A stretch of 58,598 nt of DNA from NCBI GenBank assembly GCA_022562615.1, contig JADFOW010000004.1, positions 1 to 58,598 on the forward strand, in the 5' to 3' direction. Shown here piece by piece: positions 1-58,598 of this stretch (positions are counted from its first letter, which is position 1; each line of letters opens with the position of its first letter). The notes beneath the pieces are model-generated. The model did no database searches. It saw only the letters and a program-made list of their open reading frames with translations, and was not told the origin of the DNA. Source of the stretch: Nitrososphaerota archaeon. Its GTDB lineage: Archaea > Thermoproteota > Nitrososphaeria > Nitrososphaerales > Nitrosopumilaceae. Made by a program: the position numbers and the translations under genes.

Positions 1-569
1 GGCTGGGCTGGTGTGCTGGTAAAGACTTCACCTTGGAAGCCGTGAACACCATCACCTGAAATTCCATTTTTAAACATGTATGTTTTTGAAAGTGCTTCAG
101 CTGGTGCATTTGCCAACAATGGTGCAAGTTCTACCTTCCAACCTTGGTTTTCTGTAATTACTTCTGCATGTGCAGGATCACTGGAATCAGTTATGATATA
201 GTAAACTGATTCGCCGTTATAGAATCCTTGATGCATTGGAATAGTTGCTGGGACACTTGCTCGGGATAGTGTAAGTAATGATCCAGGGGCTGCTATTTCC
301 TCACCTTCCATTTCCACACCTTCCATCACAGTTACATTGTCATTAGATTGGACAACAGTTCCCCAACCTCGAGCTACTATTTTTTCTACAGAAGATTCAT
401 GCAGACAAGCATGATTTCCGGTGTGAGTTTTTTTTACAAGAACATCACCATCTTTGCATGTGACCATATCAATTGCAAAAGATTCTGAGATAATATTTGG
501 AGTAACCAACATCATCAATAATGGAATCATTGCTACAATAGTCCATTTCTTTGTAAAATTGAATGTCAT
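1..569 (-). CDS. Secreted hypothetical protein, C-terminally truncated by window edge
   Basis: Reading leftward from an ATG at 569, the frame stays open to the window edge (189 codons). It begins with a hydrophobic signal-like segment (residues 8-30). Two regions follow: one with the motif TCKDGDVLVKK and a downstream C-L-H-E-S, then A-R-G-W-G-T; and a second with QGFYNGESVYYI. The Cys-containing 'K-x-G...CL...ARGW' motif is common in secreted thaumarchaeal proteins. Function is unknown and the C-terminus lies outside the window. A TATA-like element (591-600) sits about 26 nt upstream of the start, suggesting a leaderless transcript. Confidence 0.75.
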   Translation of the reverse strand, partial: MTFNFTKKWTIVAMIPLLMMLVTPNIISESFAIDMVTCKDGDVLVKKTHTGNHACLHESSVEKIVARGWGTVVQSNDNVTVMEGVEMEGEEIAAPGSLLTLSRASVPATIPMHQGFYNGESVYYIITDSSDPAHAEVITENQGWKVELAPLLANAPAEALSKTYMFKNGISGDGVHGFQGEVFTSTPAQ

Positions 570-611
570 TGATTGCAAACAATGTAAATACTATAAAATA
601 TTTTTACCAAG

Positions 612-631
612 TTTAGCCTTTTTAGGCTAAA
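612..631. promoter_or_regulatory. Perfect 7-bp inverted repeat next to a promoter
   Basis: TTTAGCC, a 6-nt spacer, then GGCTAAA. It lies just upstream of the TATA-like element (591-600) of the minus-strand secreted-protein gene, where a regulator bound to DNA could control transcription initiation. An operator role is inferred; as RNA on the plus strand it could also form a small hairpin. Confidence 0.4.
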
Positions 632-850
632 TTCATGCCTAATTAGTCATCTTTAGAATTTTTCTACAAGTAACATCAATGTCCACGTTTGGTCCATTTC
701 CTAATAGGTCACAATTTTGCTTTTAAGATTAATTTTCTAAAGACATTTCTTACAATACAAAAATTTTGGATAAATATAATCGACTGATTTTCATTATAGA
801 GATTATCAAAATTATGTCTTTTGTGAAATATCATTTAGCTTTTTTTCGAT

Positions 851-1930
851 CTACATTAGTTGTGAAAGTTTCTTCTGTGCATAGGTTGTTCCAATCATTC
901 CAGAAATTGCCCCTGGAATAATGGTCAGTAACCAAATATTTCCAATTGTATTTGAGGAGGAATGTATTACATCGTATGAAAAAACATCATCGGAAACATA
1001 AAAGTCCAAAAAAGTCATGGAAAGCATTGGAAAACAAAACATAAAAAACATTGAACCTAGGATGGCTCCAGAAATTTTAACTGAATGATTTTGAAGGAAT
1101 TTAGATTTTATTTTTTTATTTAATATGTAATCGGCAAGTATTGCACTGATCATTGGTGCCACAAACCAAGGAAGATAAAACAAGAGTTTTTCTGATGTAA
1201 AGATATTAGAAGTGATATTCATTGTAAGAAATACTATGGTAGCTGCACTTGCTGCACCAAAGCTGTTGATGGTTCTTGATACAAACCAAAAAATAAGAGA
1301 AAATGAGAACGGAAGAAGTGCAACTCCAAGAACTACTGCAACATATGGGCTGGGATTAAAATTATGTGTTTCTCCCTCTGAAATAGGCAACACAAAGAAA
1401 AAGATTAACCACATTATACTAAACCAAAAAATACCAAATGAAATTGGCAGAATGATTTTTAGAAGATAACTTTTTTGTTCCATCCCAGAATAAATTCTTG
1501 CAAAACCAATGGTGGGACCAACTGAGGCCATAATTATTCCAAGAGCTAATGCCAGATGAGTTGGACTGAGTAAACCATCTATTCCAAATAATTCATGCCA
1601 GTAAAAATCTCCAAGTCCAGCTATTATTTGCATTAATGCACCAATTATGATTATCTTGGTGCCAAAAACAAAGGATTTTTCTCGGGCATCTTTTTTAGCT
1701 AAAAATAAGGCCAAAGCCAGTATTGCGCTAATCATGCTGATTCCCACGCCTGAGTACAAAAGCATGTGTGATGGCGTAAAAAATGTCTCTGGAGTTCTAA
1801 GTAAATGAGAGGTAATATCCCAGCTTGCACCCCACATTGAGAGGCTAGCTCCCACCAGAGCTATGAAAAAAGAGATAAGAAATAATCTCCTAGTATTAAA
1901 ATTCAAACGAGGAGCATTGGAGGTTTTCAA
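851..1930 (-). CDS. Polytopic membrane protein with paired histidine motifs
   Basis: A 359-residue integral membrane protein with about nine hydrophobic segments starting at residue 17. Two similar stretches carry histidines next to membrane segments: W-D-I-T-S-H followed by F-F-T-P-S-H (about residues 37-55), and Y-W-H-E-L-F-G-I-D followed by L-L-S-P-T-H (about 110-125). They look like an internal duplication and could bind a metal or heme at the membrane surface, but this is inference. I do not recognise a characterised family. It is a single gene flanked by long non-coding stretches. Confidence 0.75.
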   Translation of the reverse strand: MKTSNAPRLNFNTRRLFLISFFIALVGASLSMWGASWDITSHLLRTPETFFTPSHMLLYSGVGISMISAILALALFLAKKDAREKSFVFGTKIIIIGALMQIIAGLGDFYWHELFGIDGLLSPTHLALALGIIMASVGPTIGFARIYSGMEQKSYLLKIILPISFGIFWFSIMWLIFFFVLPISEGETHNFNPSPYVAVVLGVALLPFSFSLIFWFVSRTINSFGAASAATIVFLTMNITSNIFTSEKLLFYLPWFVAPMISAILADYILNKKIKSKFLQNHSVKISGAILGSMFFMFCFPMLSMTFLDFYVSDDVFSYDVIHSSSNTIGNIWLLTIIPGAISGMIGTTYAQKKLSQLM

Positions 1931-2361
1931 TTATTCAGACTGTAGTTGCGAAGCTCATAAATTCTTCTAATTTCTTAATCGCAGAAGACAAGTATGAAGA
2001 CCCTAAATTTTAAAAGATCGGGCAAACTTGCCCAACCCTAGGACGTAATGCCACCCAATAGACAAACAAATGAATCCATATTAGCGGTTTAATTACAAAA
2101 CAATTTGTAAAATTTTGTTTAAAAGGTTCTCGTAGAAATTATCAGTATAAATCATTAGTATGGCCTAAATACTATTTTGAAAAAACAAATATGACTGGAG
2201 CTGTCACCAAACAACTAATCGTTTTTGGTCTTAAGATCCAATATTTTAAAAAAATTTTTTACAGTAACCTTTTTCATAAGGTGTAGGACTAGCTAATATT
2301 CTAATAATTAATATTAAGCCAGACGTAACAAAGTTGAATAAAATTCTAAGAGTTGTTTAAG
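1931..2361. other. Non-coding stretch of about 430 bases
   Basis: AT-rich intergenic sequence between the divergent membrane-protein gene and the small zinc-ribbon gene. It contains a short inverted repeat GGGCAA-ac-TTGCCC (2020-2033) and TATA-like AT stretches. A 31-codon ATG frame at 2191 has no recognisable motif. I see no tRNA-like or other RNA fold that I can support. Confidence 0.5.
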
Positions 2362-2523
2362 ATGAGAATAGAATCATGTCGTAATTGTGGTAATACCATT
2401 TCGGTTTTAAAATACTGTAAAGTATGTAAACAACCAAGCCAACTAAGATGTGAAAATTGTTCAAAGTATGTAGATGATCCTATTCACTCTAAATGTGAAA
2501 CTGTTTCAGTTGGATGTAATTAA
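2362..2523 (+). CDS. Small double zinc-ribbon protein
   Basis: A 53-residue protein whose cysteines are arranged as CxxC (residues 6 and 9), CxxC (19 and 22), CxxC (30 and 33) and further Cys at 45 and 52. That is enough for two zinc-binding knuckles. Small proteins of this type are frequent in thaumarchaea and often bind nucleic acid or act as adaptors, but no specific function can be given. It starts with ATG at 2362. Confidence 0.65.
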   Translation: MRIESCRNCGNTISVLKYCKVCKQPSQLRCENCSKYVDDPIHSKCETVSVGCN

Positions 2524-2551
2524 TTAAAAAATATAGATTATTGAAAAATTT

Positions 2552-3421
2552 TTATTTTTTTGCAATGACTAAATCTACTTTATAATTTAATGTGGCTCTT
2601 GAATTTAGTTTAAGGTTCCATGAAATATTTGATGGTCTATCTGTATTAGACGTTATTTTAAATTTTAAATTTTTCAAATTTTGCCTCAGAGTATTCTCAT
2701 ACAGGGGTTTTTTTACAGAATTTTTACCTCTATTATAGTCATAGGGATCAGTAATTATCAAAAATCCCTTATGAATTTGTCCGGATATTTGTTTTAAAAA
2801 TTCTGCAGGTTCAATTAGTTCTAGAAGGTTCAAAGCTATGATCAAGTCAAATTTAGTTTTTCCAAAAATAGGTGAATGTAAATCGGCTACGAAATAATCG
2901 AGGTTTTCCTTTGACTCTTTTTTTGCAATTCTAATTGCATTAAATGAGCGATCAACACCAAATACAGTTTGGCTAGAATTTGCCAGAAATGAACTGATAA
3001 TTCCAATAGAACAACCATATTCTAGCACTAATTTTGAAGTTGGCAGTTGTCCCAACTCATTTTTTACTCTAGAATAAAATCTTGATCGCATGCTATTTTG
3101 GTAAATAACAGCCCATCTTTCTTCAAGTTTTGTTCTATCTTCGATATTTTTGATATTTTTAGTCAAGGAATTTTTTAAAAATTTCTTCATTTTACTTGAT
3201 ACCGAATTAACCAGTTTTCCACCTAGCATTCTTCGATTTGAGATATAGTTTGCAAAATCATCCCAAAGTATTGGAATTTTTTCAATTATAGGATAAAGTG
3301 ATCTACATTTCTTACATTCTAAAATTCCTTCTTCAATTTCAACACATTTTTTAAATAAATCCAGTTCTAAAACGGAACCACATTTTATACATCTGAGATA
3401 ACCCAAGCTAGATTCTTTCAA
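2552..3421 (-). CDS. SAM-dependent methyltransferase with N-terminal Trm112-like zinc ribbon
   Basis: 289 residues. Residues 8-55 form a Trm112p-like zinc ribbon (Cys 11, 14, 36, 39, then L-Y-P-I-I-E-K-I-P-I-L). Residues 130-230 look like a Rossmann class I methyltransferase, with the SAM motif V-L-E-Y-G-C-S-I-G at 132-140, an acidic residue in F-G-V-D-R after strand 2, and F-D-L-I-I-A-L-N-L-L-E at motif IV. The ribbon is usually a separate activator protein (Trm112); here it is fused to the catalytic domain. The substrate is not evident. The convergent zinc-ribbon gene ends 28 nt away. Confidence 0.75.
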   Translation of the reverse strand: MKESSLGYLRCIKCGSVLELDLFKKCVEIEEGILECKKCRSLYPIIEKIPILWDDFANYISNRRMLGGKLVNSVSSKMKKFLKNSLTKNIKNIEDRTKLEERWAVIYQNSMRSRFYSRVKNELGQLPTSKLVLEYGCSIGIISSFLANSSQTVFGVDRSFNAIRIAKKESKENLDYFVADLHSPIFGKTKFDLIIALNLLELIEPAEFLKQISGQIHKGFLIITDPYDYNRGKNSVKKPLYENTLRQNLKNLKFKITSNTDRPSNISWNLKLNSRATLNYKVDLVIAKK

Positions 3422-3516
3422 TATTTGATCATGTCAACTTTATTTTTAAATTAATAGTTTCTTTTAGATATAAATCAAGATAATATTAAATGGAGTTTCT
3501 ATAAAGAAAAAATAAA

Positions 3517-4713
3517 ATGACAGAATACAATGAATTTGCAGAGGCGTTAATTGATCAACTATCAGTGGAGATCAACGAGGAAAAAGAAAATTTGGATCTA
3601 GCCTCAAAAATTGATGAAGATTCCTCATTTAATGTAACTTTTGAATCATTAGAAGATGTAAGCAAGGAAATATTTTCATGGGTAAAACAAAAAATTAACG
3701 ATTTCACTGGATTAACGGTTCCAGAAAATACAAAAATTGAATTTTTGGAATTATTGGAATTAAAAAAATTAAAAGGAAAACGAATCTTTACAACAGATAT
3801 TGCCAGAGAATTTGTTGATTCTTTAGTCGATGCAATGTCAAAAGAGGATATTGGCAAAATCTCTAGTTTAATGAAGCAAGACACAGTAAAGTTTTTGGTG
3901 TATTCCACTTATGCAAAAAATTACATTTCAAAAATTTCTGTAACCTTTGGAGACTATTTAGAGGACACAATATACCTAAACAAATTATTCTTCTCTATTT
4001 TACCAAAAATAAAATTGTACAGTCAGGGTCCTCCCTATGAGCCTGGTTACGAAAAAATAAATTCCAGTTACATTGGCGCAATTAAAATGACAATGCTAGA
4101 AGAATCTATTCATGCTATACAACGTAACCTGTACAAGAGTAACAAAAAGGCAGTAGTAAAAGTCAATGAAATCTATGAAGATTTGGCAAAGATAATTTTA
4201 GATTTAGATGATGTTGTACTTTCAAAAATTTTTGATTACATGAATTTAGAACCAGTTCCGGATAAATTTCCAATCGCTAAAAGAGCAAATCTGTTTTTCG
4301 TACTTAATCCTGAATCCTTTATCCTAGGAACATTGCCACCTGACCAAATGGCAACAAAGGAGGGACAAATTGATACCAAATTATCAGAGATGATCCCACA
4401 ATTATCGGGTGTTTATCGAAGATGGTTAAAACCAAGACAACAGCAATATTCTGCTATGACGGTTATCCAAGGAATTGCAGGTTTTGTAATAAGAAATATT
4501 CTAAAAGATGATCCAGATTTCAAAAATTATCTTACTGTGTTCAAAGGAACTGATTTGAGTTCTTTTCAGGCTCAAAAGAACTTGGGAATCAAATTTACCG
4601 AAACCATTTATGCTAAATTAGGCAAGGAAGCATTCAAAAAATTGATTGATGAGCCCCCAAATACACTGGAACTAAAAGATTCACAATTATACCTCAATAG
4701 GGCCTCACAGTAA
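3517..4713 (+). CDS. Conserved hypothetical protein (398 aa), coupled to SirB1-like gene
   Basis: 398 residues, soluble and largely helical, with an acidic N-terminus (residues 15-40). A segment around residues 190-205 reads M-L-E-E-S-I-H-A-I-Q, which resembles a helix carrying Glu and His ligands but lacks a full HExxH motif. I do not recognise the family. The next gene starts 3 nt after its stop on the same strand, so the two are probably one transcript and may act in one process. Confidence 0.7.
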   Translation: MTEYNEFAEALIDQLSVEINEEKENLDLASKIDEDSSFNVTFESLEDVSKEIFSWVKQKINDFTGLTVPENTKIEFLELLELKKLKGKRIFTTDIAREFVDSLVDAMSKEDIGKISSLMKQDTVKFLVYSTYAKNYISKISVTFGDYLEDTIYLNKLFFSILPKIKLYSQGPPYEPGYEKINSSYIGAIKMTMLEESIHAIQRNLYKSNKKAVVKVNEIYEDLAKIILDLDDVVLSKIFDYMNLEPVPDKFPIAKRANLFFVLNPESFILGTLPPDQMATKEGQIDTKLSEMIPQLSGVYRRWLKPRQQQYSAMTVIQGIAGFVIRNILKDDPDFKNYLTVFKGTDLSSFQAQKNLGIKFTETIYAKLGKEAFKKLIDEPPNTLELKDSQLYLNRASQ

Positions 4714-4716
4714 CAA

Positions 4717-5541
4717 TTGCAAGAAAAATTTGATCCCTTTGTTGCAGAATGGGTTTCTTTTGTGGCAAATCCAAACTTCAATCTTGTTGAAAAGTGCCTC
4801 AAATTTGCCCAAATTTTAGAATATCCCGATTTGGACATTGAGAAATACATACAAAAAATCAACCAGATGGGAAGAACTCTAAAAGAGTCCACAAGTGATG
4901 TTAAAAATCCCACTTATCTGATCTCAATTTTAAATGAATTTCTTTTTGACAATATAGGTTTTGTAGGAGACATGGATGATTACTATAATCCAAAAAATAA
5001 TTTTCTAAATAAGGTCATTGATAAAAAATCAGGACTTCCACTAACTTTGTCAATTTTGTATGTAGAAATCGCAAAATTTGTTGGACTAGATCTGAAAATA
5101 ATTGGATTTCCAAGCCATGTTTTGGTAAAATACAATGAAGAAATGATACTAGATCCATACCATGATGGAAGATTACTGGACATTGACGATTTGCAAGAAA
5201 TACTAGATAGAAATTTTGACGGACAATTAGAATTTGAACCAGAATTTCTTGACGAAATAAAACCAGAAAAGGTTCTAGTCAGACTGGCTCGTAATTTAAA
5301 AAATTCCTATTTACAATCATATGCTCATGAAAAGGCCTTGAGATGTGTAAACATGACTTTGGCCATAGAACTAGAATCTCCCGAAGATATCAGGGACAAA
5401 GGAATTTTGGAAGAAAAGTTATTGAATCATGATATTGCATTAAAGTATCTAAATCAATATTTGGAGATCAATCCTAATGCTGAAGATGTAGATTCCGTTT
5501 TAGAATTAATTAAAAGTGTAAAGGCAAAAATTAATCAATAA
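4717..5541 (+). CDS. SirB1/transglutaminase-like core-2 domain protein with TPR-like tail
   Basis: 274 residues. The middle (about 85-165) matches the SirB1 N-terminal family: D-D-Y-Y-N-P-K-N, then K-S-G-L-P-L-T-L-S-I-L-Y-V-E, F-P-S-H-V-L-V-K-Y and I-L-D-P-Y-H-D-G-R-L-L. The family's catalytic Cys is not apparent (the position before S-H-V is P), so it may be an inactive transglutaminase fold. Residues 190-270 look like paired TPR helices. The start is TTG, 3 nt behind the upstream gene. The 3' end overlaps a convergent short gene by 11 nt. Confidence 0.75.
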   Translation: MQEKFDPFVAEWVSFVANPNFNLVEKCLKFAQILEYPDLDIEKYIQKINQMGRTLKESTSDVKNPTYLISILNEFLFDNIGFVGDMDDYYNPKNNFLNKVIDKKSGLPLTLSILYVEIAKFVGLDLKIIGFPSHVLVKYNEEMILDPYHDGRLLDIDDLQEILDRNFDGQLEFEPEFLDEIKPEKVLVRLARNLKNSYLQSYAHEKALRCVNMTLAIELESPEDIRDKGILEEKLLNHDIALKYLNQYLEINPNAEDVDSVLELIKSVKAKINQ

Positions 5542-5701
5542 TAGAATTGACGTCTTGACCTTGTTTTATCATGCTAATTTCATGTCGGGCAATTTTGTTT
5601 CTAAATGCATGTTTAATGAGATCAACCTCATTTCGAAGCAATGCAATCTCATCTTCTAGTTTTGCTACCCGTTCATAAATGGTTTCTGCATCTGAACTCA
5701 T
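5531..5701 (-). CDS. Small coiled-coil protein (56 aa)
   Basis: An ATG at 5701 opens a 56-residue frame with a heptad-like amphipathic helix (roughly residues 8-35: E-R-V-A-K-L-E-D-E-I-A-L-L-R-N-E-V) and a polar C-terminus. Composition and reading-frame quality fit a real short gene; it overlaps the stop region of the convergent SirB1-like gene by 11 nt. It probably oligomerises; function unknown. Confidence 0.6.
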   Translation of the reverse strand: MSSDAETIYERVAKLEDEIALLRNEVDLIKHAFRNKIARHEISMIKQGQDVNSIID

Positions 5702-5774
5702 GATTATTTATCATTAAAAAATTGTCTTAAAAAGTTATGGGTGAATTTTTTGGTGGACAGGTTAATGTTTTAAA

Positions 5775-5936
5775 CTATAATTCAAATTCGTGTCTGCATT
5801 TTTCGCATTTACCTTTCTCCTTCCCAGGTTGACCAAGAATGAAAATTTTACCAATAGTCATGCATTCGGGACACATTCCAGTGGTGGCGTTTTTAGGTCC
5901 ACTACGTATAATTTTTTGTGTTTTTCTTCGTCCCAC
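5775..5936 (-). CDS. Small basic zinc-ribbon protein
   Basis: 53 residues from GTG at 5936 (an in-frame GTG at 5945 is an alternative). The N-terminus is basic (G-R-R-K-T-Q-K-I-I-R), followed by C-P-E-C and C-E-K-C knuckles separated by I-F-I-L-G-Q-P-G. The frame remains open upstream through tRNA-Ser, but that part cannot be coding because the tRNA occupies it. The ribbon resembles small archaeal nucleic-acid-binding proteins; function unknown. Confidence 0.6.
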   Translation of the reverse strand: MGRRKTQKIIRSGPKNATTGMCPECMTIGKIFILGQPGKEKGKCEKCRHEFEL

Positions 5937-5982
5937 TATCCACACAGACTTAAACGGTCTATTAAATTTAATTTTCAAATGG

Positions 5983-6066
5983 CGCGGAGAGGGGGATTTG
6001 AACCCCCGTGTCCTTGCGAACATAGGATTAGCAATCCTACGCCCTACCAGGCTAGGCGATCCCCGC
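5983..6066 (-). tRNA. tRNA-Ser (anticodon GCT)
   Basis: Read on the minus strand: acceptor GCGGGGA pairs with TCTCCGC, with one G-T pair. The anticodon arm GGATT-GCT-AATCC-type loop presents GCT. A long variable arm typical of class II serine tRNAs follows, then a GGGGG-TTCAAAT-CCCCC T-arm. Discriminator base is G; no encoded CCA. Confidence 0.95.
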
Positions 6067-6099
6067 ACAAAGAAGGCTTGAATTAATCTGTAAATAAAT

Positions 6100-6846
6100 T
6101 CACTCGTCAACAAATTGGCTATAATTATTCACAATTTCATCAATAGGGAGTCTTTTTCCACCTACAATTTTGAGATCTACTTGCATTTTTTTGTTAGATA
6201 TAGTAAGAATGTTGTACGTGTTTTCAAAAAATCCACGCACTCGTTCAGATGTGGCAGTTCCAGCGTTTACAACTGTCAATTTTCCGAAATTCCAAGCCCA
6301 AGGTCTGTGTTTGTGTCCACACAAAACTAGATCAACTCTAGTATCCAATACTGTTCTTAGAACATCACCAGCATCAACAACGGTAATCTCATCAGAACCA
6401 GTATCAGGAATGGGAATTAAGTGATGATGCATTGCTACAATCTTTACCTTGTCTTTGTATTTTTTCATAGTTCTCTCCAACCACAAGTTTTGTCTATATC
6501 CAACTTCACCGTTATTTCTGTCAGGTCTAGCAGTTCCAACTGTTACTAAAACAATATCATTATCTAACTCATTGATTGTTTCAAATGGAAAGAATTTTTT
6601 GAACAATAAATAACCAGTGTTTCTATAATCATGATTTCCACTAATGAAAATAATTTTTTTTGTGTTGAATTTTGTCAACAGTGATTTACATTTTTCATAT
6701 TCTTTCATCAAGCCTTGATTAGTTAGATCACCTGTAATTACAATCACATCTGGATTTAGTTCGTTTACCTCTTTGACTACTGTTTCAAATACTTCTGGTT
6801 GAAACTGAGAACCTACATGAAGATCCGAGAGCTGTACAATGATCAT
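6100..6846 (-). CDS. Metallophosphoesterase (calcineurin-like)
   Basis: 248 residues with the full dinuclear-metal motif set in order: S-D-L-H (about residue 7), I-T-G-D-L-T-N (about 37), G-N-H-D (about 70), M-H-H-H (about 139) and G-H-K-H-R-P (about 177). The family hydrolyses phosphomono- or diesters such as cyclic nucleotides or nucleic-acid ends; the substrate is not clear here. The closest general resemblance is to Icc/CpdA-type phosphodiesterases. ATG start at 6846. Confidence 0.85.
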   Translation of the reverse strand: MIIVQLSDLHVGSQFQPEVFETVVKEVNELNPDVIVITGDLTNQGLMKEYEKCKSLLTKFNTKKIIFISGNHDYRNTGYLLFKKFFPFETINELDNDIVLVTVGTARPDRNNGEVGYRQNLWLERTMKKYKDKVKIVAMHHHLIPIPDTGSDEITVVDAGDVLRTVLDTRVDLVLCGHKHRPWAWNFGKLTVVNAGTATSERVRGFFENTYNILTISNKKMQVDLKIVGGKRLPIDEIVNNYSQFVDE

Positions 6847-6940
6847 CTTCTATCAAAATGAAATCAAATTATGTTAATAAATTACCCCTGTGGGAAATAT
6901 GCCCATTAAAAAAAATTTCAGTTTATTTGACAAGGGTAGA

Positions 6941-6948
6941 ATTAAATA
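6941..6948 (+). promoter_or_regulatory. TATA-like box for the dehydrogenase gene
   Basis: ATTAAATA lies about 30 nt before the ATG at 6974. It argues for that start rather than the upstream GTG at 6890 or ATG at 6899, which would put the promoter inside the gene. Confidence 0.4.
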
Positions 6949-6973
6949 CGCTCAATCGGCAAATCTCGCTGAA

Positions 6974-8002
6974 ATGGCTAAAAAGGCAGCTGTGATTAAC
7001 GGTGATGGTATAGGTCCTGAATTGGTGGATGTTGTGATTCATGTCTTAGAAGCTTGTAATACCCAAATTGAACTTATTCGATGTGAAGCAGGCTCAGAAC
7101 AATGGAAAAAAAATGGTGGGGAAACATACATTCCTGATTCTACCTCAAAAATCATGGATGAAAGTGATGCCTGCTACAAAGGTCCCACTACAACGATACC
7201 CTCACCTGATGCTCCAAGAAGTGTAGCTGTCTCTACACGACAAAAATATGAGCTTTATGCAAATGTTAGACCCATTAAGACATATGATAGACTCTCACCA
7301 AATACAAAACTTGATTTTGTATGTTTTAGGGAAGCAACTGAAGGATTGTATGCAGGGATTGAGTTTGATACATCTGAAGATTCTGCGATTGCAATTAGAA
7401 AAATTACAAGAAAGGGCAGTAAAAGAATAGCAGATTCTGCATTTGAATGGGCAAAAAAATATGGATTAAAAAAAATTATAGCGATTACAAAAAGAAATAT
7501 TCTAAAAAGAACTGATGGAATTTTTTGGAGTGAGGTAGAAAGAGCTGCACAAGAAAACCCAGGAATTGAGATAGAAGAATACTATATTGACAATATGACT
7601 CAGCAATTAGTAAAAAATCCTGAGAGATTCAATAATTCTGTTTTGTTAAGCACAAATTTATTTATGGATATCATATCAGAATGTGCTTCTGGTAATATCG
7701 GTTCCATTGGAAATGTTTACTCTGCAAACCTTGGTGATAATTATGCCATGTTTGAACCAGCACATGGAAGTGCACCAAAATACAAAGGAATGGATAAAGT
7801 AAATCCTACTGCTGCGATTTTATCTGGAGCATGGATGGTAGAATATCTTGGCGAGCCTGAAATTAAGGATGTAATTTTCAAAGCTACAGACGAAGTAATT
7901 AATGAAGGAAAATTTGTAACCTATGATATCGGCGGTAATGCTAAAACAAGTGAAATGGCTGATGCAATTGCAAAACGTTCTGCTGAACTATTAAAAAAAT
8001 AA
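6974..8002 (+). CDS. Isocitrate/isopropylmalate dehydrogenase family protein, probably isocitrate dehydrogenase
   Basis: From ATG 6974 the protein is 342 residues, the usual length. It starts with A-A-V-I-N-G-D-G-I-G-P-E-L, the conserved family N-terminus. The substrate loop reads R-S-V-A-V-S-T-R-Q-K-Y-E-L-Y-A-N-V-R-P: the Ser after the first Arg corresponds to the phosphorylatable/substrate Ser of isocitrate dehydrogenases and is absent from isopropylmalate enzymes. Later motifs include E-P-A-H-G-S-A-P (NAD(P) site) and N-P-T-A-A-I-L-S. TCA-cycle role is likely; homoisocitrate dehydrogenase is the main alternative. Upstream in-frame GTG (6890) and ATG (6899) would add an unconserved 25-28 residues. 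Confidence 0.85.
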   Translation: MAKKAAVINGDGIGPELVDVVIHVLEACNTQIELIRCEAGSEQWKKNGGETYIPDSTSKIMDESDACYKGPTTTIPSPDAPRSVAVSTRQKYELYANVRPIKTYDRLSPNTKLDFVCFREATEGLYAGIEFDTSEDSAIAIRKITRKGSKRIADSAFEWAKKYGLKKIIAITKRNILKRTDGIFWSEVERAAQENPGIEIEEYYIDNMTQQLVKNPERFNNSVLLSTNLFMDIISECASGNIGSIGNVYSANLGDNYAMFEPAHGSAPKYKGMDKVNPTAAILSGAWMVEYLGEPEIKDVIFKATDEVINEGKFVTYDIGGNAKTSEMADAIAKRSAELLKK

Positions 8003-8536
8003 TCACTTTTTTGCTTCAATGATTATTAATTCCTCAAAAAATAATTTCTTTTTAGCAATAACTTTTGCTGTTAATCCTTCTTTTTTTGTTGTCTCAATTA
8101 GTTCTTGATAATTTGAAAGCGAAGATGTAACAAAAAGAAATTTCCCTGTTACATTTAGGCATCGAATAGCTGATTTTATTATCTTCAGAGGTATTTCAAG
8201 TCCATCTGCACCACCATCTGTTGCAATATCCAAGATTTCGTCAGTTGCAAGATAGGGCAGGTTACAAATAATTAGGTCAAATTTTATTTTTAATGCATCC
8301 GAACCATTACAGCAAATGAGATTTTTTGTGGAGTAGGTTTGATGTTTTAATACTTCATAGTTAATGTCAGTTCCAACAACAAAAGAAAAGTTCTCAGAGA
8401 GTAATTTTGTTAGATATCCAGAACCACTACCTATATCTAATGCAAAATTTCCTTTTTCATTTTCAATATTATCTGCTATGAAAAAAGTATCCTCAGAAGG
8501 AGGATACTCTTCATTCTTCAAGGATTTGATTTGCAA
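8003..8536 (-). CDS. HemK/PrmC-like class I methyltransferase (HemK2 type)
   Basis: 177 residues, the short archaeal/eukaryotic HemK2 form without the N-terminal helical domain. It has Y-P-P-S-E-D-T-F-F near the start, A-L-D-I-G-S-G-S-G-Y as SAM motif I, and C-N-L-P-Y-L in the catalytic position. The family methylates the GGQ glutamine of release factor aRF1 using NPPY; here the tetrapeptide is NLPY. It starts with TTG at 8536, overlaps the rsmA 3' end by 26 nt and closes the L21e-RpoF-DUF655-RsmA operon. Confidence 0.8.
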   Translation of the reverse strand: MQIKSLKNEEYPPSEDTFFIADNIENEKGNFALDIGSGSGYLTKLLSENFSFVVGTDINYEVLKHQTYSTKNLICCNGSDALKIKFDLIICNLPYLATDEILDIATDGGADGLEIPLKIIKSAIRCLNVTGKFLFVTSSLSNYQELIETTKKEGLTAKVIAKKKLFFEELIIIEAKK

Positions 8537-9218
8537 GGTGTACTATTTCCTCTCCCGAAAGATCGTCTACTCGTTTATCTATTTCGGTTTCTTTGTTGAA
8601 TTGTTTTAGAATATTTTTGACGGTTTTTCGTCTATATGAGAAAATTTTGTTGATTGTTTGAATTAGATCTTTTGTCATGGTGTTTTTTTGGATTATTTTC
8701 AGAATTACGGAATCAACTTTTGGTGGAGGGGAAAAATTATTTTTTCCCACCTTGGATATATTCTTAATTTCAAAGGCATGGTTGGCAATAATGCTTATGG
8801 CTTTTCTCTTTTTAGATGAGTTGGAAAGTAGTTTATCAGCAAATTCTTTCTGAACCATTATTACACCATGAGAAAAAGAAGTTTGTGCAAGCCATTCTAT
8901 CGCATATTTACTCTTAGAGTAGGGGAGATTCGATACAAAAATAGAAAAGGAGTCTTTGTTCTTAAAACCATCACCTGATTTTAAGATGAGATTATCAATA
9001 TTAGAGAATGCAGATTTTGCGTTTCTAACAAGTTTTTCATCTACGTCAACTGAGATTACTTTAGTTGCTTTCTCACAAAGTAATGGAGTTAAGATTCCCA
9101 ATCCAGTTCCTAACTCAAATACAATATCTCCTTTCGTGATTTTGGCCACTGAAACAATTGATTTGGCAATTGAAGGTGAGTTAAGAAAGTGTTGTCCGAG
9201 GTGTTTTCGTTTTATCAT
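8511..9218 (-). CDS. rsmA: 16S rRNA dimethyladenosine transferase
   Basis: 235 residues. Begins with K-H-L-G-Q-H-F-L-N-S, then V-F-E-L-G-T-G-L-G-I-L-T (SAM motif I), V-D-V-D-E (motif II) and the catalytic F-V-S-N-L-P-Y-S (motif IV, about residue 115). It dimethylates the two adjacent adenines in the 3' terminal hairpin of 16S rRNA late in small-subunit assembly. Starts at ATG 9218 with a 4-nt overlap with the DUF655 gene, in the standard archaeal order. Confidence 0.93.
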   Translation of the reverse strand: MIKRKHLGQHFLNSPSIAKSIVSVAKITKGDIVFELGTGLGILTPLLCEKATKVISVDVDEKLVRNAKSAFSNIDNLILKSGDGFKNKDSFSIFVSNLPYSKSKYAIEWLAQTSFSHGVIMVQKEFADKLLSNSSKKRKAISIIANHAFEIKNISKVGKNNFSPPPKVDSVILKIIQKNTMTKDLIQTINKIFSYRRKTVKNILKQFNKETEIDKRVDDLSGEEIVHLANQILEE

Positions 9219-9781
9219 CTCTTTACAAAGAGATTCATTCTGCTTTCTCCCGTAATTTCTCCCATGATCCGTTCTGAGATATGTTTTATTGGGTCCTTAA
9301 ATCCGACTCGTTCCTGCAAGTCATCATAACTTTCAAATTTTTTTTTATCTCTTTCTTCTAGCATTATTTTCATGTATGTTTTTCCAATTCCTGGAATCAG
9401 TTCAAGGGCATGTATTCTTGGAGTTAAAGGTTGTGCGTTGTTAAGATAATCTACAAATCTTGATTCATTATCAGTAACAATTTTTTCAACAACTGTTGGT
9501 GTTTCAGTTTGGGCAGATGATGGGATTTTTCCATATTCCAATTTTCCCAAAACGGAAAGAACTTTTGTTCTACCTTCCTTCCCAATGTATACCTTTTCAC
9601 CAATTTCAAAAGTAGAGTTAGGAACACCGAGAATTTCTAAAATTGTTAGTCTTTCTTCTCCGATAGCAACAACGATTATTCCATCTCTTCCTCTAACCGT
9701 CATTGATTTTCCGTGAGGATTAAAATCTAAAACGTATGCATGTTCCTCATACTTTCTAGGTGATCGTTGTTCCCTATACAA
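9215..9781 (-). CDS. DUF655 family protein (helix-hairpin-helix, OB-like N-terminus)
   Basis: 188 residues. The N-terminal half (K-Y-E-E-H-A-Y-V-L-D-F, V-R-G-R-D-G, E-K-V-Y-I-G-K-E-G-R) is the DUF655 beta domain. The C-terminal part contains L-E-L-I-P-G-I-G-K-T-Y-M, a helix-hairpin-helix motif that typically contacts nucleic acid backbone. In archaea this gene sits between rpoF and rsmA, as here; an RNA-related role is inferred from that conserved context. TTG start, supported by the Shine-Dalgarno at 9790-9794. Confidence 0.88.
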   Translation of the reverse strand: MYREQRSPRKYEEHAYVLDFNPHGKSMTVRGRDGIIVVAIGEERLTILEILGVPNSTFEIGEKVYIGKEGRTKVLSVLGKLEYGKIPSSAQTETPTVVEKIVTDNESRFVDYLNNAQPLTPRIHALELIPGIGKTYMKIMLEERDKKKFESYDDLQERVGFKDPIKHISERIMGEITGESRMNLFVKR

Positions 9782-9789
9782 AATATAAT

Positions 9790-9794
9790 CCTCC
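9790..9794 (-). promoter_or_regulatory. Shine-Dalgarno deciding a TTG start
   Basis: GGAGG on the minus strand lies 8 nt upstream of the TTG at 9781, between rpoF and the DUF655 gene. It fixes the TTG as the initiator and shows that internal operon genes here use SD-led initiation. Confidence 0.75.
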
Positions 9795-9801
9795 GCGAAA
9801 A

Positions 9802-10128
9802 TTAAGAATGTCCCTTGATAATGCGGAGCATTTTTTCGAGAGTCTCAGCCAGAATAAGTTTTTTCCAACCAAATGTAAATGAACGTAGTTCTGCCAGACT
9901 TGTGGGTTTAATGTTAACAATTTCTACTGCTTCTTCTTCAGTTAAGTCACATTCTTTCATTAGTTGTTTTTTCATTTCCTTGGCATCTTTTGGATCAATG
10001 GTAACAAATTTTGAAACATAGTCATATGTCCAACGTTGAATTTGATCCATTTCCTCAGGGTCTACTTTTCCTAAAATTTCTTTAACTTCCGAAAGAGATA
10101 CAGGTTGATTCTTTTTTATTTCTTCCAT
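9802..10128 (-). CDS. rpoF: RNA polymerase subunit F (Rpb4)
   Basis: 108 residues from ATG 10128, one base after the L21e stop. An upstream in-frame ATG at 10158 would overlap L21e by 29 nt and add unconserved residues. Sequence features are the Rpb4 helices: P-V-S-L-S-E-V-K-E-I-L, Q-R-W-T-Y-D-Y-V-S-K-F, L-T-E-E-E-A-V-E-I-V-N and P-T-S-L-A-E-L-R-S-F. RpoF pairs with RpoE as the polymerase stalk, which binds nascent RNA and initiation factors such as TFE. Confidence 0.92.
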   Translation of the reverse strand: MEEIKKNQPVSLSEVKEILGKVDPEEMDQIQRWTYDYVSKFVTIDPKDAKEMKKQLMKECDLTEEEAVEIVNIKPTSLAELRSFTFGWKKLILAETLEKMLRIIKGHS

Positions 10129-10129
10129 A

Positions 10130-10429
10130 TCACACACCGAATGGTTTGATATGATCAAATCTAGTGATTAAGGTTTTTGTTTTATTGCCTAATTTCACAT
10201 GTAGTGTGACTGCACGTCTTCCCACATTAATGATTTTTCCGACTTTACCATGATATCGCCTGTGTGGTAACCCCTTATGCTGCCTAGGATCAATGATAAC
10301 AAGTGCCTGTTCACCCTCATGGTATTCTCTAAGTAAGAAAGATACTCCTCGTGGAGCCTTTTTTGTCATTACTTTTCTGGATTTGTGTCTAAATCCATAG
10401 GAATGACCAGAGGTTCTCTTAGTTGCCAT
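10130..10429 (-). CDS. rpl21e: 50S ribosomal protein L21e
   Basis: 99 residues, basic. Characteristic segments are S-H-G-like S-G-H-S-Y-G-F-R-H-K-S-R, Y-H-E-G-E-Q-A-L-V-I-I-D-P, G-L-P-H-R-R-Y-H-G-K-V-G and I-T-R-F-D-H-I. It is the first gene of the conserved five-gene operon with rpoF, DUF655, rsmA and the HemK-like gene. Confidence 0.95.
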   Translation of the reverse strand: MATKRTSGHSYGFRHKSRKVMTKKAPRGVSFLLREYHEGEQALVIIDPRQHKGLPHRRYHGKVGKIINVGRRAVTLHVKLGNKTKTLITRFDHIKPFGV

Positions 10430-10530
10430 ATCTGAGTTGAATCTTCAACGACCCTATTTTAACACTTTTCTTTGACAATAAAATACCTCATCATAATGAT
10501 GACAGATTTAGAGTTCCTTCCAGCAAAATT

Positions 10531-10638
10531 ATGAGTTTTGGAACTGAAGTGAAACATTGTGAAAAATGTGGTAAATTGTTAATTAGGGAAGATACCGAAA
10601 TGCAGTGGTTTTGTAATAATTGCAATTCGAAAAAGTAA
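10531..10638 (+). CDS. Tiny zinc-ribbon protein (35 aa)
   Basis: ATG at 10531 gives 35 residues with C-E-K-C-G-K-L-L and F-C-N-N-C-N, a complete four-Cys rubredoxin-like ribbon. It is divergent from L21e, whose start lies 102 nt away. The regular ribbon spacing makes it credible despite its size. Similar ribbons occur as N- or C-terminal modules of larger proteins; function unknown. Confidence 0.6.
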   Translation: MSFGTEVKHCEKCGKLLIREDTEMQWFCNNCNSKK

Positions 10639-10736
10639 AATTTAAATTTTTTGATGGTTGCTTTATTTGAAATTGGTTTGAAAATTTAGGAAATTTTTTG
10701 ATCTACGTTTATCTAATTCATATGAAAAAATATTTT

Positions 10737-11222
10737 ATGAGCACCAATAACCGCCCATCAATTGACGAAACAACTAATTTGTTTACCTCTGAATCAAGTA
10801 GGCTGCAAGATGTTATTAGCCATGCTTTAAAAAATTCTGAAAAATTATCCATATCTGAAATTATAGAAGTATATTATCAAGTAAGTAATGTCACATTACT
10901 TGTAAAATTTTTAAGACAAAAATTTAGAGATATAGAAAATACAGAGGAAAATGAGACTTTGTTGAAAAAGATACAAAAGATTGAAAAACTTATTGATGAA
11001 AAATTTAATGAAACTTTGCATCCTTTAGTAATTTCACAACTTAAAAAATCAATAGAAAATTCTAGGAAAAATCTGAAAGACATGAAAACAAATCAAGGCA
11101 CAAAAAGCAAAAATGAAATAGATAATCAGGCAAGGGTATACGAAGAATTACGTCAAACTATGAGTACAAAAGAATTTGTAATTCAATATAACAAGCTATT
11201 AGACAAGCCTATTGAGAATTAA
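10737..11222 (+). CDS. Hypothetical coiled-coil protein
   Basis: 161 residues from ATG 10737, chosen because a TATA-like GTTTATCT (10708-10715) lies about 27 nt upstream; ATG 10722 and TTG 10698 are in-frame alternatives. The protein is highly charged and helical, with Lys/Glu-rich heptads from about residue 60 to 130 (K-K-I-Q-K-I-E-K-L-I-D-E-K-F). No catalytic motif or known family recognised. Confidence 0.6.
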   Translation: MSTNNRPSIDETTNLFTSESSRLQDVISHALKNSEKLSISEIIEVYYQVSNVTLLVKFLRQKFRDIENTEENETLLKKIQKIEKLIDEKFNETLHPLVISQLKKSIENSRKNLKDMKTNQGTKSKNEIDNQARVYEELRQTMSTKEFVIQYNKLLDKPIEN

Positions 11223-11276
11223 CGAATTGATTGTTTTACAATGAGTTTATCAATCCCTTTTTGAGAACTTTTTACA

Positions 11277-12116
11277 ATGATTGAAAATATGGCTAAGAAT
11301 TTAGGCCAGTTAAAACACGATTTTTCAAGAGTCTATGAGGGAAATAGCCACATTCAGGAGGTAATACCACTTTCAAAATCAGATACTTTTCCTCTTGATG
11401 AAAACCACTTGGAGATGCTTCACAGTTTTGCAAAAAAAAACCCAATCTACTATAATTCATATGAACAGGATATTGGCAAAATTCCATGTATAGTTTATGA
11501 GGGAGACATTAACGAATATTGGTTAAACAGTATCACTCAGGCCTCAAGTTATCAGCCCTTTTATCCAACATGGATACTTTCGGCATATATCATTGCATTA
11601 GTTGCAAAAAATCTTGATTATAATGAAGTTCTAGATATTGGTTCAGGAGATGGACGTATTGCTTATTGTGCAAAAATATTAGATTTAGAAACATATTCAA
11701 TTGAAATTGATGAAACGCTTGTAGATTTACAAAAATTAATTTCTTTTTCAACCAAAATTGATTTTAATCCAAATTGTGCTAATGCAGTAGAATTTGATTA
11801 TTCAGGTCTGAAATTACAACATCCAGTATTTTTTATTGGAGGTCTCCCTCAAATGGGAGGTGACATTTTAGCTAGTAGTATTATTGAAAAAATAAATAAA
11901 ATTCCTTATCTTGAAAAAAACACAGGTATGACATTTACTGGAACTTATTCTAAAAAGTATTTTTCTGGCAATATGTCTGCAAAAATGTCAGAGGGTGGAT
12001 GGAGATCAATTATTGACAAAAATGATTTGATGATAATCAAGACATTAACTTTACCTACTGTATGGACATTTGATCAGCCGGTAGATACTCCATACATCTT
12101 TACAAAATTCAATTAA
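11277..12116 (+). CDS. Methyltransferase-like protein of unknown substrate
   Basis: 279 residues. Residues 117-126 read E-V-L-D-I-G-S-G-D-G, a SAM-binding motif I, followed by an acidic strand-2 end (S-I-E-I-D-E, about 143). The region after motif I is shorter than usual and motif IV is weak (F-F-I-G-G-L-P-Q), so activity is uncertain. The N-terminal 110 residues do not match a domain I know. It lies 54 nt after the coiled-coil gene on the same strand. Confidence 0.65.
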   Translation: MIENMAKNLGQLKHDFSRVYEGNSHIQEVIPLSKSDTFPLDENHLEMLHSFAKKNPIYYNSYEQDIGKIPCIVYEGDINEYWLNSITQASSYQPFYPTWILSAYIIALVAKNLDYNEVLDIGSGDGRIAYCAKILDLETYSIEIDETLVDLQKLISFSTKIDFNPNCANAVEFDYSGLKLQHPVFFIGGLPQMGGDILASSIIEKINKIPYLEKNTGMTFTGTYSKKYFSGNMSAKMSEGGWRSIIDKNDLMIIKTLTLPTVWTFDQPVDTPYIFTKFN

Positions 12117-12158
12117 ATTATTTACTAAGATAATTTAAGAGTACAAGGAAAAAAATCC

Positions 12159-13337
12159 CTATACATCTGTTGGGACTGAATCACTAAACTTTTCATCAAG
12201 TGCTTCTGAGAGAGCCAATACCTCAGGTGTTTCAACTGTTGCTTGTTCAGGTCCATCAGTGGTTGTTATCTCAGGTGTCTCAACTGCTGGTACTTTAACT
12301 GTCTCTTCTGATGCAGTCTTTTTTGTTGGCTTTTCGGTCTCTTTTTTTGCAGCAGTCTTTTTGGTTTTCTTTTCTGTATCTTCTGGATCTACTACTCCTG
12401 CTTCACCCAAAGCAAAAATTACCTCTTCTTCTGGGTGATGAGGACTATCCACCATTCGTGCAATCCTCTTTTTGCCTGATTTCTTGAAGTAAATTCTATA
12501 GGTACTTGTGTGTGCGACTACATTACCTCCTATTGGACGGATTGGATCTCCAAAGAAGACATCAGGAGACGTCATGACTTGATTGGTCATAAGCGCAGCA
12601 CAGTTGTAAGTTTCTGCAATCCTAGATAACAGATGAACAAAATGATTTAGTTTTTGTTGTCTGCTTGCTAGTGTTCCTCTTCCTAAATATTCAGCACGGA
12701 ACAATCCAACTGCAGAATCTACAATAATTAATTTGATATTATTTTCTTTAATTAGAGGACCAACTTCTTCAAGAATTAATGTCTGATGTGCACTGTTGTA
12801 TGCACGTGCAACGATGATATTATCAAGAACTTTTTGTGGATCCATATCATTTGTATTTGCAATTGATACAATTCTTTCAGGTCTGAAAGTGTTTTCAGTA
12901 TCAATGTATATGACTCCACCTTCTAACCCACCTTCTTCTTTTGATTTTTGAACTTGAACACACATAGTAAGACATAGCTGTGTCTTTCCACATCCAAACT
13001 CACCATAAACTTCAGTTAGTGCTTGTGTTTCAATGCCACCATCAAATAACGTATCTAAACAATTGGTACCAGTTGTAATTTTGCCAATATCTTGTCTTCG
13101 CTTGTAGATTTCACTAGCGCTGACAAAGTCTTTTGAAATTAATCCGCCCTCAACTAAGTGTTGACGTGCTTTGTCGACAATTTTTTCTGTAGTATCTTTC
13201 CCCATTCCAGTTATTTCTGAAATTTCTACTGGGCCTCTAACAATGAGATCCATAATATTATGAATACCTGCATCGGCTAATTTTTTTGTGGATACAGGTC
13301 CTACACCTGATAAACTATCTAATCTTAAATCTTCCAT
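12159..13337 (-). CDS. radA: DNA repair and recombination protein RadA
   Basis: 392 residues. Helix-hairpin-helix N-terminal domain (G-V-G-P-V-S-T-K-K-L, about 11-20), polymerisation motif F-V-S-A (71-74), Walker A G-E-F-G-C-G-K-T-Q (112-120), Walker B L-I-I-V-D-S (203-208), L2 region M-T-N-Q-V-M (250-255) and R-P-I-G-G-N-V-V-A-H. It forms filaments on single-stranded DNA for strand exchange. After about residue 318 there is a 75-residue T/K/E/P-rich tail that is not part of the recombinase core. The TATA box 13361-13368 implies a leaderless mRNA. Confidence 0.95.
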   Translation of the reverse strand: MEDLRLDSLSGVGPVSTKKLADAGIHNIMDLIVRGPVEISEITGMGKDTTEKIVDKARQHLVEGGLISKDFVSASEIYKRRQDIGKITTGTNCLDTLFDGGIETQALTEVYGEFGCGKTQLCLTMCVQVQKSKEEGGLEGGVIYIDTENTFRPERIVSIANTNDMDPQKVLDNIIVARAYNSAHQTLILEEVGPLIKENNIKLIIVDSAVGLFRAEYLGRGTLASRQQKLNHFVHLLSRIAETYNCAALMTNQVMTSPDVFFGDPIRPIGGNVVAHTSTYRIYFKKSGKKRIARMVDSPHHPEEEVIFALGEAGVVDPEDTEKKTKKTAAKKETEKPTKKTASEETVKVPAVETPEITTTDGPEQATVETPEVLALSEALDEKFSDSVPTDV

Positions 13338-13340
13338 GCG

Positions 13341-13368
13341 GTACAGTACGGTATAGCACTTATAAAAT
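13341..13368 (-). promoter_or_regulatory. radA promoter with palindrome at the transcription start
   Basis: On the minus strand the TATA box ATTTTATA (13368-13361) is centred about 27 nt before the radA ATG. Between them sits the odd palindrome GTACAGTAC (13341-13349), partly repeated as GGTA at 13350-13353. Its position over the presumed start site would suit a repressor site; this is inferred. Confidence 0.5.
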
Positions 13369-13420
13369 CATTCTTTGAAGAGACACCCACTGTGACGCAG
13401 CTTAAACTAATGAAGAAGGT

Positions 13421-13603
13421 TTATCGTCTCTTTCTTCTTTGACCTGGTTTGTTTTGTCCTGGAAATCTTCCCAGCACGAATCTTTTTCTAAAGTTGCTTT
13501 TGTTTCTAAGACTAGAATTTGTACCTGTAATTTTTCGTCCTTCAACTTTAGGGGTTTGACCTCTAACTTTGCCTGCTTTTGTAAGCGAACCGTGAGTTGC
13601 CAT
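13421..13603 (-). CDS. rps30e: 30S ribosomal protein S30e
   Basis: 60 residues, extremely basic, with the S30e pattern H-G-S-L-T-K-A-G-K-V-R-G-Q-T-P-K-V, then K-S-N-F-R-K-R-F-V and a C-terminal R-R-K-R-R. It is a small-subunit protein fused to a ubiquitin-like domain in many eukaryotes but stand-alone in archaea. It lies 39 nt downstream of the radical SAM gene. Confidence 0.93.
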   Translation of the reverse strand: MATHGSLTKAGKVRGQTPKVEGRKITGTNSSLRNKSNFRKRFVLGRFPGQNKPGQRRKRR

Positions 13604-13642
13604 GATTAACCCTCGTATTTATGGAATTTATGTATTTGGAAT

Positions 13643-15367
13643 TTACCAGTATTTGGTTTTAATTTTCTCTATGACTAATTCATGTTCTGGGCTTTTTCTT
13701 CTAGCATATTTTTCCATAGCACTTAGTGGAATACCACCAAGGGTTCTTGCTAATGCATTAAAGAAGAATCTTTGAGGACCCTTAGCTCCTGTTTTAATCA
13801 TGAATTTTTTAATGCCATATTTGAAATTATGTTGCCAAGTTTTGTATAATACCCCCAATTGTGCCGGGGACATTTCACTTCCAATGTTGAAGAACTCTGA
13901 TTTTTCTAGTAATCCTATTGGAACAAATGTTAAAGCAGTAGCTGTAAACATTGACTCTGGTTGTTCATGTTCTAATTCACTTATAAGACGAATTGTATCC
14001 CACGAATCTTCTGGAGTTTCATCATTATCTAAACCCATAATCAAAGTAAACGCAGGAATCCAATAGTCTTTATTTAATACCTTGACACTTTCTTTTACTA
14101 CCCAATGCCATTCTTCAGGCGAATAGGGCGCAAGTTTTCTGTCTGCATACTTTTCAATTAATCTCAAGCTACCCGTTTCTAACCCAGCCTGTATTCCAAT
14201 CACGTTATCTGGACCAGATTTGATAATTTTAGATAGATTTGGAATTAGTTTTTCATCTGCAATGGCACCAGCTAGGGTGCCATGAGTTGGATTAGTATGT
14301 TTCACTTTCGTTGACATGATTGCAGTGAAGAGTTCCTCAAGTGCTTCACGGTTTGGTTCCATTCCTTTTGTAGTTCTTGGATCCATTCCATAGACAAAGA
14401 TATCATCACTGTGTATCCAAGCAGAAGTAGCACCACCTTTTTTCATGTTTACTTCAATTTCTCTCTTAACTTTTTCTGGGGGATAGTATCTTAATGATCT
14501 TAAAGTTACATCGCAAAATTTACAACCTCTTCCACACCCTCGCATTACCTCGACCATTCCATGCATACTTGGTTCAATGATATCTGGAATTTCTTCAATG
14601 TCTGGTCTGTCCCAGAAATTAACAAATCTTGCGTGAATTTTTTTTTCGTTTCTTTCAAATTCTTTAATGTTTACTTTGAAATCACTTCGTTTTCTGAAAG
14701 GATCCATGTTTTCAAAATCGCCGTTAATCAAATATCTGAAGAATCTACCAGCATGTCCATCTATTTCTGGAGCAATGCCTCCTAGCTCTCCTTCTAAAAT
14801 AGCATAAATTCCAAATTCTTCAATTTTTTCAGGATCATAATTATATTGCCAAGTGCCAGATCCGCCTGAAATTACTTTAGCTTTACTTCCGGTTTTTTGT
14901 TTAGCAGTCTTTATTCTATGGTGTAATTCTGTGTTGTATAATTCATCATATGAAATTTGTTTTCTACCATAAGTAAAGGTCATGGTTACAGGACCCATGC
15001 CAAGGGGATCCATTTCATACGTTCCAACTACTTGAGTTTCGGGACCTATGAATTTTTCAATATGGTCAGGATGAGCAACAACGACTTCATCTCTTCGAAA
15101 ACCATCTCTAAGCAATCCTGCTTCTAATTTTCTTAATCCGTAAGGGGCATAATTTGCAACACCGTTGGTGTGAGGAATATAATTACAGATAAAGTCAAAG
15201 AGAATTTTTGGGGTCACTTGATTTTTAAGAATTTTGTACCAAAAGCTGTTTTTATTTCGGTGAGGATCAATTGCTGGCGCACACCCAAAAAAGGTAGCCA
15301 AAGATAAACCACGATATGTGGACATTAGAGTCCTATCTGCTGTTAAAACAATTTTTGGGCTACCCAT
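13643..15367 (-). CDS. Radical SAM protein with N-terminal B12-binding-like region
   Basis: 574 residues. The 4Fe-4S motif is R-G-C-G-R-G-C-K-F-C-D-V, with Cys 278, 282 and 285. Residues 1-200 resemble the cobalamin-binding/UPF0313-type N-terminal domain (V-I-S-G-G-S-G-T-W and I-L-E-G-E-L-G-G). The SPASM-free radical SAM core continues with S-D-D-I-F-V-Y-G, I-Q-A-G-L-E-T-G-S and P-A-F-T-L-I-M-G-L. A methylthio- or methyltransferase-type reaction is possible, but the substrate cannot be read from sequence. The start ATG is divergent from nothing nearby; S30e follows. Confidence 0.8.
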   Translation of the reverse strand: MGSPKIVLTADRTLMSTYRGLSLATFFGCAPAIDPHRNKNSFWYKILKNQVTPKILFDFICNYIPHTNGVANYAPYGLRKLEAGLLRDGFRRDEVVVAHPDHIEKFIGPETQVVGTYEMDPLGMGPVTMTFTYGRKQISYDELYNTELHHRIKTAKQKTGSKAKVISGGSGTWQYNYDPEKIEEFGIYAILEGELGGIAPEIDGHAGRFFRYLINGDFENMDPFRKRSDFKVNIKEFERNEKKIHARFVNFWDRPDIEEIPDIIEPSMHGMVEVMRGCGRGCKFCDVTLRSLRYYPPEKVKREIEVNMKKGGATSAWIHSDDIFVYGMDPRTTKGMEPNREALEELFTAIMSTKVKHTNPTHGTLAGAIADEKLIPNLSKIIKSGPDNVIGIQAGLETGSLRLIEKYADRKLAPYSPEEWHWVVKESVKVLNKDYWIPAFTLIMGLDNDETPEDSWDTIRLISELEHEQPESMFTATALTFVPIGLLEKSEFFNIGSEMSPAQLGVLYKTWQHNFKYGIKKFMIKTGAKGPQRFFFNALARTLGGIPLSAMEKYARRKSPEHELVIEKIKTKYW

Positions 15368-15418
15368 TACCTTTAAGGCAATAATTTCGTGATTTATTTT
15401 AAACCTTGCTGGTTTAGC

Positions 15419-16231
15419 TTAATATTTTTCTAAAATTCCAGCCTTATTTCTGTAAAAGTATCCAAATTCTTTATTAGACAAAAGATGATCGCCATCAAAA
15501 ACAGTGCCATCTCTACAAACTAAATCTTCACCAACACAGCAACTTCCACAAATTCCCACGCCGCATTTCATCATACGCTCAAGACTCGCTTGGACAAACA
15601 ATCCCTTTGAATGGGCAAGTTGGACTGTCTTGAACATCATTATTTCAGGACCACAAGTATATACCGCATCAAATCCGCTTTGGTTGACCAATTTTTCAAC
15701 CATGTCAGTAACCAAGCCCCTTTCTCCATAAGATCCATCATCAGTTGTTACAATGACGTCATGTGGATTATTTTTCAACAAATTGTTGGCTAAATCTTCG
15801 AAAAAGATTTCACCTTTTGATTTTGCTCCAATTAAGAAGGTTACATTATCAGTTGGTTCTACAAAAGTCAGTAATCTCATCATTGGGACAAGACCCGTTC
15901 CACCACCAACAAGCAAAAGTTTTCCGCGTTTCAAATCAAATGAATTACCATATGGACCTCTTATCCCAATTGGTTGTCCCACATTAAGATTAAACAGACC
16001 AGTTGATGCAGGTCCATGTTTTCTGACGGTAAAGGCTGCTTTTCCTTTTTCTTGAGATATCATTATACTCATTGGTAACTCGTTGATTCCAGGAATCCAT
16101 ACCATAGCAAATTGTCCAGGTAGGACATTTGACATTATTTCGTCAGAGAACACTAAAGTTCTAACAGTTGGAGTTTCATCGATTACCTTTTCGATTTTAC
16201 AAATTGTGGTATAATTATGATTTCTTTGCAA
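15419..16231 (-). CDS. pyrK: Dihydroorotate dehydrogenase electron-transfer subunit
   Basis: 270 residues. FAD/NAD-binding reductase fold: F-A-M-V-W-I-P-G, G-P-Y-G-N-S-F near 93, L-L-V-G-G-G-T-G-L-V-P near 106, Y-T-C-G-P-E-I-M near 191. A C-terminal 2Fe-2S site uses Cys 223, 228, 231 and 239 (C-G-V-G-I-C-G-S-C). PyrK passes electrons from PyrD (class 1B) to NAD. The TTG start at 16231 overlaps pyrD by 17 nt, so expression is coupled. Confidence 0.92.
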   Translation of the reverse strand: MQRNHNYTTICKIEKVIDETPTVRTLVFSDEIMSNVLPGQFAMVWIPGINELPMSIMISQEKGKAAFTVRKHGPASTGLFNLNVGQPIGIRGPYGNSFDLKRGKLLLVGGGTGLVPMMRLLTFVEPTDNVTFLIGAKSKGEIFFEDLANNLLKNNPHDVIVTTDDGSYGERGLVTDMVEKLVNQSGFDAVYTCGPEIMMFKTVQLAHSKGLFVQASLERMMKCGVGICGSCCVGEDLVCRDGTVFDGDHLLSNKEFGYFYRNKAGILEKY

Positions 16232-17126
16232 GTCCCACTATCTCCTCAATCCTGGAAATACTCTTTTTTTCCATGTATTGCAATATTCCATTATTGATTT
16301 CCTTGAAAACATCAATCCATCTATCTCCAACTGCACTTCCAACCTGAATTGCAGATGCTCCCGCTAGGAAAAATTCAATGGCATCTTTCCAAGTAGATAT
16401 ACCTCCGCATCCAATTATAGGGATGTTGTATTTTGATGAAATTTCATAAACACAACGAAGGGCAATTGTTTTAATTGGTGTTCCAGAAAGTCCACCAAAT
16501 TTATTGCTTAAGATAGGTTGTTGAGTTTCCACATCAATTGCCATTGCTCTAACTGTATTAATTGCAGTTATTGCATCAATTCCAGAATCTATGGCTGTAC
16601 CTACTGTATCTAGATAATGTGTAGTTCCCAAACCAACCTTTGCAATTACTGGAATATTTGTAGATTTTTTTACAATCCTCACAATTTTTTTGACCAATTC
16701 CGGATCATCTCCAACTTCTAAACCTACTTTTGCCACATGAGGACATGATAAGTTTAATTCGAAACCTGCAACTTTGCAATTAACAAACTCCTTTACCATC
16801 AATTCAAAATCTTCAGGGATTGAACCAACTAGACTAACAATTATTGGAATGTCTCTATTAGGTTCTATCATTTTTGCAAAAGTGGGTGCCCCAGGATTTG
16901 AAAGACCTATCGCATTTAACCATCCACCTCCATTTACGCTGAAAATAGTTGGATTTGGGTATCCCTCCCATGGTTCCTTACTAATAGACTTGGTAACTAT
17001 TGCTCCAGCTCCAGAGCGGTAAAGTCTATTAAAAACATCTAAAGAAATACCTAAAATTCCAGACGCGAGCATAACTGGACGTTCTAGATGAATTTGACCC
17101 ACTGAAGTAGCTAAACTGGCTTCCAC
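16215..17126 (-). CDS. pyrD: Dihydroorotate dehydrogenase, class 1B catalytic subunit
   Basis: 303 residues, an FMN TIM barrel. N-L-S-C-P-H-V-A carries the catalytic Cys typical of class 1 enzymes. V-I-A-K-V-G-L, N-T-V-R-A-M-A-I-D, G-C-G-G-I-S-T-W and A-I-Q-V-G-S-A are FMN/phosphate motifs. It oxidises dihydroorotate to orotate in pyrimidine synthesis. First gene of the pyrD-pyrK pair; pyrF is elsewhere in the window (38914). Confidence 0.93.
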   Translation of the reverse strand: MEASLATSVGQIHLERPVMLASGILGISLDVFNRLYRSGAGAIVTKSISKEPWEGYPNPTIFSVNGGGWLNAIGLSNPGAPTFAKMIEPNRDIPIIVSLVGSIPEDFELMVKEFVNCKVAGFELNLSCPHVAKVGLEVGDDPELVKKIVRIVKKSTNIPVIAKVGLGTTHYLDTVGTAIDSGIDAITAINTVRAMAIDVETQQPILSNKFGGLSGTPIKTIALRCVYEISSKYNIPIIGCGGISTWKDAIEFFLAGASAIQVGSAVGDRWIDVFKEINNGILQYMEKKSISRIEEIVGLAKKS

Positions 17127-17183
17127 TTTGGATCATACATGTAGATTCGAATATAACAGTTGAGTCGGATCTTATCTGTTACC

Positions 17184-17192
17184 TTTTTTAAA
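17184..17192 (+). promoter_or_regulatory. TATA box for nop5
   Basis: TTTTTTAAA centred 27 nt before ATG 17215. It places GTG 17194 and TTG 17200 upstream of the expected transcription start, so the ATG is the likely initiator on a leaderless mRNA. Confidence 0.7.
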
Positions 17193-17214
17193 GGTGACCT
17201 TGAATCAACTATTC

Positions 17215-18513
17215 ATGTATTCTGTAATTTTAACAGAATTTGGAATTTCAGTTTTCAATGAAGAGAAACTTGAAAAAACATTTCCATTTTCAGAACCAGT
17301 AAAGGATTACCTTTCTGTTAAAAATAAAGAAAGTAAATTAAATGAATTGGTTGATTTTCTAAGTTTACTTCAACGCGGATTTACAACAAATGATTCGTCT
17401 TTAGTTCATTTACTAAAAAAAAATTCTATTGATATTCAACTAATGGAAGAGGTAGAATTAGAGAGAATTCAATCCTCCAAACCTCAGATAATAGTAGATT
17501 CCGGATTTGCCCAAAATATTCCTGAAACCCTCAGTAAATTAAGAGAGTTTGCCATTGGATTATCCTCCTCCAAAGTTACCAAAATATCTGAAAGTCCAGA
17601 CTTGCATATTATCCAAGCAATTGGATCACTAGATGAAATTGATAAAATTGCAAACGCTCTCAGTTCAAGATTAAGAGAATGGTATGGATTACATTTTCCA
17701 GAATTAGAAAACGTAATTGATAGCATTAATGGATATGCCCAAATTGTTATTGCAGGAAAACGAGACTCTTTAACAAAAAAAGTTTTTGAAGATGCAGGAT
17801 TTCCAGATTCAAAAGTAGAAATGTTATCTGTGATTGCATCAAAAAGCAGAGGAGGAGATATTTCAGAAAAAAATTTGAAAATTGTTCAATCTATGGCACA
17901 GGAGATGTTGGACCTTCATGAGCTTAGAAAAAATCTAGAAGAACATGTTGAGTCAGAGATGGGAATCGTTGCACCAAACCTTTCAGCTATATTGGGGGCT
18001 ACAGTAGGTGCAAGAATTCTTGGAAGAGCTGGAAGTTTAGTAAAACTTGCATCCATGCCTGCAAGTACAGTTCAGGTAATAGGTGCTGAAAAAGCACTGT
18101 TTAGATCCCTGAAGACAGGAGCTCAACCCCCAAAACATGGAATATTATTCCAACATACATTGGTACATGCAGCGCCTAGATGGCAAAGGGGAAAAATTGC
18201 AAGAGCAATTGCAGCAAAGGCCGTAATAGCAGGAAGAGTTGATGTTTATGGAGAGGGAATTAATGAATCCCTTCTTGAAAAACTTAATGTCAGAATAAAA
18301 GAAATTGGTGAAAAATACGAAACTCCTCCTGAGAGAGAAACAAAAAGATTTGATTCTTCATGGCAAGATAAAAGAGATTTTGATAGGAGGAGTGATGGAT
18401 TTTCGCGAGGAGGCCGAATTGACTCTAAGAGAAAAGATAACAAACCTCATAACGAAAGAAGAAACTCTAAACAAAATAAGAATAAAAAGAGAAAGAAATT
18501 TGGAAGAAGGTAA
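17215..18513 (+). CDS. nop5: C/D box sRNP core protein Nop5 (Nop56/58)
   Basis: 432 residues from ATG 17215. N-terminal domain binds fibrillarin; a coiled coil (about 220-250: L-D-L-H-E-L-R-K-N-L-E-E-H-V) leads to the NOP domain with N-L-S-A-I-L-G-A-T-V-G-A-R-I-L and A-S-T-V-Q-V-I-G-A-E-K-A-L-F-R-S-L, then the H-G-I-L-F-Q-H signature. The last 60 residues are Arg/Lys/Asp/Asn-rich low complexity. Nop5 bridges L7Ae-bound guide RNA and fibrillarin for rRNA 2'-O-methylation. Fibrillarin follows, overlapping. Confidence 0.94.
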   Translation: MYSVILTEFGISVFNEEKLEKTFPFSEPVKDYLSVKNKESKLNELVDFLSLLQRGFTTNDSSLVHLLKKNSIDIQLMEEVELERIQSSKPQIIVDSGFAQNIPETLSKLREFAIGLSSSKVTKISESPDLHIIQAIGSLDEIDKIANALSSRLREWYGLHFPELENVIDSINGYAQIVIAGKRDSLTKKVFEDAGFPDSKVEMLSVIASKSRGGDISEKNLKIVQSMAQEMLDLHELRKNLEEHVESEMGIVAPNLSAILGATVGARILGRAGSLVKLASMPASTVQVIGAEKALFRSLKTGAQPPKHGILFQHTLVHAAPRWQRGKIARAIAAKAVIAGRVDVYGEGINESLLEKLNVRIKEIGEKYETPPERETKRFDSSWQDKRDFDRRSDGFSRGGRIDSKRKDNKPHNERRNSKQNKNKKRKKFGRR

Positions 18514-19174
18514 TCAAGGATTTTTCTGGATAAAATCAGAAGGAGAAAGAAAATTAGCCACTGAAAATTTAGTGGTGGGAAATCAAGTTTACAAAGAAAA
18601 ATTAATTACAAAAAAAAGAATAGAGTACAGACTTTGGGAACCCTTTAGAAGTAAATTAGCTGCGGCAATTATGAATGGACTAGAAGTATTTCCGTTTCAA
18701 AATAAATCAACAGTATTATATCTCGGTGTATCTACAGGAACTACTATTAGTCATATTTCAGATATTGTTGGACCCAATGGAATTATTTTTGGTATTGAGC
18801 ATGCAAGTAGAGTAGCAAGAGATTTTTTAGATAGAGTAGCAACATACAGAAAGAATATTATTCCAATTTTACAAGATGCAAGAAAACCTAAAGAGTATTT
18901 TTCTATATTTGGGAAAGTAGATGTAGTGTATGTAGATATTGCTCAACCGGATCAAACTGAAATAGCAATTACAAATTGTAAAATGTATCTCAAAAAAAAT
19001 GGTTATTTATTTCTGGTAATCAAGACTAGAAGCATAGATGTAACAAAACCACCCAAGCAAATCATCAATGAAGAGATACAAAAAATAAAAGAAAATTTTG
19101 ATATTTTACAAACAATCGATTTACATCCTTATGATAAGGATCATGCTATTTTAATTGCTAAATTTCAAGTCTAG
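18500..19174 (+). CDS. flpA: Fibrillarin, C/D box rRNA/tRNA 2'-O-methyltransferase
   Basis: From TTG 18500 the protein is 224 residues, matching archaeal fibrillarins. Motifs: Y-R-L-W-E-P-F-R-S-K-L-A-A-A-I, V-L-Y-L-G-V-S-T-G-T-T (SAM), V-V-Y-V-D-I-A-Q-P-D-Q-T-E, and I-K-T-R-S-I-D-V-T-K-P-P. The frame is open upstream to 18305 with an ATG at 18395, which would add a charged 35-residue extension overlapping the low-complexity tail of nop5; I consider that unlikely. Partner of Nop5 and L7Ae, guided by C/D sRNAs. Confidence 0.9.
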   Translation: MEEGNQGFFWIKSEGERKLATENLVVGNQVYKEKLITKKRIEYRLWEPFRSKLAAAIMNGLEVFPFQNKSTVLYLGVSTGTTISHISDIVGPNGIIFGIEHASRVARDFLDRVATYRKNIIPILQDARKPKEYFSIFGKVDVVYVDIAQPDQTEIAITNCKMYLKKNGYLFLVIKTRSIDVTKPPKQIINEEIQKIKENFDILQTIDLHPYDKDHAILIAKFQV

Positions 19175-19791
19175 TTTTTATCAATAATTTTTTGAGCGGG
19201 CTTCCAACTTTTACGCACAAAATTAGGCATGATTTTTTGAGTCTTGTAATATTTTTTGACAAAATTAATGGTTTTACGATCCGAAGGATATCCACTCCCC
19301 AGATCATGATCTTTTCGGAGACGAGTAATTACCTTATCTCGGGTAACTTTGGCGATTATTGAAGCGGCAGAAACTACAATAAACCTAGAATCTGCGTGGT
19401 GATAAGAACGAATTTTATTATTATTTGATAATCTGGAAATTTCTTTTCCAAATCGTTTTGGATTCACATCACATGAATCCACAAAAGATGTGTCAGGATT
19501 TAATTTTGATATAACTTTTGCCATGTATTTTGCCTCAAGTTTATTCAAACCGTGTTTTTTAACACTGTTGTCTATAGATTTGGGAGATATTTTTGCGACA
19601 TAGTAACTATCCACAATTAAAATTATTTTCTTGTAGAGTTTTTCACGTGTTTTTGCTGTAAGTTTTTTTGAATCTTTAACTCCTAATGCCGAAAGTTTGG
19701 GAATTTTTGTTTTTTCAATTAAGATACCTGCAATAACAAGAGGCCCCAACAAAGAACCTCTTCCAGCATCATCAACACCACAAATTTGCAT
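19171..19791 (-). CDS. rnhB: Ribonuclease HII
   Basis: 206 residues from ATG 19791, which lies 26 nt after a minus-strand TATA-like element (19813-19820); TTG 19803 would add four residues. Opening motif G-V-D-D-A-G-R-G-S-L-L-G-P-L; later S-F-V-D-S-C-D, A-S-I-I-A-K-V-T-R-D and G-S-G-Y-P-S-D are family signatures. It cleaves RNA in RNA-DNA hybrids, including single ribonucleotides. The usual catalytic Asp-Glu pair at the start (G-I-D-E-A-G-R-G) is Asp-Asp here. Confidence 0.9.
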   Translation of the reverse strand: MQICGVDDAGRGSLLGPLVIAGILIEKTKIPKLSALGVKDSKKLTAKTREKLYKKIILIVDSYYVAKISPKSIDNSVKKHGLNKLEAKYMAKVISKLNPDTSFVDSCDVNPKRFGKEISRLSNNNKIRSYHHADSRFIVVSAASIIAKVTRDKVITRLRKDHDLGSGYPSDRKTINFVKKYYKTQKIMPNFVRKSWKPAQKIIDKN

Positions 19792-19812
19792 AAATTTTGT
19801 CAAAGACTACAA

Positions 19813-19829
19813 GTATTAAACCATTATAC
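19813..19829. promoter_or_regulatory. Back-to-back TATA boxes, rnhB and trm1
   Basis: GTATTAAA (19813-19820, read as TTTAATAC on the minus strand) serves rnhB. CATTATAC (19822-19829) serves trm1, whose TTG is 27 nt from its centre. The two promoters are adjacent in a 61-nt divergent spacer, so their initiation complexes would compete for space. Confidence 0.55.
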
Positions 19830-19852
19830 ATCTAATAGAATTAGAATAATAA

Positions 19853-20995
19853 TTGCAAATTACGGATGATTCATTTGAAGAAATTATAGAAGGTCAAACA
19901 AAACTCCTAGTTCCAAAAAAGTCGATGACAGATACAGTGCCACCAAAGGAACCAGCATTTTTTAATCCAAAAGCAAAATTAAATAGAGATTTTTCAATTA
20001 TTGTATATGGCGCATTCTTAAAAAATTTTGAAGGTCCAAAAATTTTTCTTGAAGGGTTATCAGGAATTGGAGCTAGAGGATTACGTGTAGCAAATGAGTT
20101 AAAAGTAGATAATGTTATCATAAATGACTTAAATCCCTCAGCTTTAGAATTAGCAAAATATTCAGGGAAATTAAATAATTTACGAAATGTTGAATTTTCT
20201 GAAAATGAGATATGTAGATTTTTCAGTCAGTACTCAAAAAAAGATAACCGAGGTTCAATCGTTGATATCGACCCATTTGGTTCTCCCTCTCCATTTTTTG
20301 ACTGTGGATTAAGAGCTACCATGCATGGTGGAATTTTGTCCTGTACAGCCACAGATTTACAAGTATTAAATGGCCTTTTTCAAAATTCCTGCAAGAGAAA
20401 ATACGGAGGAATTCCTATAAGAACAGAATATGGAAATGAAATTGCAATTAGGTTAATTCTTGGTTGTCTTAGATTAGTTGCAGGTCGATTGGGACTAGAG
20501 ATTATTCCTCTTTACGTTGAAAGTAATATGCATTATTACAGAACTTACGTTAAAGTGCATAAAAGACCAGATCAAAAAGAAAATCTAGGATATGTTACAC
20601 ATTGCAAGAATTGCGGTCATCGAAAAATAATGCTAGAAAAAAATATTCGTTGTGAATTATGTGAATCCAAAAATAATATTGCAGGAACATTATGGATTGA
20701 CAAAATTTTTGATAAAGAATTTGTAGAACAAATGATTTTGAAATCTTCTGAATTAACTGTAGACAAGAGGTGTGAAAAAACTTTGAGGAAGTGTTTAGCA
20801 GAATCAGATATGCCTGGAATTTATTTTACACTGGATGAAATTGCATCCAGAATGAAATCATCACCACCTAAGCTGGAAGAGGCAATAAATAAATTACAAA
20901 ATAATGGATTCATAGCAAGTTCTACTTCATTTAATCCAACTGGTTTTAGAACAAATGCAACCATTAAGGAAATAATTACCGTAATTTCAGATTAA
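19853..20995 (+). CDS. trm1: tRNA (guanine26-N2)-dimethyltransferase
   Basis: 380 residues, TTG start fixed by the TATA box at 19822-19829. Motifs: A-F-F-N-P-K-A-K-L-N-R-D near 40, L-S-G-I-G-A-R-G-L-R (SAM), I-I-N-D-L-N-P-S-A, and V-D-I-D-P-F-G-S-P-S catalytic region. A C-terminal zinc knuckle uses C-K-N-C-G and C-E-L-C. It forms m2,2G26 at the tRNA elbow. Its 3' end overlaps the convergent FtsJ gene by 4 nt. Confidence 0.93.
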   Translation: MQITDDSFEEIIEGQTKLLVPKKSMTDTVPPKEPAFFNPKAKLNRDFSIIVYGAFLKNFEGPKIFLEGLSGIGARGLRVANELKVDNVIINDLNPSALELAKYSGKLNNLRNVEFSENEICRFFSQYSKKDNRGSIVDIDPFGSPSPFFDCGLRATMHGGILSCTATDLQVLNGLFQNSCKRKYGGIPIRTEYGNEIAIRLILGCLRLVAGRLGLEIIPLYVESNMHYYRTYVKVHKRPDQKENLGYVTHCKNCGHRKIMLEKNIRCELCESKNNIAGTLWIDKIFDKEFVEQMILKSSELTVDKRCEKTLRKCLAESDMPGIYFTLDEIASRMKSSPPKLEEAINKLQNNGFIASSTSFNPTGFRTNATIKEIITVISD

Positions 20996-21585
20996 CCCGT
21001 ATATCCTAGACAAACATAGTATAATTCACTACTTTGTTTTCTGCTTGCAGGGGGTTTTGTGAGATTTATTCGTGTAAATTTCTTCTTTACAAAATCTCTA
21101 AACTCCAAAGAATATTGGCCATCAAATATCTTGAAGACCGCATTTCCTTTATGTGCAAGTACTTTATCCATAATTTTTGTGCAGTCATAATTCAATGAAA
21201 TTTGTTTTGAGTGATCAATGATCCAATTTCCAGAAATATGTGGAGAAAGGTCGCAAATTACTGAGTTAACTTTTCGTCCAAAATATTCTAAGATTTCATC
21301 AACTATTGATTCGTCTTCAATATTACCTCGTATAATATGGGCACCAGGTATTTCTTCAACATAAGATAGGTCAACTCCCATTACCTTTCCTTTGTTTCCT
21401 GCTAGTTTGACTGCAATTTGAGTCCATCCACCCGGAGCGCATCCTAGATCAAGTACATAAAAACCAGGTCCAATAAGACGATAGGATTGATTTAGTTCTT
21501 TGAGTTTGTATGCAGATCTGCTACGAAATCCTTGCTCGTGAGCTAGATTTCTATAATAGTCTCGTCTTGCGTCTCGTAATCTCAT
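20992..21585 (-). CDS. rlmE: 23S rRNA 2'-O-ribose methyltransferase (FtsJ/RlmE)
   Basis: 197 residues. R-S-R-S-A-Y-K-L near 20, V-L-D-L-G-C-A-P-G-G-W-T-Q (SAM), V-I-C-D-L-S-P-H-I-S-G and F-K-I-F-D-G, then S-S-E-L-Y-Y-V: the K-D-K-E catalytic tetrad of the FtsJ family is intact. The target is probably a uridine in the peptidyl-transferase A loop. It overlaps the upstream TFE-beta gene by 4 nt, so the two are co-transcribed. Confidence 0.9.
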   Translation of the reverse strand: MRLRDARRDYYRNLAHEQGFRSRSAYKLKELNQSYRLIGPGFYVLDLGCAPGGWTQIAVKLAGNKGKVMGVDLSYVEEIPGAHIIRGNIEDESIVDEILEYFGRKVNSVICDLSPHISGNWIIDHSKQISLNYDCTKIMDKVLAHKGNAVFKIFDGQYSLEFRDFVKKKFTRINLTKPPASRKQSSELYYVCLGYTG

Positions 21586-22214
21586 TTGATTTTCAAAGGT
21601 TTTTTCATTTCAGCAATTACCCAATCCTCAATTAATTGACATGACCTAGGACTGATCTCTCCTTCAAGTGAACATTTCTGTTCTACGGGACAAACAAGAC
21701 ATGGTGCATTAACAATTGATTGAGTGCTAATCGGAGTTTTCTTTAAAATTAGTTTGTAAGTCCAACGTTCTTTTTCAAGAATTTTTTCACGATATATTGT
21801 TCCCATTCTTTCTAGTTTTAATGCAAGACGTGAACCATCTCTACTACTAAGTTTAAGTTTTTTCCAGAGGTCACTTTGGAACATTCCATCTGATTCTTTT
21901 TCAGCTAAAATATCACAAACTCGTGCGGTCAATCTATCCATGTCCACTTTTTCAATTTGAAAATTCTCAATTTCGTTATCTGTTAATTGTTCTTCTAATT
22001 CTTCCTCTAATGTTTTTTCTTCTTGTTTTTTAATTTCTTCTAGTTCTTTCTTTGTAGGCTTTTTTGGTTTGGATGGTTTTTCTTCTGCTTTCTTTGTAGT
22101 CTTTTTTGGTTTGGATGGTTTAGCATTTAGAATTTTTGCTTTTTCCTTTAGAATATCTAATTCTGCTTTGATTTTTGCAGCTTGTTCAATTGGAGTATCT
22201 TTTTTCTTTACCAT
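21582..22214 (-). CDS. Transcription factor TFE-beta (RPC39/RPC34 homologue) with Fe-S motif
   Basis: 210 residues. The winged helix (about 92-160) contains K-E-S-D-G-M-F-Q-S-D-L-W-K-K-L and R-M-G-T-I-Y-R-E. The C-terminus has P-C-L-V-C-P-V-E-Q-K-C and G-E-I-S-P-R-S-C-Q-L-I-E-D-W, with Cys 172, 175, 181 and 192. This matches the C-terminal cluster motif of Pol III subunit RPC39 and archaeal TFE-beta, where it binds 4Fe-4S. TFE-beta works with TFE-alpha and the RpoE/F stalk during promoter opening. The N-terminal 80 residues are an unusual Lys/Pro/Thr-rich repeat region. Confidence 0.85.
   Translation of the reverse strand: MVKKKDTPIEQAAKIKAELDILKEKAKILNAKPSKPKKTTKKAEEKPSKPKKPTKKELEEIKKQEEKTLEEELEEQLTDNEIENFQIEKVDMDRLTARVCDILAEKESDGMFQSDLWKKLKLSSRDGSRLALKLERMGTIYREKILEKERWTYKLILKKTPISTQSIVNAPCLVCPVEQKCSLEGEISPRSCQLIEDWVIAEMKKPLKIK
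22047..22121. repeat. 42-bp-period tandem repeat inside the TFE-beta gene
   Basis: The 21-mer starting CTTTTTTGGTTTGG occurs at 22059-22079 and again at 22101-22121. The upstream flanks are also similar. It encodes two copies of K-P-S-K-P-K-K-x-T-K-K in the basic N-terminal linker and keeps the frame (14 codons). Confidence 0.75.
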
Positions 22215-22268
22215 AAAGTCACCGATTTTTAATAATTTTATTAATTTTCATCATAATACAATTCATTC

Positions 22269-22733
22269 CTATTTAACAGTAAATTTCTCACTTGTAGTTA
22301 TACTATTCTTTTGGTTTTTGTCAAGCATATCTACTACTAATTCATACTGACCAGGAGTATCAACTATTTCCGAAAATCTTTCCTTATTGGGAAGAAATTG
22401 ATTATTATCATCAAAACATTGTTTGAAATAACCACTCTGAGTTATTGCGTTTTCTTTTCCAGAAGTGTATATTGTAACATAAAGATCTCCACATGAAAAC
22501 GATAAATCATCAACTATTACTTGAATTTGAACGGGTTCTGAAATTGAATATTGTTGTTTCAATCCAATAATTTTAATTGATTCGTTAGGTGAGATTTCTC
22601 CAATTGAACCAATTTGCAATAAATTTAGTTCACGGCCAGGATCTTGAAGAATATCTACCATCACTACAGAACCAAAAATTACAGAAAAAACTACTGGTAA
22701 GACAAACACAACATAAGTTAACCTCTTGGCCAT
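22269..22733 (-). CDS. Secreted or membrane-anchored hypothetical protein
   Basis: 154 residues. The first 28 residues form a signal peptide or single anchor (basic start then V-V-F-V-L-P-V-V-F-S-V-I-F-G). The remainder is a beta-rich extracytoplasmic domain with Y-S-I-S-E-P-V-Q-I-Q-V and P-G-Q-Y-E-L-V-V-D, resembling an Ig-like/CARDB-type fold. Two Cys (about 78 and 106) may form a disulfide. Function unknown. Confidence 0.65.
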   Translation of the reverse strand: MAKRLTYVVFVLPVVFSVIFGSVVMVDILQDPGRELNLLQIGSIGEISPNESIKIIGLKQQYSISEPVQIQVIVDDLSFSCGDLYVTIYTSGKENAITQSGYFKQCFDDNNQFLPNKERFSEIVDTPGQYELVVDMLDKNQKNSITTSEKFTVK

Positions 22734-22834
22734 TTTGATTTCTCATGGGTGATTGCCCTATATCTATTTAGCAAAATTCAAGTTGAGAGTAATTTGACGA
22801 ATGAGTTAAATCGTAGTCAACTAAGTATCGCTAG

Positions 22835-24934
22835 ATGCGACTTAGAAAATTTAGAGTTAGGGCATTTCGTTGCATTCATGATTCAAGTGAAATAACTGTT
22901 GGTGATTTGGCAGCATTTGTTGGAAAAAATGAAAGTGGAAAAACAACAATCTTGCAGGCCCTTACTCTATTAAATAAAGATGAAAGCGTCTCAGAGTTAG
23001 ATCTTTGTGATGAAATGGCTGAAGAGCTTAAAGAAGAGATTAGATTAGTAGAGGGAGAATTTGATTTAAACTCTAATGAGACTAGTATTATTAAGAAAAA
23101 ATTTCCAAATTTACCTGAGATAAAGAAAATTAAATTGTTTAGGACAAATAAAAAGCCTAAAGTTCAGTATGAATTTGAAAATGTAAAAATCAGCGAAAAA
23201 TCTGACGGTGGGTTAAATTCTTGGGATAATTTTTCCAAACGAATGTTAGATTTTCTAGAAACAATTCCAAATCATCTTCGAATACAAGTTAATACAAAAT
23301 TCTTTGAGGGTCCATTTCCAAAAAATCAAGTAAGTTTTGATACCGGTTTGGCCGAGTTTAATAACCAATTTCACGTAGTCGCAATACAAGACCCAAAAGT
23401 AATCGAAGAATGGGACAAAATTTACTCTAGTAGTGAAAACCAATTTTCCAATTTACTTTCAGGTGGTAGTGAAAAGATCGCTTTAGAGAATTTTATTTCA
23501 GCTGAATTGCATCCAAGATTTGTATATTTTTCAGATTATAAAAAAATCTATGGAAATATAAATTTGAATGAATACCTTCTAGAAGAAAAAGGAGAAAAAG
23601 TAGAATCAGTAGAATCTGTTGAAGAATTTGACAAAGCAGAAACTGTTAGAAATCTTTTCTATTTAGCAGAATTAGATATTAATGAATTAGAGGCAGTCAA
23701 GAACAGTCCATCAAAAACTATCAAACTCCTTAATGCTGGTAGTATTAGATTAACTAAAAAGCTAAACCCCACATGGAAAGGCGACCCAATTCATGTCGAT
23801 TTAAGATACAATCCAGGGAACATCATGAGTGTTGTAATTTCAGATATTCATAGAGATGGAACGGTAACAAACACTGGTTTGTTAAATAGAAGAGCTGAGG
23901 GTTTTAAATGGACTTTTTCTTTTATTGTAAACTTTGCTGCAGAAACTCAGAGAGCTGAACTAAAAGAGGCAATACTACTTTTAGACGAGCCTGCAAGAAA
24001 TCTTCATCCAACTCAGCAAAAGGGAATTTGTGATCTTTTACAAAACCTTGCAGGATCTAATCAAGTTCTGTATGCAACACATTCACCATTCATGATTTTT
24101 GATTATACACCTGGGAATTTGTTAGTGGTAGAACTAGATAAAAGAAAACATCTTAGCCGAATCTTTTATGATTATTGGAATGCTGATGATGATACCCTCA
24201 TACCCATCCTTTATGGATTATCAAGAGGATTAGTTGAATCTATTATAGATAGAGAGATTGGTAGAAATTCACGACCTGTTATTATTGTAGAAACAATGTC
24301 TGATTCCATGTACCTAAATTCTTTTGACAAGTTTTTACAAGACCCAAACATTTCAATGAATCCACTAAACATTGTATCTGCTTTTAACAAAATGGCAGTA
24401 TTACCACTTGCAATATTCTATAGAAATCATGGATACAATACATTCGTTTTATTAGATAATACAGAAGAATCAAGACAGATTTCTTCTCAACTAACATCAA
24501 ATGAATTTTCTCCAATTCAAACGATATTTTTTGAAAAAGATGGAAAAACAATAGAATCCATTGAAGATTATCTTGTTCTTGAGGATTATCTTTATGCAGT
24601 TAACCAAACATATGAAATTAAACTTAGGCATGAAGGATACTCAAATTTAACCTCTGAAGACGTGATTTCCAAGAAAAAGAAGGGAGTATTGGAAAATTTA
24701 AGGGCGGTTTGGGAGGAACACAAAGACGATGATTGGAATGAATTTGATAATGAAGAGATTACAAGGTATATTTGTGAAAAAATTACTTTGGAGGAGACTG
24801 ATTTTCTTTCAGATAAAACAAAAGATCAATTCCGGTCACTTTATCGCTTAATTGCTGAAAGAATTAGACAATACCAAAATGCTGCTATCACGGTTGATTT
24901 AGACAAATTTCAAAAGCCCAAAAAAAGAGATTAA
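22835..24934 (+). CDS. OLD-like AAA/ABC-type ATPase with TOPRIM-like C-terminus
   Basis: 699 residues. N-terminal ATPase begins F-R-V-R-A-F-R-C-I and Walker A G-K-N-E-S-G-K-T-T (30-38). A long insertion follows, then Walker B L-L-L-D-E-P-A-R-N-L-H-P (about 380) and the switch A-T-H-S-P-F (about 414). The C-terminal part resembles TOPRIM of OLD nucleases: I-I-V-E-T-M-S-D-S (about 483) and V-L-L-D-N-T-E-E (about 538), where the usual DxD is altered. OLD-family proteins act in DNA repair or phage defence. It stands alone, without a partner helicase gene. Confidence 0.75.
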   Translation: MRLRKFRVRAFRCIHDSSEITVGDLAAFVGKNESGKTTILQALTLLNKDESVSELDLCDEMAEELKEEIRLVEGEFDLNSNETSIIKKKFPNLPEIKKIKLFRTNKKPKVQYEFENVKISEKSDGGLNSWDNFSKRMLDFLETIPNHLRIQVNTKFFEGPFPKNQVSFDTGLAEFNNQFHVVAIQDPKVIEEWDKIYSSSENQFSNLLSGGSEKIALENFISAELHPRFVYFSDYKKIYGNINLNEYLLEEKGEKVESVESVEEFDKAETVRNLFYLAELDINELEAVKNSPSKTIKLLNAGSIRLTKKLNPTWKGDPIHVDLRYNPGNIMSVVISDIHRDGTVTNTGLLNRRAEGFKWTFSFIVNFAAETQRAELKEAILLLDEPARNLHPTQQKGICDLLQNLAGSNQVLYATHSPFMIFDYTPGNLLVVELDKRKHLSRIFYDYWNADDDTLIPILYGLSRGLVESIIDREIGRNSRPVIIVETMSDSMYLNSFDKFLQDPNISMNPLNIVSAFNKMAVLPLAIFYRNHGYNTFVLLDNTEESRQISSQLTSNEFSPIQTIFFEKDGKTIESIEDYLVLEDYLYAVNQTYEIKLRHEGYSNLTSEDVISKKKKGVLENLRAVWEEHKDDDWNEFDNEEITRYICEKITLEETDFLSDKTKDQFRSLYRLIAERIRQYQNAAITVDLDKFQKPKKRD

Positions 24935-25008
24935 AGAAGTTTTCTTATGATAAGTACTCAAATTAAAAATTCAAAAAGAAAAAATATCCTTTAAGGTTTA
25001 ATTGAGTG

Positions 25009-27153
25009 ATGAAGCAGATAGTGCCTATGAGTAACTCCTCTTTGAGAGGAATTTTCCTTTCTTTAATTTTGATATTTGCAATATCAGTAATATCAATTAC
25101 AATTAATGTATATGCAGAAGATGAGATAATCGTAAAAAGTTTCGCTTTTGAGAAAAGTACAATCATAGAATTTACCAACGATGGAAAAGAAGAAGTCTAC
25201 TCATTTAGAATATGGTTGGGTGGTGATTATAATTTTGAGTCTTTTAAAACTGAAAATGGTTGGCTTGGTGAAAAGAACACAGTAGGAGTGATTATTTTTA
25301 CTTCAACTGAATCACTTAAGCAAGGAGAATCTGTTAAATTTGGCGTTAAAACAAATGAATCAAAACCTGGAATTAATTGGAAATCTTTAGATAAAAAAGG
25401 CGAACAGATAGAAATCGGAAAATCTATCTCTGATGATTGGGCAGATCATGTATCGATATCAAAGAATACAGGTAAGGGAATTCTGGAAAATTCCTTATTT
25501 AGAATAATACCGGATAAACCAAATGCAGGAGGGTCCATTAGAGTAACCGGAGAAAGTTTTGGTTCGTCGCAACAATTTGAATTTTTTATAGATACCAAGA
25601 AATTAGGATTTTTTGATACTGATAAGAAGGGTCATTTTATAACTACTTTTCAAATTCCAGATAATCAAAAATCTGAAAGAGTAGATTTTCTTGTTAGAGA
25701 CAAAAGCGGCGAAGAAAAAAAAATTAGTCTTATTTTAGGAAATCAAGGAACCAAAATACCTAGCTCAGAAATTGTGAAACTTACCATTAAAGGGCTACCA
25801 GAGATCATGTATAGAGGAGACTTTTTGGAGATATCTGGTACCGCACAACCAGGAAGTGCAATAACGGCTTCCGTTAAAAATTCAGACAATGAAGTAATTA
25901 ACACCAGAACTGCGGAGGTTGATGCAAAGGGAATTTGGCAGTTGGCTGAACCAATAATTGTACCTCTTGACGCAGTATTTGGGAGATACAGTGTGGAGAT
26001 TACAGATGGGAGGGAAACTATCTTACGTACATGGACAGTAGAATCCTCTAAAGTAATTGTAATAGCTCCCACGCACTTGAAATTTTTACCAGGTGAGACT
26101 TTGAGATTTAATGGAACAGCAATACCTAATCAATCAATAGAGATAATTCTTGAGGATCCTTTGGGCAATGAAAAAATTTCAAACATTTTCAAAGTAGATA
26201 GTACAGGAATAGTAGAGTTTGAGTATCGCACAGCCGCCAGTTTGGATTTAGAAGGAACTTGGACCTTAATTGCTACTCAAGGTCAACACAAAGAATTCAT
26301 TTATGTAGGATTAGGTGTACTTCCATCAATTCCAGTAAATCTGGAATTTGATAAATTAAATTACAAATCAACAGAAGATGCAATAATCACCCTCATTGGC
26401 AAACCATCAGAAGTAATAAGTTTGTTAATAATTGATCCCTCAGACAAACCGAAAGGAGAAACCATTTCGATAACCTTGGAACCTGATGGAAGAGGAAGAT
26501 ACACTTTGGACCTTGACGGATTCTCTTCAGGAGTTTATGCTGCAATAGTCAGCAAGGGAAATGCAAAGAGTACCGAAACTTTCACCGTTGGTCTCCAAAC
26601 AGGGTCAGGTGAAATCAGTATAGTTACAACCAAATTAGATTATGAACCTGGAGAATCAATTTTAATTTTGGGTGAAACAAAACCGAATATTCTTCTTACA
26701 TTAACGTTGATAGATCCTGATGAAAATGAAGTAAAAGTAAAAGACACTTTTTCGGACAAAAATGGAAAGATTACCGAAAGTTCCTTTAGAATACCTTCTG
26801 AGGCAAAGTCAGGAATGTGGAAAATTAATGCCAAAAGCGGTTCAAATTTTGATGTGGTAGAAATCGAGGTAACTACAGTCACAATAGAAGGGATGGTGAT
26901 AACGGTGGAAGACGGTGAATCAATTCCAGGAGTAGGAAAAACTATCACTATTAGGGTACTGGGTGCTAAACAGACAGTAAATATCGAAATTATCCCAGAA
27001 AAAGGAGAAATAATTGAATTATCATTCGTGGCATCAGATGAAGGAAAAATAATTATACCTTGGATCATACCTCCAGAAATTGAACCTGGACCTTATACAT
27101 TCAAAGCAACGGATGCCTATAATACTGCTGAAACAATATTTGAATTAAAGTAA
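25009..27153 (+). CDS. Large secreted protein with repeated Ig-like domains
   Basis: 714 residues from ATG 25009 (GTG 25006 and ATG 25027 are alternatives). A hydrophobic signal segment (about 13-32) ends near V-Y-A-E-D. At least five beta-sandwich repeats follow, sharing the pattern Y-x-P-G-E-S-I/T-L followed by G-x-x-x-P-x-x, ending in F-x-L/V. No C-terminal anchor is apparent. Proteins of this build are frequent at thaumarchaeal surfaces; a structural or adhesion role is inferred. Confidence 0.75.
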   Translation: MKQIVPMSNSSLRGIFLSLILIFAISVISITINVYAEDEIIVKSFAFEKSTIIEFTNDGKEEVYSFRIWLGGDYNFESFKTENGWLGEKNTVGVIIFTSTESLKQGESVKFGVKTNESKPGINWKSLDKKGEQIEIGKSISDDWADHVSISKNTGKGILENSLFRIIPDKPNAGGSIRVTGESFGSSQQFEFFIDTKKLGFFDTDKKGHFITTFQIPDNQKSERVDFLVRDKSGEEKKISLILGNQGTKIPSSEIVKLTIKGLPEIMYRGDFLEISGTAQPGSAITASVKNSDNEVINTRTAEVDAKGIWQLAEPIIVPLDAVFGRYSVEITDGRETILRTWTVESSKVIVIAPTHLKFLPGETLRFNGTAIPNQSIEIILEDPLGNEKISNIFKVDSTGIVEFEYRTAASLDLEGTWTLIATQGQHKEFIYVGLGVLPSIPVNLEFDKLNYKSTEDAIITLIGKPSEVISLLIIDPSDKPKGETISITLEPDGRGRYTLDLDGFSSGVYAAIVSKGNAKSTETFTVGLQTGSGEISIVTTKLDYEPGESILILGETKPNILLTLTLIDPDENEVKVKDTFSDKNGKITESSFRIPSEAKSGMWKINAKSGSNFDVVEIEVTTVTIEGMVITVEDGESIPGVGKTITIRVLGAKQTVNIEIIPEKGEIIELSFVASDEGKIIIPWIIPPEIEPGPYTFKATDAYNTAETIFELK

Positions 27154-27192
27154 CGTAAAACAATTTTATTTCACCTAATTTCGAATTAAAGA

Positions 27193-27705
27193 ATGAATCT
27201 AAGAGATAAAATTTCAGAATATCCAAACTTTCCTAAAAAAGGAATATTGTTTCGTGATTTTAGTCCCATTTTGAAGGATCCTTCTTCATTATCATATATT
27301 GCCGATGAATTTTCAAAATTTTTCCATCCTAAGGATATTGATTTGTTTGCAGGAATTGAATCAAGGGGTTTTTTACTAGCAGGTATTCTTGCTGCTAGAT
27401 ACAATAAAGGAATGGTTATGATAAGAAAGGCGGGAAAATTACCTGGGAAAACAAGCAAATTATCATACAAAGTTGAATATGGTAAAGATACAATTGAAAT
27501 TCAAAAAAGTATAATCAGCAAGGGTCAAAGAATTATTATTTGCGATGATTTACTTGCCACAGGCGGAACTGCAAAAGCATCTGCAAAATTAATTGAGAAG
27601 ATAGGTGGGAAGATCACCGGTTTTGCATTTATTATTGAATTAACAGAGTTAGGGGGAATGAAAGGGATAAGCCAATACAAGTGTAAGTCATTGGTGAAAT
27701 ACTAA
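27193..27705 (+). CDS. apt: Adenine phosphoribosyltransferase
   Basis: 170 residues. [16 protein letters not shown] and G-I-E-S-R-G-F are Apt signatures. [14 protein letters not shown] is the PRPP-binding motif. It converts adenine plus PRPP to AMP. The next gene, MTA phosphorylase, starts on its stop codon (TAATG) and releases adenine from methylthioadenosine, so the pair forms one salvage route. TATA-like TTTTATTT lies about 27 nt upstream. Confidence 0.93.
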
Positions 27706-28496
27706 TGGAAAAAGATGTGGAGATTGGAATTTTTGGTGGAACAGGAATCTATGATTCAGGAGTGCTTGAAAATCCCCGAGAAATTACAATTGACACGCCT
27801 TATGGAAAGCCATCAGATTCAATAACAGTAGGAATTTTTAAAGGAAGAAAGATTGGCTTTTTACCACGACATGGAAAGAAACACACAATTGCTCCACACA
27901 TGATAAACTATAGGGCAAATATTTGGGCTTTCAAGGAATTAGGAATTTCAAGAATTATTGCACCGTCAGCTGTTGGAAGTTTAAAAGAAGAGATTGAGCC
28001 TGGTCATTTTGCTTTACCAACACAATTTTTGGATTTCACCAAATCAAGAATAGGTTCCTTTTCTGAAGAGGGAAGAGTTATTCATATCTCAGTTGCAGAT
28101 CCATTTTGTCCAGAATTACAGGAATCAATTAAAAAAGTAGTAGAGGAACAAGGTGACAGAGTCCACAAGGATTGTACTTATGTATGCATTGAGGGTCCAA
28201 GGTTTTCGACAAAAGCAGAATCAAAATTCTATAGAACCACAAATGCGGATATTATTGGAATGACTTTGGTTCCTGAATGTCAGCTGGCAAGAGAGGCTCA
28301 AATGTGTTATGCATCAATATCTACGGTAACTGATTATGATGTATGGGCAGAAAAATCCGTTACTGCAAAGGAAGTATTAGAAACCCTTGCAAAAAATGTT
28401 AAAAGAACAAAAAGAATTTTGATGAATTTAATTGAAAAAATTCCCACTACAAGGGAATGTGATTGCTCCAAAGCTCTAGAAGAGGCTGAATTTTAG
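27705..28496 (+). CDS. mtnP: S-methyl-5'-thioadenosine phosphorylase
   Basis: 263 residues. Opens with [11 protein letters not shown], then [19 protein letters not shown] and P-S-A-V-G-S-L. The substrate region has [12 protein letters not shown] and I-G-M-T-L-V-P-E. It splits MTA (a by-product of polyamine synthesis) into adenine and methylthioribose-1-phosphate. An inosine- or guanosine-specific relative cannot be excluded, but pairing with apt favours MTA. Confidence 0.88.
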
Positions 28497-28777
28497 TCAT
28501 CAACAAAAGATTCTCTTTTCAACCCTTCTGGAAGGGATAGATCACCATGGAGAAGATTTTTCTGCAGTTGTATTATTACATCATTAACATTGTATCCAAG
28601 TAATTCTAATTTTTTTTCAGTAGTTTTTGATATTTTTGCTCCTATGTTTTGTCCTCCAATTCTACCAAAAGCAATGGCAGTAAATCTAAAAGAATGATCA
28701 TCAATTGTAAAATTTCCTGTTATCTTTGCTGCCATTTGGCTTCCACGAAGATTATTTATATTAACTTTAAGGTTCAT
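28493..28777 (-). CDS. Conserved hypothetical protein (94 aa)
   Basis: A 94-residue soluble protein with a compact middle: [21 protein letters not shown] do not recognise the family. It lies 8 nt downstream of the zinc-knuckle gene at 28786, so they probably share a transcript. Its 3' end overlaps the convergent MTA phosphorylase by 4 nt. Confidence 0.6.
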
Positions 28778-28785
28778 GATAAAAA

Positions 28786-29241
28786 TTAAATTTTCACTGC
28801 CTTGTTGACGTGATCATTTACCAAAAAGCTCCAGTGATTATCATCCTCAACCTTGAAATCCTTGACTTTTAATTTGATGACATTCTCATCGAGACATTCA
28901 TGTATGATTTCATCATTTTCTTTTAACTTCACTAATTTCCACTTGTATCTACTCTGTTGAAGCTTACATATTGATACTGCCCATTTTTCATCAGGGTCTA
29001 TTTTTGGCATGCCAACTGTTTCAGCAATTTCTTCAATTCCTAGTTGTTTTTCCTCACAAAATTTCTTTTTGCATTTAACACACCTCCAAACATCAACTGA
29101 ACCTATAGTTTTCTCGTCAAGGTTAATGTTAACCACTCCAAAGTATACTGGTTGATGCTTACAAGACTCTGTATCTATACTCAATGTTGTAAACGAATGG
29201 CTAGCATTATTTAGTTCTTGCATCATCATAGGGTTTTTCAA
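28786..29241 (-). CDS. Hypothetical protein with one zinc knuckle
   Basis: 151 residues. One Cys pair W-R-C-V-K-C-K-K near residue 53 plus Cys 27 and 62 could form a zinc site. The rest is mixed alpha/beta with no known family. The start overlaps the TrmB-like gene upstream by up to 35 nt; alternative ATGs in the run at 29223-29229 reduce that overlap. Probably co-transcribed with the regulator. Confidence 0.6.
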   Translation of the reverse strand: MKNPMMMQELNNASHSFTTLSIDTESCKHQPVYFGVVNINLDEKTIGSVDVWRCVKCKKKFCEEKQLGIEEIAETVGMPKIDPDEKWAVSICKLQQSRYKWKLVKLKENDEIIHECLDENVIKLKVKDFKVEDDNHWSFLVNDHVNKAVKI

Positions 29242-29560
29242 GTACTACACCAATGCTATCAACTATTTTATTTTGCTTAAATTCAATATTCTCTTTTTCA
29301 CATAATCTTCTATACATATTGACGGCGGTAAATCTTGGATGCATGGCCTCAAATTCTGTTTCAGAAATATCGATAAATGCGCCTAGTGCCATAAGCTCTT
29401 TGGAGGTTTTCAAGGCAAGATCTTTTGAAATGTTTAGTTTTTCTGCAATTTGTGATTTGTTCATTTTCCCATAACATGTAATCAAGAGAAATGTTTTAGC
29501 TTGTAAAGAATTTAATTTAATTTCAGAAACTAGTTTCTCTTCAATTTGAGAGGTGTCCAT
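29207..29560 (-). CDS. TrmB-like winged-helix regulator
   Basis: 117 residues. The HTH is N-S-L-Q-A-K-T-F-L-L-I-T-C-Y-G-K-M-N-K-S-Q-I (split about 18-39), followed by L-N-I-S-K-D-L-A-L-K-T-S-K-E-L as the recognition helix. This matches the TrmB DNA-binding domain, but the sugar-binding C-terminal domain of classical TrmB is absent. It is first in a three-gene run (29560 to 28493), so it may regulate those genes. Confidence 0.7.
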   Translation of the reverse strand: MDTSQIEEKLVSEIKLNSLQAKTFLLITCYGKMNKSQIAEKLNISKDLALKTSKELMALGAFIDISETEFEAMHPRFTAVNMYRRLCEKENIEFKQNKIVDSIGVVLEKPYDDARTK

Positions 29561-29596
29561 GGGTTTTGAAGAGAATCTCGAATAAATAAAGTGTAA

Positions 29597-29839
29597 TTAT
29601 GAAATTCGTTTTTTAGTTAAGAATTTCCTTGATATTTTTAAAGAAAATCCCATGGCGATAAAATGAACGATTCCACCAATGACTGTTGCTTGAAGGAGAT
29701 CATCCAAAATCCACCAAAACAAAAAGAACGTAGAAAGGGATGGAATGAATACAAAAATTGCAATAATTGTGCCCTTTAAAATAATTTCTTTTCTGGTTAG
29801 TTTATTTGCTTGTGTTCCCTCAGACAACAAATCAATCAT
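29597..29839 (-). CDS. Small membrane protein (80 aa)
   Basis: From ATG 29839: 80 residues with two transmembrane segments (about 25-47 and 52-70) and a basic C-terminus K-I-S-R-K-F-L-T-K-K-R. The frame opens further upstream but that would cross the divergent promoter. A minus-strand TATA-like TTTTTATT near 29852-29860 supports the short form. Function unknown. Confidence 0.6.
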   Translation of the reverse strand: MIDLLSEGTQANKLTRKEIILKGTIIAIFVFIPSLSTFFLFWWILDDLLQATVIGGIVHFIAMGFSLKISRKFLTKKRIS

Positions 29840-29867
29840 AGTGTTTGATAATAAAAACCAAAGATAC

Positions 29868-29875
29868 TTTATATT
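29868..29875 (+). promoter_or_regulatory. TATA box for the Hsp20-like gene
   Basis: TTTATATT centred 28 nt before the in-frame TTG at 29899. It supports a leaderless TTG start and rules out the TTG at 29845, which is upstream of it. Confidence 0.55.
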
Positions 29876-29898
29876 TGGTAAATACTGAATCTCGCTGT

Positions 29899-30360
29899 TT
29901 GGCAAGTTATAAGGGAGCATATTCAAATGAACAATCATTAAATTTTGTAATTCCTGTAATGATTGTTTTATTTCTTGGAATAATTTATGTAATGACCCAA
30001 AGATCAGGTGGTGGTCTTGTAAGTTTCATTTTGGTTGGAGTAGCTGCACTTACCATGTTTTATTGGGTAAGAGTATTAAAGAAAATGACGAAAGACCAAA
30101 AACCAGCATTTTCAGCAAGAGAAGCAGAACCAAAAAATTGGGTTTATGATCTCATCAAAGGTGATGGGGATTTTGTATTTGTAGCAGAGGTTCCGGGGCC
30201 TGAAAATAAAATAATGGTAAGACTAATTGATGGAGTTTTGTATGTACGTGGCACAGCAAATTTTTCAAAAGAAATTCCAATTGAAGGATCCAATGAAATG
30301 CAGATCTTTGATTTCAAATATAGAAATGGTGTTTTGACTTTGAGAATCAAAAAAGGTTAG
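29899..30360 (+). CDS. Membrane-anchored Hsp20/CS-like domain protein
   Basis: 153 residues from TTG 29899. Two hydrophobic segments (about 15-55, separated by a Gly-rich turn T-Q-R-S-G-G-G) are followed by a soluble domain. The soluble C-terminus resembles the alpha-crystallin/CS fold: F-V-F-V-A-E-V-P-G-P, L-I-D-G-V-L-Y-V-R-G, and F-K-Y-R-N-G-V-L-T-L-R-I-K-K, the usual final strand of Hsp20. A membrane-tethered small heat-shock domain is unusual. Confidence 0.65.
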   Translation: MASYKGAYSNEQSLNFVIPVMIVLFLGIIYVMTQRSGGGLVSFILVGVAALTMFYWVRVLKKMTKDQKPAFSAREAEPKNWVYDLIKGDGDFVFVAEVPGPENKIMVRLIDGVLYVRGTANFSKEIPIEGSNEMQIFDFKYRNGVLTLRIKKG

Positions 30361-31472
30361 AGACTTTTTGCCAATTCTAATTTTTGTGGCAGATATTTTT
30401 CAGTAATATTTGTCAATCCGTACTTCGAGAATGCCTCTAGTTCAGCTTTTCTTTTAATTCGTAAAAATACGTCCAACTCTTTTTTCCATATTCCATCTTG
30501 ATACCTAGGATCTTTTTGTAAATCACGGCATCGCTTAATATCAGATTCAGTCATAGGGATAGTAGGGAGTTTATATTTTTCAATATCTGTAGCCCACACA
30601 CCCACCCATTTGGCATCTGGAACAGTTAATTCTCTAAGATGTGCAGCGTTTGCAGAACCTGATTTTATTACCATGGCGATGTGTTCTCCATACACGTCAC
30701 CATCTGTTAAAATAACAACAGGCAGTTTCATTTCATCATGTAATCTTTTCAAAAGAGTTCTTGTAGAACGTGGAGCTTGTCCGCCAGTATTAATAATAAT
30801 TGCCTTGAATTTTTTATCAATTTGTTCTTCCACAAATCTTGTGAACAATCCACCTTTTTCAATAGCAATAACAATTTCAGCACTTGTATCAACTAATTCT
30901 GCAGTAGTCAAACTAGGACCTATCGCATATCCATCAGGATGGTTAGACAAGTTCATTGTTTTTCCCTCATAACCTGGAATGGTGTATTCAATGTTCAAGT
31001 CACCAAAAATAGAACTGCGTTCTTCAGGAAAGATATGAAAGTCTTCTCGTGCTCTTAAGGTTACTGCCTCTAAATCTACTATAATACTATCTGATTCACC
31101 CTGATCCTCAAAATCAATTTCAAAAGCTTGAGAAGAATAATAAATATCTCTTAAGGTTGATGATTTTTTTTCAATCGTTAATCTATTTGCAAAAAATGCA
31201 AGCCACGTCAATTGTGTAAAAGATCTTAATTGAGAGGTATTTTTTGAACTTCTAAGAGCTGTAGCGTTTCCTAAAATGTATTGACGTATTTTTTTATCAT
31301 AAACGATGTTACTGACTGATCTACTTGGAATGGAAAATTTTGGAAATTGTCCGTTATCTAAATCATCATAGATTTTTGCTCCATGACTTTTAAGCATCTC
31401 AAGAATGTCTTTTTGTTTTTCTTGAGCCTTTTTACTTAATGCCTTTGTCTTGCTTTCAGATTTTTTACTCAT
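30357..31472 (-). CDS. top6A: DNA topoisomerase VI subunit A
   Basis: 371 residues. The catalytic 5Y-CAP region has L-R-D-I-Y-Y; by analogy with Spo11 the second Tyr (112) should attack DNA. TOPRIM motifs are I-V-I-A-I-E-K-G-G-L-F (Glu) and I-L-T-D-G-D-V-Y-G (DxD). With Top6B it forms a type IIB enzyme that cuts both strands and relaxes supercoils. It overlaps top6B by 8 nt. Confidence 0.96.
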   Translation of the reverse strand: MSKKSESKTKALSKKAQEKQKDILEMLKSHGAKIYDDLDNGQFPKFSIPSRSVSNIVYDKKIRQYILGNATALRSSKNTSQLRSFTQLTWLAFFANRLTIEKKSSTLRDIYYSSQAFEIDFEDQGESDSIIVDLEAVTLRAREDFHIFPEERSSIFGDLNIEYTIPGYEGKTMNLSNHPDGYAIGPSLTTAELVDTSAEIVIAIEKGGLFTRFVEEQIDKKFKAIIINTGGQAPRSTRTLLKRLHDEMKLPVVILTDGDVYGEHIAMVIKSGSANAAHLRELTVPDAKWVGVWATDIEKYKLPTIPMTESDIKRCRDLQKDPRYQDGIWKKELDVFLRIKRKAELEAFSKYGLTNITEKYLPQKLELAKSL

Positions 31473-33303
31473 TTTCTATGGGTTTCTCCTCTTGTAATAT
31501 TTTTTGAAAATTTGGTTCTTTTTTCTTTCCCGCAAGTTCTGTACAGAATTGGGCGATTAAAGGAACATATTTTGCATAAAGGTTTGCTCTCTTTTTTGCA
31601 GCTTCTGCCTGACCTCTTTTATTCATAAAGACAGATAATTTTCTAGCAATGAATTGGATGGATAATTTTAATTCTCGTTCAATTTCGGGTCTATCTGCAA
31701 CATTTTCCTTTCCTGCAGTTTTGTATGGGATTCTAGTAGAACAAACATGTGATACAATAACTAAGGGAGGATCCCCCTTTGCTTTATAGCGACTCCAATC
31801 AATATCATTTACAACCTTTAAGACTACATCACTTCCTTCATCATAAAGTAATGGAATGCGATTAGCAAATCGATACACTTTGATTCCACGTGTTGTAATA
31901 TCACCACCATAGGCTATTCCCATTTCTACAATAAATGGAAATCCTGAATACGCAGATGCATTACGTTGGATAACAGTTATGAAATCGGGGTTGAAAAATG
32001 TCCTCATTCCTTTCTCTAGTGGTATGTCTCCCAAGGGTGCAAGACAGCTAGAGTCAGGAGACATGAAGTCACCAAATTTTTGTAAAGAATCGCTTAGTTT
32101 GGCAAGTTCTGCATTGGTCATTGTTCCAATACGTTTTTCAGGCTTAAATCCGGCAAATTTTGCAAATTTTACCGCAGTTGTAGGACCTACTCTTTGGAAT
32201 TTTTTTGTCAAAAAGGCAATCAAAGTTTCTCCTTGAACGGTGTTTGCTAATTGTTTGTAGTATTGGCTTTCAGGATCCATATCTACTGATTTTGATGTAG
32301 AATCTCCAAAGTCCCAATATACTAATTTTTTATTTGGAACATCTACATCCTCAATCCTTATTTTATTTAGTTTCTCAAAATCCATTTTAAGAAATGACAT
32401 TAAAGCAATTGCAACTCTTACTTGTCTAGAAAGAGTTTTCCAACGTTTCCTTGCTTTATCCATTATTGCTGTAAAACTAAAATTCTTTTTTGAAAGGCCC
32501 AAATCTTTTCTAACTTTTTCAATCATAGCGTCATCAATTGTTGGAATTGCAAATTGGGATTCAACGATCATTCTTCTAATGGTTTCAACGTCAACTCCAT
32601 ACGGATGAGGTCGAATGATGGTTGGAGGTTTTGGCATTGTATTGATCATTCGAGGGTAGTGATATTTTTCCCCTTTAGGATCCTCAAAAGTAATAGAAGC
32701 ATATGGAGTAATAAGAGATGTTTGATAAACATAATCTCTTATTTTGGATCCGGCTTTTGAATAATCACCTTCTAGAAAAATGCTAATGGAAAGACCTTTT
32801 TTTGAAACTTCTTTTGTTTTGTGTTTTAAAATAACAGGTTTATTCTTTTGAATATCCAGCAATAACTCGAATTCGTCTGATATTTTTCCATCGGTTGAAC
32901 TTTTGATGGTTACAGGTTTGTTTATTGTAATTTGTCCATAAAGAATTGCCATAGTTGCGCCTAAACCAAACATTCCTCTTGCTTGTTTTAATCCGAATTT
33001 TGACCCATAGAGTACTACTCCAAATGCCAATGGAATATGTTTTGATTCGATTCCGGGCCCGTTGTCCTTTACAGTTAAAATGTATGGTTTTGGGTCAGGC
33101 TTGTCAGGATCAACTGCTTTTATTGTTAAGCGAATGTCAGGAAGAATACCTCTTTGATCACATGCATCCAGGCCATTTTCTACAAATTCCCTTACTGCTG
33201 TATATAATGACCTTGAAGGATTACTAAAACCAGCAAGATCTCTATTCCTATAGAAGAACTCACTTGGGGAGATTTGGTTAAATTGTTCCTTAATCGAAGA
33301 CAT
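31465..33303 (-). CDS. top6B: DNA topoisomerase VI subunit B
   Basis: 612 residues. GHKL ATPase: E-F-V-E-N-G-L-D-A-C (box N), V-K-D-N-G-P-G-I (box G1) and A-R-G-M-F-G-L-G-A (G2). H2TH-like middle and transducer domain follow, with I-M-D-K-A-R-K-R-W and the switch-lysine area near P-F-I-V-E-M-G-I-A-Y. ATP-driven dimerisation controls strand passage through Top6A. The start overlaps the KH-protein gene by 14 nt. Confidence 0.96.
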   Translation of the reverse strand: MSSIKEQFNQISPSEFFYRNRDLAGFSNPSRSLYTAVREFVENGLDACDQRGILPDIRLTIKAVDPDKPDPKPYILTVKDNGPGIESKHIPLAFGVVLYGSKFGLKQARGMFGLGATMAILYGQITINKPVTIKSSTDGKISDEFELLLDIQKNKPVILKHKTKEVSKKGLSISIFLEGDYSKAGSKIRDYVYQTSLITPYASITFEDPKGEKYHYPRMINTMPKPPTIIRPHPYGVDVETIRRMIVESQFAIPTIDDAMIEKVRKDLGLSKKNFSFTAIMDKARKRWKTLSRQVRVAIALMSFLKMDFEKLNKIRIEDVDVPNKKLVYWDFGDSTSKSVDMDPESQYYKQLANTVQGETLIAFLTKKFQRVGPTTAVKFAKFAGFKPEKRIGTMTNAELAKLSDSLQKFGDFMSPDSSCLAPLGDIPLEKGMRTFFNPDFITVIQRNASAYSGFPFIVEMGIAYGGDITTRGIKVYRFANRIPLLYDEGSDVVLKVVNDIDWSRYKAKGDPPLVIVSHVCSTRIPYKTAGKENVADRPEIERELKLSIQFIARKLSVFMNKRGQAEAAKKRANLYAKYVPLIAQFCTELAGKKKEPNFQKILQEEKPIENE

Positions 33304-33862
33304 TCTGATCTTCCCATAGTTTCATCCTTTCTTGTTTTCCTCGTCTATTTGCTGCTTCTAACTTGTTGTAAACTGCTCCGTGCATACTTCCGCTGGATAT
33401 AGAAGAAATTGCATCTACGGCTGATCGAAGTTGGGTTGGGTCTCCAATTATTGAAACAGTTTTTCCATAAACTGAAATTAGAGTTCCACTTAGGTTTTCC
33501 ATATTTCGTCTTGCCTTGCCACCTTCTCCAATAATTCTCCCTTTAATTCTTTCAATATTTGAACTAGATTTTCCAGTAAATTCTCTTAAATCAATAACAT
33601 GTAAAGTATTTTCTCCCTTAACCAAAGTCATTGCATTTTCTGGAGAAAACCCCCTACTAATTGCGATTACAATTTCCATCGCTTTGAACGGTTCAATTTT
33701 TTCAACATCATCATTTGATCTAATCCAAACTTCGCCAGAACTACCATCAATATCTAAGGTTACATAACAAATTTGTTCAATTTTAGATTTAACACTGCCC
33801 GATTTTCCAATTAATACAGCTATTCGATCATTAGGTATTCGAATTAATTTTTCAAAGCTCAT
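33290..33862 (-). CDS. KH-domain RNA-binding protein (Dim2/Pno1-like)
   Basis: 190 residues with two KH-type repeats: I-A-V-L-I-G-K-S-G-S-V-K (about 12-23) and R-I-K-G-R-I-I-G-E-G-G-K-A-R (about 104-117), both with the GxxG loop. The family assists small-subunit assembly; archaeal Dim2/Pno1 binds the 3' end of 16S rRNA. It overlaps RIO1 by one nt and Top6B by 14, the order found in many archaea. Confidence 0.88.
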   Translation of the reverse strand: MSFEKLIRIPNDRIAVLIGKSGSVKSKIEQICYVTLDIDGSSGEVWIRSNDDVEKIEPFKAMEIVIAISRGFSPENAMTLVKGENTLHVIDLREFTGKSSSNIERIKGRIIGEGGKARRNMENLSGTLISVYGKTVSIIGDPTQLRSAVDAISSISSGSMHGAVYNKLEAANRRGKQERMKLWEDQNVFD

Positions 33863-34641
33863 TATATTATTTCCTTTAACACTTTTGCTGGATCATTAAC
33901 TGCGATTCCTCGTTTAGAAAAGAATCGAGTTATGTTATTAATATCTCTTTTAAGAAATTCTTGAGCATTTGGATGTCTAAGATCAACTGCCGAACCAAGA
34001 TCAAATAGAACTAATCCGTCGTCTGTTTTGAAAATATTATACTCTGAATAATCAGCATGAACTAGTCTTGCCTCCTGGTACAGTTTTTTAATTATTGAGA
34101 TTGATTGATGGTAGTCCTTTTCATCAATATCTGAATTCAGTAAAACCTTAGCTGGAGAGCCGTTTTCACCCACAAATTCCATGACAAGTACATTATTTGT
34201 AACATGAATAGGTTCAGGTACGTGTATTCCACAATTATGACATTGTGAAAGATTTCTAAATTCTTTTTTTGCCCACAGATAAACCAGATTTTTAGTTCCT
34301 TTTTTTAATTTTGAAAACCTAGGATCTCCCACTATGTACTGTTCTCTTTTTTTAAAATTTGATGTACTCACCAAATAAATTTTCAAGGCAACATCTAAAT
34401 TATTTTCATCAACTGCCCAAAAAACAACGGATTCTTTTCCCGCACTTACTGAACCGTTAACGTATGCAATAATATGATCAGTGATAAGTTTGTAAAGTGT
34501 CATAACAGTACGTTTATCCAAAACTTCATTGATTACTTTACCTTTCTTAAAACCATCTTTAAGCTGTTTTTTTCTGGTTTGAGAAAAAAGTTTTTCATCG
34601 AGTTTTGATTCTAATTTTCTGCTAATATCGCCTTGCAACAA
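33862..34641 (-). CDS. rio1: RIO1 atypical serine/threonine kinase
   Basis: 259 residues. G-S-V-S-A-G-K-E-S-V-V-F-W is the glycine-rich loop, V-A-L-K-I-Y the ATP Lys, V-H-A-D-Y-S-E-Y-N the catalytic loop and F-D-L-G-S-A-V the metal-binding loop. Rio1 acts in late small-subunit maturation, consistent with the neighbouring KH gene. A Cys pair near 132 (S-Q-C-H-N-C-G-I-H) is also present. TTG start at 34641. Confidence 0.92.
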   Translation of the reverse strand: MLQGDISRKLESKLDEKLFSQTRKKQLKDGFKKGKVINEVLDKRTVMTLYKLITDHIIAYVNGSVSAGKESVVFWAVDENNLDVALKIYLVSTSNFKKREQYIVGDPRFSKLKKGTKNLVYLWAKKEFRNLSQCHNCGIHVPEPIHVTNNVLVMEFVGENGSPAKVLLNSDIDEKDYHQSISIIKKLYQEARLVHADYSEYNIFKTDDGLVLFDLGSAVDLRHPNAQEFLKRDINNITRFFSKRGIAVNDPAKVLKEII

Positions 34642-34741
34642 GTTGTTTTATTTTTACTAGATAAAAGGGATTTCTTTTGTTTGAATTTAAGATTAGTAAA
34701 ATTAAATTAAAACATTATTCTAAATCTAATAATCTATAATA

Positions 34742-35038
34742 TTACATTTGATAAACAATTAGAAACGGAACTCCGCCAATTGTTTTAATACCATTTTCAG
34801 AACCAACTCCCAATTCTAATGAAAGTGAAATTGTGTCTTTTCCAACCATATTGATAATTTTAGCATTTTTTAGTAGACTTTGAGCTTCTTTATGTTCAAC
34901 TATTTTTTCTCCATAATAGCTTTTACTAATATTCATGTTTAAATGATCTTCAGTAATTTTTTTTCCTAAAAGATCAATGTCGCAAATATTTAGCATTGGT
35001 TTGCTTTGGAAATCTATAATTTTAACTGAAAATTGCAT
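34742..35038 (-). CDS. DUF424 family protein
   Basis: 98 residues from ATG 35038, which overlaps the aIF2-beta stop (TAATG); a longer in-frame form would overlap more. Contains Y-Y-G-E-K-I-V-E-H-K-E-A and I-I-N-M-V-G-K-D-T and ends with I-G-G-V-P-F-L-I-V-Y, the DUF424 pattern. Often encoded beside aIF2-beta in archaea, so a role around translation initiation is inferred; function not known to me. Confidence 0.8.
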   Translation of the reverse strand: MQFSVKIIDFQSKPMLNICDIDLLGKKITEDHLNMNISKSYYGEKIVEHKEAQSLLKNAKIINMVGKDTISLSLELGVGSENGIKTIGGVPFLIVYQM

Positions 35039-35460
35039 TATGCATATTTGCCTTTTAAAGTTGATTTGGCACCACAAGCTTCACAAATTAAAAATGAAAT
35101 TCGATTTTCTTTAAGGATTCTTGTATCTGGGCTTTTACAAGTGGGACATTCAAGATAGTCTTTGACATAGATTTGAAAAAGACGTGTAAAATCATCAGGT
35201 GCCCTCCTGCCTACAAACATTGCTTTATCTCCTAAACGTTCGGCTGGAACTGCGAATTCTTTTGAAAGATATTGTAAGACTTTATCAGGATCTCTACGAA
35301 GTACCTTAGGAAATTCTGAGAAATTTCGAAGGTAAGTTTTTTGCCCTTCCCACATCACATCAACAATTGGTAATTCAAATCTAGCTTTGGTTTCTTTTTT
35401 AGTATCACCGATTTTATCTTGAATTCTTTTAAGGAGAAATTCATAGTCAGATTTTGTCAT
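35038..35460 (-). CDS. aif2b: Translation initiation factor 2 subunit beta
   Basis: 140 residues. R-N-F-S-E-F-P-K-V-L-R-R and V-L-Q-Y-L-S-K-E-F are the aIF2-beta core, with C-terminal zinc ribbon C-P-T-C and C-E-A-C. It binds aIF2-gamma and stabilises initiator tRNA delivery. ATG start at 35460; DUF424 follows. Confidence 0.92.
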   Translation of the reverse strand: MTKSDYEFLLKRIQDKIGDTKKETKARFELPIVDVMWEGQKTYLRNFSEFPKVLRRDPDKVLQYLSKEFAVPAERLGDKAMFVGRRAPDDFTRLFQIYVKDYLECPTCKSPDTRILKENRISFLICEACGAKSTLKGKYA

Positions 35461-35527
35461 TCGTTATAAATGCAGGTTTAACCCTATATGGGTTTTTGAA
35501 AAAGAAGAACCATGTGGAATCTTAAAA

Positions 35528-35674
35528 TTATTCCATTTTTCCTATTCGGAAAACCTTAGTTCCACATTCTGGACAAGTGCCTTTTACAGCAGGTCGTCCG
35601 TTCTTTAGCGTAGTTGCTTCAGGATCTTTTATGTCCCTTTTTGCTCTGCATTTTACACAATATGCTGTTACCAT
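35528..35674 (-). CDS. Small zinc-ribbon protein (DUF5679-like)
   Basis: 48 residues: M-V-T-A-Y-C-V-K-C-R-A-K-R, then a basic stretch with L-K-N-G-R-P-A, and C-P-E-C-G-T-K-V-F-R-I-G. The Y-C-V-K-C...K-N-G-R-P-A...C-P-x-C-G pattern is typical of the small DUF5679 ribbon proteins. It probably binds nucleic acid; role unknown. Confidence 0.75.
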   Translation of the reverse strand: MVTAYCVKCRAKRDIKDPEATTLKNGRPAVKGTCPECGTKVFRIGKME

Positions 35675-35791
35675 TCTAAAAAATGTCCAACTTTGTTCTA
35701 TTTAGGGAGAGGCTGTGAAAATTATTTAACTACCGACTGGATAGGCGTAAATTTTTCAATGGTTTAGAAGAGAGATATTGTAAAAAAATTC

Positions 35792-35815
35792 AATAAAAAT
35801 TGAAAAATTTTTATT
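35792..35815. repeat. Perfect 10-bp AT-only hairpin with GAAA loop
   Basis: AATAAAAATT, loop GAAA, then AATTTTTATT. It sits in the 251-nt gap between the DUF5679-like gene and the gene at 35926. It could be a weak terminator-like hairpin for a plus-strand transcript or a chance AT palindrome; there is no other signal that assigns it. Confidence 0.4.
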
Positions 35816-35925
35816 ATTTGTGATAAGAATCCTTTAACTTTTAATTTTTTTAATGTTTTTTAATACCAAATACAATATTTGGTTAAATTACCAATTATAA
35901 ACACCCTAATCGTACAATCCTCAAA

Positions 35926-36423
35926 ATGGCATCAAAAAAAGGAATTACAGTTACAATCTTAATTTTGGCAGCAATTACCGCAGGTAGTTTTCTATTTTGG
36001 ATAATTCCTCAAGAAACTCAAATATCGTTTGTAATTTCAGACCATGAGAATTATCTTGATGGAGTAAAAGAAATTCATTCCCTTCTAGATCAAACAATCT
36101 CCACAGAGTTTCAAAATCTAAAAGATGAAAACATTTCACCTGATGAATACATCCAAATCGCTGATGTTACATCATCACAAGTTACTACCCAGATAAGTGA
36201 ATTTGTAAAGTCAAAACCACCAAATGAATGGCAAGACAGCTACATTAGCTATATGGAGGCCTTGAAAAATTTCAATTCTTTTGTGACTGAAACCAAAGTT
36301 TATGCGAATTTAGTTAAACATGGAAAAACAGATCAATTAGAAGAAACGTTTACAAAAATCCAGTCCTTCAAGTACGAATCAGAGATTTTAATAGAAATAT
36401 CAGATAATTTTAGACCAAAATAG
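35926..36423 (+). CDS. Hypothetical single-pass extracytoplasmic protein
   Basis: 165 residues. A signal/anchor helix (about 6-28: V-T-I-L-I-L-A-A-I-T-A-G-S-F-L-F-W) is followed by an all-helical domain of about 130 residues with few Cys. It resembles sensor-type four-helix bundles but no family is recognised. TATA-like AATTATAAA (35893-35901) lies about 28 nt before the ATG, indicating a leaderless mRNA. Confidence 0.65.
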   Translation: MASKKGITVTILILAAITAGSFLFWIIPQETQISFVISDHENYLDGVKEIHSLLDQTISTEFQNLKDENISPDEYIQIADVTSSQVTTQISEFVKSKPPNEWQDSYISYMEALKNFNSFVTETKVYANLVKHGKTDQLEETFTKIQSFKYESEILIEISDNFRPK

Positions 36424-36494
36424 CCTCAAGACCGAATTATAATATTTTGAGTTGTTGGGAATCGTTAAAAAGCTATTTTGTAATCATATAAAGA

Positions 36495-37640
36495 ATGTCT
36501 CAAAAGTCGAGCAAAGTAGAGAATGACGTTAGTGCAGCTACATCCAATAAATTGCTTGTAATTTGTATCGATAGAGATAATGATGTTGGAGAAAAAGCAG
36601 GAATAATAACTCCTGTAATTGGACGAGATGCATGTATTGATGCAGCACTAAGATTAGCATTAGAGGACCCAGAAGATGCTGATTCAAATTCAATTTTTGC
36701 TGCAATTAAAACATATGAAGACCTGATCAGTAAAGGCTACCAAGCCGAAGTAATTACTGTTGCAGGAGTTAAAAGTAAAGGCGTACAAGCAGATGAGAAA
36801 ATACTTAAGGAAACTAAGAAAGCCTTAGAAAAATTTTCTGCAAATGGCGCAGTTATTGTTTCAGATGGCGAAGATGACGAAAGTGTTGTTCCAGTAATTC
36901 AGAATATTCTTCCTGTTATTTCTGTTCAACGAGTAGTTATGAAAGTTAGTAGAAGTGTGGAATATTCTTATGCAGTTTTTGGGAAATATCTAAAAATGAT
37001 TGCATATGATGCAAAATATTCTAAATTTTTTTTGGGAGTCCCAGGAATACTTTTGTTAATTGGTGGAGTTGCGACTGTTGTGGGATATACCGCTGAAATT
37101 ACTGCAATATTGGTTAGTATTCTGGGTGGTGCATTTTTAATAAGAGCTTTTGATATTGATAGGGCTTGGTCTAATTGGGCAAAACCTACACCAATGGGAT
37201 TTATTCGAATTTTTACAATGGTCACAGGTATCTTGTTAATGTTATCATCAGTACCAGCTGGAGTGAATGCAATAGATGAGGAATTATTAAAATCAGAAAC
37301 AGAAATACTTTTAATTTTTTCAAACGAGGTGATAATTGGGCAATTTATTTCTGGAGCATTACCGATTTTATGGATTGGAATGGGTGCGATATTTGCGGGG
37401 ATCTTACTTAGTAATTGGATAGGCGGTATTCCTCGACAGATTAGTGATATTTTAAGGATAGTAGTTTTGGCTTCCTTGTACCCAACAGTGTTTCAATTTA
37501 CAAATATTATGATAAATGACGAAAGTTCCTTCACTTTAATTCCTCCATTGTTAGGAGGACTTGCAGTTACCTTAATTTCAGCCACCATTTTGTTCAAAAA
37601 GTACCGAAAGCATAAGAACCAAGAAATGATTTCTGATTAA
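36495..37640 (+). CDS. DUF373 family membrane protein
   Basis: 381 residues. N-terminal cytoplasmic domain of DUF373: L-V-I-C-I-D-R-D-N-D-V-G (about 23-34), A-L-E-D-P-E-D-A-D-S-N and V-I-V-S-D-G-E-D-D-E, with Asp-rich loops suggesting a metal- or phosphate-binding alpha/beta fold. From about residue 180, five or so transmembrane helices follow. Function unknown. TATA-like GTTAAAAAG is 28 nt upstream. Confidence 0.85.
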   Translation: MSQKSSKVENDVSAATSNKLLVICIDRDNDVGEKAGIITPVIGRDACIDAALRLALEDPEDADSNSIFAAIKTYEDLISKGYQAEVITVAGVKSKGVQADEKILKETKKALEKFSANGAVIVSDGEDDESVVPVIQNILPVISVQRVVMKVSRSVEYSYAVFGKYLKMIAYDAKYSKFFLGVPGILLLIGGVATVVGYTAEITAILVSILGGAFLIRAFDIDRAWSNWAKPTPMGFIRIFTMVTGILLMLSSVPAGVNAIDEELLKSETEILLIFSNEVIIGQFISGALPILWIGMGAIFAGILLSNWIGGIPRQISDILRIVVLASLYPTVFQFTNIMINDESSFTLIPPLLGGLAVTLISATILFKKYRKHKNQEMISD

Positions 37641-37716
37641 ATTTTAAAAATTTCCTATACAGAGTCAATTTTTCTAAAAAACATTGATATTTTCGCCAAT
37701 ATAATAACAATCGAAA

Positions 37717-37721
37717 GGTGA
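37717..37721 (+). promoter_or_regulatory. Possible Shine-Dalgarno for cis-prenyltransferase
   Basis: GGTGA, complementary to the 16S 3' end, lies 5 nt upstream of the ATT at 37727, the first possible codon of the extended frame. A TATA-like AATATAATA at 37698-37706 is also about 26 nt from the ATT, so either a led or a leaderless start could apply. Confidence 0.4.
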
Positions 37722-37726
37722 TTTAG

Positions 37727-38518
37727 ATTAACAAGATAATAGATACAGTTTTTCACATATCTGGAGTATACAAAATTTATTCAAAAAAACTTGAAAATGA
37801 CATAAGACATGGTGATATTCCAAATCATGTTGCTCTAATTTTGGATGGCAATCGAAGGTGGGCTAAAATACATCTCGCTATTCCAGAGGGAGGTCATTGG
37901 AAAGGGGCTGATGCAGTTGAAAATTTACTAGATTGGTGTGAGCAACTTGATATTAAAATAATTACCTTGTACGCGCTTTCAGTTGAGAATCTTGATCGAA
38001 AAGGTGAGGAATTGGATTATCTATATGAATTAATTCGCATTAGACTAGAAAAATTATACAATGATCCTAGAATTCACAAAAATAAAATGAGAGTTATGGG
38101 CATTGGCAGAATTGACCTGTTGCCAGAATCTATCAAAGAGATTCTTCAAAAATTAGATGATGCGACGAAAGGATATGATAATCGTTTTCTTAATATTGCC
38201 TTAGCTTATGGAGGCCAACTCGAGCTAGTTGATGCGGTAAAAAAAATAGGACAAAAAATCAAGGACGGATCTCTTAAAGTTAGTGACATTGACAAAAAAG
38301 AGATAGAATCAAACCTGTATACCTCACATCTACCTCAATCATCACCAGACATGATTTTAAGAACCTCAGGTGAAAAAAGATTAAGTGGTTTTCTAATGTG
38401 GCAAAGTGCTTATAGTGAATTAATTTTTATGGATATTTTTTGGCCCGAATTTAGAAAAATTGATTTGATGAGAGCAATAAGGACCTTCCAAGAACGAAAA
38501 AGGAGGTTGGGAAAATGA
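37727..38518 (+). CDS. uppS: cis-Prenyltransferase (undecaprenyl diphosphate synthase family)
   Basis: About 263 residues if read from ATT 37727. The conserved N-terminal strand H-V-A-L-I-L-D-G-N-R-R-W-A requires translation upstream of the TTG at 37841. Later motifs: L-Y-A-L-S-V-E-N, L-R-T-S-G-E-K-R-L-S-G and W-Q-S-A-Y-S-E-L-I-F-M. It makes long polyprenyl carriers for glycosylation. No ATG, GTG or TTG lies between the in-frame TAG at 37724 and 37841; see findings. It overlaps the NUDIX gene by 4 nt. Confidence 0.85.
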   Translation: MNKIIDTVFHISGVYKIYSKKLENDIRHGDIPNHVALILDGNRRWAKIHLAIPEGGHWKGADAVENLLDWCEQLDIKIITLYALSVENLDRKGEELDYLYELIRIRLEKLYNDPRIHKNKMRVMGIGRIDLLPESIKEILQKLDDATKGYDNRFLNIALAYGGQLELVDAVKKIGQKIKDGSLKVSDIDKKEIESNLYTSHLPQSSPDMILRTSGEKRLSGFLMWQSAYSELIFMDIFWPEFRKIDLMRAIRTFQERKRRLGK

Positions 38519-38934
38519 TAGAAGAAACATCATCTGGTTTAGTATTGTTTAGAAAAGAAAATAAAAAAATATTGTTTTTGTTACTTCATTATCCGTCAGG
38601 TCATTGGGATTTTGTTAAAGGAAAAATAGAGAATGGTGAATCACCACATCAAACTGCAATAAGAGAAACTAAAGAAGAGACAGGAATCACTGATATAAAA
38701 TTTTTAGATAATTTTGAAGAGTGGATTCAATATAATTTTCAATTTGAGGGGGAGCTTGTTCAAAAAAAAGTAATTTTTTTTCTAGGAGAAACAAAAACAA
38801 AAGATATTAAAATTTCTCATGAACATCTAAATTATACTTGGATGGATTATTCTACCGCCATGGAAAAAATAACTTTTGATAATGCCAAAACTGTCTTATC
38901 AAAATCATACACTCTACTTTCCAAGACTTTGTAA
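38515..38934 (+). CDS. NUDIX hydrolase
   Basis: 139 residues. The Nudix box spans V-K-G-K-I-E-N-G-E-S (about 41-50) to R-E-T-K-E-E-T-G-I (about 57-65), with the catalytic Glu residues in place. W-D-F-V-K-G before the box resembles diadenosine tetraphosphate hydrolases. Translationally coupled to the prenyltransferase (ATGA). It overlaps the convergent pyrF by 21 nt. Confidence 0.88.
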   Translation: MIEETSSGLVLFRKENKKILFLLLHYPSGHWDFVKGKIENGESPHQTAIRETKEETGITDIKFLDNFEEWIQYNFQFEGELVQKKVIFFLGETKTKDIKISHEHLNYTWMDYSTAMEKITFDNAKTVLSKSYTLLSKTL

Positions 38935-39654
38935 TTGTAAATCTTTTGCAATGTCAGTGGGATTTTTAGCATTTAGAATGGTTCGACCCACAATTAAATA
39001 ATTAGTTCCAGCAGAAATTACTTCACTTACATTACCTCCTTGAGTTCCCACACCTGGAGAATATATGCTCAATTTTTTTCCTGCTTGATTATGGCAATAG
39101 GAAATAATTTTAGGAAAAGTTGCCCCCACTATGATACCATCTACTTTGGACTTTAGGGCCCAATTCAGAAATAATTGGTAAAGTTGTTGTTTCTTGCCCA
39201 CTGTAATTTCCATGTTATAGGATAATTTAGCCTCGGGGGCACTCATGTGACACAGGGTTATGACTCCTTTTTCCTTTTTGTGAGAGATTTTAACCAGTTT
39301 TTTTAGGCTATCAAGTCCCATTATCGGATTTGCAATTACAGCATCAAATCCTAAATTCCATAAATTTTCTGTTGTTACTCTATTGGTGTTTTCGATATCA
39401 TTTAGTTTTATATCAGCAATTGTCTGTAACCCATAACAATGAGCTGTTTTGTTAATTTTAGATATTTGTTTTGATCCAAGTGGCAATAATAGATGGAAAT
39501 TGAGTTTAATTGCACATAGATAGGGATGAAGTTTTTCAATATTCTGAATTGTTCTTGATTCTAAATTTTTTATAGAATTGTCATAGTCATTTGCAAGAAT
39601 TACATTGCCATTAATTTTTGAGATTTTTGAAATTCTAGTTTTGAAGGTGGTCAT
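38914..39654 (-). CDS. pyrF: Orotidine 5'-phosphate decarboxylase
   Basis: 246 residues. I-L-A-N-D-Y-D-N opens the barrel; T-I-A-D-I-K-L-N-D-I-E-N-T-N carries the catalytic K and D pair; P-G-V-G-T-Q-G-G and Y-L-I-V-G-R-T-I form the phosphate site. It makes UMP. The start overlaps the gene at 39635 by 20 nt, so they are likely one transcript. Somewhat divergent from well-known forms (A-N-D-Y-D for the usual A-L-D). Confidence 0.85.
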   Translation of the reverse strand: MTTFKTRISKISKINGNVILANDYDNSIKNLESRTIQNIEKLHPYLCAIKLNFHLLLPLGSKQISKINKTAHCYGLQTIADIKLNDIENTNRVTTENLWNLGFDAVIANPIMGLDSLKKLVKISHKKEKGVITLCHMSAPEAKLSYNMEITVGKKQQLYQLFLNWALKSKVDGIIVGATFPKIISYCHNQAGKKLSIYSPGVGTQGGNVSEVISAGTNYLIVGRTILNAKNPTDIAKDLQLQSLGK

Positions 39655-40294
39655 AATTTACTAGAGGATGAGTGTCTTTTAGCTTTATAATTTTCATATA
39701 AGAATAACCATGTTCAGATGGGATTTTCACAAAGGATGGTTCAGAATTATTATTTGTAAATTTTAAAAATGGTTTTTGAGGATCATTATCAAGGACCACA
39801 TGACAAAAATATGATTCCCCCTCTTCGGTAAAATTCATGAATACGCCAATCAGCCATATATCATTATGAGGAAATAAAAATAAGGGGAAAGGGTTTTCTT
39901 CAAAACCATAGGTTAGTTTTGCAAGACTTGCCAAATCCTCAAGTTCTATTGGCTGGTATCGATCAGCTGTTCCATTTCCAGGTTTCAGAGTGTCTGGAAG
40001 TGATTTTATACGAACAATCGGAGAGTAAAGTCTACTAGCGTCTGAAGTAGAGTTTACAATTTCTGTTTGCTCTTTTCCACCTTTAAGATCATAGCAAAGA
40101 TAATGACCCTTATTTTCAAGTGGGGTATAATACACAATTGGTTTTTCTTTTAGAATGTCCATTTGTACTGATAAAATTTTTTTTCCTTCATGCTCATGAA
40201 GAAATGAAATACGAGGAGCACGTTCCAAGGCGCAAACTAATCTGGAAAATTCTAAAGTAGAGGAAACTTGAATGTAACGAGGTAATCTATCCAT
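39635..40294 (-). CDS. Conserved hypothetical protein (219 aa)
   Basis: 219 residues, mixed alpha/beta and soluble. The N-terminal part reads M-D-R-L-P-R-Y-I-Q-V-S-S-T-L-E and contains V-C-A-L-E-R-A-P; the middle has A-D-R-Y-Q-P-I-E-L-E-D-L-A-S-L and the C-terminal part S-Y-M-K-I-I-K-L-K-D. No known family. It is coupled to pyrF by a 20-nt overlap and may be thaumarchaea-specific. Confidence 0.65.
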   Translation of the reverse strand: MDRLPRYIQVSSTLEFSRLVCALERAPRISFLHEHEGKKILSVQMDILKEKPIVYYTPLENKGHYLCYDLKGGKEQTEIVNSTSDASRLYSPIVRIKSLPDTLKPGNGTADRYQPIELEDLASLAKLTYGFEENPFPLFLFPHNDIWLIGVFMNFTEEGESYFCHVVLDNDPQKPFLKFTNNNSEPSFVKIPSEHGYSYMKIIKLKDTHPLVNYDHLQN

Positions 40295-40343
40295 AATAGT
40301 TTTTTGTGTAATACTAAATTAAACTTACCCAAATTTTTTCAGC

Positions 40344-41342
40344 CTATCTTCTATCAATTACATCATTGATAGCTGGACCTGTTCCAATGATTGTAACAGG
40401 CGTGTCTAATTTATCTTCAATATTGTGAATGAAGGATTTTGCCTCATCAGAAATTTCTTCAAAAAATTTTTTCCCTGCACAGCCTGGAAATAATACATCC
40501 AGCTTTGTAATTGAAATTTGCGTGGCACTGTTAAGCATAATGGCACGCTTAGCTAAATCAAAATCAAAATCTGCAGCACGTCTTTGTCTACCGGTGACAG
40601 TTCCAAATTCAGACCAACCTTTTCTCTTTGCGTCTTCAAGTGATAGTTCATTTGCCAAGGGTCCTGTGCCTACTCTAGTCACATATGATTTGAAAACCAC
40701 AATCACCTCATCGACGTTTTTAGGTCCAAGTCCAATGTCGGCACAAATTCCTGAGGCAGTAACGTCTTTTGATGTTACAAAAGGATAAGTTCCATGCCAT
40801 AATGATAGAAAAGTTCCTTGGGTGCCCTCAACTAAAACATTTTCATTTGAAGAAAGTGCAGAATTTACTTCTGCTGGTACATCAACGATTAATGAGGCAA
40901 GTGAATCTACATCTTTGGCCATTTTTAATACCCGCATTGCCCTATCAGCATTTGCTGGACCAGTGCCTGAGCCTGTACTTCCTATTTTCTCTTTTAATTC
41001 CCCTTTTGAATCACTCGTAAGGTGTTTTTCCTCTATGATGCCACAATGCCTATCCACAAATGATCTTCCAGATACGTCAAAATCTTGAATTTCTTTTAAT
41101 AGAATGGCAGGATTAATTACAACTCCTGGCCCGATCATTACTTTGGCATTTTTATTTAAAAATCCGCTTGGTAACATTCTAACTTTGTAAACCTTATCTC
41201 CATCCTGAATTGTATGACCAGCATTTGGACCTGCTCCCCCACGGACGATAATCTTTGGATTATCTTTTTTTGCAAGATATGATACTATTTTTCCCTTTCC
41301 TTCATCACCAAAAAAACCACCAACGACTACGGTAGATGTCAC
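40344..41342 (-). CDS. purA: Adenylosuccinate synthetase (short archaeal form)
   Basis: 332 residues, about 100 shorter than bacterial PurA, as in other archaea. The GTP loop is G-G-F-F-G-D-E-G-K-G-K-I (about 8-19) and P-N-A-G-H-T carries the catalytic His. S-T-G-S-G-T-G-P-A, G-T-Q-G-T-F-L-S-L and T-G-R-Q-R-R-A bind IMP and substrates. It condenses IMP and aspartate toward AMP. GTG start at 41342. Confidence 0.93.
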   Translation of the reverse strand: MTSTVVVGGFFGDEGKGKIVSYLAKKDNPKIIVRGGAGPNAGHTIQDGDKVYKVRMLPSGFLNKNAKVMIGPGVVINPAILLKEIQDFDVSGRSFVDRHCGIIEEKHLTSDSKGELKEKIGSTGSGTGPANADRAMRVLKMAKDVDSLASLIVDVPAEVNSALSSNENVLVEGTQGTFLSLWHGTYPFVTSKDVTASGICADIGLGPKNVDEVIVVFKSYVTRVGTGPLANELSLEDAKRKGWSEFGTVTGRQRRAADFDFDLAKRAIMLNSATQISITKLDVLFPGCAGKKFFEEISDEAKSFIHNIEDKLDTPVTIIGTGPAINDVIDRR

Positions 41343-41419
41343 ATTTTCAGCTAAAATTCCGTTTATTTAATCTAAAGTATTTACCCATGATTTATTATCC
41401 AACTAAAAATTGAAATAAA

Positions 41420-41884
41420 TTGTTGTCTGAACCAAATTATGCAGGAAACATTATAGTTATTTTAGCAAATCTTCCTGATTTTCTTAGAACCCCGATTTTG
41501 AAGAAAAGAATGTTGGAATTTTTTGAAATGACGGAACCAGATAAAAAAGAATTAATCAATAATGCTTTAGAAGCTGCCCCAGCAATTCCCTTTCTAAATT
41601 TTTCAAAACTGTTCAAGACGTGGTTAGAGATTCTAACCACTTTACCTGAAGATCAAAGAGTGGGATTGTTTTTAGCATATCTGAATGAAATTTGTGAAAA
41701 TCCGCAGAAACTAATTGCTTTTTATTTAGATGGAATTTTGGAAATTTTCTTATCGCTAGATAAAGAAAAGCAAGAGATTATTTCCCAATCTGTTAAGAAA
41801 ATTATCAATAGTTTTGATGTTGAAAAGAAAAGAAAATTGTTAGTAATTATTCCAGATAATGCCCAAAAACATTTGAAATTTTAA
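41420..41884 (+). CDS. Hypothetical helical protein (154 aa)
   Basis: 154 residues, helical and Leu/Phe/Ile-rich, with repeated L-P-x-x-x-R and P-D-x-x-K-x-x-I patterns reminiscent of alpha-helical repeats. Starts with TTG at 41420 (or 41423). Its stop region overlaps the convergent zinc-finger gene by 4 nt. No known family. Confidence 0.6.
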   Translation: MLSEPNYAGNIIVILANLPDFLRTPILKKRMLEFFEMTEPDKKELINNALEAAPAIPFLNFSKLFKTWLEILTTLPEDQRVGLFLAYLNEICENPQKLIAFYLDGILEIFLSLDKEKQEIISQSVKKIINSFDVEKKRKLLVIIPDNAQKHLKF

Positions 41885-42162
41885 GCATTTGGATTTTCAT
41901 CTGGTTTTCTATTATCTTCATTTGTATAATCAACAATATCACCTTCAGGAGTAAGGACGCCCGCAAAAATTTTTTCGTGTTTTTTTAAGAGTTTTCTATG
42001 ATCTGCCATTGACATATCCAATCTCATTTCATTCATTACCATGATCCTGTTTTCCTTCCATTCACTCCAACATTTGTTACACATTGGATATTTACTTGCT
42101 ATAGGGTCTAATTCTTCAGTATCAGGAATTTGATTTTTGCATTTGGTACATGTTTGACTCAT
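41881..42162 (-). CDS. Small zinc-finger protein with YggX-like core
   Basis: 93 residues. N-terminal C-T-K-C-K-N and C-N-K-C-W-S-E-W form one zinc site. The middle W-K-E-N-R-I-M-V-M-N-E-M-R-L and D-H-R-K-L-L-K-K-H-E-K-I-F-A-G resemble the Fe(2+)-trafficking protein family (YggX), which has W-x-x-W, N-E-x-R-L and R-x-F-L patterns. Function in iron handling or Fe-S protection is a suggestion only. Confidence 0.65.
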   Translation of the reverse strand: MSQTCTKCKNQIPDTEELDPIASKYPMCNKCWSEWKENRIMVMNEMRLDMSMADHRKLLKKHEKIFAGVLTPEGDIVDYTNEDNRKPDENPNA

Positions 42163-42258
42163 GTAATGAAGTAAGTAGGAACTCTTTTTATCTTTTTTCG
42201 AGTGAAATTAACCATCTATAAAATTAACCTCTTATCAAATTTGGAATAAAGTTAGAGT

Positions 42259-42591
42259 TCAATGGATTATCGTGTAGGCTTCTTTTAAAATCAATTTAAG
42301 ATCTTCAATATTTTGGTTTAATTTTATGAAAATAATTACAGGCTGTTCTTTCCGATTTTTTTGAACTTTGACAAATATACCTTCAGAGGAAGGTTCTAGA
42401 TCTGCAAACCATCTAAAGCTCAACGATTTTCCAAAAACTATTCTGTGCATTCGTACATCTTCGACTACCTTTTCCCCTATAGACAGGCAATAATCTCTAA
42501 TTAAGATGAATAGAGGTACCACAGGTTGAGGAATTTGTTTTTTAAAATCCTCAAATGTTCTTTTATTTCCTGAGGAAATAAATTCAGCCAT
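42259..42591 (-). CDS. DUF5655-like protein
   Basis: 110 residues. Shared pattern with DUF5655 proteins: E-D-V-R-M-H-R-I-V-F-G-K, F-R-W-F-A-D-L-E-P and a final L-K-L-I-L-K-E-A-Y. The fold is related to YdhG/DUF1801 domains found in small stand-alone proteins; biochemical role unknown. ATG at 42591, single gene. Confidence 0.6.
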   Translation of the reverse strand: MAEFISSGNKRTFEDFKKQIPQPVVPLFILIRDYCLSIGEKVVEDVRMHRIVFGKSLSFRWFADLEPSSEGIFVKVQKNRKEQPVIIFIKLNQNIEDLKLILKEAYTIIH

Positions 42592-42704
42592 AATTTTTAA
42601 TAATCGATTTTACGTATAAACGTGATAAAGAACAACAAATTCTCGTACCAAAAAATAAATTTTTGAATGTAAAGTAATAATAATTAACAAATGCATATTT
42701 ACGT

Positions 42705-42914
42705 GTGAAGATAAAATGCCCAAAATGTAAAAAAAATGCAGAGTTATCAATGGACTTTTCTTTTGTAAAATGTGAAAATTGTGATTTTGATATGAGCTAT
42801 GGAGAATATATAAAATTTATTGCACATAATGAGCAGACCTACTCAGACATTCTTGGTGATTATGCTGTTAGTACTGAGGGCCAAACTGCTGGATCATTAG
42901 ACGAGTGGGATTAA
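42705..42914 (+). CDS. Zinc-ribbon protein with acidic tail
   Basis: 69 residues from GTG 42705. C-P-K-C-K-K-N-A and C-E-N-C-D-F-D-M form a clear ribbon (about 5-28). The C-terminal half is acidic (Y-S-D-I-L-G-D-Y-A...D-E-W-D). Stand-alone small ribbon; probably binds protein or nucleic acid. Confidence 0.7.
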   Translation: MKIKCPKCKKNAELSMDFSFVKCENCDFDMSYGEYIKFIAHNEQTYSDILGDYAVSTEGQTAGSLDEWD

Positions 42915-42973
42915 AAAATAGAACAAGTATCCATCAGATTAAAATAATTAGTTTAATGAATCTCTAAACATAA

Positions 42974-43615
42974 TTGGAATTTTTATTAGAAAATATACTA
43001 AATCTTGTGGGATTTCTGGTAGGGTTAGTAATAGGAACCGTGTCGATTATTGGTTTTAGAAACACAGGAAGTCCAACATTGTTTAGGTTGGCAATTGCAT
43101 TTTTCTCTATTAGCATTGGATTTTTTGTAATATGGACTGGTTACATGGTAGAAGATTTTGTAATAAAATCTGGCCATATAGAAAGATGGGTACAAACTCT
43201 AGGTATTGCAATTCAAACTGTAGGATACTTTTTCATTGCTTTTTCTCATGGTATCAAATCAGTATTTCCAAAATCTAGTTACTTTAGATCTGTAGGAATT
43301 TTTCCGTTATTCTTGGTATCCTCAGTACAGATAGAACATATTTTTAGATCTGTATCCTTTATTTTGCTTGCTTATGCTGCGATTGAAACAATCTTATCTT
43401 ATTTTGAAAACAGAAACAAAGGTGCTATCTCAGTGGCAATTGGATTGTCACTTTTAGCTCTAGGTGAATTTTTGGGGTGGTATTCATTTGTATTCCCTGA
43501 ATCAATATTGTATTTTGTTTCAATGATTATCAAAATTGCTGGTTTGATTGCCTTATTCATTCCAGTAAGCAGGGTACCACTTACCAAGATTAAATTTGAT
43601 GAAAGTTTTGATTAG
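42974..43615 (+). CDS. Polytopic membrane protein (213 aa)
   Basis: 213 residues with six or seven transmembrane helices (for example V-G-L-V-I-G-T-V-S-I-I-G, F-F-I-A-F-S-H-G, I-S-V-A-I-G-L-S-L-L-A-L) and short loops. TTG start at 42974, 59 nt after the zinc-ribbon gene. This architecture is a common thaumarchaeal membrane-protein type but no function is known to me. Confidence 0.65.
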   Translation: MEFLLENILNLVGFLVGLVIGTVSIIGFRNTGSPTLFRLAIAFFSISIGFFVIWTGYMVEDFVIKSGHIERWVQTLGIAIQTVGYFFIAFSHGIKSVFPKSSYFRSVGIFPLFLVSSVQIEHIFRSVSFILLAYAAIETILSYFENRNKGAISVAIGLSLLALGEFLGWYSFVFPESILYFVSMIIKIAGLIALFIPVSRVPLTKIKFDESFD

Positions 43616-43738
43616 CATGAAAGATTAGGCTCGATTTTTTAAAAATTTCATGTTTGTCAAATTCTTTTATCTTTTTAGTATATTGCAAAATAGCATGCCA
43701 CTATCATAGAAATTATAAAAATAATAAATGGCGTAAAA

Positions 43739-44026
43739 ATGGCAGAATACCGTACACATTTAAAAATTATTGGAGACATACTATCAACTACTCGAGATGA
43801 TCTCCAAGATGAAGATGGTGCCACTGTAACTTATCTAATAAGAAAAGCTAACATTTCCCATTCAAGAATTTCATTAATACTAAAAACTCTGGTTTCTCAA
43901 GGGCTACTAGAAAAAGTAGATTCACGGCGTTCAAACAAATACAAAATAAGTCAAACAGGAAGAGAATTTTTACAAGCCTACAATACGTTTAGTGGCTTTG
44001 CGACTAATTTTGGGTTGGCCATCTAA
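43739..44026 (+). CDS. Winged-helix regulator (paralogue of 50930)
   Basis: 95 residues, one winged HTH: Y-R-T-H-L-K-I-I-G-D-I-L, recognition helix A-N-I-S-H-S-R-I-S-L-I-L-K-T-L, then Q-G-L-L-E-K-V and the wing N-K-Y-K-I-S-Q-T-G-R-E-F. Belongs to a family expanded in thaumarchaea; DNA target unknown. A TATA-like ATTATAAA lies about 24 nt upstream, giving a leaderless transcript. Confidence 0.75.
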   Translation: MAEYRTHLKIIGDILSTTRDDLQDEDGATVTYLIRKANISHSRISLILKTLVSQGLLEKVDSRRSNKYKISQTGREFLQAYNTFSGFATNFGLAI

Positions 44027-44112
44027 TCTTCTATTTCTTCAAATTCATCTAAATTATCGTCGAAATCATCTTCAAATTCTGTATCTTCATATTCTGATGA
44101 TCCACTAAGCAT
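44023..44112 (-). CDS. Highly acidic microprotein (29 aa)
   Basis: From ATG 44112, 29 residues: 15 are Asp/Glu and none is Arg or Lys. The stop overlaps that of the convergent HTH gene. Coding is suggested by the lack of stop codons in such an acidic frame, but it is too short for certainty; a tail-like or nucleic-acid-mimic role would be conjecture. Confidence 0.4.
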   Translation of the reverse strand: MLSGSSEYEDTEFEDDFDDNLDEFEEIED

Positions 44113-44191
44113 TTTAAAATAACACCTTCTCATGATTAAAAACTTTTTCGAAAGAAAATGAATAATTAAAGAAAAAAATTAGAATAATTGA

Positions 44192-44791
44192 ATGAAAGTA
44201 AAGTGCGATAAAGAAGGAATTGAAAAAGCAGCTAAAGTTGTTAAGGATGGCGGAATTGTTGTCTTTCCAACAGACACAGTTTATGGCATTGGATGTGACC
44301 CTTATAACAAAAAATCGGTGGATAGAATTTATCAAATCAAAAGTAGGCCAAAGACAAAACCTTTTCCTATTTTGGCATATTCCTTTGATGTTGCCTCGGA
44401 AATTGTCGAATTTGATAAAGATTCGAAAAAAATCGCTGATAAATTTTGGCCCGGTCCTTTAACTTTAATCTTAAAATTAAGAGATGAAAGATTAAAGGAA
44501 TCTCTAAATCTAAAAGAAAAGATAGCCATACGAGTTCCTAACAATCCATGTTTACTGAATCTTTTGAAAAATTCTAAATTTTTAATTGGGACAAGCGCAA
44601 ACATTTCTGGAGAAAATTCCTTTACCAAATCGCAAGATTGTTATCAAAAAATAAGAGAATATGATATTTTCTTAGATGGAGGAGATATTGAAATTAAAGG
44701 TGAGTCAACAATTTTGGAAATGGATCAAGGAAAGCCAATTATTCATAGGATAGGGAGGTTGAAAAAAGAGGAGATCATAGCATTTTTTTGA
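44192..44791 (+). CDS. Sua5/YrdC/YciO family threonylcarbamoyl-AMP synthase
   Basis: 199 residues. G-G-I-V-V-F-P-T-D-T-V-Y-G-I-G-C-D (about 20-36) is the YrdC signature. K-S-R-P-K-T-K-P-F-P-I, W-P-G-P-L-T-L-I and A-I-R-V-P-N-N are ligand-binding segments, and G-T-S-A-N-I-S-G is the ATP region. It makes threonylcarbamoyl-AMP for t6A37 of tRNAs, used by KEOPS. It is coupled to the THUMP gene (4-nt overlap) and converges with a Cgi121-type KEOPS gene. Confidence 0.88.
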   Translation: MKVKCDKEGIEKAAKVVKDGGIVVFPTDTVYGIGCDPYNKKSVDRIYQIKSRPKTKPFPILAYSFDVASEIVEFDKDSKKIADKFWPGPLTLILKLRDERLKESLNLKEKIAIRVPNNPCLLNLLKNSKFLIGTSANISGENSFTKSQDCYQKIREYDIFLDGGDIEIKGESTILEMDQGKPIIHRIGRLKKEEIIAFF

Positions 44792-45309
44792 ATTTAATAA
44801 TTACCTGCGCCAGACATCTGGAACCTGAAACGAAAGAGGAGATAACTAGAATTTTAGGAGAATTTGGGGACTCTGAACCCAAAATAACGATTACTAGTAT
44901 GTCAGGGATCCTAACGGTAAAAACAAAGTTAGATCCCATCGAGGTGGTAAAAAGAATTAGAGAGTTGATAATAGATGAACCTTGGAGTATTAGATATTGT
45001 CTTCGATTAATCCCCATACAAAAACTCTCAGAAACAAAAATTGATGAAATTGAAGAAACAATCTCAGAATTAATTGGATGCATTTCAAAAGGAGAATCAT
45101 ATAGAATATCAATTGAAAAAAGAAATTCTAGTATTTCAAGTCAAGAATTGATCACAAAAATCGCCACAAAAATCAAAAATAAAGTGTCATTAGAAAATCC
45201 AGACAAAATTGTCCAAATAGAGATTTTAGGAACAAAAACTGGTATTTCTATTCTTAAAAAATCTGATATTTTAAGCGTAGAAAAAACTAAAAGAAGTATG
45301 TCAGATTAG
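44788..45309 (+). CDS. THUMP-domain protein (Tan1-like)
   Basis: 173 residues: N-terminal L-I-I-T-C-A-R-H-L-E-P-E-T-K-E-E, then a THUMP domain (about 80-170, including Y-R-I-S-I-E-K-R-N-S and V-Q-I-E-I-L-G). It fits Tan1-like tRNA-binding proteins that help form ac4C in tRNA-Ser/Leu. Probably binds tRNA rather than catalysing. Translationally coupled to the Sua5 gene; its stop overlaps the convergent Cgi121 gene by 9 nt. Confidence 0.75.
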   Translation: MNLIITCARHLEPETKEEITRILGEFGDSEPKITITSMSGILTVKTKLDPIEVVKRIRELIIDEPWSIRYCLRLIPIQKLSETKIDEIEETISELIGCISKGESYRISIEKRNSSISSQELITKIATKIKNKVSLENPDKIVQIEILGTKTGISILKKSDILSVEKTKRSMSD

Positions 45310-46074
45310 AATTGCTGCTTTTTCAATCAAAAGATCTTCTAAAGGGGTTTTTGAGGAAATAGAATCGAGTTGTCTTTTTGTTATTTTAAAATGTTTTTTC
45401 AAAAATGATGAATTATCTTTTGAAAAAATTTCTACAACTAAAGGAGTTAATTTTCGATAGAGAATATCCAGTACCGTTTTGTTGCCTATTGCAATCAAAA
45501 TAAAATTATTTTTTTGATGAATTCCAGCCAAAGTAATTGCTTCTGCAATTTGTCTTGTGGCTGCAAAACGCATCAAAATATCAGTTTCAAGTTTATTTGA
45601 GAGTAAAATATCCTCTTTTTCTGATTTTATGGAGATAAAAAGGATTTTTTTTAAATGATATAAATTTAAAATAAAATTAATTGAAATTGCTTGTAATTTA
45701 ATTGTAGGAAATTCTTTCCTGAGATCATCAAGAAAAGAAACATTAATTTTTCTAGTTCCTTTTATTTCCACTACCTGAATTAATTTTTTTCCGGTATTAA
45801 TCACAATTTTTTTGTTTGAACCGCCGTGAATTACAGGAATAATGCTTATCAAATCACTGTTTTTTATCAAAGTCATGTTTCCTTCCATAGCAGAGGAGTC
45901 TGCACCATTAACTGCAATCAAAATATTGTTTGTGTCCAAAGTGGGCGTGTTTTTTGGTTTGATCTCTAAGAGTAATTCTAGGAGCTTTTCAATTGTAACC
46001 TCATCTATATCTAATTCTAGCTGGTCAGTTGAAAATGATTTTTTTGCTCCTCCTACAAATTTTACGGTTACCAT
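45301..46074 (-). CDS. Ubiquitin-like (MoaD/ThiS-type) protein fused to KEOPS subunit Cgi121
   Basis: 257 residues. Residues 1-85 look like a MoaD/ThiS/SAMP beta-grasp: V-T-V-K-F-V-G-G-A-K-K near the start, N-I-L-I-A-V-N-G-A-D mid-way, and D-L-I-S-I-I-P-V-I-H-G-G ending in Gly84-Gly85. The chain then continues into a Cgi121-like domain (about 90-257), with D-I-L-M-R-F-A-A-T-R-Q-I-A-E-A-I-T-L-A-G-I as in archaeal Cgi121, F-I-L-I-A-I-G and a final P-L-E-D-L-L-I-E-K-A-A. In KEOPS, Cgi121 docks on Bud32 and the tRNA 3' end. The fusion is the standout gene of this window. Confidence 0.8.
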   Translation of the reverse strand: MVTVKFVGGAKKSFSTDQLELDIDEVTIEKLLELLLEIKPKNTPTLDTNNILIAVNGADSSAMEGNMTLIKNSDLISIIPVIHGGSNKKIVINTGKKLIQVVEIKGTRKINVSFLDDLRKEFPTIKLQAISINFILNLYHLKKILFISIKSEKEDILLSNKLETDILMRFAATRQIAEAITLAGIHQKNNFILIAIGNKTVLDILYRKLTPLVVEIFSKDNSSFLKKHFKITKRQLDSISSKTPLEDLLIEKAAILI

Positions 46075-46116
46075 AATTTTGATTAATTCAAAGGAGGAAA
46101 TTAATTTTTCGTAAAG

Positions 46117-46470
46117 TTATTCAGTTTTTTCTTCCGAAGGTTCATTATTTTCTGAGTCATTTGTGGTGTCAACACCCACCTCAATTATATTTTCTTCTGG
46201 TTCCTTATCTGGTTCTCTTTCTATCTTTGGGGTTTCCTCAATTGGAGGATTTTCATCATTTAGCGAATCGATTTTAGCCTTTTTTATTTCCTTTTCACGA
46301 TTTTCCTTTTTTATAAATCTAGTAATATAACCTGCAATTTTATTTCTTAATGGCTTTGAGCGAATTATGGCTACCTCATTCAGTAATTTTTTATTTTCAA
46401 CAAAACTTTCACCACACTGTGACTTGTACTGGTCTAGTACTTCAAATGAAAGACGCTTAATCCTATCCAT
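46117..46470 (-). CDS. rps17e: 30S ribosomal protein S17e with acidic C-terminal extension
   Basis: 117 residues. The first 60 are S17e: V-L-D-Q-Y-K-S-Q-C-G-E-S-F, N-K-K-L-L-N-E-V-A-I-I-R-S-K-P-L-R-N-K-I-A-G-Y. The rest is a 55-residue Glu/Asp/Pro/Asn-rich tail (E-E-T-P-K-I-E-R-E-P-D-K-E-P-E-E) not found in typical S17e. It lies 42 nt upstream of the Cgi121 fusion and 31 nt downstream of the TatD gene, probably one transcript. Confidence 0.88.
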   Translation of the reverse strand: MDRIKRLSFEVLDQYKSQCGESFVENKKLLNEVAIIRSKPLRNKIAGYITRFIKKENREKEIKKAKIDSLNDENPPIEETPKIEREPDKEPEENIIEVGVDTTNDSENNEPSEEKTE

Positions 46471-46501
46471 TCTTCCAATACTAGATTAGGGTTTTTTATA
46501 C

Positions 46502-47257
46502 CTATATTCCAAGAAAATTTTTTGAGTTTCTTTCCAGTATTGAGGTCATTTCATCATATTGTTTACCCAATATTTTCGAAGAACAAAAAATCACACTTGG
46601 AATAAAACCAATTTGAGCAGATTTCATTTCAAAACATTTTGAGAATCTTACTGGACCATCTGTTTCAACAAGAATTTTTTCTTCATCTGTTTTGGTTAAT
46701 AATGTCTGTTTATCATTTGCATAAATCATTACAGGACCATATGAAACAAAAAAATCCTTATCCATGGCCTTTCGAAGCTGTTTCTTACTACCATCGAACC
46801 AATGAAGTAATGCATGTTTTGTCTTATATGAGGTCATTATTTCAAATATTTCATCAATACTTTTTCGAGAATGAATAGAAATTGGTTTTTGATATTTTTC
46901 AGCAATAGATAAAAGTGATTCAAAAACACGAAATTGGTTTTTTTTATCTTCGTCTGATTGAATATAAGTTGGGTCTAACCCAATCTCACCAATGCCCGAA
47001 ATAATATGGATGTTTTCTTGAATCAAATTTATCATTTTATCTAGATCATCATTAGCACGTTCGGGATGAATTCCAATAAAGGGCAAAATCAATTTACTTT
47101 GTTTGGAAATTTCCAAAGTTTTTTTGGAATTTAAAAAATCCATAGACACACAACATGCCTTAATTTTCATATTTTCCATTCCTTTAATAATATAATTTAG
47201 ATCTTCGTGATAAGCAAAATCTGATAAATGAATGTGAGAATCAAACAACCAAGTCAT
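46502..47257 (-). CDS. TatD-family metal-dependent hydrolase
   Basis: 251 residues. D-S-H-I-H-L at the start, G-E-I-G-L-D mid-chain, P-I-S-I-H-S-R, A-L-L-H-W-F-D and V-E-T-D-G-P-V-R are the metal ligands of the TatD amidohydrolase fold. TatD enzymes are 3'-5' exonucleases or D-aminoacyl-related hydrolases; substrate unresolved. First gene of a likely operon with rps17e and the Cgi121 fusion. Confidence 0.85.
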   Translation of the reverse strand: MTWLFDSHIHLSDFAYHEDLNYIIKGMENMKIKACCVSMDFLNSKKTLEISKQSKLILPFIGIHPERANDDLDKMINLIQENIHIISGIGEIGLDPTYIQSDEDKKNQFRVFESLLSIAEKYQKPISIHSRKSIDEIFEIMTSYKTKHALLHWFDGSKKQLRKAMDKDFFVSYGPVMIYANDKQTLLTKTDEEKILVETDGPVRFSKCFEMKSAQIGFIPSVIFCSSKILGKQYDEMTSILERNSKNFLGI

Positions 47258-47322
47258 TATCTGGTAATTTTAAAAATAGTCTGTATAAATCGATTTCTTG
47301 GTGATATTTTTTCACTCGTCAT

Positions 47323-47330
47323 CTTTTATC
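47323..47330 (+). promoter_or_regulatory. TATA-like box for histone
   Basis: CTTTTATC, centred 27 nt before the histone ATG at 47354. It implies a leaderless histone mRNA. Confidence 0.45.
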
Positions 47331-47353
47331 ATAATAGATAAAAAATTGAATTA

Positions 47354-47575
47354 ATGAAATCATCCGAGTTGGGTCTTTCTGCAATGTATAGGATTTTGAA
47401 GAAGGCAGGTGGAGAAAGGGTAAGCGATGAATCAGCCAATGAGTTAAGAAGGGTAATTGAAGAGATTGCTAACAGTATTGCAAAAAGTGCAGTGGATATG
47501 ACTTCCCATGCTAAAAGAAAAACGGTCAAAGCAGAAGATGTAAAACTTGCTTCAAAACCATTTTCCAAATTCTAA
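47354..47575 (+). CDS. Archaeal histone
   Basis: 73 residues, a single histone fold: L-G-L-S-A-M-Y-R-I-L-K-K-A-G (helix 1), R-V-S-D-E-S-A-N-E-L-R-R-V-I-E (helix 2), A-K-R-K-T-V-K-A-E-D-V-K (loop 2 and helix 3). The R-K-T-V-x-x-E-D-V signature contacts DNA. It forms dimers and nucleosome-like wraps. Located next to tRNA-Cys. Confidence 0.94.
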   Translation: MKSSELGLSAMYRILKKAGGERVSDESANELRRVIEEIANSIAKSAVDMTSHAKRKTVKAEDVKLASKPFSKF

Positions 47576-47614
47576 TCTAAAGAGTTTAATTATTCATTTT
47601 GTGTTTTTGAAAAC

Positions 47615-47686
47615 GGTACTCTGGCAGAACGGTTATGCGTGGGCCTGCAAAGCCTATACAAGGGGGTTCGACTCCCTCGGGTACCT
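47615..47686 (+). tRNA. tRNA-Cys (anticodon GCA)
   Basis: Acceptor GGTACTC pairs with GGGTACC (with one T-G), anticodon loop CTGCAAA presents GCA, and the T-arm is GGGGG-TTCGACT-CCCTC. Discriminator T; no encoded CCA. 72 nt. Confidence 0.95.
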
Positions 47687-47693
47687 TTCTTAT

Positions 47694-48104
47694 TTATTCA
47701 ACAGTTACCTTGCCTGCCATCCAAGGATGTAGGGTGCAAAAGTAATCAAAAGTGCCCTGCTCATCAAAAGAAACGCTGAATTTTTGTCCTGGATCTAAAT
47801 GTCCACTATCAAACAACTCCCTTGGTTCATCATAAAGACCAGAAGTCACTGTATGAAAGGCAACGTCTTCATTGGACCAAGTTACTTTTTGTCCTTGTTT
47901 TATTGTAATGACTGATGGCACATAACACGAATTTGTTTCTTCACATCCTGGGCGCGATACTTTGATGGGCATTATCACATCAGCCTCAATTACAGTCTCT
48001 AATTTTTCTGTTTTAACTTCTGAATCACTACTAGGTAGTGTAATCGCAATTACCAACAAAATTATTCCAGAAATTATTCCAATAAATATTCCTTTTTTTC
48101 TCAC
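47694..48104 (-). CDS. Blue-copper (plastocyanin-like) protein
   Basis: 136 residues, GTG start at 48104. N-terminal membrane anchor (about 5-25). The cupredoxin domain has W-S-N-E-D-V-A-F-H-T-V-T-S, with the first His ligand, and D-Y-F-C-T-L-H-P-W-M-A, with Cys, His and Met ligands of a type I copper site. Thaumarchaea use many such proteins for electron transfer in place of cytochromes. Next to tRNA-Cys; no operon partner. Confidence 0.88.
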   Translation of the reverse strand: MRKKGIFIGIISGIILLVIAITLPSSDSEVKTEKLETVIEADVIMPIKVSRPGCEETNSCYVPSVITIKQGQKVTWSNEDVAFHTVTSGLYDEPRELFDSGHLDPGQKFSVSFDEQGTFDYFCTLHPWMAGKVTVE

Positions 48105-48179
48105 AACACATCACATTTAGGAGCAAGTTATTATGTAATTACCAAATTCTCTAAATATATAACATAATAGAAAAATTGT

Positions 48180-49931
48180 TTGGCTCAAAATGAAAGTGGT
48201 CTCTTAGAATACATTCCTGGTTCACAGTCACTGTTGATGGAGAAGAGATCACCACCACCATTAGAAGGATTTTCTGAAAACATCCAAGATAGCATACGGG
48301 AACATGCAGAGAACTCTAAAAATGAAGTTGAGAAAGGAAATAATTTTCTTCAATGGGTATTGACGAGAGTTTTTGAAGCTACAGAAGATGACGCAGCAGA
48401 TGCGATTATTGATGGACCAAATGACCTTGGAATAGATGCATATCTTCCCGTTGATTTTTCAGATAATACTATCCGTCTATTTCAATCCAAATACGGAACC
48501 TCACATTCTCTCGAAGCAATAACAAAATTCAAAGAAGATTCAAAACGTCTTCTCGAAAAGGATATTACCAAAATGAGGCCAGAATTGGCTCAGCTTGTAA
48601 CAAAAATCAAAGAAAAAAAATTGAAAATAAAATGTTGCTATGTAACCGATCAAAAAGTTGATTATGATGATGAATTTGTTGAAATTTTAGACATAGATAA
48701 AATTATTCAAAGTTTATGGGATAGAATAAAAAAACCAGCAGCGGGTAAAAAATCCTCCATAAAATTAGAAAAAATGCTTCGTTATGATAACACCATTCTG
48801 GGAATTTTAAAACTTAGGGAACTTACAGAATTTGTTAATAAAAATAGAGACTATGTTTTTGAATCAAATATTAGGCAGTGGATGCAATTTAAGACTTCAG
48901 TAAACAAAGGAATACGAGAAACACTACAAAATAATCCAGACAAATTTTTCTACTACAATAATGGAATTACGATTGTAGTTAGTGACTTTGAAGAGGTAGG
49001 AGACAATATCATAAAGCTAGATGCGCCTCAAATAGTAAATGGTGCACAAACATCTAATTCAATTCTTGATCATTCCAAAAGGACCAAAAACATGAATGGT
49101 TCCATGACAGTTACTATAATCAAAGCTGATGATGAACAAGAACAAAATAATATTACAAGATATCGGAATTCACAAAATTCCGTAAGAGGAAAAGATCTTG
49201 TTTCATTAATGGACTTTCATAAATCCATAAAGTCACAATTAAAAAATTGTGAATATTTTTATGAAATTCAAGCAGGATCTTTTGATACTAAAACAAAATC
49301 CAAACAATGTGAATACCACGGAGATTCAACATACAACAAATATCTTCCAGATAATCACAAAAAAGTGATTGTTGCAAAAGATGCAATTCAGGTTCTAGTA
49401 GCTGGAATAGAACAAAGACCTACAGAAGCATATAGTTCTCCTGCACAATTTCTTCCGCGGGGAAGAAAATACGATGATGTCTTTAATGATAACCTCAAGG
49501 ATGATTACAGAATTTTACTTTATCCATATCTTGTAAAAGAATATGCAAAAAAAGTATTGAAATATGGAAAAAAGGGTGGTCATAAAACAAAAAGATATGC
49601 TACCTTGTTTTATGTAGCAGTATACTTTAGAATTATTCATAAAAAAATCCTAGATACCAAAGGAGATTTTAAAAAAGATGCGGTAAAGCTTGAGCCAATA
49701 TTTCGCAGTTTCAAATTAAATTCTAGGATTCTTAAGATTACAGATGTCGTAGTTACAAAATTCCTAGAAGATACAATTGTTGATGACGAAATTGAAATAG
49801 CCAATACCAAACATAATTTTTTCTCACAACATGTATGGAATGACGCAATGTTAAGAGTATTAGATAAAAAAATAAAGCAAGAAGAAGAGGAAATTTTATC
49901 TTTAAAAAAACTAGTGAATAACTTGTTTTAA
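48180..49931 (+). CDS. AIPR-family (abortive phage infection) protein
   Basis: 583 residues. AIPR core: F-Q-S-K-Y-G-T near 108, F-F-Y-Y-N-N-G-I-T-I-V-V (about 257), A-P-Q-I-V-N-G-A-Q-T-S-N-S-I-L (about 282), and R-Y-R-N-S-Q-N-S-V (about 326). AIPR proteins are linked to abortive infection and often sit with restriction-modification genes; none is near here. N-terminal part may carry a nuclease-like fold (D-G-P-N-D-L-G-I-D-A). TTG start; C-terminal coiled coil. Confidence 0.78.
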   Translation: MAQNESGLLEYIPGSQSLLMEKRSPPPLEGFSENIQDSIREHAENSKNEVEKGNNFLQWVLTRVFEATEDDAADAIIDGPNDLGIDAYLPVDFSDNTIRLFQSKYGTSHSLEAITKFKEDSKRLLEKDITKMRPELAQLVTKIKEKKLKIKCCYVTDQKVDYDDEFVEILDIDKIIQSLWDRIKKPAAGKKSSIKLEKMLRYDNTILGILKLRELTEFVNKNRDYVFESNIRQWMQFKTSVNKGIRETLQNNPDKFFYYNNGITIVVSDFEEVGDNIIKLDAPQIVNGAQTSNSILDHSKRTKNMNGSMTVTIIKADDEQEQNNITRYRNSQNSVRGKDLVSLMDFHKSIKSQLKNCEYFYEIQAGSFDTKTKSKQCEYHGDSTYNKYLPDNHKKVIVAKDAIQVLVAGIEQRPTEAYSSPAQFLPRGRKYDDVFNDNLKDDYRILLYPYLVKEYAKKVLKYGKKGGHKTKRYATLFYVAVYFRIIHKKILDTKGDFKKDAVKLEPIFRSFKLNSRILKITDVVVTKFLEDTIVDDEIEIANTKHNFFSQHVWNDAMLRVLDKKIKQEEEEILSLKKLVNNLF

Positions 49932-50095
49932 ATTATACAGGCAGAAGTCCAACCAAGTAAAAAACTTGCAGGAGGTTTACATCAGCCAGACTAACTACCT
50001 AAATTTCATATAACTTGATGATATTTAACATGATTTTTTAAATAACTTCCAAACCCAGCATGTTTTTTATATTGATAAAAAAAAGCAAGTGTGCT

Positions 50096-50257
50096 TTGAG
50101 AACTAAATTAAAGTGTGCAATTTGTAGTGAAAATGTATCTATGCGTTATAATCCTATGGAAGAATGGTCTATTGATGGTGTGTTATGTGGAGATTGTTAT
50201 TCAAAAAAATTAAGTGAATATTATCCTGGTATTCATAAGCAGATAAACAAAAAATAG
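50096..50257 (+). CDS. Small zinc-binding protein (53 aa)
   Basis: From TTG 50096, which is 26 nt from a TATA-like TTATATTG; the upstream ATG 50060 would sit too close to the TATA stretch at 50035-50043. C-A-I-C-S-E-N and C-G-D-C-Y-S form one zinc site, with M-E-E-W-S-I-D-G-V-L between. Function unknown. Confidence 0.5.
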   Translation: MRTKLKCAICSENVSMRYNPMEEWSIDGVLCGDCYSKKLSEYYPGIHKQINKK

Positions 50258-50259
50258 TT

Positions 50260-50850
50260 TTATTTTAATTTTGAATATTGGTTAACATTCAGACAGTTCC
50301 ATGCAAGAGGATCATCTTTAATGTTCTTTTCATCAAGATATACAATATTAGTGACCGTTTTTTTCTTTTTTAGTAAATTAACCTGAAAACTTTCAAATTT
50401 TTTACAGCTACAAATTTCATACAAACAAGCATCATTATCATTTTTATCATGGTCTTCTGCAGCATGACCACAATCGCAAGGTGCACTCTTTTTAACATCC
50501 TTCAGGTATTGGTCAGAATAACTTCCCAATCGTAAATATGCCTCACCATCATGACCTTTTTTGAATCGTTCATAGTTTTTTGACTTGTTTAGTTTTTTGA
50601 AAAATGAGATGTTAGATTGAGGATGCTCAGAATCAGCACCCATAATGAACCAATAACTATCACTAGATTCAACAAATCTAATCTTTATTGAATGATCTAA
50701 CCACCAGTTGACTGTAGCACGCCAAAGGTCGTTTGCCTGTTTTTTTTCAGAAAAAAGAGGCACGACATTCATCCTTAGATCATAAAAACGATAAGCTAAT
50801 CCTAAAAAATCATCAAACCAAGGTATCGGGGAGTGAGAAGACAATATCAA
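50260..50850 (-). CDS. Hypothetical protein with CxCGH zinc module
   Basis: 196 residues. About residues 124-153 hold C-D-C-G-H-A-A-E-D-H and C-L-Y-E-I-C-S-C-K-K-F, a Cys/His zinc module seen in small DNA- or RNA-related proteins. The N-terminal 110 residues are aromatic-rich with W-W-L-D-H and G-A-D-S-E-H-P. No family known to me. It is convergent with the small zinc protein at 50096. Confidence 0.6.
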   Translation of the reverse strand: MILSSHSPIPWFDDFLGLAYRFYDLRMNVVPLFSEKKQANDLWRATVNWWLDHSIKIRFVESSDSYWFIMGADSEHPQSNISFFKKLNKSKNYERFKKGHDGEAYLRLGSYSDQYLKDVKKSAPCDCGHAAEDHDKNDNDACLYEICSCKKFESFQVNLLKKKKTVTNIVYLDEKNIKDDPLAWNCLNVNQYSKLK

Positions 50851-50900
50851 AAAACCAAGGTTGTAGGATATTTGTCTGTATCTGAATTAAAGAAAATACC

Positions 50901-50908
50901 CTTATATC
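50901..50908 (+). promoter_or_regulatory. TATA box for the HTH gene
   Basis: CTTATATC centred 26 nt before ATG 50930, which rules out GTG 50909, immediately behind it. Leaderless transcript inferred. Confidence 0.6.
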
Positions 50909-50929
50909 GTGGTTAAAGAAATCTTGTAT

Positions 50930-51211
50930 ATGGTTTCGTATAGAACAAGCATGCAGATTGTTGGAGATCTTTTAACTGCTACTGAACAGTCTGGCCAAGA
51001 GGGAATCAAAACAACAAATTTGCTCACAAAGGCTAATCTATCGCATTCCAGACTATCCAAATTTCTGTCAAATTTAACCGGGGCAGGTTTGATTAACAAA
51101 ATTGAATTCGATGGAAGAAATACATTTGTAATTACCACAAAGGGGAGACAGTACTTGGAAACTTATGTAAAATTTGCAAACGTTGCCGAATCCTTTGGAT
51201 TAGAGCTTTAA
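50930..51211 (+). CDS. Winged-helix regulator (paralogue of 43739)
   Basis: 93 residues from ATG 50930. Aligns end to end with the regulator at 43739: Y-R-T-x-x-x-I-x-G-D-x-L, A-N-L-S-H-S-R-L-S-K-F-L, G-L-I-N-K-I, and T-K-G-R-Q-Y-L-E-T-Y. Roughly one third of positions are identical by eye. The TATA box at 50901-50908 is 26 nt upstream. Target unknown. Confidence 0.75.
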   Translation: MVSYRTSMQIVGDLLTATEQSGQEGIKTTNLLTKANLSHSRLSKFLSNLTGAGLINKIEFDGRNTFVITTKGRQYLETYVKFANVAESFGLEL

Positions 51212-51214
51212 AAT

Positions 51215-51451
51215 CTATTTCCTAGATCTTCTTTTAATATTAGCTTTTTGTCGTTCTTTTCGATTTTTGTATGAGCTATAAAGAACAATGATGCATATTC
51301 CTGCAATTGAACTATAAAATAATAGAATATAGGGTTGTTCTCGAATTTCCCCAGTAGCTGGAGATATAAATGAAATTGGTATGCTTACAATCAAAAAGAT
51401 TACTATCACTAGAAGATACTTATCCACAAATTGTCGGGGTTGCAAAACCAT
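51215..51451 (-). CDS. Small two-helix membrane protein (78 aa)
   Basis: 78 residues with two membrane helices (about 12-30 and 42-60) and a very basic C-terminus R-K-E-R-Q-K-A-N-I-K-R-R-S-R-K. It reads divergently from the next gene, with the AT-rich region 51452-51485 between the starts. Function unknown. Confidence 0.55.
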   Translation of the reverse strand: MVLQPRQFVDKYLLVIVIFLIVSIPISFISPATGEIREQPYILLFYSSIAGICIIVLYSSYKNRKERQKANIKRRSRK

Positions 51452-51485
51452 ATATCTTTTTGATTTACAAATTGATTATAGCAAA

Positions 51486-51662
51486 ATGATGATTAAAATT
51501 CTTGAAATTATAGGATTGGTGTTAATCGGTGGTACGGTTTATTCCTTTTTAGGAATGATGGGAAATGAATTACGTTGGCCAGTATTTTTTGGTTGTGCTG
51601 TAGGAACCCTTGCTATTATTATTTATCGGAAAAAGATTAGGCAAAAGGAAATTAAATCATAG
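51486..51662 (+). CDS. Small membrane protein (58 aa)
   Basis: From ATG 51486: 58 residues with two membrane helices (about 3-22 and 33-47) and a basic C-terminus K-K-I-R-Q-K-E-I-K-S. A TATA-like TATATC at 51451-51456 is about 32 nt upstream. Divergent pair with the membrane gene at 51215. Confidence 0.55.
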   Translation: MMIKILEIIGLVLIGGTVYSFLGMMGNELRWPVFFGCAVGTLAIIIYRKKIRQKEIKS

Positions 51663-51764
51663 TTTTAGGTTAGTTCAAGTTTAGTTTTTTAGATAAATTT
51701 GATCAAATGTTTTTTAATCGGCAGATCTATAAAGGATGGTTCAAGGAAATAGTGAGTGGAGCAT

Positions 51765-51851
51765 ATGACGGGTGAAGTGAAACAATGGTGGAAAGGGTTA
51801 GGAAAACAGCTTGAAACAGATATCGAAACCCTAGAAGATTCAGAATCATAA
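51765..51851 (+). CDS. Possible microprotein (28 aa)
   Basis: ATG 51765 with GGAG about 4 nt upstream opens 28 codons containing K-Q-W-W-K-G-L-G-K-Q-L and an acidic end. TATA-like TCTATAAA lies about 35-40 nt upstream. It could be real, but its length prevents a firm call. Confidence 0.35.
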   Translation: MTGEVKQWWKGLGKQLETDIETLEDSES

Positions 51852-51884
51852 AATTAAAAATTTTCATTTTTTTACAAAGTTAAA

Positions 51885-51958
51885 AGCCTCGAACGGGGTA
51901 CGAACCCGCGACCTAACGCTTACGAGGCGTTCGCTCTACCAGGCTGAGCTACCGAGGC
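51885..51958 (-). tRNA. tRNA-Thr (anticodon CGT)
   Basis: On the minus strand the acceptor GCCTCGG pairs with TCGAGGC (one G-T). Anticodon loop CTCGTAA presents CGT; the T-arm is CGGGTTCGTACCCCG-like. Discriminator T; no encoded CCA. 74 nt. Confidence 0.94.
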
Positions 51959-51981
51959 GCTTTTGGCTTATTCTATCAGAG

Positions 51982-51989
51982 TTTATAAA
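51982..51989 (+). promoter_or_regulatory. TATA box for phosphohexomutase
   Basis: TTTATAAA centred 27 nt before ATG 52012, a consensus thaumarchaeal TATA box implying a leaderless mRNA. Confidence 0.7.
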
Positions 51990-52011
51990 AAGCCTTTCTG
52001 GTTTTGATCAG

Positions 52012-53310
52012 ATGAAAAAAACTATTTCTGGGATTAGAGGTATTTTTGGGGACGATTTCACTTTAAAAGAAGTACTTCAGTTTTGCAATAATTTTTCTTC
52101 ATTAATTAAATCTCAAAAATGTGTAATTGGCAAGGATACAAGACCCTCAAGCACTATGGTTAAAGAAACCGCTTGTGCTGCATTAAGACAAAATGGCACA
52201 AATGTATTTGATCTTGGAACTGTGCCAACACCGGTTGTATTTCATGAATCCAGAAACTTTGGTGCAGGAATTGTTGTTACGTCCTCACATAATCCCATTG
52301 AATGGAATGGGTTGAAATTCATAATTGAGGGAAGAGGAATTAATGAGGATGAGCTGCCACAGATTTTAGAAACTCATGAAAATCAGCAGACATCTTTTGG
52401 TTCTGAAGAGATGATAGAGTCATCATACCTGGATGATGCTAAGAAGTTAATAGGAAATATAGAAAACACGCCTAAAATTGTTGTCGATATAGGGGGTGGG
52501 GCTGCAAAAGAATTTGCTCCAAAGTTACTGGAAGAATTAGGTTGCAGCGTACAGGTGATTAATCCAGATCTAGAAGGATGTAATAGAGGACCTGATCCCA
52601 CGGTAGATAATTTAACTGATCTTGTCTCCATATCTTCAGAAAAAGACATAGGATTTGCTTTTGATTTAGATGGAGATAGATTAGTTGTAGTTAGAAATGG
52701 AAAAAAACAAACTCCAGATGTTACTTTGGGTTTGGGAGTGGCAAAAGCTTTAGACCTTGGTTACAAAAATTTTGTTCTAAGTATTGACACTAGTGTTTCC
52801 ATTGAGAAATTTATCAAAGAAAACGGCGGAGTTGTTCAACGCTCTAAAGTAGGTGAAGCAAATGTTATAGATTTGATGATAAAAACAAAAGCTCAAGCGG
52901 GAGGTGAGGGAAGTAGTGCAGGCTTTATTCTACCTGAATTTAATTTCTGTAGAGAAGGAATTCTTACATGCGGCTTGATAGCATCCATGTTAGGAAACTC
53001 GAGATTTAACGAAGTGCTGAATTTTATGGAAAATTATTTTCAGATAAGAGAGAAAACAAATGTCGATTCAGTTTATCAGGACAAAGTAATGGAAAAAGTT
53101 GCAAGCAAACTAAATACAAAATATTCTGAAGTCATTACTCTAGATGGAATTAAAGGAATAATTGATGAGGACAGTTGGGTTTTGATCAGAAAATCAAACA
53201 CCGAAGACATTATTAGAATTTCAGTAGAATCAAACAACCTAGATAAATGTAGGAAAATTGTAAAAGAATCATCAGAAATAGTGAATCAATGTTATGAAGA
53301 AGTTAGATGA
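52012..53310 (+). CDS. Phosphohexomutase (phosphomannomutase/phosphoglucosamine mutase family)
   Basis: 432 residues. I-S-G-I-R-G-I-F-G-D at the start, I-V-V-T-S-S-H-N-P-I-E-W-N-G with the phosphoserine, F-A-F-D-L-D-G-D-R-L for metal binding, and G-G-E-G-S-S-A for substrate. GlmM-type glucosamine or PMM activity is possible; the substrate Ser/Thr loop does not decide. It overlaps the next gene by 17 nt. Confidence 0.88.
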   Translation: MKKTISGIRGIFGDDFTLKEVLQFCNNFSSLIKSQKCVIGKDTRPSSTMVKETACAALRQNGTNVFDLGTVPTPVVFHESRNFGAGIVVTSSHNPIEWNGLKFIIEGRGINEDELPQILETHENQQTSFGSEEMIESSYLDDAKKLIGNIENTPKIVVDIGGGAAKEFAPKLLEELGCSVQVINPDLEGCNRGPDPTVDNLTDLVSISSEKDIGFAFDLDGDRLVVVRNGKKQTPDVTLGLGVAKALDLGYKNFVLSIDTSVSIEKFIKENGGVVQRSKVGEANVIDLMIKTKAQAGGEGSSAGFILPEFNFCREGILTCGLIASMLGNSRFNEVLNFMENYFQIREKTNVDSVYQDKVMEKVASKLNTKYSEVITLDGIKGIIDEDSWVLIRKSNTEDIIRISVESNNLDKCRKIVKESSEIVNQCYEEVR

Positions 53311-54247
53311 AACTGAAATAATAAAAAAATTTCAAAAAATATTTGGAAACAAAAATTTTGTTTCAGAAGATGTAGAGTCCTTCAGTATAGGAAAAACAAA
53401 GATCATAGTCAAAGTCGACACCCTAGTTGAGAGCACAGATATTCCACCCAAAATGAGTCTAAAAGATGCTGCAAGAAAGAGTGTTGTGGCCTGTGTAAGT
53501 GATTTTGCCGCAAAGGGTGTAAAACCAAAATTTGGAGTAATTTCAGTAAACCTGCCTTTTGGAATTTCAGAAAAGGCCATAAATGAAATTGCAAAAGGAT
53601 TCAAAGAGGCCTCAAAAGAATTTAATTTTCATATTTTAGGCGGGGATACGAATGAAGGTAGGGAAATAGTACTTCATGTCTGTATTTTTGGATTTGCAGA
53701 GGGGATAGTCAACAGAAGAGGGGCAAAAGACGGAGATTTAATTTTTGTAACAGGTCCATTTGGATATACTGCAGCAGGGTTGCAAATAATGCTCAGGAAT
53801 CTGCGAGGAAACGATAGCTTTTCTAGAAAGGCCAAAAAATCAGTGATAAAACCAATGCCAAGACTAGATTTTGGTCTAAAAAATAAAAATCGGTTTTCGT
53901 CATCAATGGACTCAAGTGATGGTCTCTCCACGACCTTAAATGAAATGGCAAAACAAAGCAAATGTAAATTTGTTATAAACAATATTCCTTCTGAAAAAGG
54001 CATTGAAAAATTTTCCAAAGTGCACCGGAAAAATTTAGAAGCATTGGTTTTTCATGCAGGAGAAGAATATGAAATTGTATTTACTATTTCAAAAAAAGAT
54101 AAACCTAAAACAATTAGAAATGGCACTCTTACCAAGACACCAATTATTGAGATTGGCTATGTAACAAAAGGAAAGGGTGTGTTTATTGAAAAAGATAAGA
54201 AATTCAAATCCTTAGAAGACCTTGGTTGGCGTCATTTTAAAAAATAA
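53294..54247 (+). CDS. thiL: Thiamine-monophosphate kinase
   Basis: 317 residues. AIR-synthase fold: V-K-V-D-T-L-V-E-S-T-D with metal Asp, R-K-S-V-V-A-C-V-S-D-F-A-A-K-G, I-L-G-G-D-T-N-E-G, F-V-T-G-P-F-G and D-S-S-D-G-L-S. It makes thiamine diphosphate. Coupled to the phosphohexomutase by overlap, though the pathways are unrelated. Confidence 0.9.
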   Translation: MKKLDETEIIKKFQKIFGNKNFVSEDVESFSIGKTKIIVKVDTLVESTDIPPKMSLKDAARKSVVACVSDFAAKGVKPKFGVISVNLPFGISEKAINEIAKGFKEASKEFNFHILGGDTNEGREIVLHVCIFGFAEGIVNRRGAKDGDLIFVTGPFGYTAAGLQIMLRNLRGNDSFSRKAKKSVIKPMPRLDFGLKNKNRFSSSMDSSDGLSTTLNEMAKQSKCKFVINNIPSEKGIEKFSKVHRKNLEALVFHAGEEYEIVFTISKKDKPKTIRNGTLTKTPIIEIGYVTKGKGVFIEKDKKFKSLEDLGWRHFKK

Positions 54248-54254
54248 AATAAAA

Positions 54255-54614
54255 CTATTCTCCTGAAAAATAATCTTGTTCAGCTTTTTCTGCAATTTCG
54301 AAAATTTTCTCCCCAGGCAACTTAGTTACACAATCATTTATCCACAAATCATCCAAATGCTTTAGCGTGTCTGCATCCTCTTTTGGCATTGTGTCAAAAT
54401 TTATTTCAGAGTATTTTATTTGGATTTTAAATCCTTCAGTTGCAATTTTTTGGCATTTTTCTTCTAGTGCTATTTGTTGTGCCTCATTATCTATTGGTGC
54501 AAAGGATTGAAAAAGTATAGAACCCCCAAGTGCAACCATAACTGCAACTATAACCATGGCAAAAATTGATTTCACACGCAGAAAAGTCAATCCTTGTATT
54601 TGAAGTATTGTCAT
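54255..54614 (-). CDS. Hypothetical membrane-anchored protein (119 aa)
   Basis: 119 residues. One hydrophobic anchor (about 16-38: F-A-M-V-I-V-A-V-M-V-A-L-G-G-S-I) is followed by a helical domain containing two Cys (about 54 and 96) that could pair. Family unknown. It lies convergent to thiL with 7 nt between the stops. Confidence 0.6.
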   Translation of the reverse strand: MTILQIQGLTFLRVKSIFAMVIVAVMVALGGSILFQSFAPIDNEAQQIALEEKCQKIATEGFKIQIKYSEINFDTMPKEDADTLKHLDDLWINDCVTKLPGEKIFEIAEKAEQDYFSGE

Positions 54615-54658
54615 TTTATGAATTCGGGAAGAGTAGAGCTATTATAGAAAAATCAATG

Positions 54659-54667
54659 TTTTTTAAA
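54659..54667 (+). promoter_or_regulatory. TATA box for rps11
   Basis: TTTTTTAAA, the same nonamer as at nop5, centred 27 nt before TTG 54690. It supports initiation of S11 from a leaderless TTG. Confidence 0.65.
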
Positions 54668-54689
54668 CCCCTCAGGACCAAAGCAGATA

Positions 54690-55244
54690 TTGTCAGAAAC
54701 TGAAGCCAAGATCGAAAAAACAGAAACCCCAGTTGCAGAGAAACTAGCTGAAAGTAAGGGAGAAAAAGCTAAAGTTAAGAAAGAATCAAAAGCTGAAGTA
54801 AAGGAAGAATCAAAAGCTGAAGTAAAGACAAAACAAGCACCCCAGGTAAAAAAGGAGGGTCCTGCCAAGTGGGGAATTGCTCACATTTTCAGCAGTTACA
54901 ATAACACAATTATTCACATGACTGATCTTACCGGTGCTGAAACTGTTGCCCTTAGTTCGGGTGGAGTGCACGTTAATGCTGATAGATATGAGTCATCTCC
55001 TTTTGCTGCAATGAAAGCTGCAAATGCTGTAATAGATAAAGTAAGGGCAAAGGGATTTACTGGATTTCATATTAGAGTCCGAGCAGTGGGCGGAGTAGGT
55101 TCTAGAGTTCCGGGTCCAGGCGCACAAGCTGCCATCAGAGCCCTAGCTAGAGGGGGATTCAAAATTGGAAGGATTGATGATGTTACACCAATACCTCATG
55201 ATACCACTAGAAAGAAGGGTGGAAAAAGAGGAAGAAGAGTCTAG
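54690..55244 (+). CDS. rps11: 30S ribosomal protein S11 with charged N-terminal extension
   Basis: 184 residues. From about residue 55 the protein is standard S11: [37 protein letters not shown] and G-G-K-R-G-R-R-V. The preceding 55 residues are a Lys/Glu/Ala-rich extension with a tandem repeat. It lies alone, not in the S13-S4-S11-RpoD operon usual in archaea. Confidence 0.93.
54781..54827 (+). repeat. Tandem direct repeat in the S11 extension
   Basis: Two copies of a 23-bp unit (54781-54803 and 54805-54827), 24-bp period, encoding K-E-S-K-A-E-V-K and E-E-S-K-A-E-V-K. In-frame duplication lengthened the charged tail. Confidence 0.8.
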
Positions 55245-55555
55245 TAATCTAATAATTTTACTTTAATTTCACATCCTTTAGATTTAAAATAATCTCCCAT
55301 AAACTGTGTAATTTTGTCAGACTGAGTTCCTCTCTTATATTTTTCTAGCATGTCTGTAAATTTTTTTTCTATTCCAATCTGTAAATTAGGTTGAATTTCT
55401 AATTTGAAAAATGTCCAACCAAATTTAGAGTAGGGTTCGCTAAGTTGATAACCGTTTATGATGCCAACCAGAGTTTCCATGTGAGATAATGCCATCTTGA
55501 TTGCAAGTCTAGTATCGCTGTAATTTCTAGTACCAATCTCCAGGGTAGTACTCAT
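55241..55555 (-). CDS. Conserved hypothetical protein (104 aa)
   Basis: 104 residues, alpha/beta, with [16 protein letters not shown] and a final C-E-I-K-V-K-L-L. I do not recognise it, and it does not match KEOPS subunit Pcc1. The start overlaps the PDCD5 gene by 4 nt and the end overlaps the convergent S11 gene by 4 nt. Third gene of the RtcB operon. Confidence 0.6.
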
Positions 55556-55959
55556 TGATCATCATTATTTTTAGAACTGCTTAATTTTTCAGACAAGGAT
55601 ACAAACTTTCCATCTTGTTCTATGTTAATCGTTGTATTCATTCGTACCCTGAGTCCAATTGATCTAAATACTGCTAATAATTGACCGCCATCCATTTTTT
55701 CATCCAATTCTCCAGATTCGATTAATTTTGCAAGTTGTTCAACAATACTTTTAGTGTCCTTTGGAAATTGAGTCTCGGCATTTTCTAATACTTCGACACC
55801 TCGGAATCCTAAATAATTTACAACTACTTCCCGAGGACTCTTGGTTTCTTTTTCTTCTGATTCTTCCAATGACGGTGTTTGTTTTTGTGAGGAAATATTT
55901 CTCTGCATTTCTGCTAGTCTTTTTGCCTTTAATTTTTCTAGCTCAGGATCTTCGCTCAA
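55552..55959 (-). CDS. DNA-binding PDCD5/TFAR19-family protein
   Basis: 135 residues. N-terminal helix D-P-E-L-E-K-L-K-A-K-R-L-A-E-M-Q and C-terminal core L-A-K-L-I-E-S-G-E-L-D-E-K-M-D-G-G-Q-L are the PDCD5 pattern. A Ser/Glu/Lys linker (about 20-45) is longer than usual. Archaeal members bind DNA; role unclear. TTG start overlapping the rtcB stop (TTGA). Confidence 0.8.
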   Translation of the reverse strand: MSEDPELEKLKAKRLAEMQRNISSQKQTPSLEESEEKETKSPREVVVNYLGFRGVEVLENAETQFPKDTKSIVEQLAKLIESGELDEKMDGGQLLAVFRSIGLRVRMNTTINIEQDGKFVSLSEKLSSSKNNDDQ

Positions 55960-57404
55960 CCCTTAATCACGCCTATTGGTACGAGTTTTGCTACTTTTGT
56001 GGCTATACCTAAATCATGAGAGACACTCACTACTGCATCCACATCTTTGTAGGCCTGAGGAGTCTCCTCTACTACCCCGTCTCTAGTCATTGCTTTAAGG
56101 AATATCCCTTTATCATTTAATGATTTTTTAACGTCATTTTCGTTAAAATTTTTCCTGGCTTTTGTTCTAGACATGTTTCTTCCAGCTCCGTGAGCAGTTG
56201 ATCCAAAACTCAAATTCATTGAATTTGGTTGTCCTAGTAATATCCAACTGGAAGTACCCATCGAACCAGGAATTAAAACAGGTTGGCCAATGTCTCTATA
56301 CCTTGAGGGAATCTCGTCTTTGTGAGCTGGATATGCTCGTGTGGCACCTTTTCTATGAACTACAAGTTTTCTTTCTTCTCCGTTTACTTTATGTTTTTCA
56401 ACCTTTGCGATGTTGTGTGCAACATCATAAACTAGATTCATTTCTAGATCCGATTCACTCTGTTTGAAAACACGTTCAAAAGATTTTCTTGTCCAATGTG
56501 TAATCATTTGTCTGTTACTCCATGCATAGTTTAGTGCAGCAAACATTGCTTTTCTGTATGATTCTCCTTCCTCCGAAGTGTTTGGAACACATGCAAGTTC
56601 CCTGTCAGCCAAGTGAATATCATATTTTCCCATTGCTTGCTCAGCAACTCTAAGATAATCACTGCACACTTGGTGTCCAAATCCTCGTGAACCGCAATGA
56701 ATCAAAACTGTAATTGTTCCCTCTTCAATTCCCATTTTTTTTGCAGCTTCTTCATCATGAATCTCAGATACCTTTTGTACTTCAAGGAAATGATTTCCAG
56801 AACCCAATGATCCAAGTTGTGGCGCTCCTCTTTTTCTTGCCTTTTCTGAAACTTTGTTTGGATCAGCGTTATCTATTTGTCCGTTTTCTTCACATACATC
56901 AGAGTCGTCTGTAGAGCCATATCCATTATCAATTGCCCAACTGACTCCACGAACTAGAACCTCATCTAGTTGAGAAGGACTCAGTTTTATCGCACCTTTT
57001 GAGCCCACACCAGAGGGAATGGAGCTGAAAAGATCATTCACTAGTTCTTTGAGTTTTGCACGAACTGCATCTTCTGTCAAGTTTGAGCGAAGCAGTCTGA
57101 CTCCGCAATTAATGTCATACCCAACTCCACCTGGGCTAATCATACCGTCTTCTGCATCCATTGCGGCCACCCCACCAACAGGAAATCCATAGCCCTCATG
57201 ACCATCTGGAAGCACTATACTATGCCCTACAATTCCGGGGATAGTTGCGACATTTTTTGCCTGCTTGATTGTTCTATCAGTTAGCATTTTTTGGAGTAGT
57301 GCATCAGTTGCATAGATTCGGACAGGAACTTTCATTCCAAGGTTTGAATCAGCTTCAATTTCATATTGATTTTCAGCGATTTTTTTTGGAGTGCTTGCAG
57401 ACAT
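55956..57404 (-). CDS. rtcB: RtcB RNA ligase
   Basis: 482 residues from ATG 57404; a TTG at 57434 would add ten residues not seen in archaeal homologues. G-V-G-Y-D-I-N-C-G-V-R holds the metal/GMP Cys, H-C-G-S-R-G-F-G-H and G-S-M-G-T-S-S-W are ligand motifs, and S-T-A-H-G-A-G-R-N supplies the guanylylated His. It joins 2',3'-cyclic phosphate or 3'-phosphate to 5'-OH ends in tRNA splicing. First gene of the operon with PDCD5 and a hypothetical. Confidence 0.93.
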   Translation of the reverse strand: MSASTPKKIAENQYEIEADSNLGMKVPVRIYATDALLQKMLTDRTIKQAKNVATIPGIVGHSIVLPDGHEGYGFPVGGVAAMDAEDGMISPGGVGYDINCGVRLLRSNLTEDAVRAKLKELVNDLFSSIPSGVGSKGAIKLSPSQLDEVLVRGVSWAIDNGYGSTDDSDVCEENGQIDNADPNKVSEKARKRGAPQLGSLGSGNHFLEVQKVSEIHDEEAAKKMGIEEGTITVLIHCGSRGFGHQVCSDYLRVAEQAMGKYDIHLADRELACVPNTSEEGESYRKAMFAALNYAWSNRQMITHWTRKSFERVFKQSESDLEMNLVYDVAHNIAKVEKHKVNGEERKLVVHRKGATRAYPAHKDEIPSRYRDIGQPVLIPGSMGTSSWILLGQPNSMNLSFGSTAHGAGRNMSRTKARKNFNENDVKKSLNDKGIFLKAMTRDGVVEETPQAYKDVDAVVSVSHDLGIATKVAKLVPIGVIKG

Positions 57405-57508
57405 GTATATTGGTAAGATTTCCTTTAGAGACAATTTAAATCCTAAGTAGAGTTTTAGTCGAGATTTTTTAGGAAAATTTAAAGTCCATTTAAGATTAAA
57501 AATTATAG

Positions 57509-57715
57509 ATGGACAAGACTTACCAGGACAAACACAACAAGGGACTAGACATGCTGCAGGAATACAAAAATTATTTAGAAAAACAAGTAATAAATTTAAA
57601 AAAACTTGATGAGCAGTCTGAATTTATGAAGAGCTGGAATGAAAACACCATCAAGGAAAGACTAGAAGAAATTATTGTGATTGACAAGATACTGAAGAGC
57701 TTGGCTCGCCTCTAG
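57509..57715 (+). CDS. Hypothetical short coiled-coil protein (68 aa)
   Basis: 68 residues, ATG at 57509. Highly charged helix with heptads (Y-L-E-K-Q-V-I-N-L-K-K-L-D-E-Q). Divergent from rtcB. No known family. Confidence 0.55.
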   Translation: MDKTYQDKHNKGLDMLQEYKNYLEKQVINLKKLDEQSEFMKSWNENTIKERLEEIIVIDKILKSLARL

Positions 57716-57970
57716 AGCTAGCTTGAGATTATCAATTTGAGCAAAAATTATGGAGATTTTACGCACAATTTACTGATAATTTGTGTGAATGATTTCTCAG
57801 TGCGGGTTAAATGCAGTATTACCTCACCTACCTCATGCAATGGTGCAGTACAGAATTAGAGTCATTCAATTGTTTGTCGGTTACCAGACCATAGACAACC
57901 CCTAAAGATAGTATTCGTCTGTGCCATAGGAGTCATTTTAGCACCATTGCATTTTTCGATTAATCTAATG
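57716..57970. repeat. Gap with a 12-bp inverted repeat
   Basis: No convincing gene. Contains perfect inverted copies of ATGCAATGGTGC (57835-57846) and GCACCATTGCAT (57941-57952), separated by 94 nt, plus GAGTCATT near each arm (57857 and 57931). A 62-codon minus frame crosses it without a recognisable motif. The arms could bracket a non-coding RNA or a decayed element. Confidence 0.5.
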
Positions 57971-58216
57971 TCAACTATAGTTCTCAATAATTCCACTAAG
58001 AATATCCCCTGAAGCGCATCCATTAATCTGGTCGTTATAATGATAAGCAATTTTCAATACTCTTACATCTTCTTCGGTAAAATCATCTCTTTGTTCCAAA
58101 ATACATGCAAGGATATCAGTATGATAGAAATTTTGTACATACAAACTTTGTAAAACAATATCAGATGTCGCTATATTCATACTATCAATCAAGGAAATAA
58201 CCAGTTTTTCCATCAA
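57971..58216 (-). CDS. Hypothetical small protein (80-81 aa)
   Basis: 80 or 81 residues (start at 58213 or 58216). Contains M-E-K-L-V-I-S-L-I-D-S-M-N-I and a final S-G-D-I-L-S-G-I-I-E. No known domain; codon use is not distinctive, so it may be a real gene or a remnant. Confidence 0.4.
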   Translation of the reverse strand: MMEKLVISLIDSMNIATSDIVLQSLYVQNFYHTDILACILEQRDDFTEEDVRVLKIAYHYNDQINGCASGDILSGIIENYS

Positions 58217-58393
58217 ACCATCTTTCGTGATTTGTGAAGATAAAGGTGGAGCATGAAGAATGTGAATAAAACCAGGTGGTTTTGTGTGTGAGTTTAGAAA
58301 ATAGATGAATTATTTTGAAATTATCTTTTGGGAAGGATGAGAATTATACTAAATCAACAGCCGGTACAAATAGAGGTGTAAATACAGTTAACC

Positions 58394-58537
58394 ATGAACT
58401 GTCATCAAAAAAGTGAAGCTCATCTTTGGAGATATTCTAAGACCAATAAAACACGTAGATGTCTAAAATGTAAATCTTTAATCAAAATTACCAAAGAAGA
58501 ATTCGCCCTTAAATGGGGTATGGAAAAAAGAAAATAG
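58394..58537 (+). CDS. Small zinc-finger-like protein (47 aa)
   Basis: ATG at 58394 gives 47 residues: N-C-H-Q-K near the start, then C-L-K-C-K-S-L-I and a basic, helical C-terminus (F-A-L-K-W-G-M-E-K-R-K). Cys3/His4 and Cys23/Cys26 could bind one zinc. Plausible short gene, unknown function. Confidence 0.5.
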   Translation: MNCHQKSEAHLWRYSKTNKTRRCLKCKSLIKITKEEFALKWGMEKRK

Positions 58538-58598
58538 TCTAGTTGACTATGCTTTTTTCTAAGTTATGCTAATTGATATATCCTATGTACGGGTATTG

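Follow-up and report, generated by a model that had tools for sequence, protein, structure and literature searches.

A ubiquitin-like domain fused to the KEOPS subunit Cgi121 in Nitrosopumilaceae, and its possible processing at an internal Gly-Gly

The joining of a ubiquitin-like (Ubl) domain to Cgi121, a subunit of the KEOPS complex, was described by Makarova and Koonin in 2010 as a conserved feature of every thaumarchaeal genome available at the time, with S17 as its neighbour in Nitrosopumilus (PMC2948915). They suggested that the fusion might serve to SAMPylate KEOPS or take part in tRNA modification, and they recorded Kae1 and Bud32 as encoded in all Archaea (PMC2948915). The first-pass annotation of the locus studied here knew of no described fusion of the two domains, a claim that this paper contradicts. 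The passages of the paper that treat the fusion do not discuss cleavage, the constancy of its His-Gly-Gly (HGG) motif, split and re-split relatives or a nearby Sua5 gene. In the open-licence literature we found no later study of the fusion and no reported experiment on it, and the recent archaeal KEOPS papers that were examined mention neither Thaumarchaeota nor MoaD. The architecture is already known; its reading as a precursor, together with the comparative evidence for that reading, is what is added here.

Fusions in which a Ubl with an internal Gly-Gly precedes a functional partner are known from MoaX and MoaD-MoaE, where the cut falls after the second Gly and is made by a JAMM protease in Deinococcus (PMC4326299, PMC8832034). 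In MoaX of M. tuberculosis the cut lies between Gly82 and Ser83 and is needed for activity (PMC4326299, PMC8832034); the JAMM protease of D. radiodurans cuts MoaD-MoaE, and HvJAMM1 of H. volcanii cuts linear SAMP1 fusions, with the di-glycine not strictly needed. In Caldiarchaeum, Rpn11 and JAMM process ubiquitin and SAMP precursors, the ubiquitin precursor being cut after Gly-Gly by the JAMM enzyme CsRpn11 to remove a tail that is a 9-residue peptide rather than a KEOPS subunit (PMC6043591). Urm1 and the SAMPs, which work with UbaA and NcsA, are stand-alone proteins (PMC4048286), and thiolated tRNA-Lys in H. volcanii requires SAMP2, UbaA and NcsA.

The window, by which we mean the whole stretch of DNA analysed (58,598 nucleotides of a Nitrosopumilaceae contig), carries the fusion gene on the minus strand at 45301..46074, stop codon included, with its ATG start at 46074, its stop at 45301 and a product of 257 aa. 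The plus-strand reading of this interval contains many stops, and the frame is open on the minus strand only. The strand was missing from the first-pass annotation, whose facts on the ORF were otherwise right: the translation contains Gly84-Gly85 with I-I-P-V-I-H before it, as well as the Cgi121-like stretch MRFAATRQIAEAI. Residues 1-85 (45820..46074, minus strand) make up a beta-grasp Ubl domain of the ThiS/MoaD/Urm1 type that ends in His83-Gly84-Gly85 (45820..45828), our predicted cleavage and activation motif. A variable linker (residues 86-97; 45784..45819) and the Cgi121 domain (residues about 98-257; 45304..45783) follow on the same strand. Pfam places ThiS at 6-85 (E 1.7e-6, above cut-off), a weak Urm1 match at 2-85 and CGI-121 at 123-254, the last just above its cut-off of 25 with 25.2 bits (E 2e-5). 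The NCBIfam model NF011465, 'KEOPS complex subunit Cgi121', gives 142.7 bits where 40 would suffice. Profile matches of the Ubl domain to Ta0895 and Urm1 were also obtained.

An AlphaFold2 model with 34 family members as input shows two well-folded domains (mean pLDDT 92.6, pTM 0.67) and a low-confidence joint, where pLDDT drops to 66 over residues 81-90. Foldseek matches one part of the model to Cgi121 structures of KEOPS complexes, which rank first (best E 1.2e-8), and the other part to SAMP1, Urm1 and MoaD, with E from 7e-5, and also to TA0895. Pfam/NCBIfam, AlphaFold and Foldseek thus agree with the first-pass annotation in seeing a MoaD/ThiS-like domain ahead of Cgi121, and residues 1-85 are predicted to be beta-grasp and not some other fold. 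These data confirm that the two-domain protein, a Ubl of residues 1-85 ending in His-Gly-Gly and then Cgi121, is real. Chance or an assembly artefact as the source of the fusion is ruled out by conservation of the fused ORF across the family. Stop read-through or recoding is not needed, the ORF of the window being already open, and an internal start for a separate Cgi121 in the window's species was rejected, as the alignment holds no conserved Met after Gly-Gly.

The order of Ubl, internal Gly-Gly and partner domain is that of the cleavable MoaX-type fusions, and the Gly-Gly of the Ubl domain is present and invariant, yet internal rather than C-terminal. The partner differs, since MoaE, the partner in MoaX-type fusions, is part of molybdopterin synthase and uses MoaD directly. 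We know of no Cgi121 that uses a Ubl. The Cgi121 domain has the fold of KEOPS Cgi121 (PMC7718258) and most of its contact residues for the tRNA CCA end, but bears an N-terminal Ubl. In the alignment, Gln28, Gln71, Ile72, Ile76 and Gly80 of M. jannaschii correspond to Q128, Q175, I176, I180 and G184 here, and Lys56 and Met60 are replaced by N160 and T164, so that five of the seven alignable contact residues are identical. Judged from these residues, the domain probably still binds tRNA.

The genes around the fusion fit a context of t6A formation and translation. Convergent to it lies a Sua5/TsaC L-threonylcarbamoyladenylate synthase (44192..44791, plus strand; TIGR00057, 171 bits; 101 of 110 loci), which makes the t6A intermediate that KEOPS transfers to tRNA. 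Directly after Sua5, and in all 110 loci, comes a stand-alone THUMP-domain protein (44788..45309, plus strand; Pfam THUMP 4.9e-9), whose gene is convergent with the fusion gene and overlaps its 3' end by 9 bases; it may assist tRNA acetylation as a Tan1-like partner. Upstream on the fusion's own strand are the gene for ribosomal protein S17e, directly adjacent (46117..46470, minus strand; Pfam 3.1e-16; 108 of 110 loci), and that for a TatD-family nuclease (46502..47257, minus strand; Pfam 5.1e-48; 105 of 110 loci). The S17e neighbour and the fused form are those reported for Thaumarchaea in 2010. About 1 kb past TatD and a histone gene, the window also encodes an AIPR-family protein (48180-49931, plus strand; Pfam 9e-60), of a family associated with phage defence.

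Within the fusion, the HGG motif is kept in all 131 distinct fused proteins collected in total, with 24 different synonymous codings of its nine bases. Only 13 of the 257 columns are invariant, and HGG supplies three of them. The twelve residues after HGG are, in contrast, the least conserved stretch, variable in both length and letters, with a mean column entropy of 2.13 bits in the linker versus 1.26 in the Ubl and 1.52 in Cgi121; the residue right after Gly-Gly is Ser in 81 of the 131. Caution applies to eighty loci, which were gathered by a scan with an HGG-bearing peptide as one of its two patterns; the loci from a genome search made without this pattern agree on the invariance of HGG. 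Of the roles that the first-pass annotation had considered for Gly84-Gly85, whose conservation in homologues is hereby established, that of a cleavage point is favoured and that of a structural relic is disfavoured by this invariance. An invariant Gly-Gly tail characterises Ubls that act through a free C-terminus. We consider it probable, at roughly 0.6, that the fusion is a pro-Ubl precursor from which a JAMM protease, cutting behind Gly85, releases the Ubl and leaves an ordinary Cgi121.

The distribution of fused and split genes bears on this reading. In a first search, 35 of 37 genomes of the window's family matched the fusion, one match being a fragment cut by a contig end; named homologs come from Nitrosopumilus, Nitrosarchaeum and other Nitrosopumilaceae. 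In a search of 300 genomes of the order, every member of the window's family matched at 1e-50 or better except seven (G002, G019, G167, G280, G283, G293 and G299), and among the matches listed those in the family at this threshold are single open frames. Two of the seven, G019 and G280, form genus g11 and gave no match to the fusion, to its Ubl part or to its Cgi121 part. From G019 the genus seemed to have lost NcsA together with the fusion, an idea that was rejected when G280, also without the fusion, was seen to keep NcsA. Outside the family, genus g51 of family f8 is also fused (six genomes, three of them single-contig), and in most of the other genomes looked at Ubl and Cgi121 are adjoining separate genes, so that a scan for fused and split architectures finds the fusion in Nitrosopumilaceae and the split form in most sister lineages. 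In these split relatives the Ubl frame stops at HGG or 1-9 residues beyond, and the two genes are often in frame, a stop change sufficing for fusion. A different joining was seen in G046 (C62, frame at 1376, 286 aa), in which a Ubl ending in HGG is joined to a phosphoribosyltransferase-like domain, with a separate Cgi121 downstream.

Inside the fused family, two genes have been split again, both with the break just after HGG and both domains intact. In G163 (99% complete, 10 contigs), the sequence reads CAT GGA GGT GCC TGA TTG. The Ubl therefore ends in HGGA, Cgi121 can start at the adjoining TTG, and a possible ribosome-binding site for it is the GGAGGT within the HGG codons. In G144, the Ubl ends HGGGKNKRKL and Cgi121 lies in another frame, its ATG overlapping the HGG codons. 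The tree places both genomes among fused relatives. Although either break could be a sequencing error, two breaks at one short joint with the domains intact speak for separate parts that are functional. The tree, built by a quick method and with long branches, implies at least five switches from one form to the other, counted without regard to direction.

Alternatively, the protein may stay uncut, with the Ubl permanently attached to KEOPS for docking or regulation and HGG as the binding site of a partner such as an E1, a JAMM protein, NcsA or a ribosomal protein. The stability of the fusion across the family would suit this arrangement, as would the N-terminal strand of Cgi121, which lies close behind the Ubl in the AlphaFold model, and the retention of HGG where no E1 is found. 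Against it stand the two lineages re-split exactly at the joint and the other lineages that are split, the linker that varies in length and letters after Gly-Gly, and the association of an invariant Gly-Gly tail with Ubls whose working form has its C-terminus free. We regard a permanently uncut protein as unlikely.

Genes for the predicted release and use of the Ubl were searched for across the family. JAMM proteases occur in 36 of the 37 family genomes first searched, two in most, and the HxHP...PSxxD motif is kept in 19 of 20 JAMM loci inspected. NcsA was found in 34 of the 37, including genomes in which no E1 was found, and may be independent of the Ubl of the fusion. That the fusion could tie tRNA thiolation or conjugation to t6A formation, as the first-pass annotation had suggested, stays a conjecture. 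In the window's own genome NcsA is intact and two JAMM proteases carry the full motif (NES...HSHP.....PS..D), whereas no E1 was found in the 95%-complete assembly. The likeness to Urm1 and the SAMPs thus extends to fold, Gly-Gly and the NcsA and JAMM partners, but those proteins are stand-alone, and a part in thiolation or conjugation is here a candidate role. Of the 136 good genomes of the family, about 104 have a Ubl-E1 gene, and in about 32 it was not found. Those without it are mostly scattered tips beside E1-bearing genomes on the tree, and their absence of E1 may be recent or partly due to assembly gaps, because all 24 single-contig genomes have E1. HGG is kept in the E1-less genomes looked at; as proof of a role independent of E1, this retention is weakened by the same scatter and the same 24 genomes.

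Other Ubls of the family share the arrangement. In a set of 61 genomes, each family match to ThiS belongs to a long frame that also encodes Cgi121 or E1, and among the matches listed nearly all Nitrosopumilaceae Ubls stand at the N-terminus of a longer protein, fused to Cgi121, E1 (internal ...PAVAGG-) or MoaE, with the Gly-Gly inside the chain. The exceptions examined among the matches listed in the larger set were the two re-split genes, G166 and G147. In G166 (C13:5692-5808), the usually E1-fused Ubl has a gene of its own that ends exactly in PAVAGG*, and E1 lies on another contig. In G147 (C43:159299-159529), a MoaD-MoaE fusion with internal Gly-Gly, from a member of the Nitrosopumilaceae, resembles mycobacterial MoaX. 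JAMM, Ubl and E1 genes adjoin in G040 (C90:5944-7377) and G044 (C54:6937-8628), Ubl and E1 being one frame in G040. In G011 (C5:1244-2464), JAB and ThiF matches share one 463-aa frame of a JAB-E1 type unlike the family's Ubl-E1.

The near-universal JAMM proteases, the many genomes in which E1 was not found and the retention of HGG in its absence would also be compatible with a switch, in which the fusion is a built-in form of Ubl-modified Cgi121, inactive in KEOPS until JAMM removes the Ubl, so that t6A is regulated and the freed Ubl has little further role. Such regulation is reported from H. volcanii, where HvJAMM1 and SAMP1 act reversibly on molybdopterin synthase (PMC4443979). The inactivity of the fused form is, however, an assumption of this explanation, split relatives produce a Cgi121 without Ubl, and the terminal HGG on their free Ubls would be left unexplained. 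For these reasons we hold such a switch to be quite improbable.

One small genome (G050, 82% complete) has a fused Ubl-Cgi121 frame (at 688 of C77, 308 aa) in which HGG is lost, the sequence there being TLHCSAF; searches of this genome for E1 and for JAMM found neither. This HGG-less frame and the adjoining, often in-frame genes of relatives would suit a structural relic, a stop lost between neighbouring genes with Gly-Gly as a mere flexible hinge, but H, G and G are kept in every one of the 131 proteins with varied codons while the hinge behind them drifts, and the missing partners of G050 fit a loss of function there, which makes a relic very improbable.

The precursor cut at Gly-Gly is the reading that we prefer, and the constant HGG against a drifting linker, along with the split and re-split relatives, makes it specific and easily tested. 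We infer the cut itself from the analogy with MoaX, with JAMM proteases acting on MoaD-MoaE and SAMP1 fusions, and with the Caldiarchaeum precursors, the cut at the present fusion being predicted. Also counted in its favour are the other Ubl fusions with internal Gly-Gly, the near-universal JAMM and NcsA genes and the low-confidence joint. Counted against it are the roughly 32 genomes without a detected E1, the window's included, the lack of a strict di-glycine need in HvJAMM1 and the presence of NcsA where no E1 is found. In the proposed sequence of events, translation would yield a Ubl ending in HGG, a short variable linker and Cgi121, and a JAMM/MPN+ metalloprotease, for which the window's genome offers two candidates, would cut after Gly85. 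Once free, Cgi121 would join Bud32-Kae1-Pcc1 and hold the CCA end of the tRNA for the formation of t6A. The released Ubl, with its C-terminal Gly-Gly exposed, would be a carrier of the Urm1/SAMP type; most plausibly it would deliver sulfur for the NcsA-dependent thiolation of wobble uridines, modify proteins, or do both. It is a candidate sulfur carrier because thiolated tRNA-Lys in H. volcanii needs SAMP2, UbaA and NcsA. That thiolation is its main use is a tentative suggestion, on balance somewhat doubtful. Joint synthesis would hold Ubl and Cgi121 at one-to-one, and cleavage may control KEOPS.

It is conceivable, at slightly less than even odds, that the Nitrosopumilaceae produce practically all their Ubls fused to the N-terminus of Cgi121, of the cognate E1 or of MoaE and need JAMM to release them, with the supply of Ubl one-to-one with KEOPS. 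If true, such JAMM-released fusions would be an archaeal counterpart of the ubiquitin-ribosomal-protein precursors. The fused, split and re-split forms provide natural experiments. If the precursor reading is correct, two tRNA modifications of the anticodon loop, t6A37 and probably s2U34, would be tied to one gene, and ammonia-oxidising archaea would make a relative of ubiquitin as eukaryotes do, within a translation-related protein.
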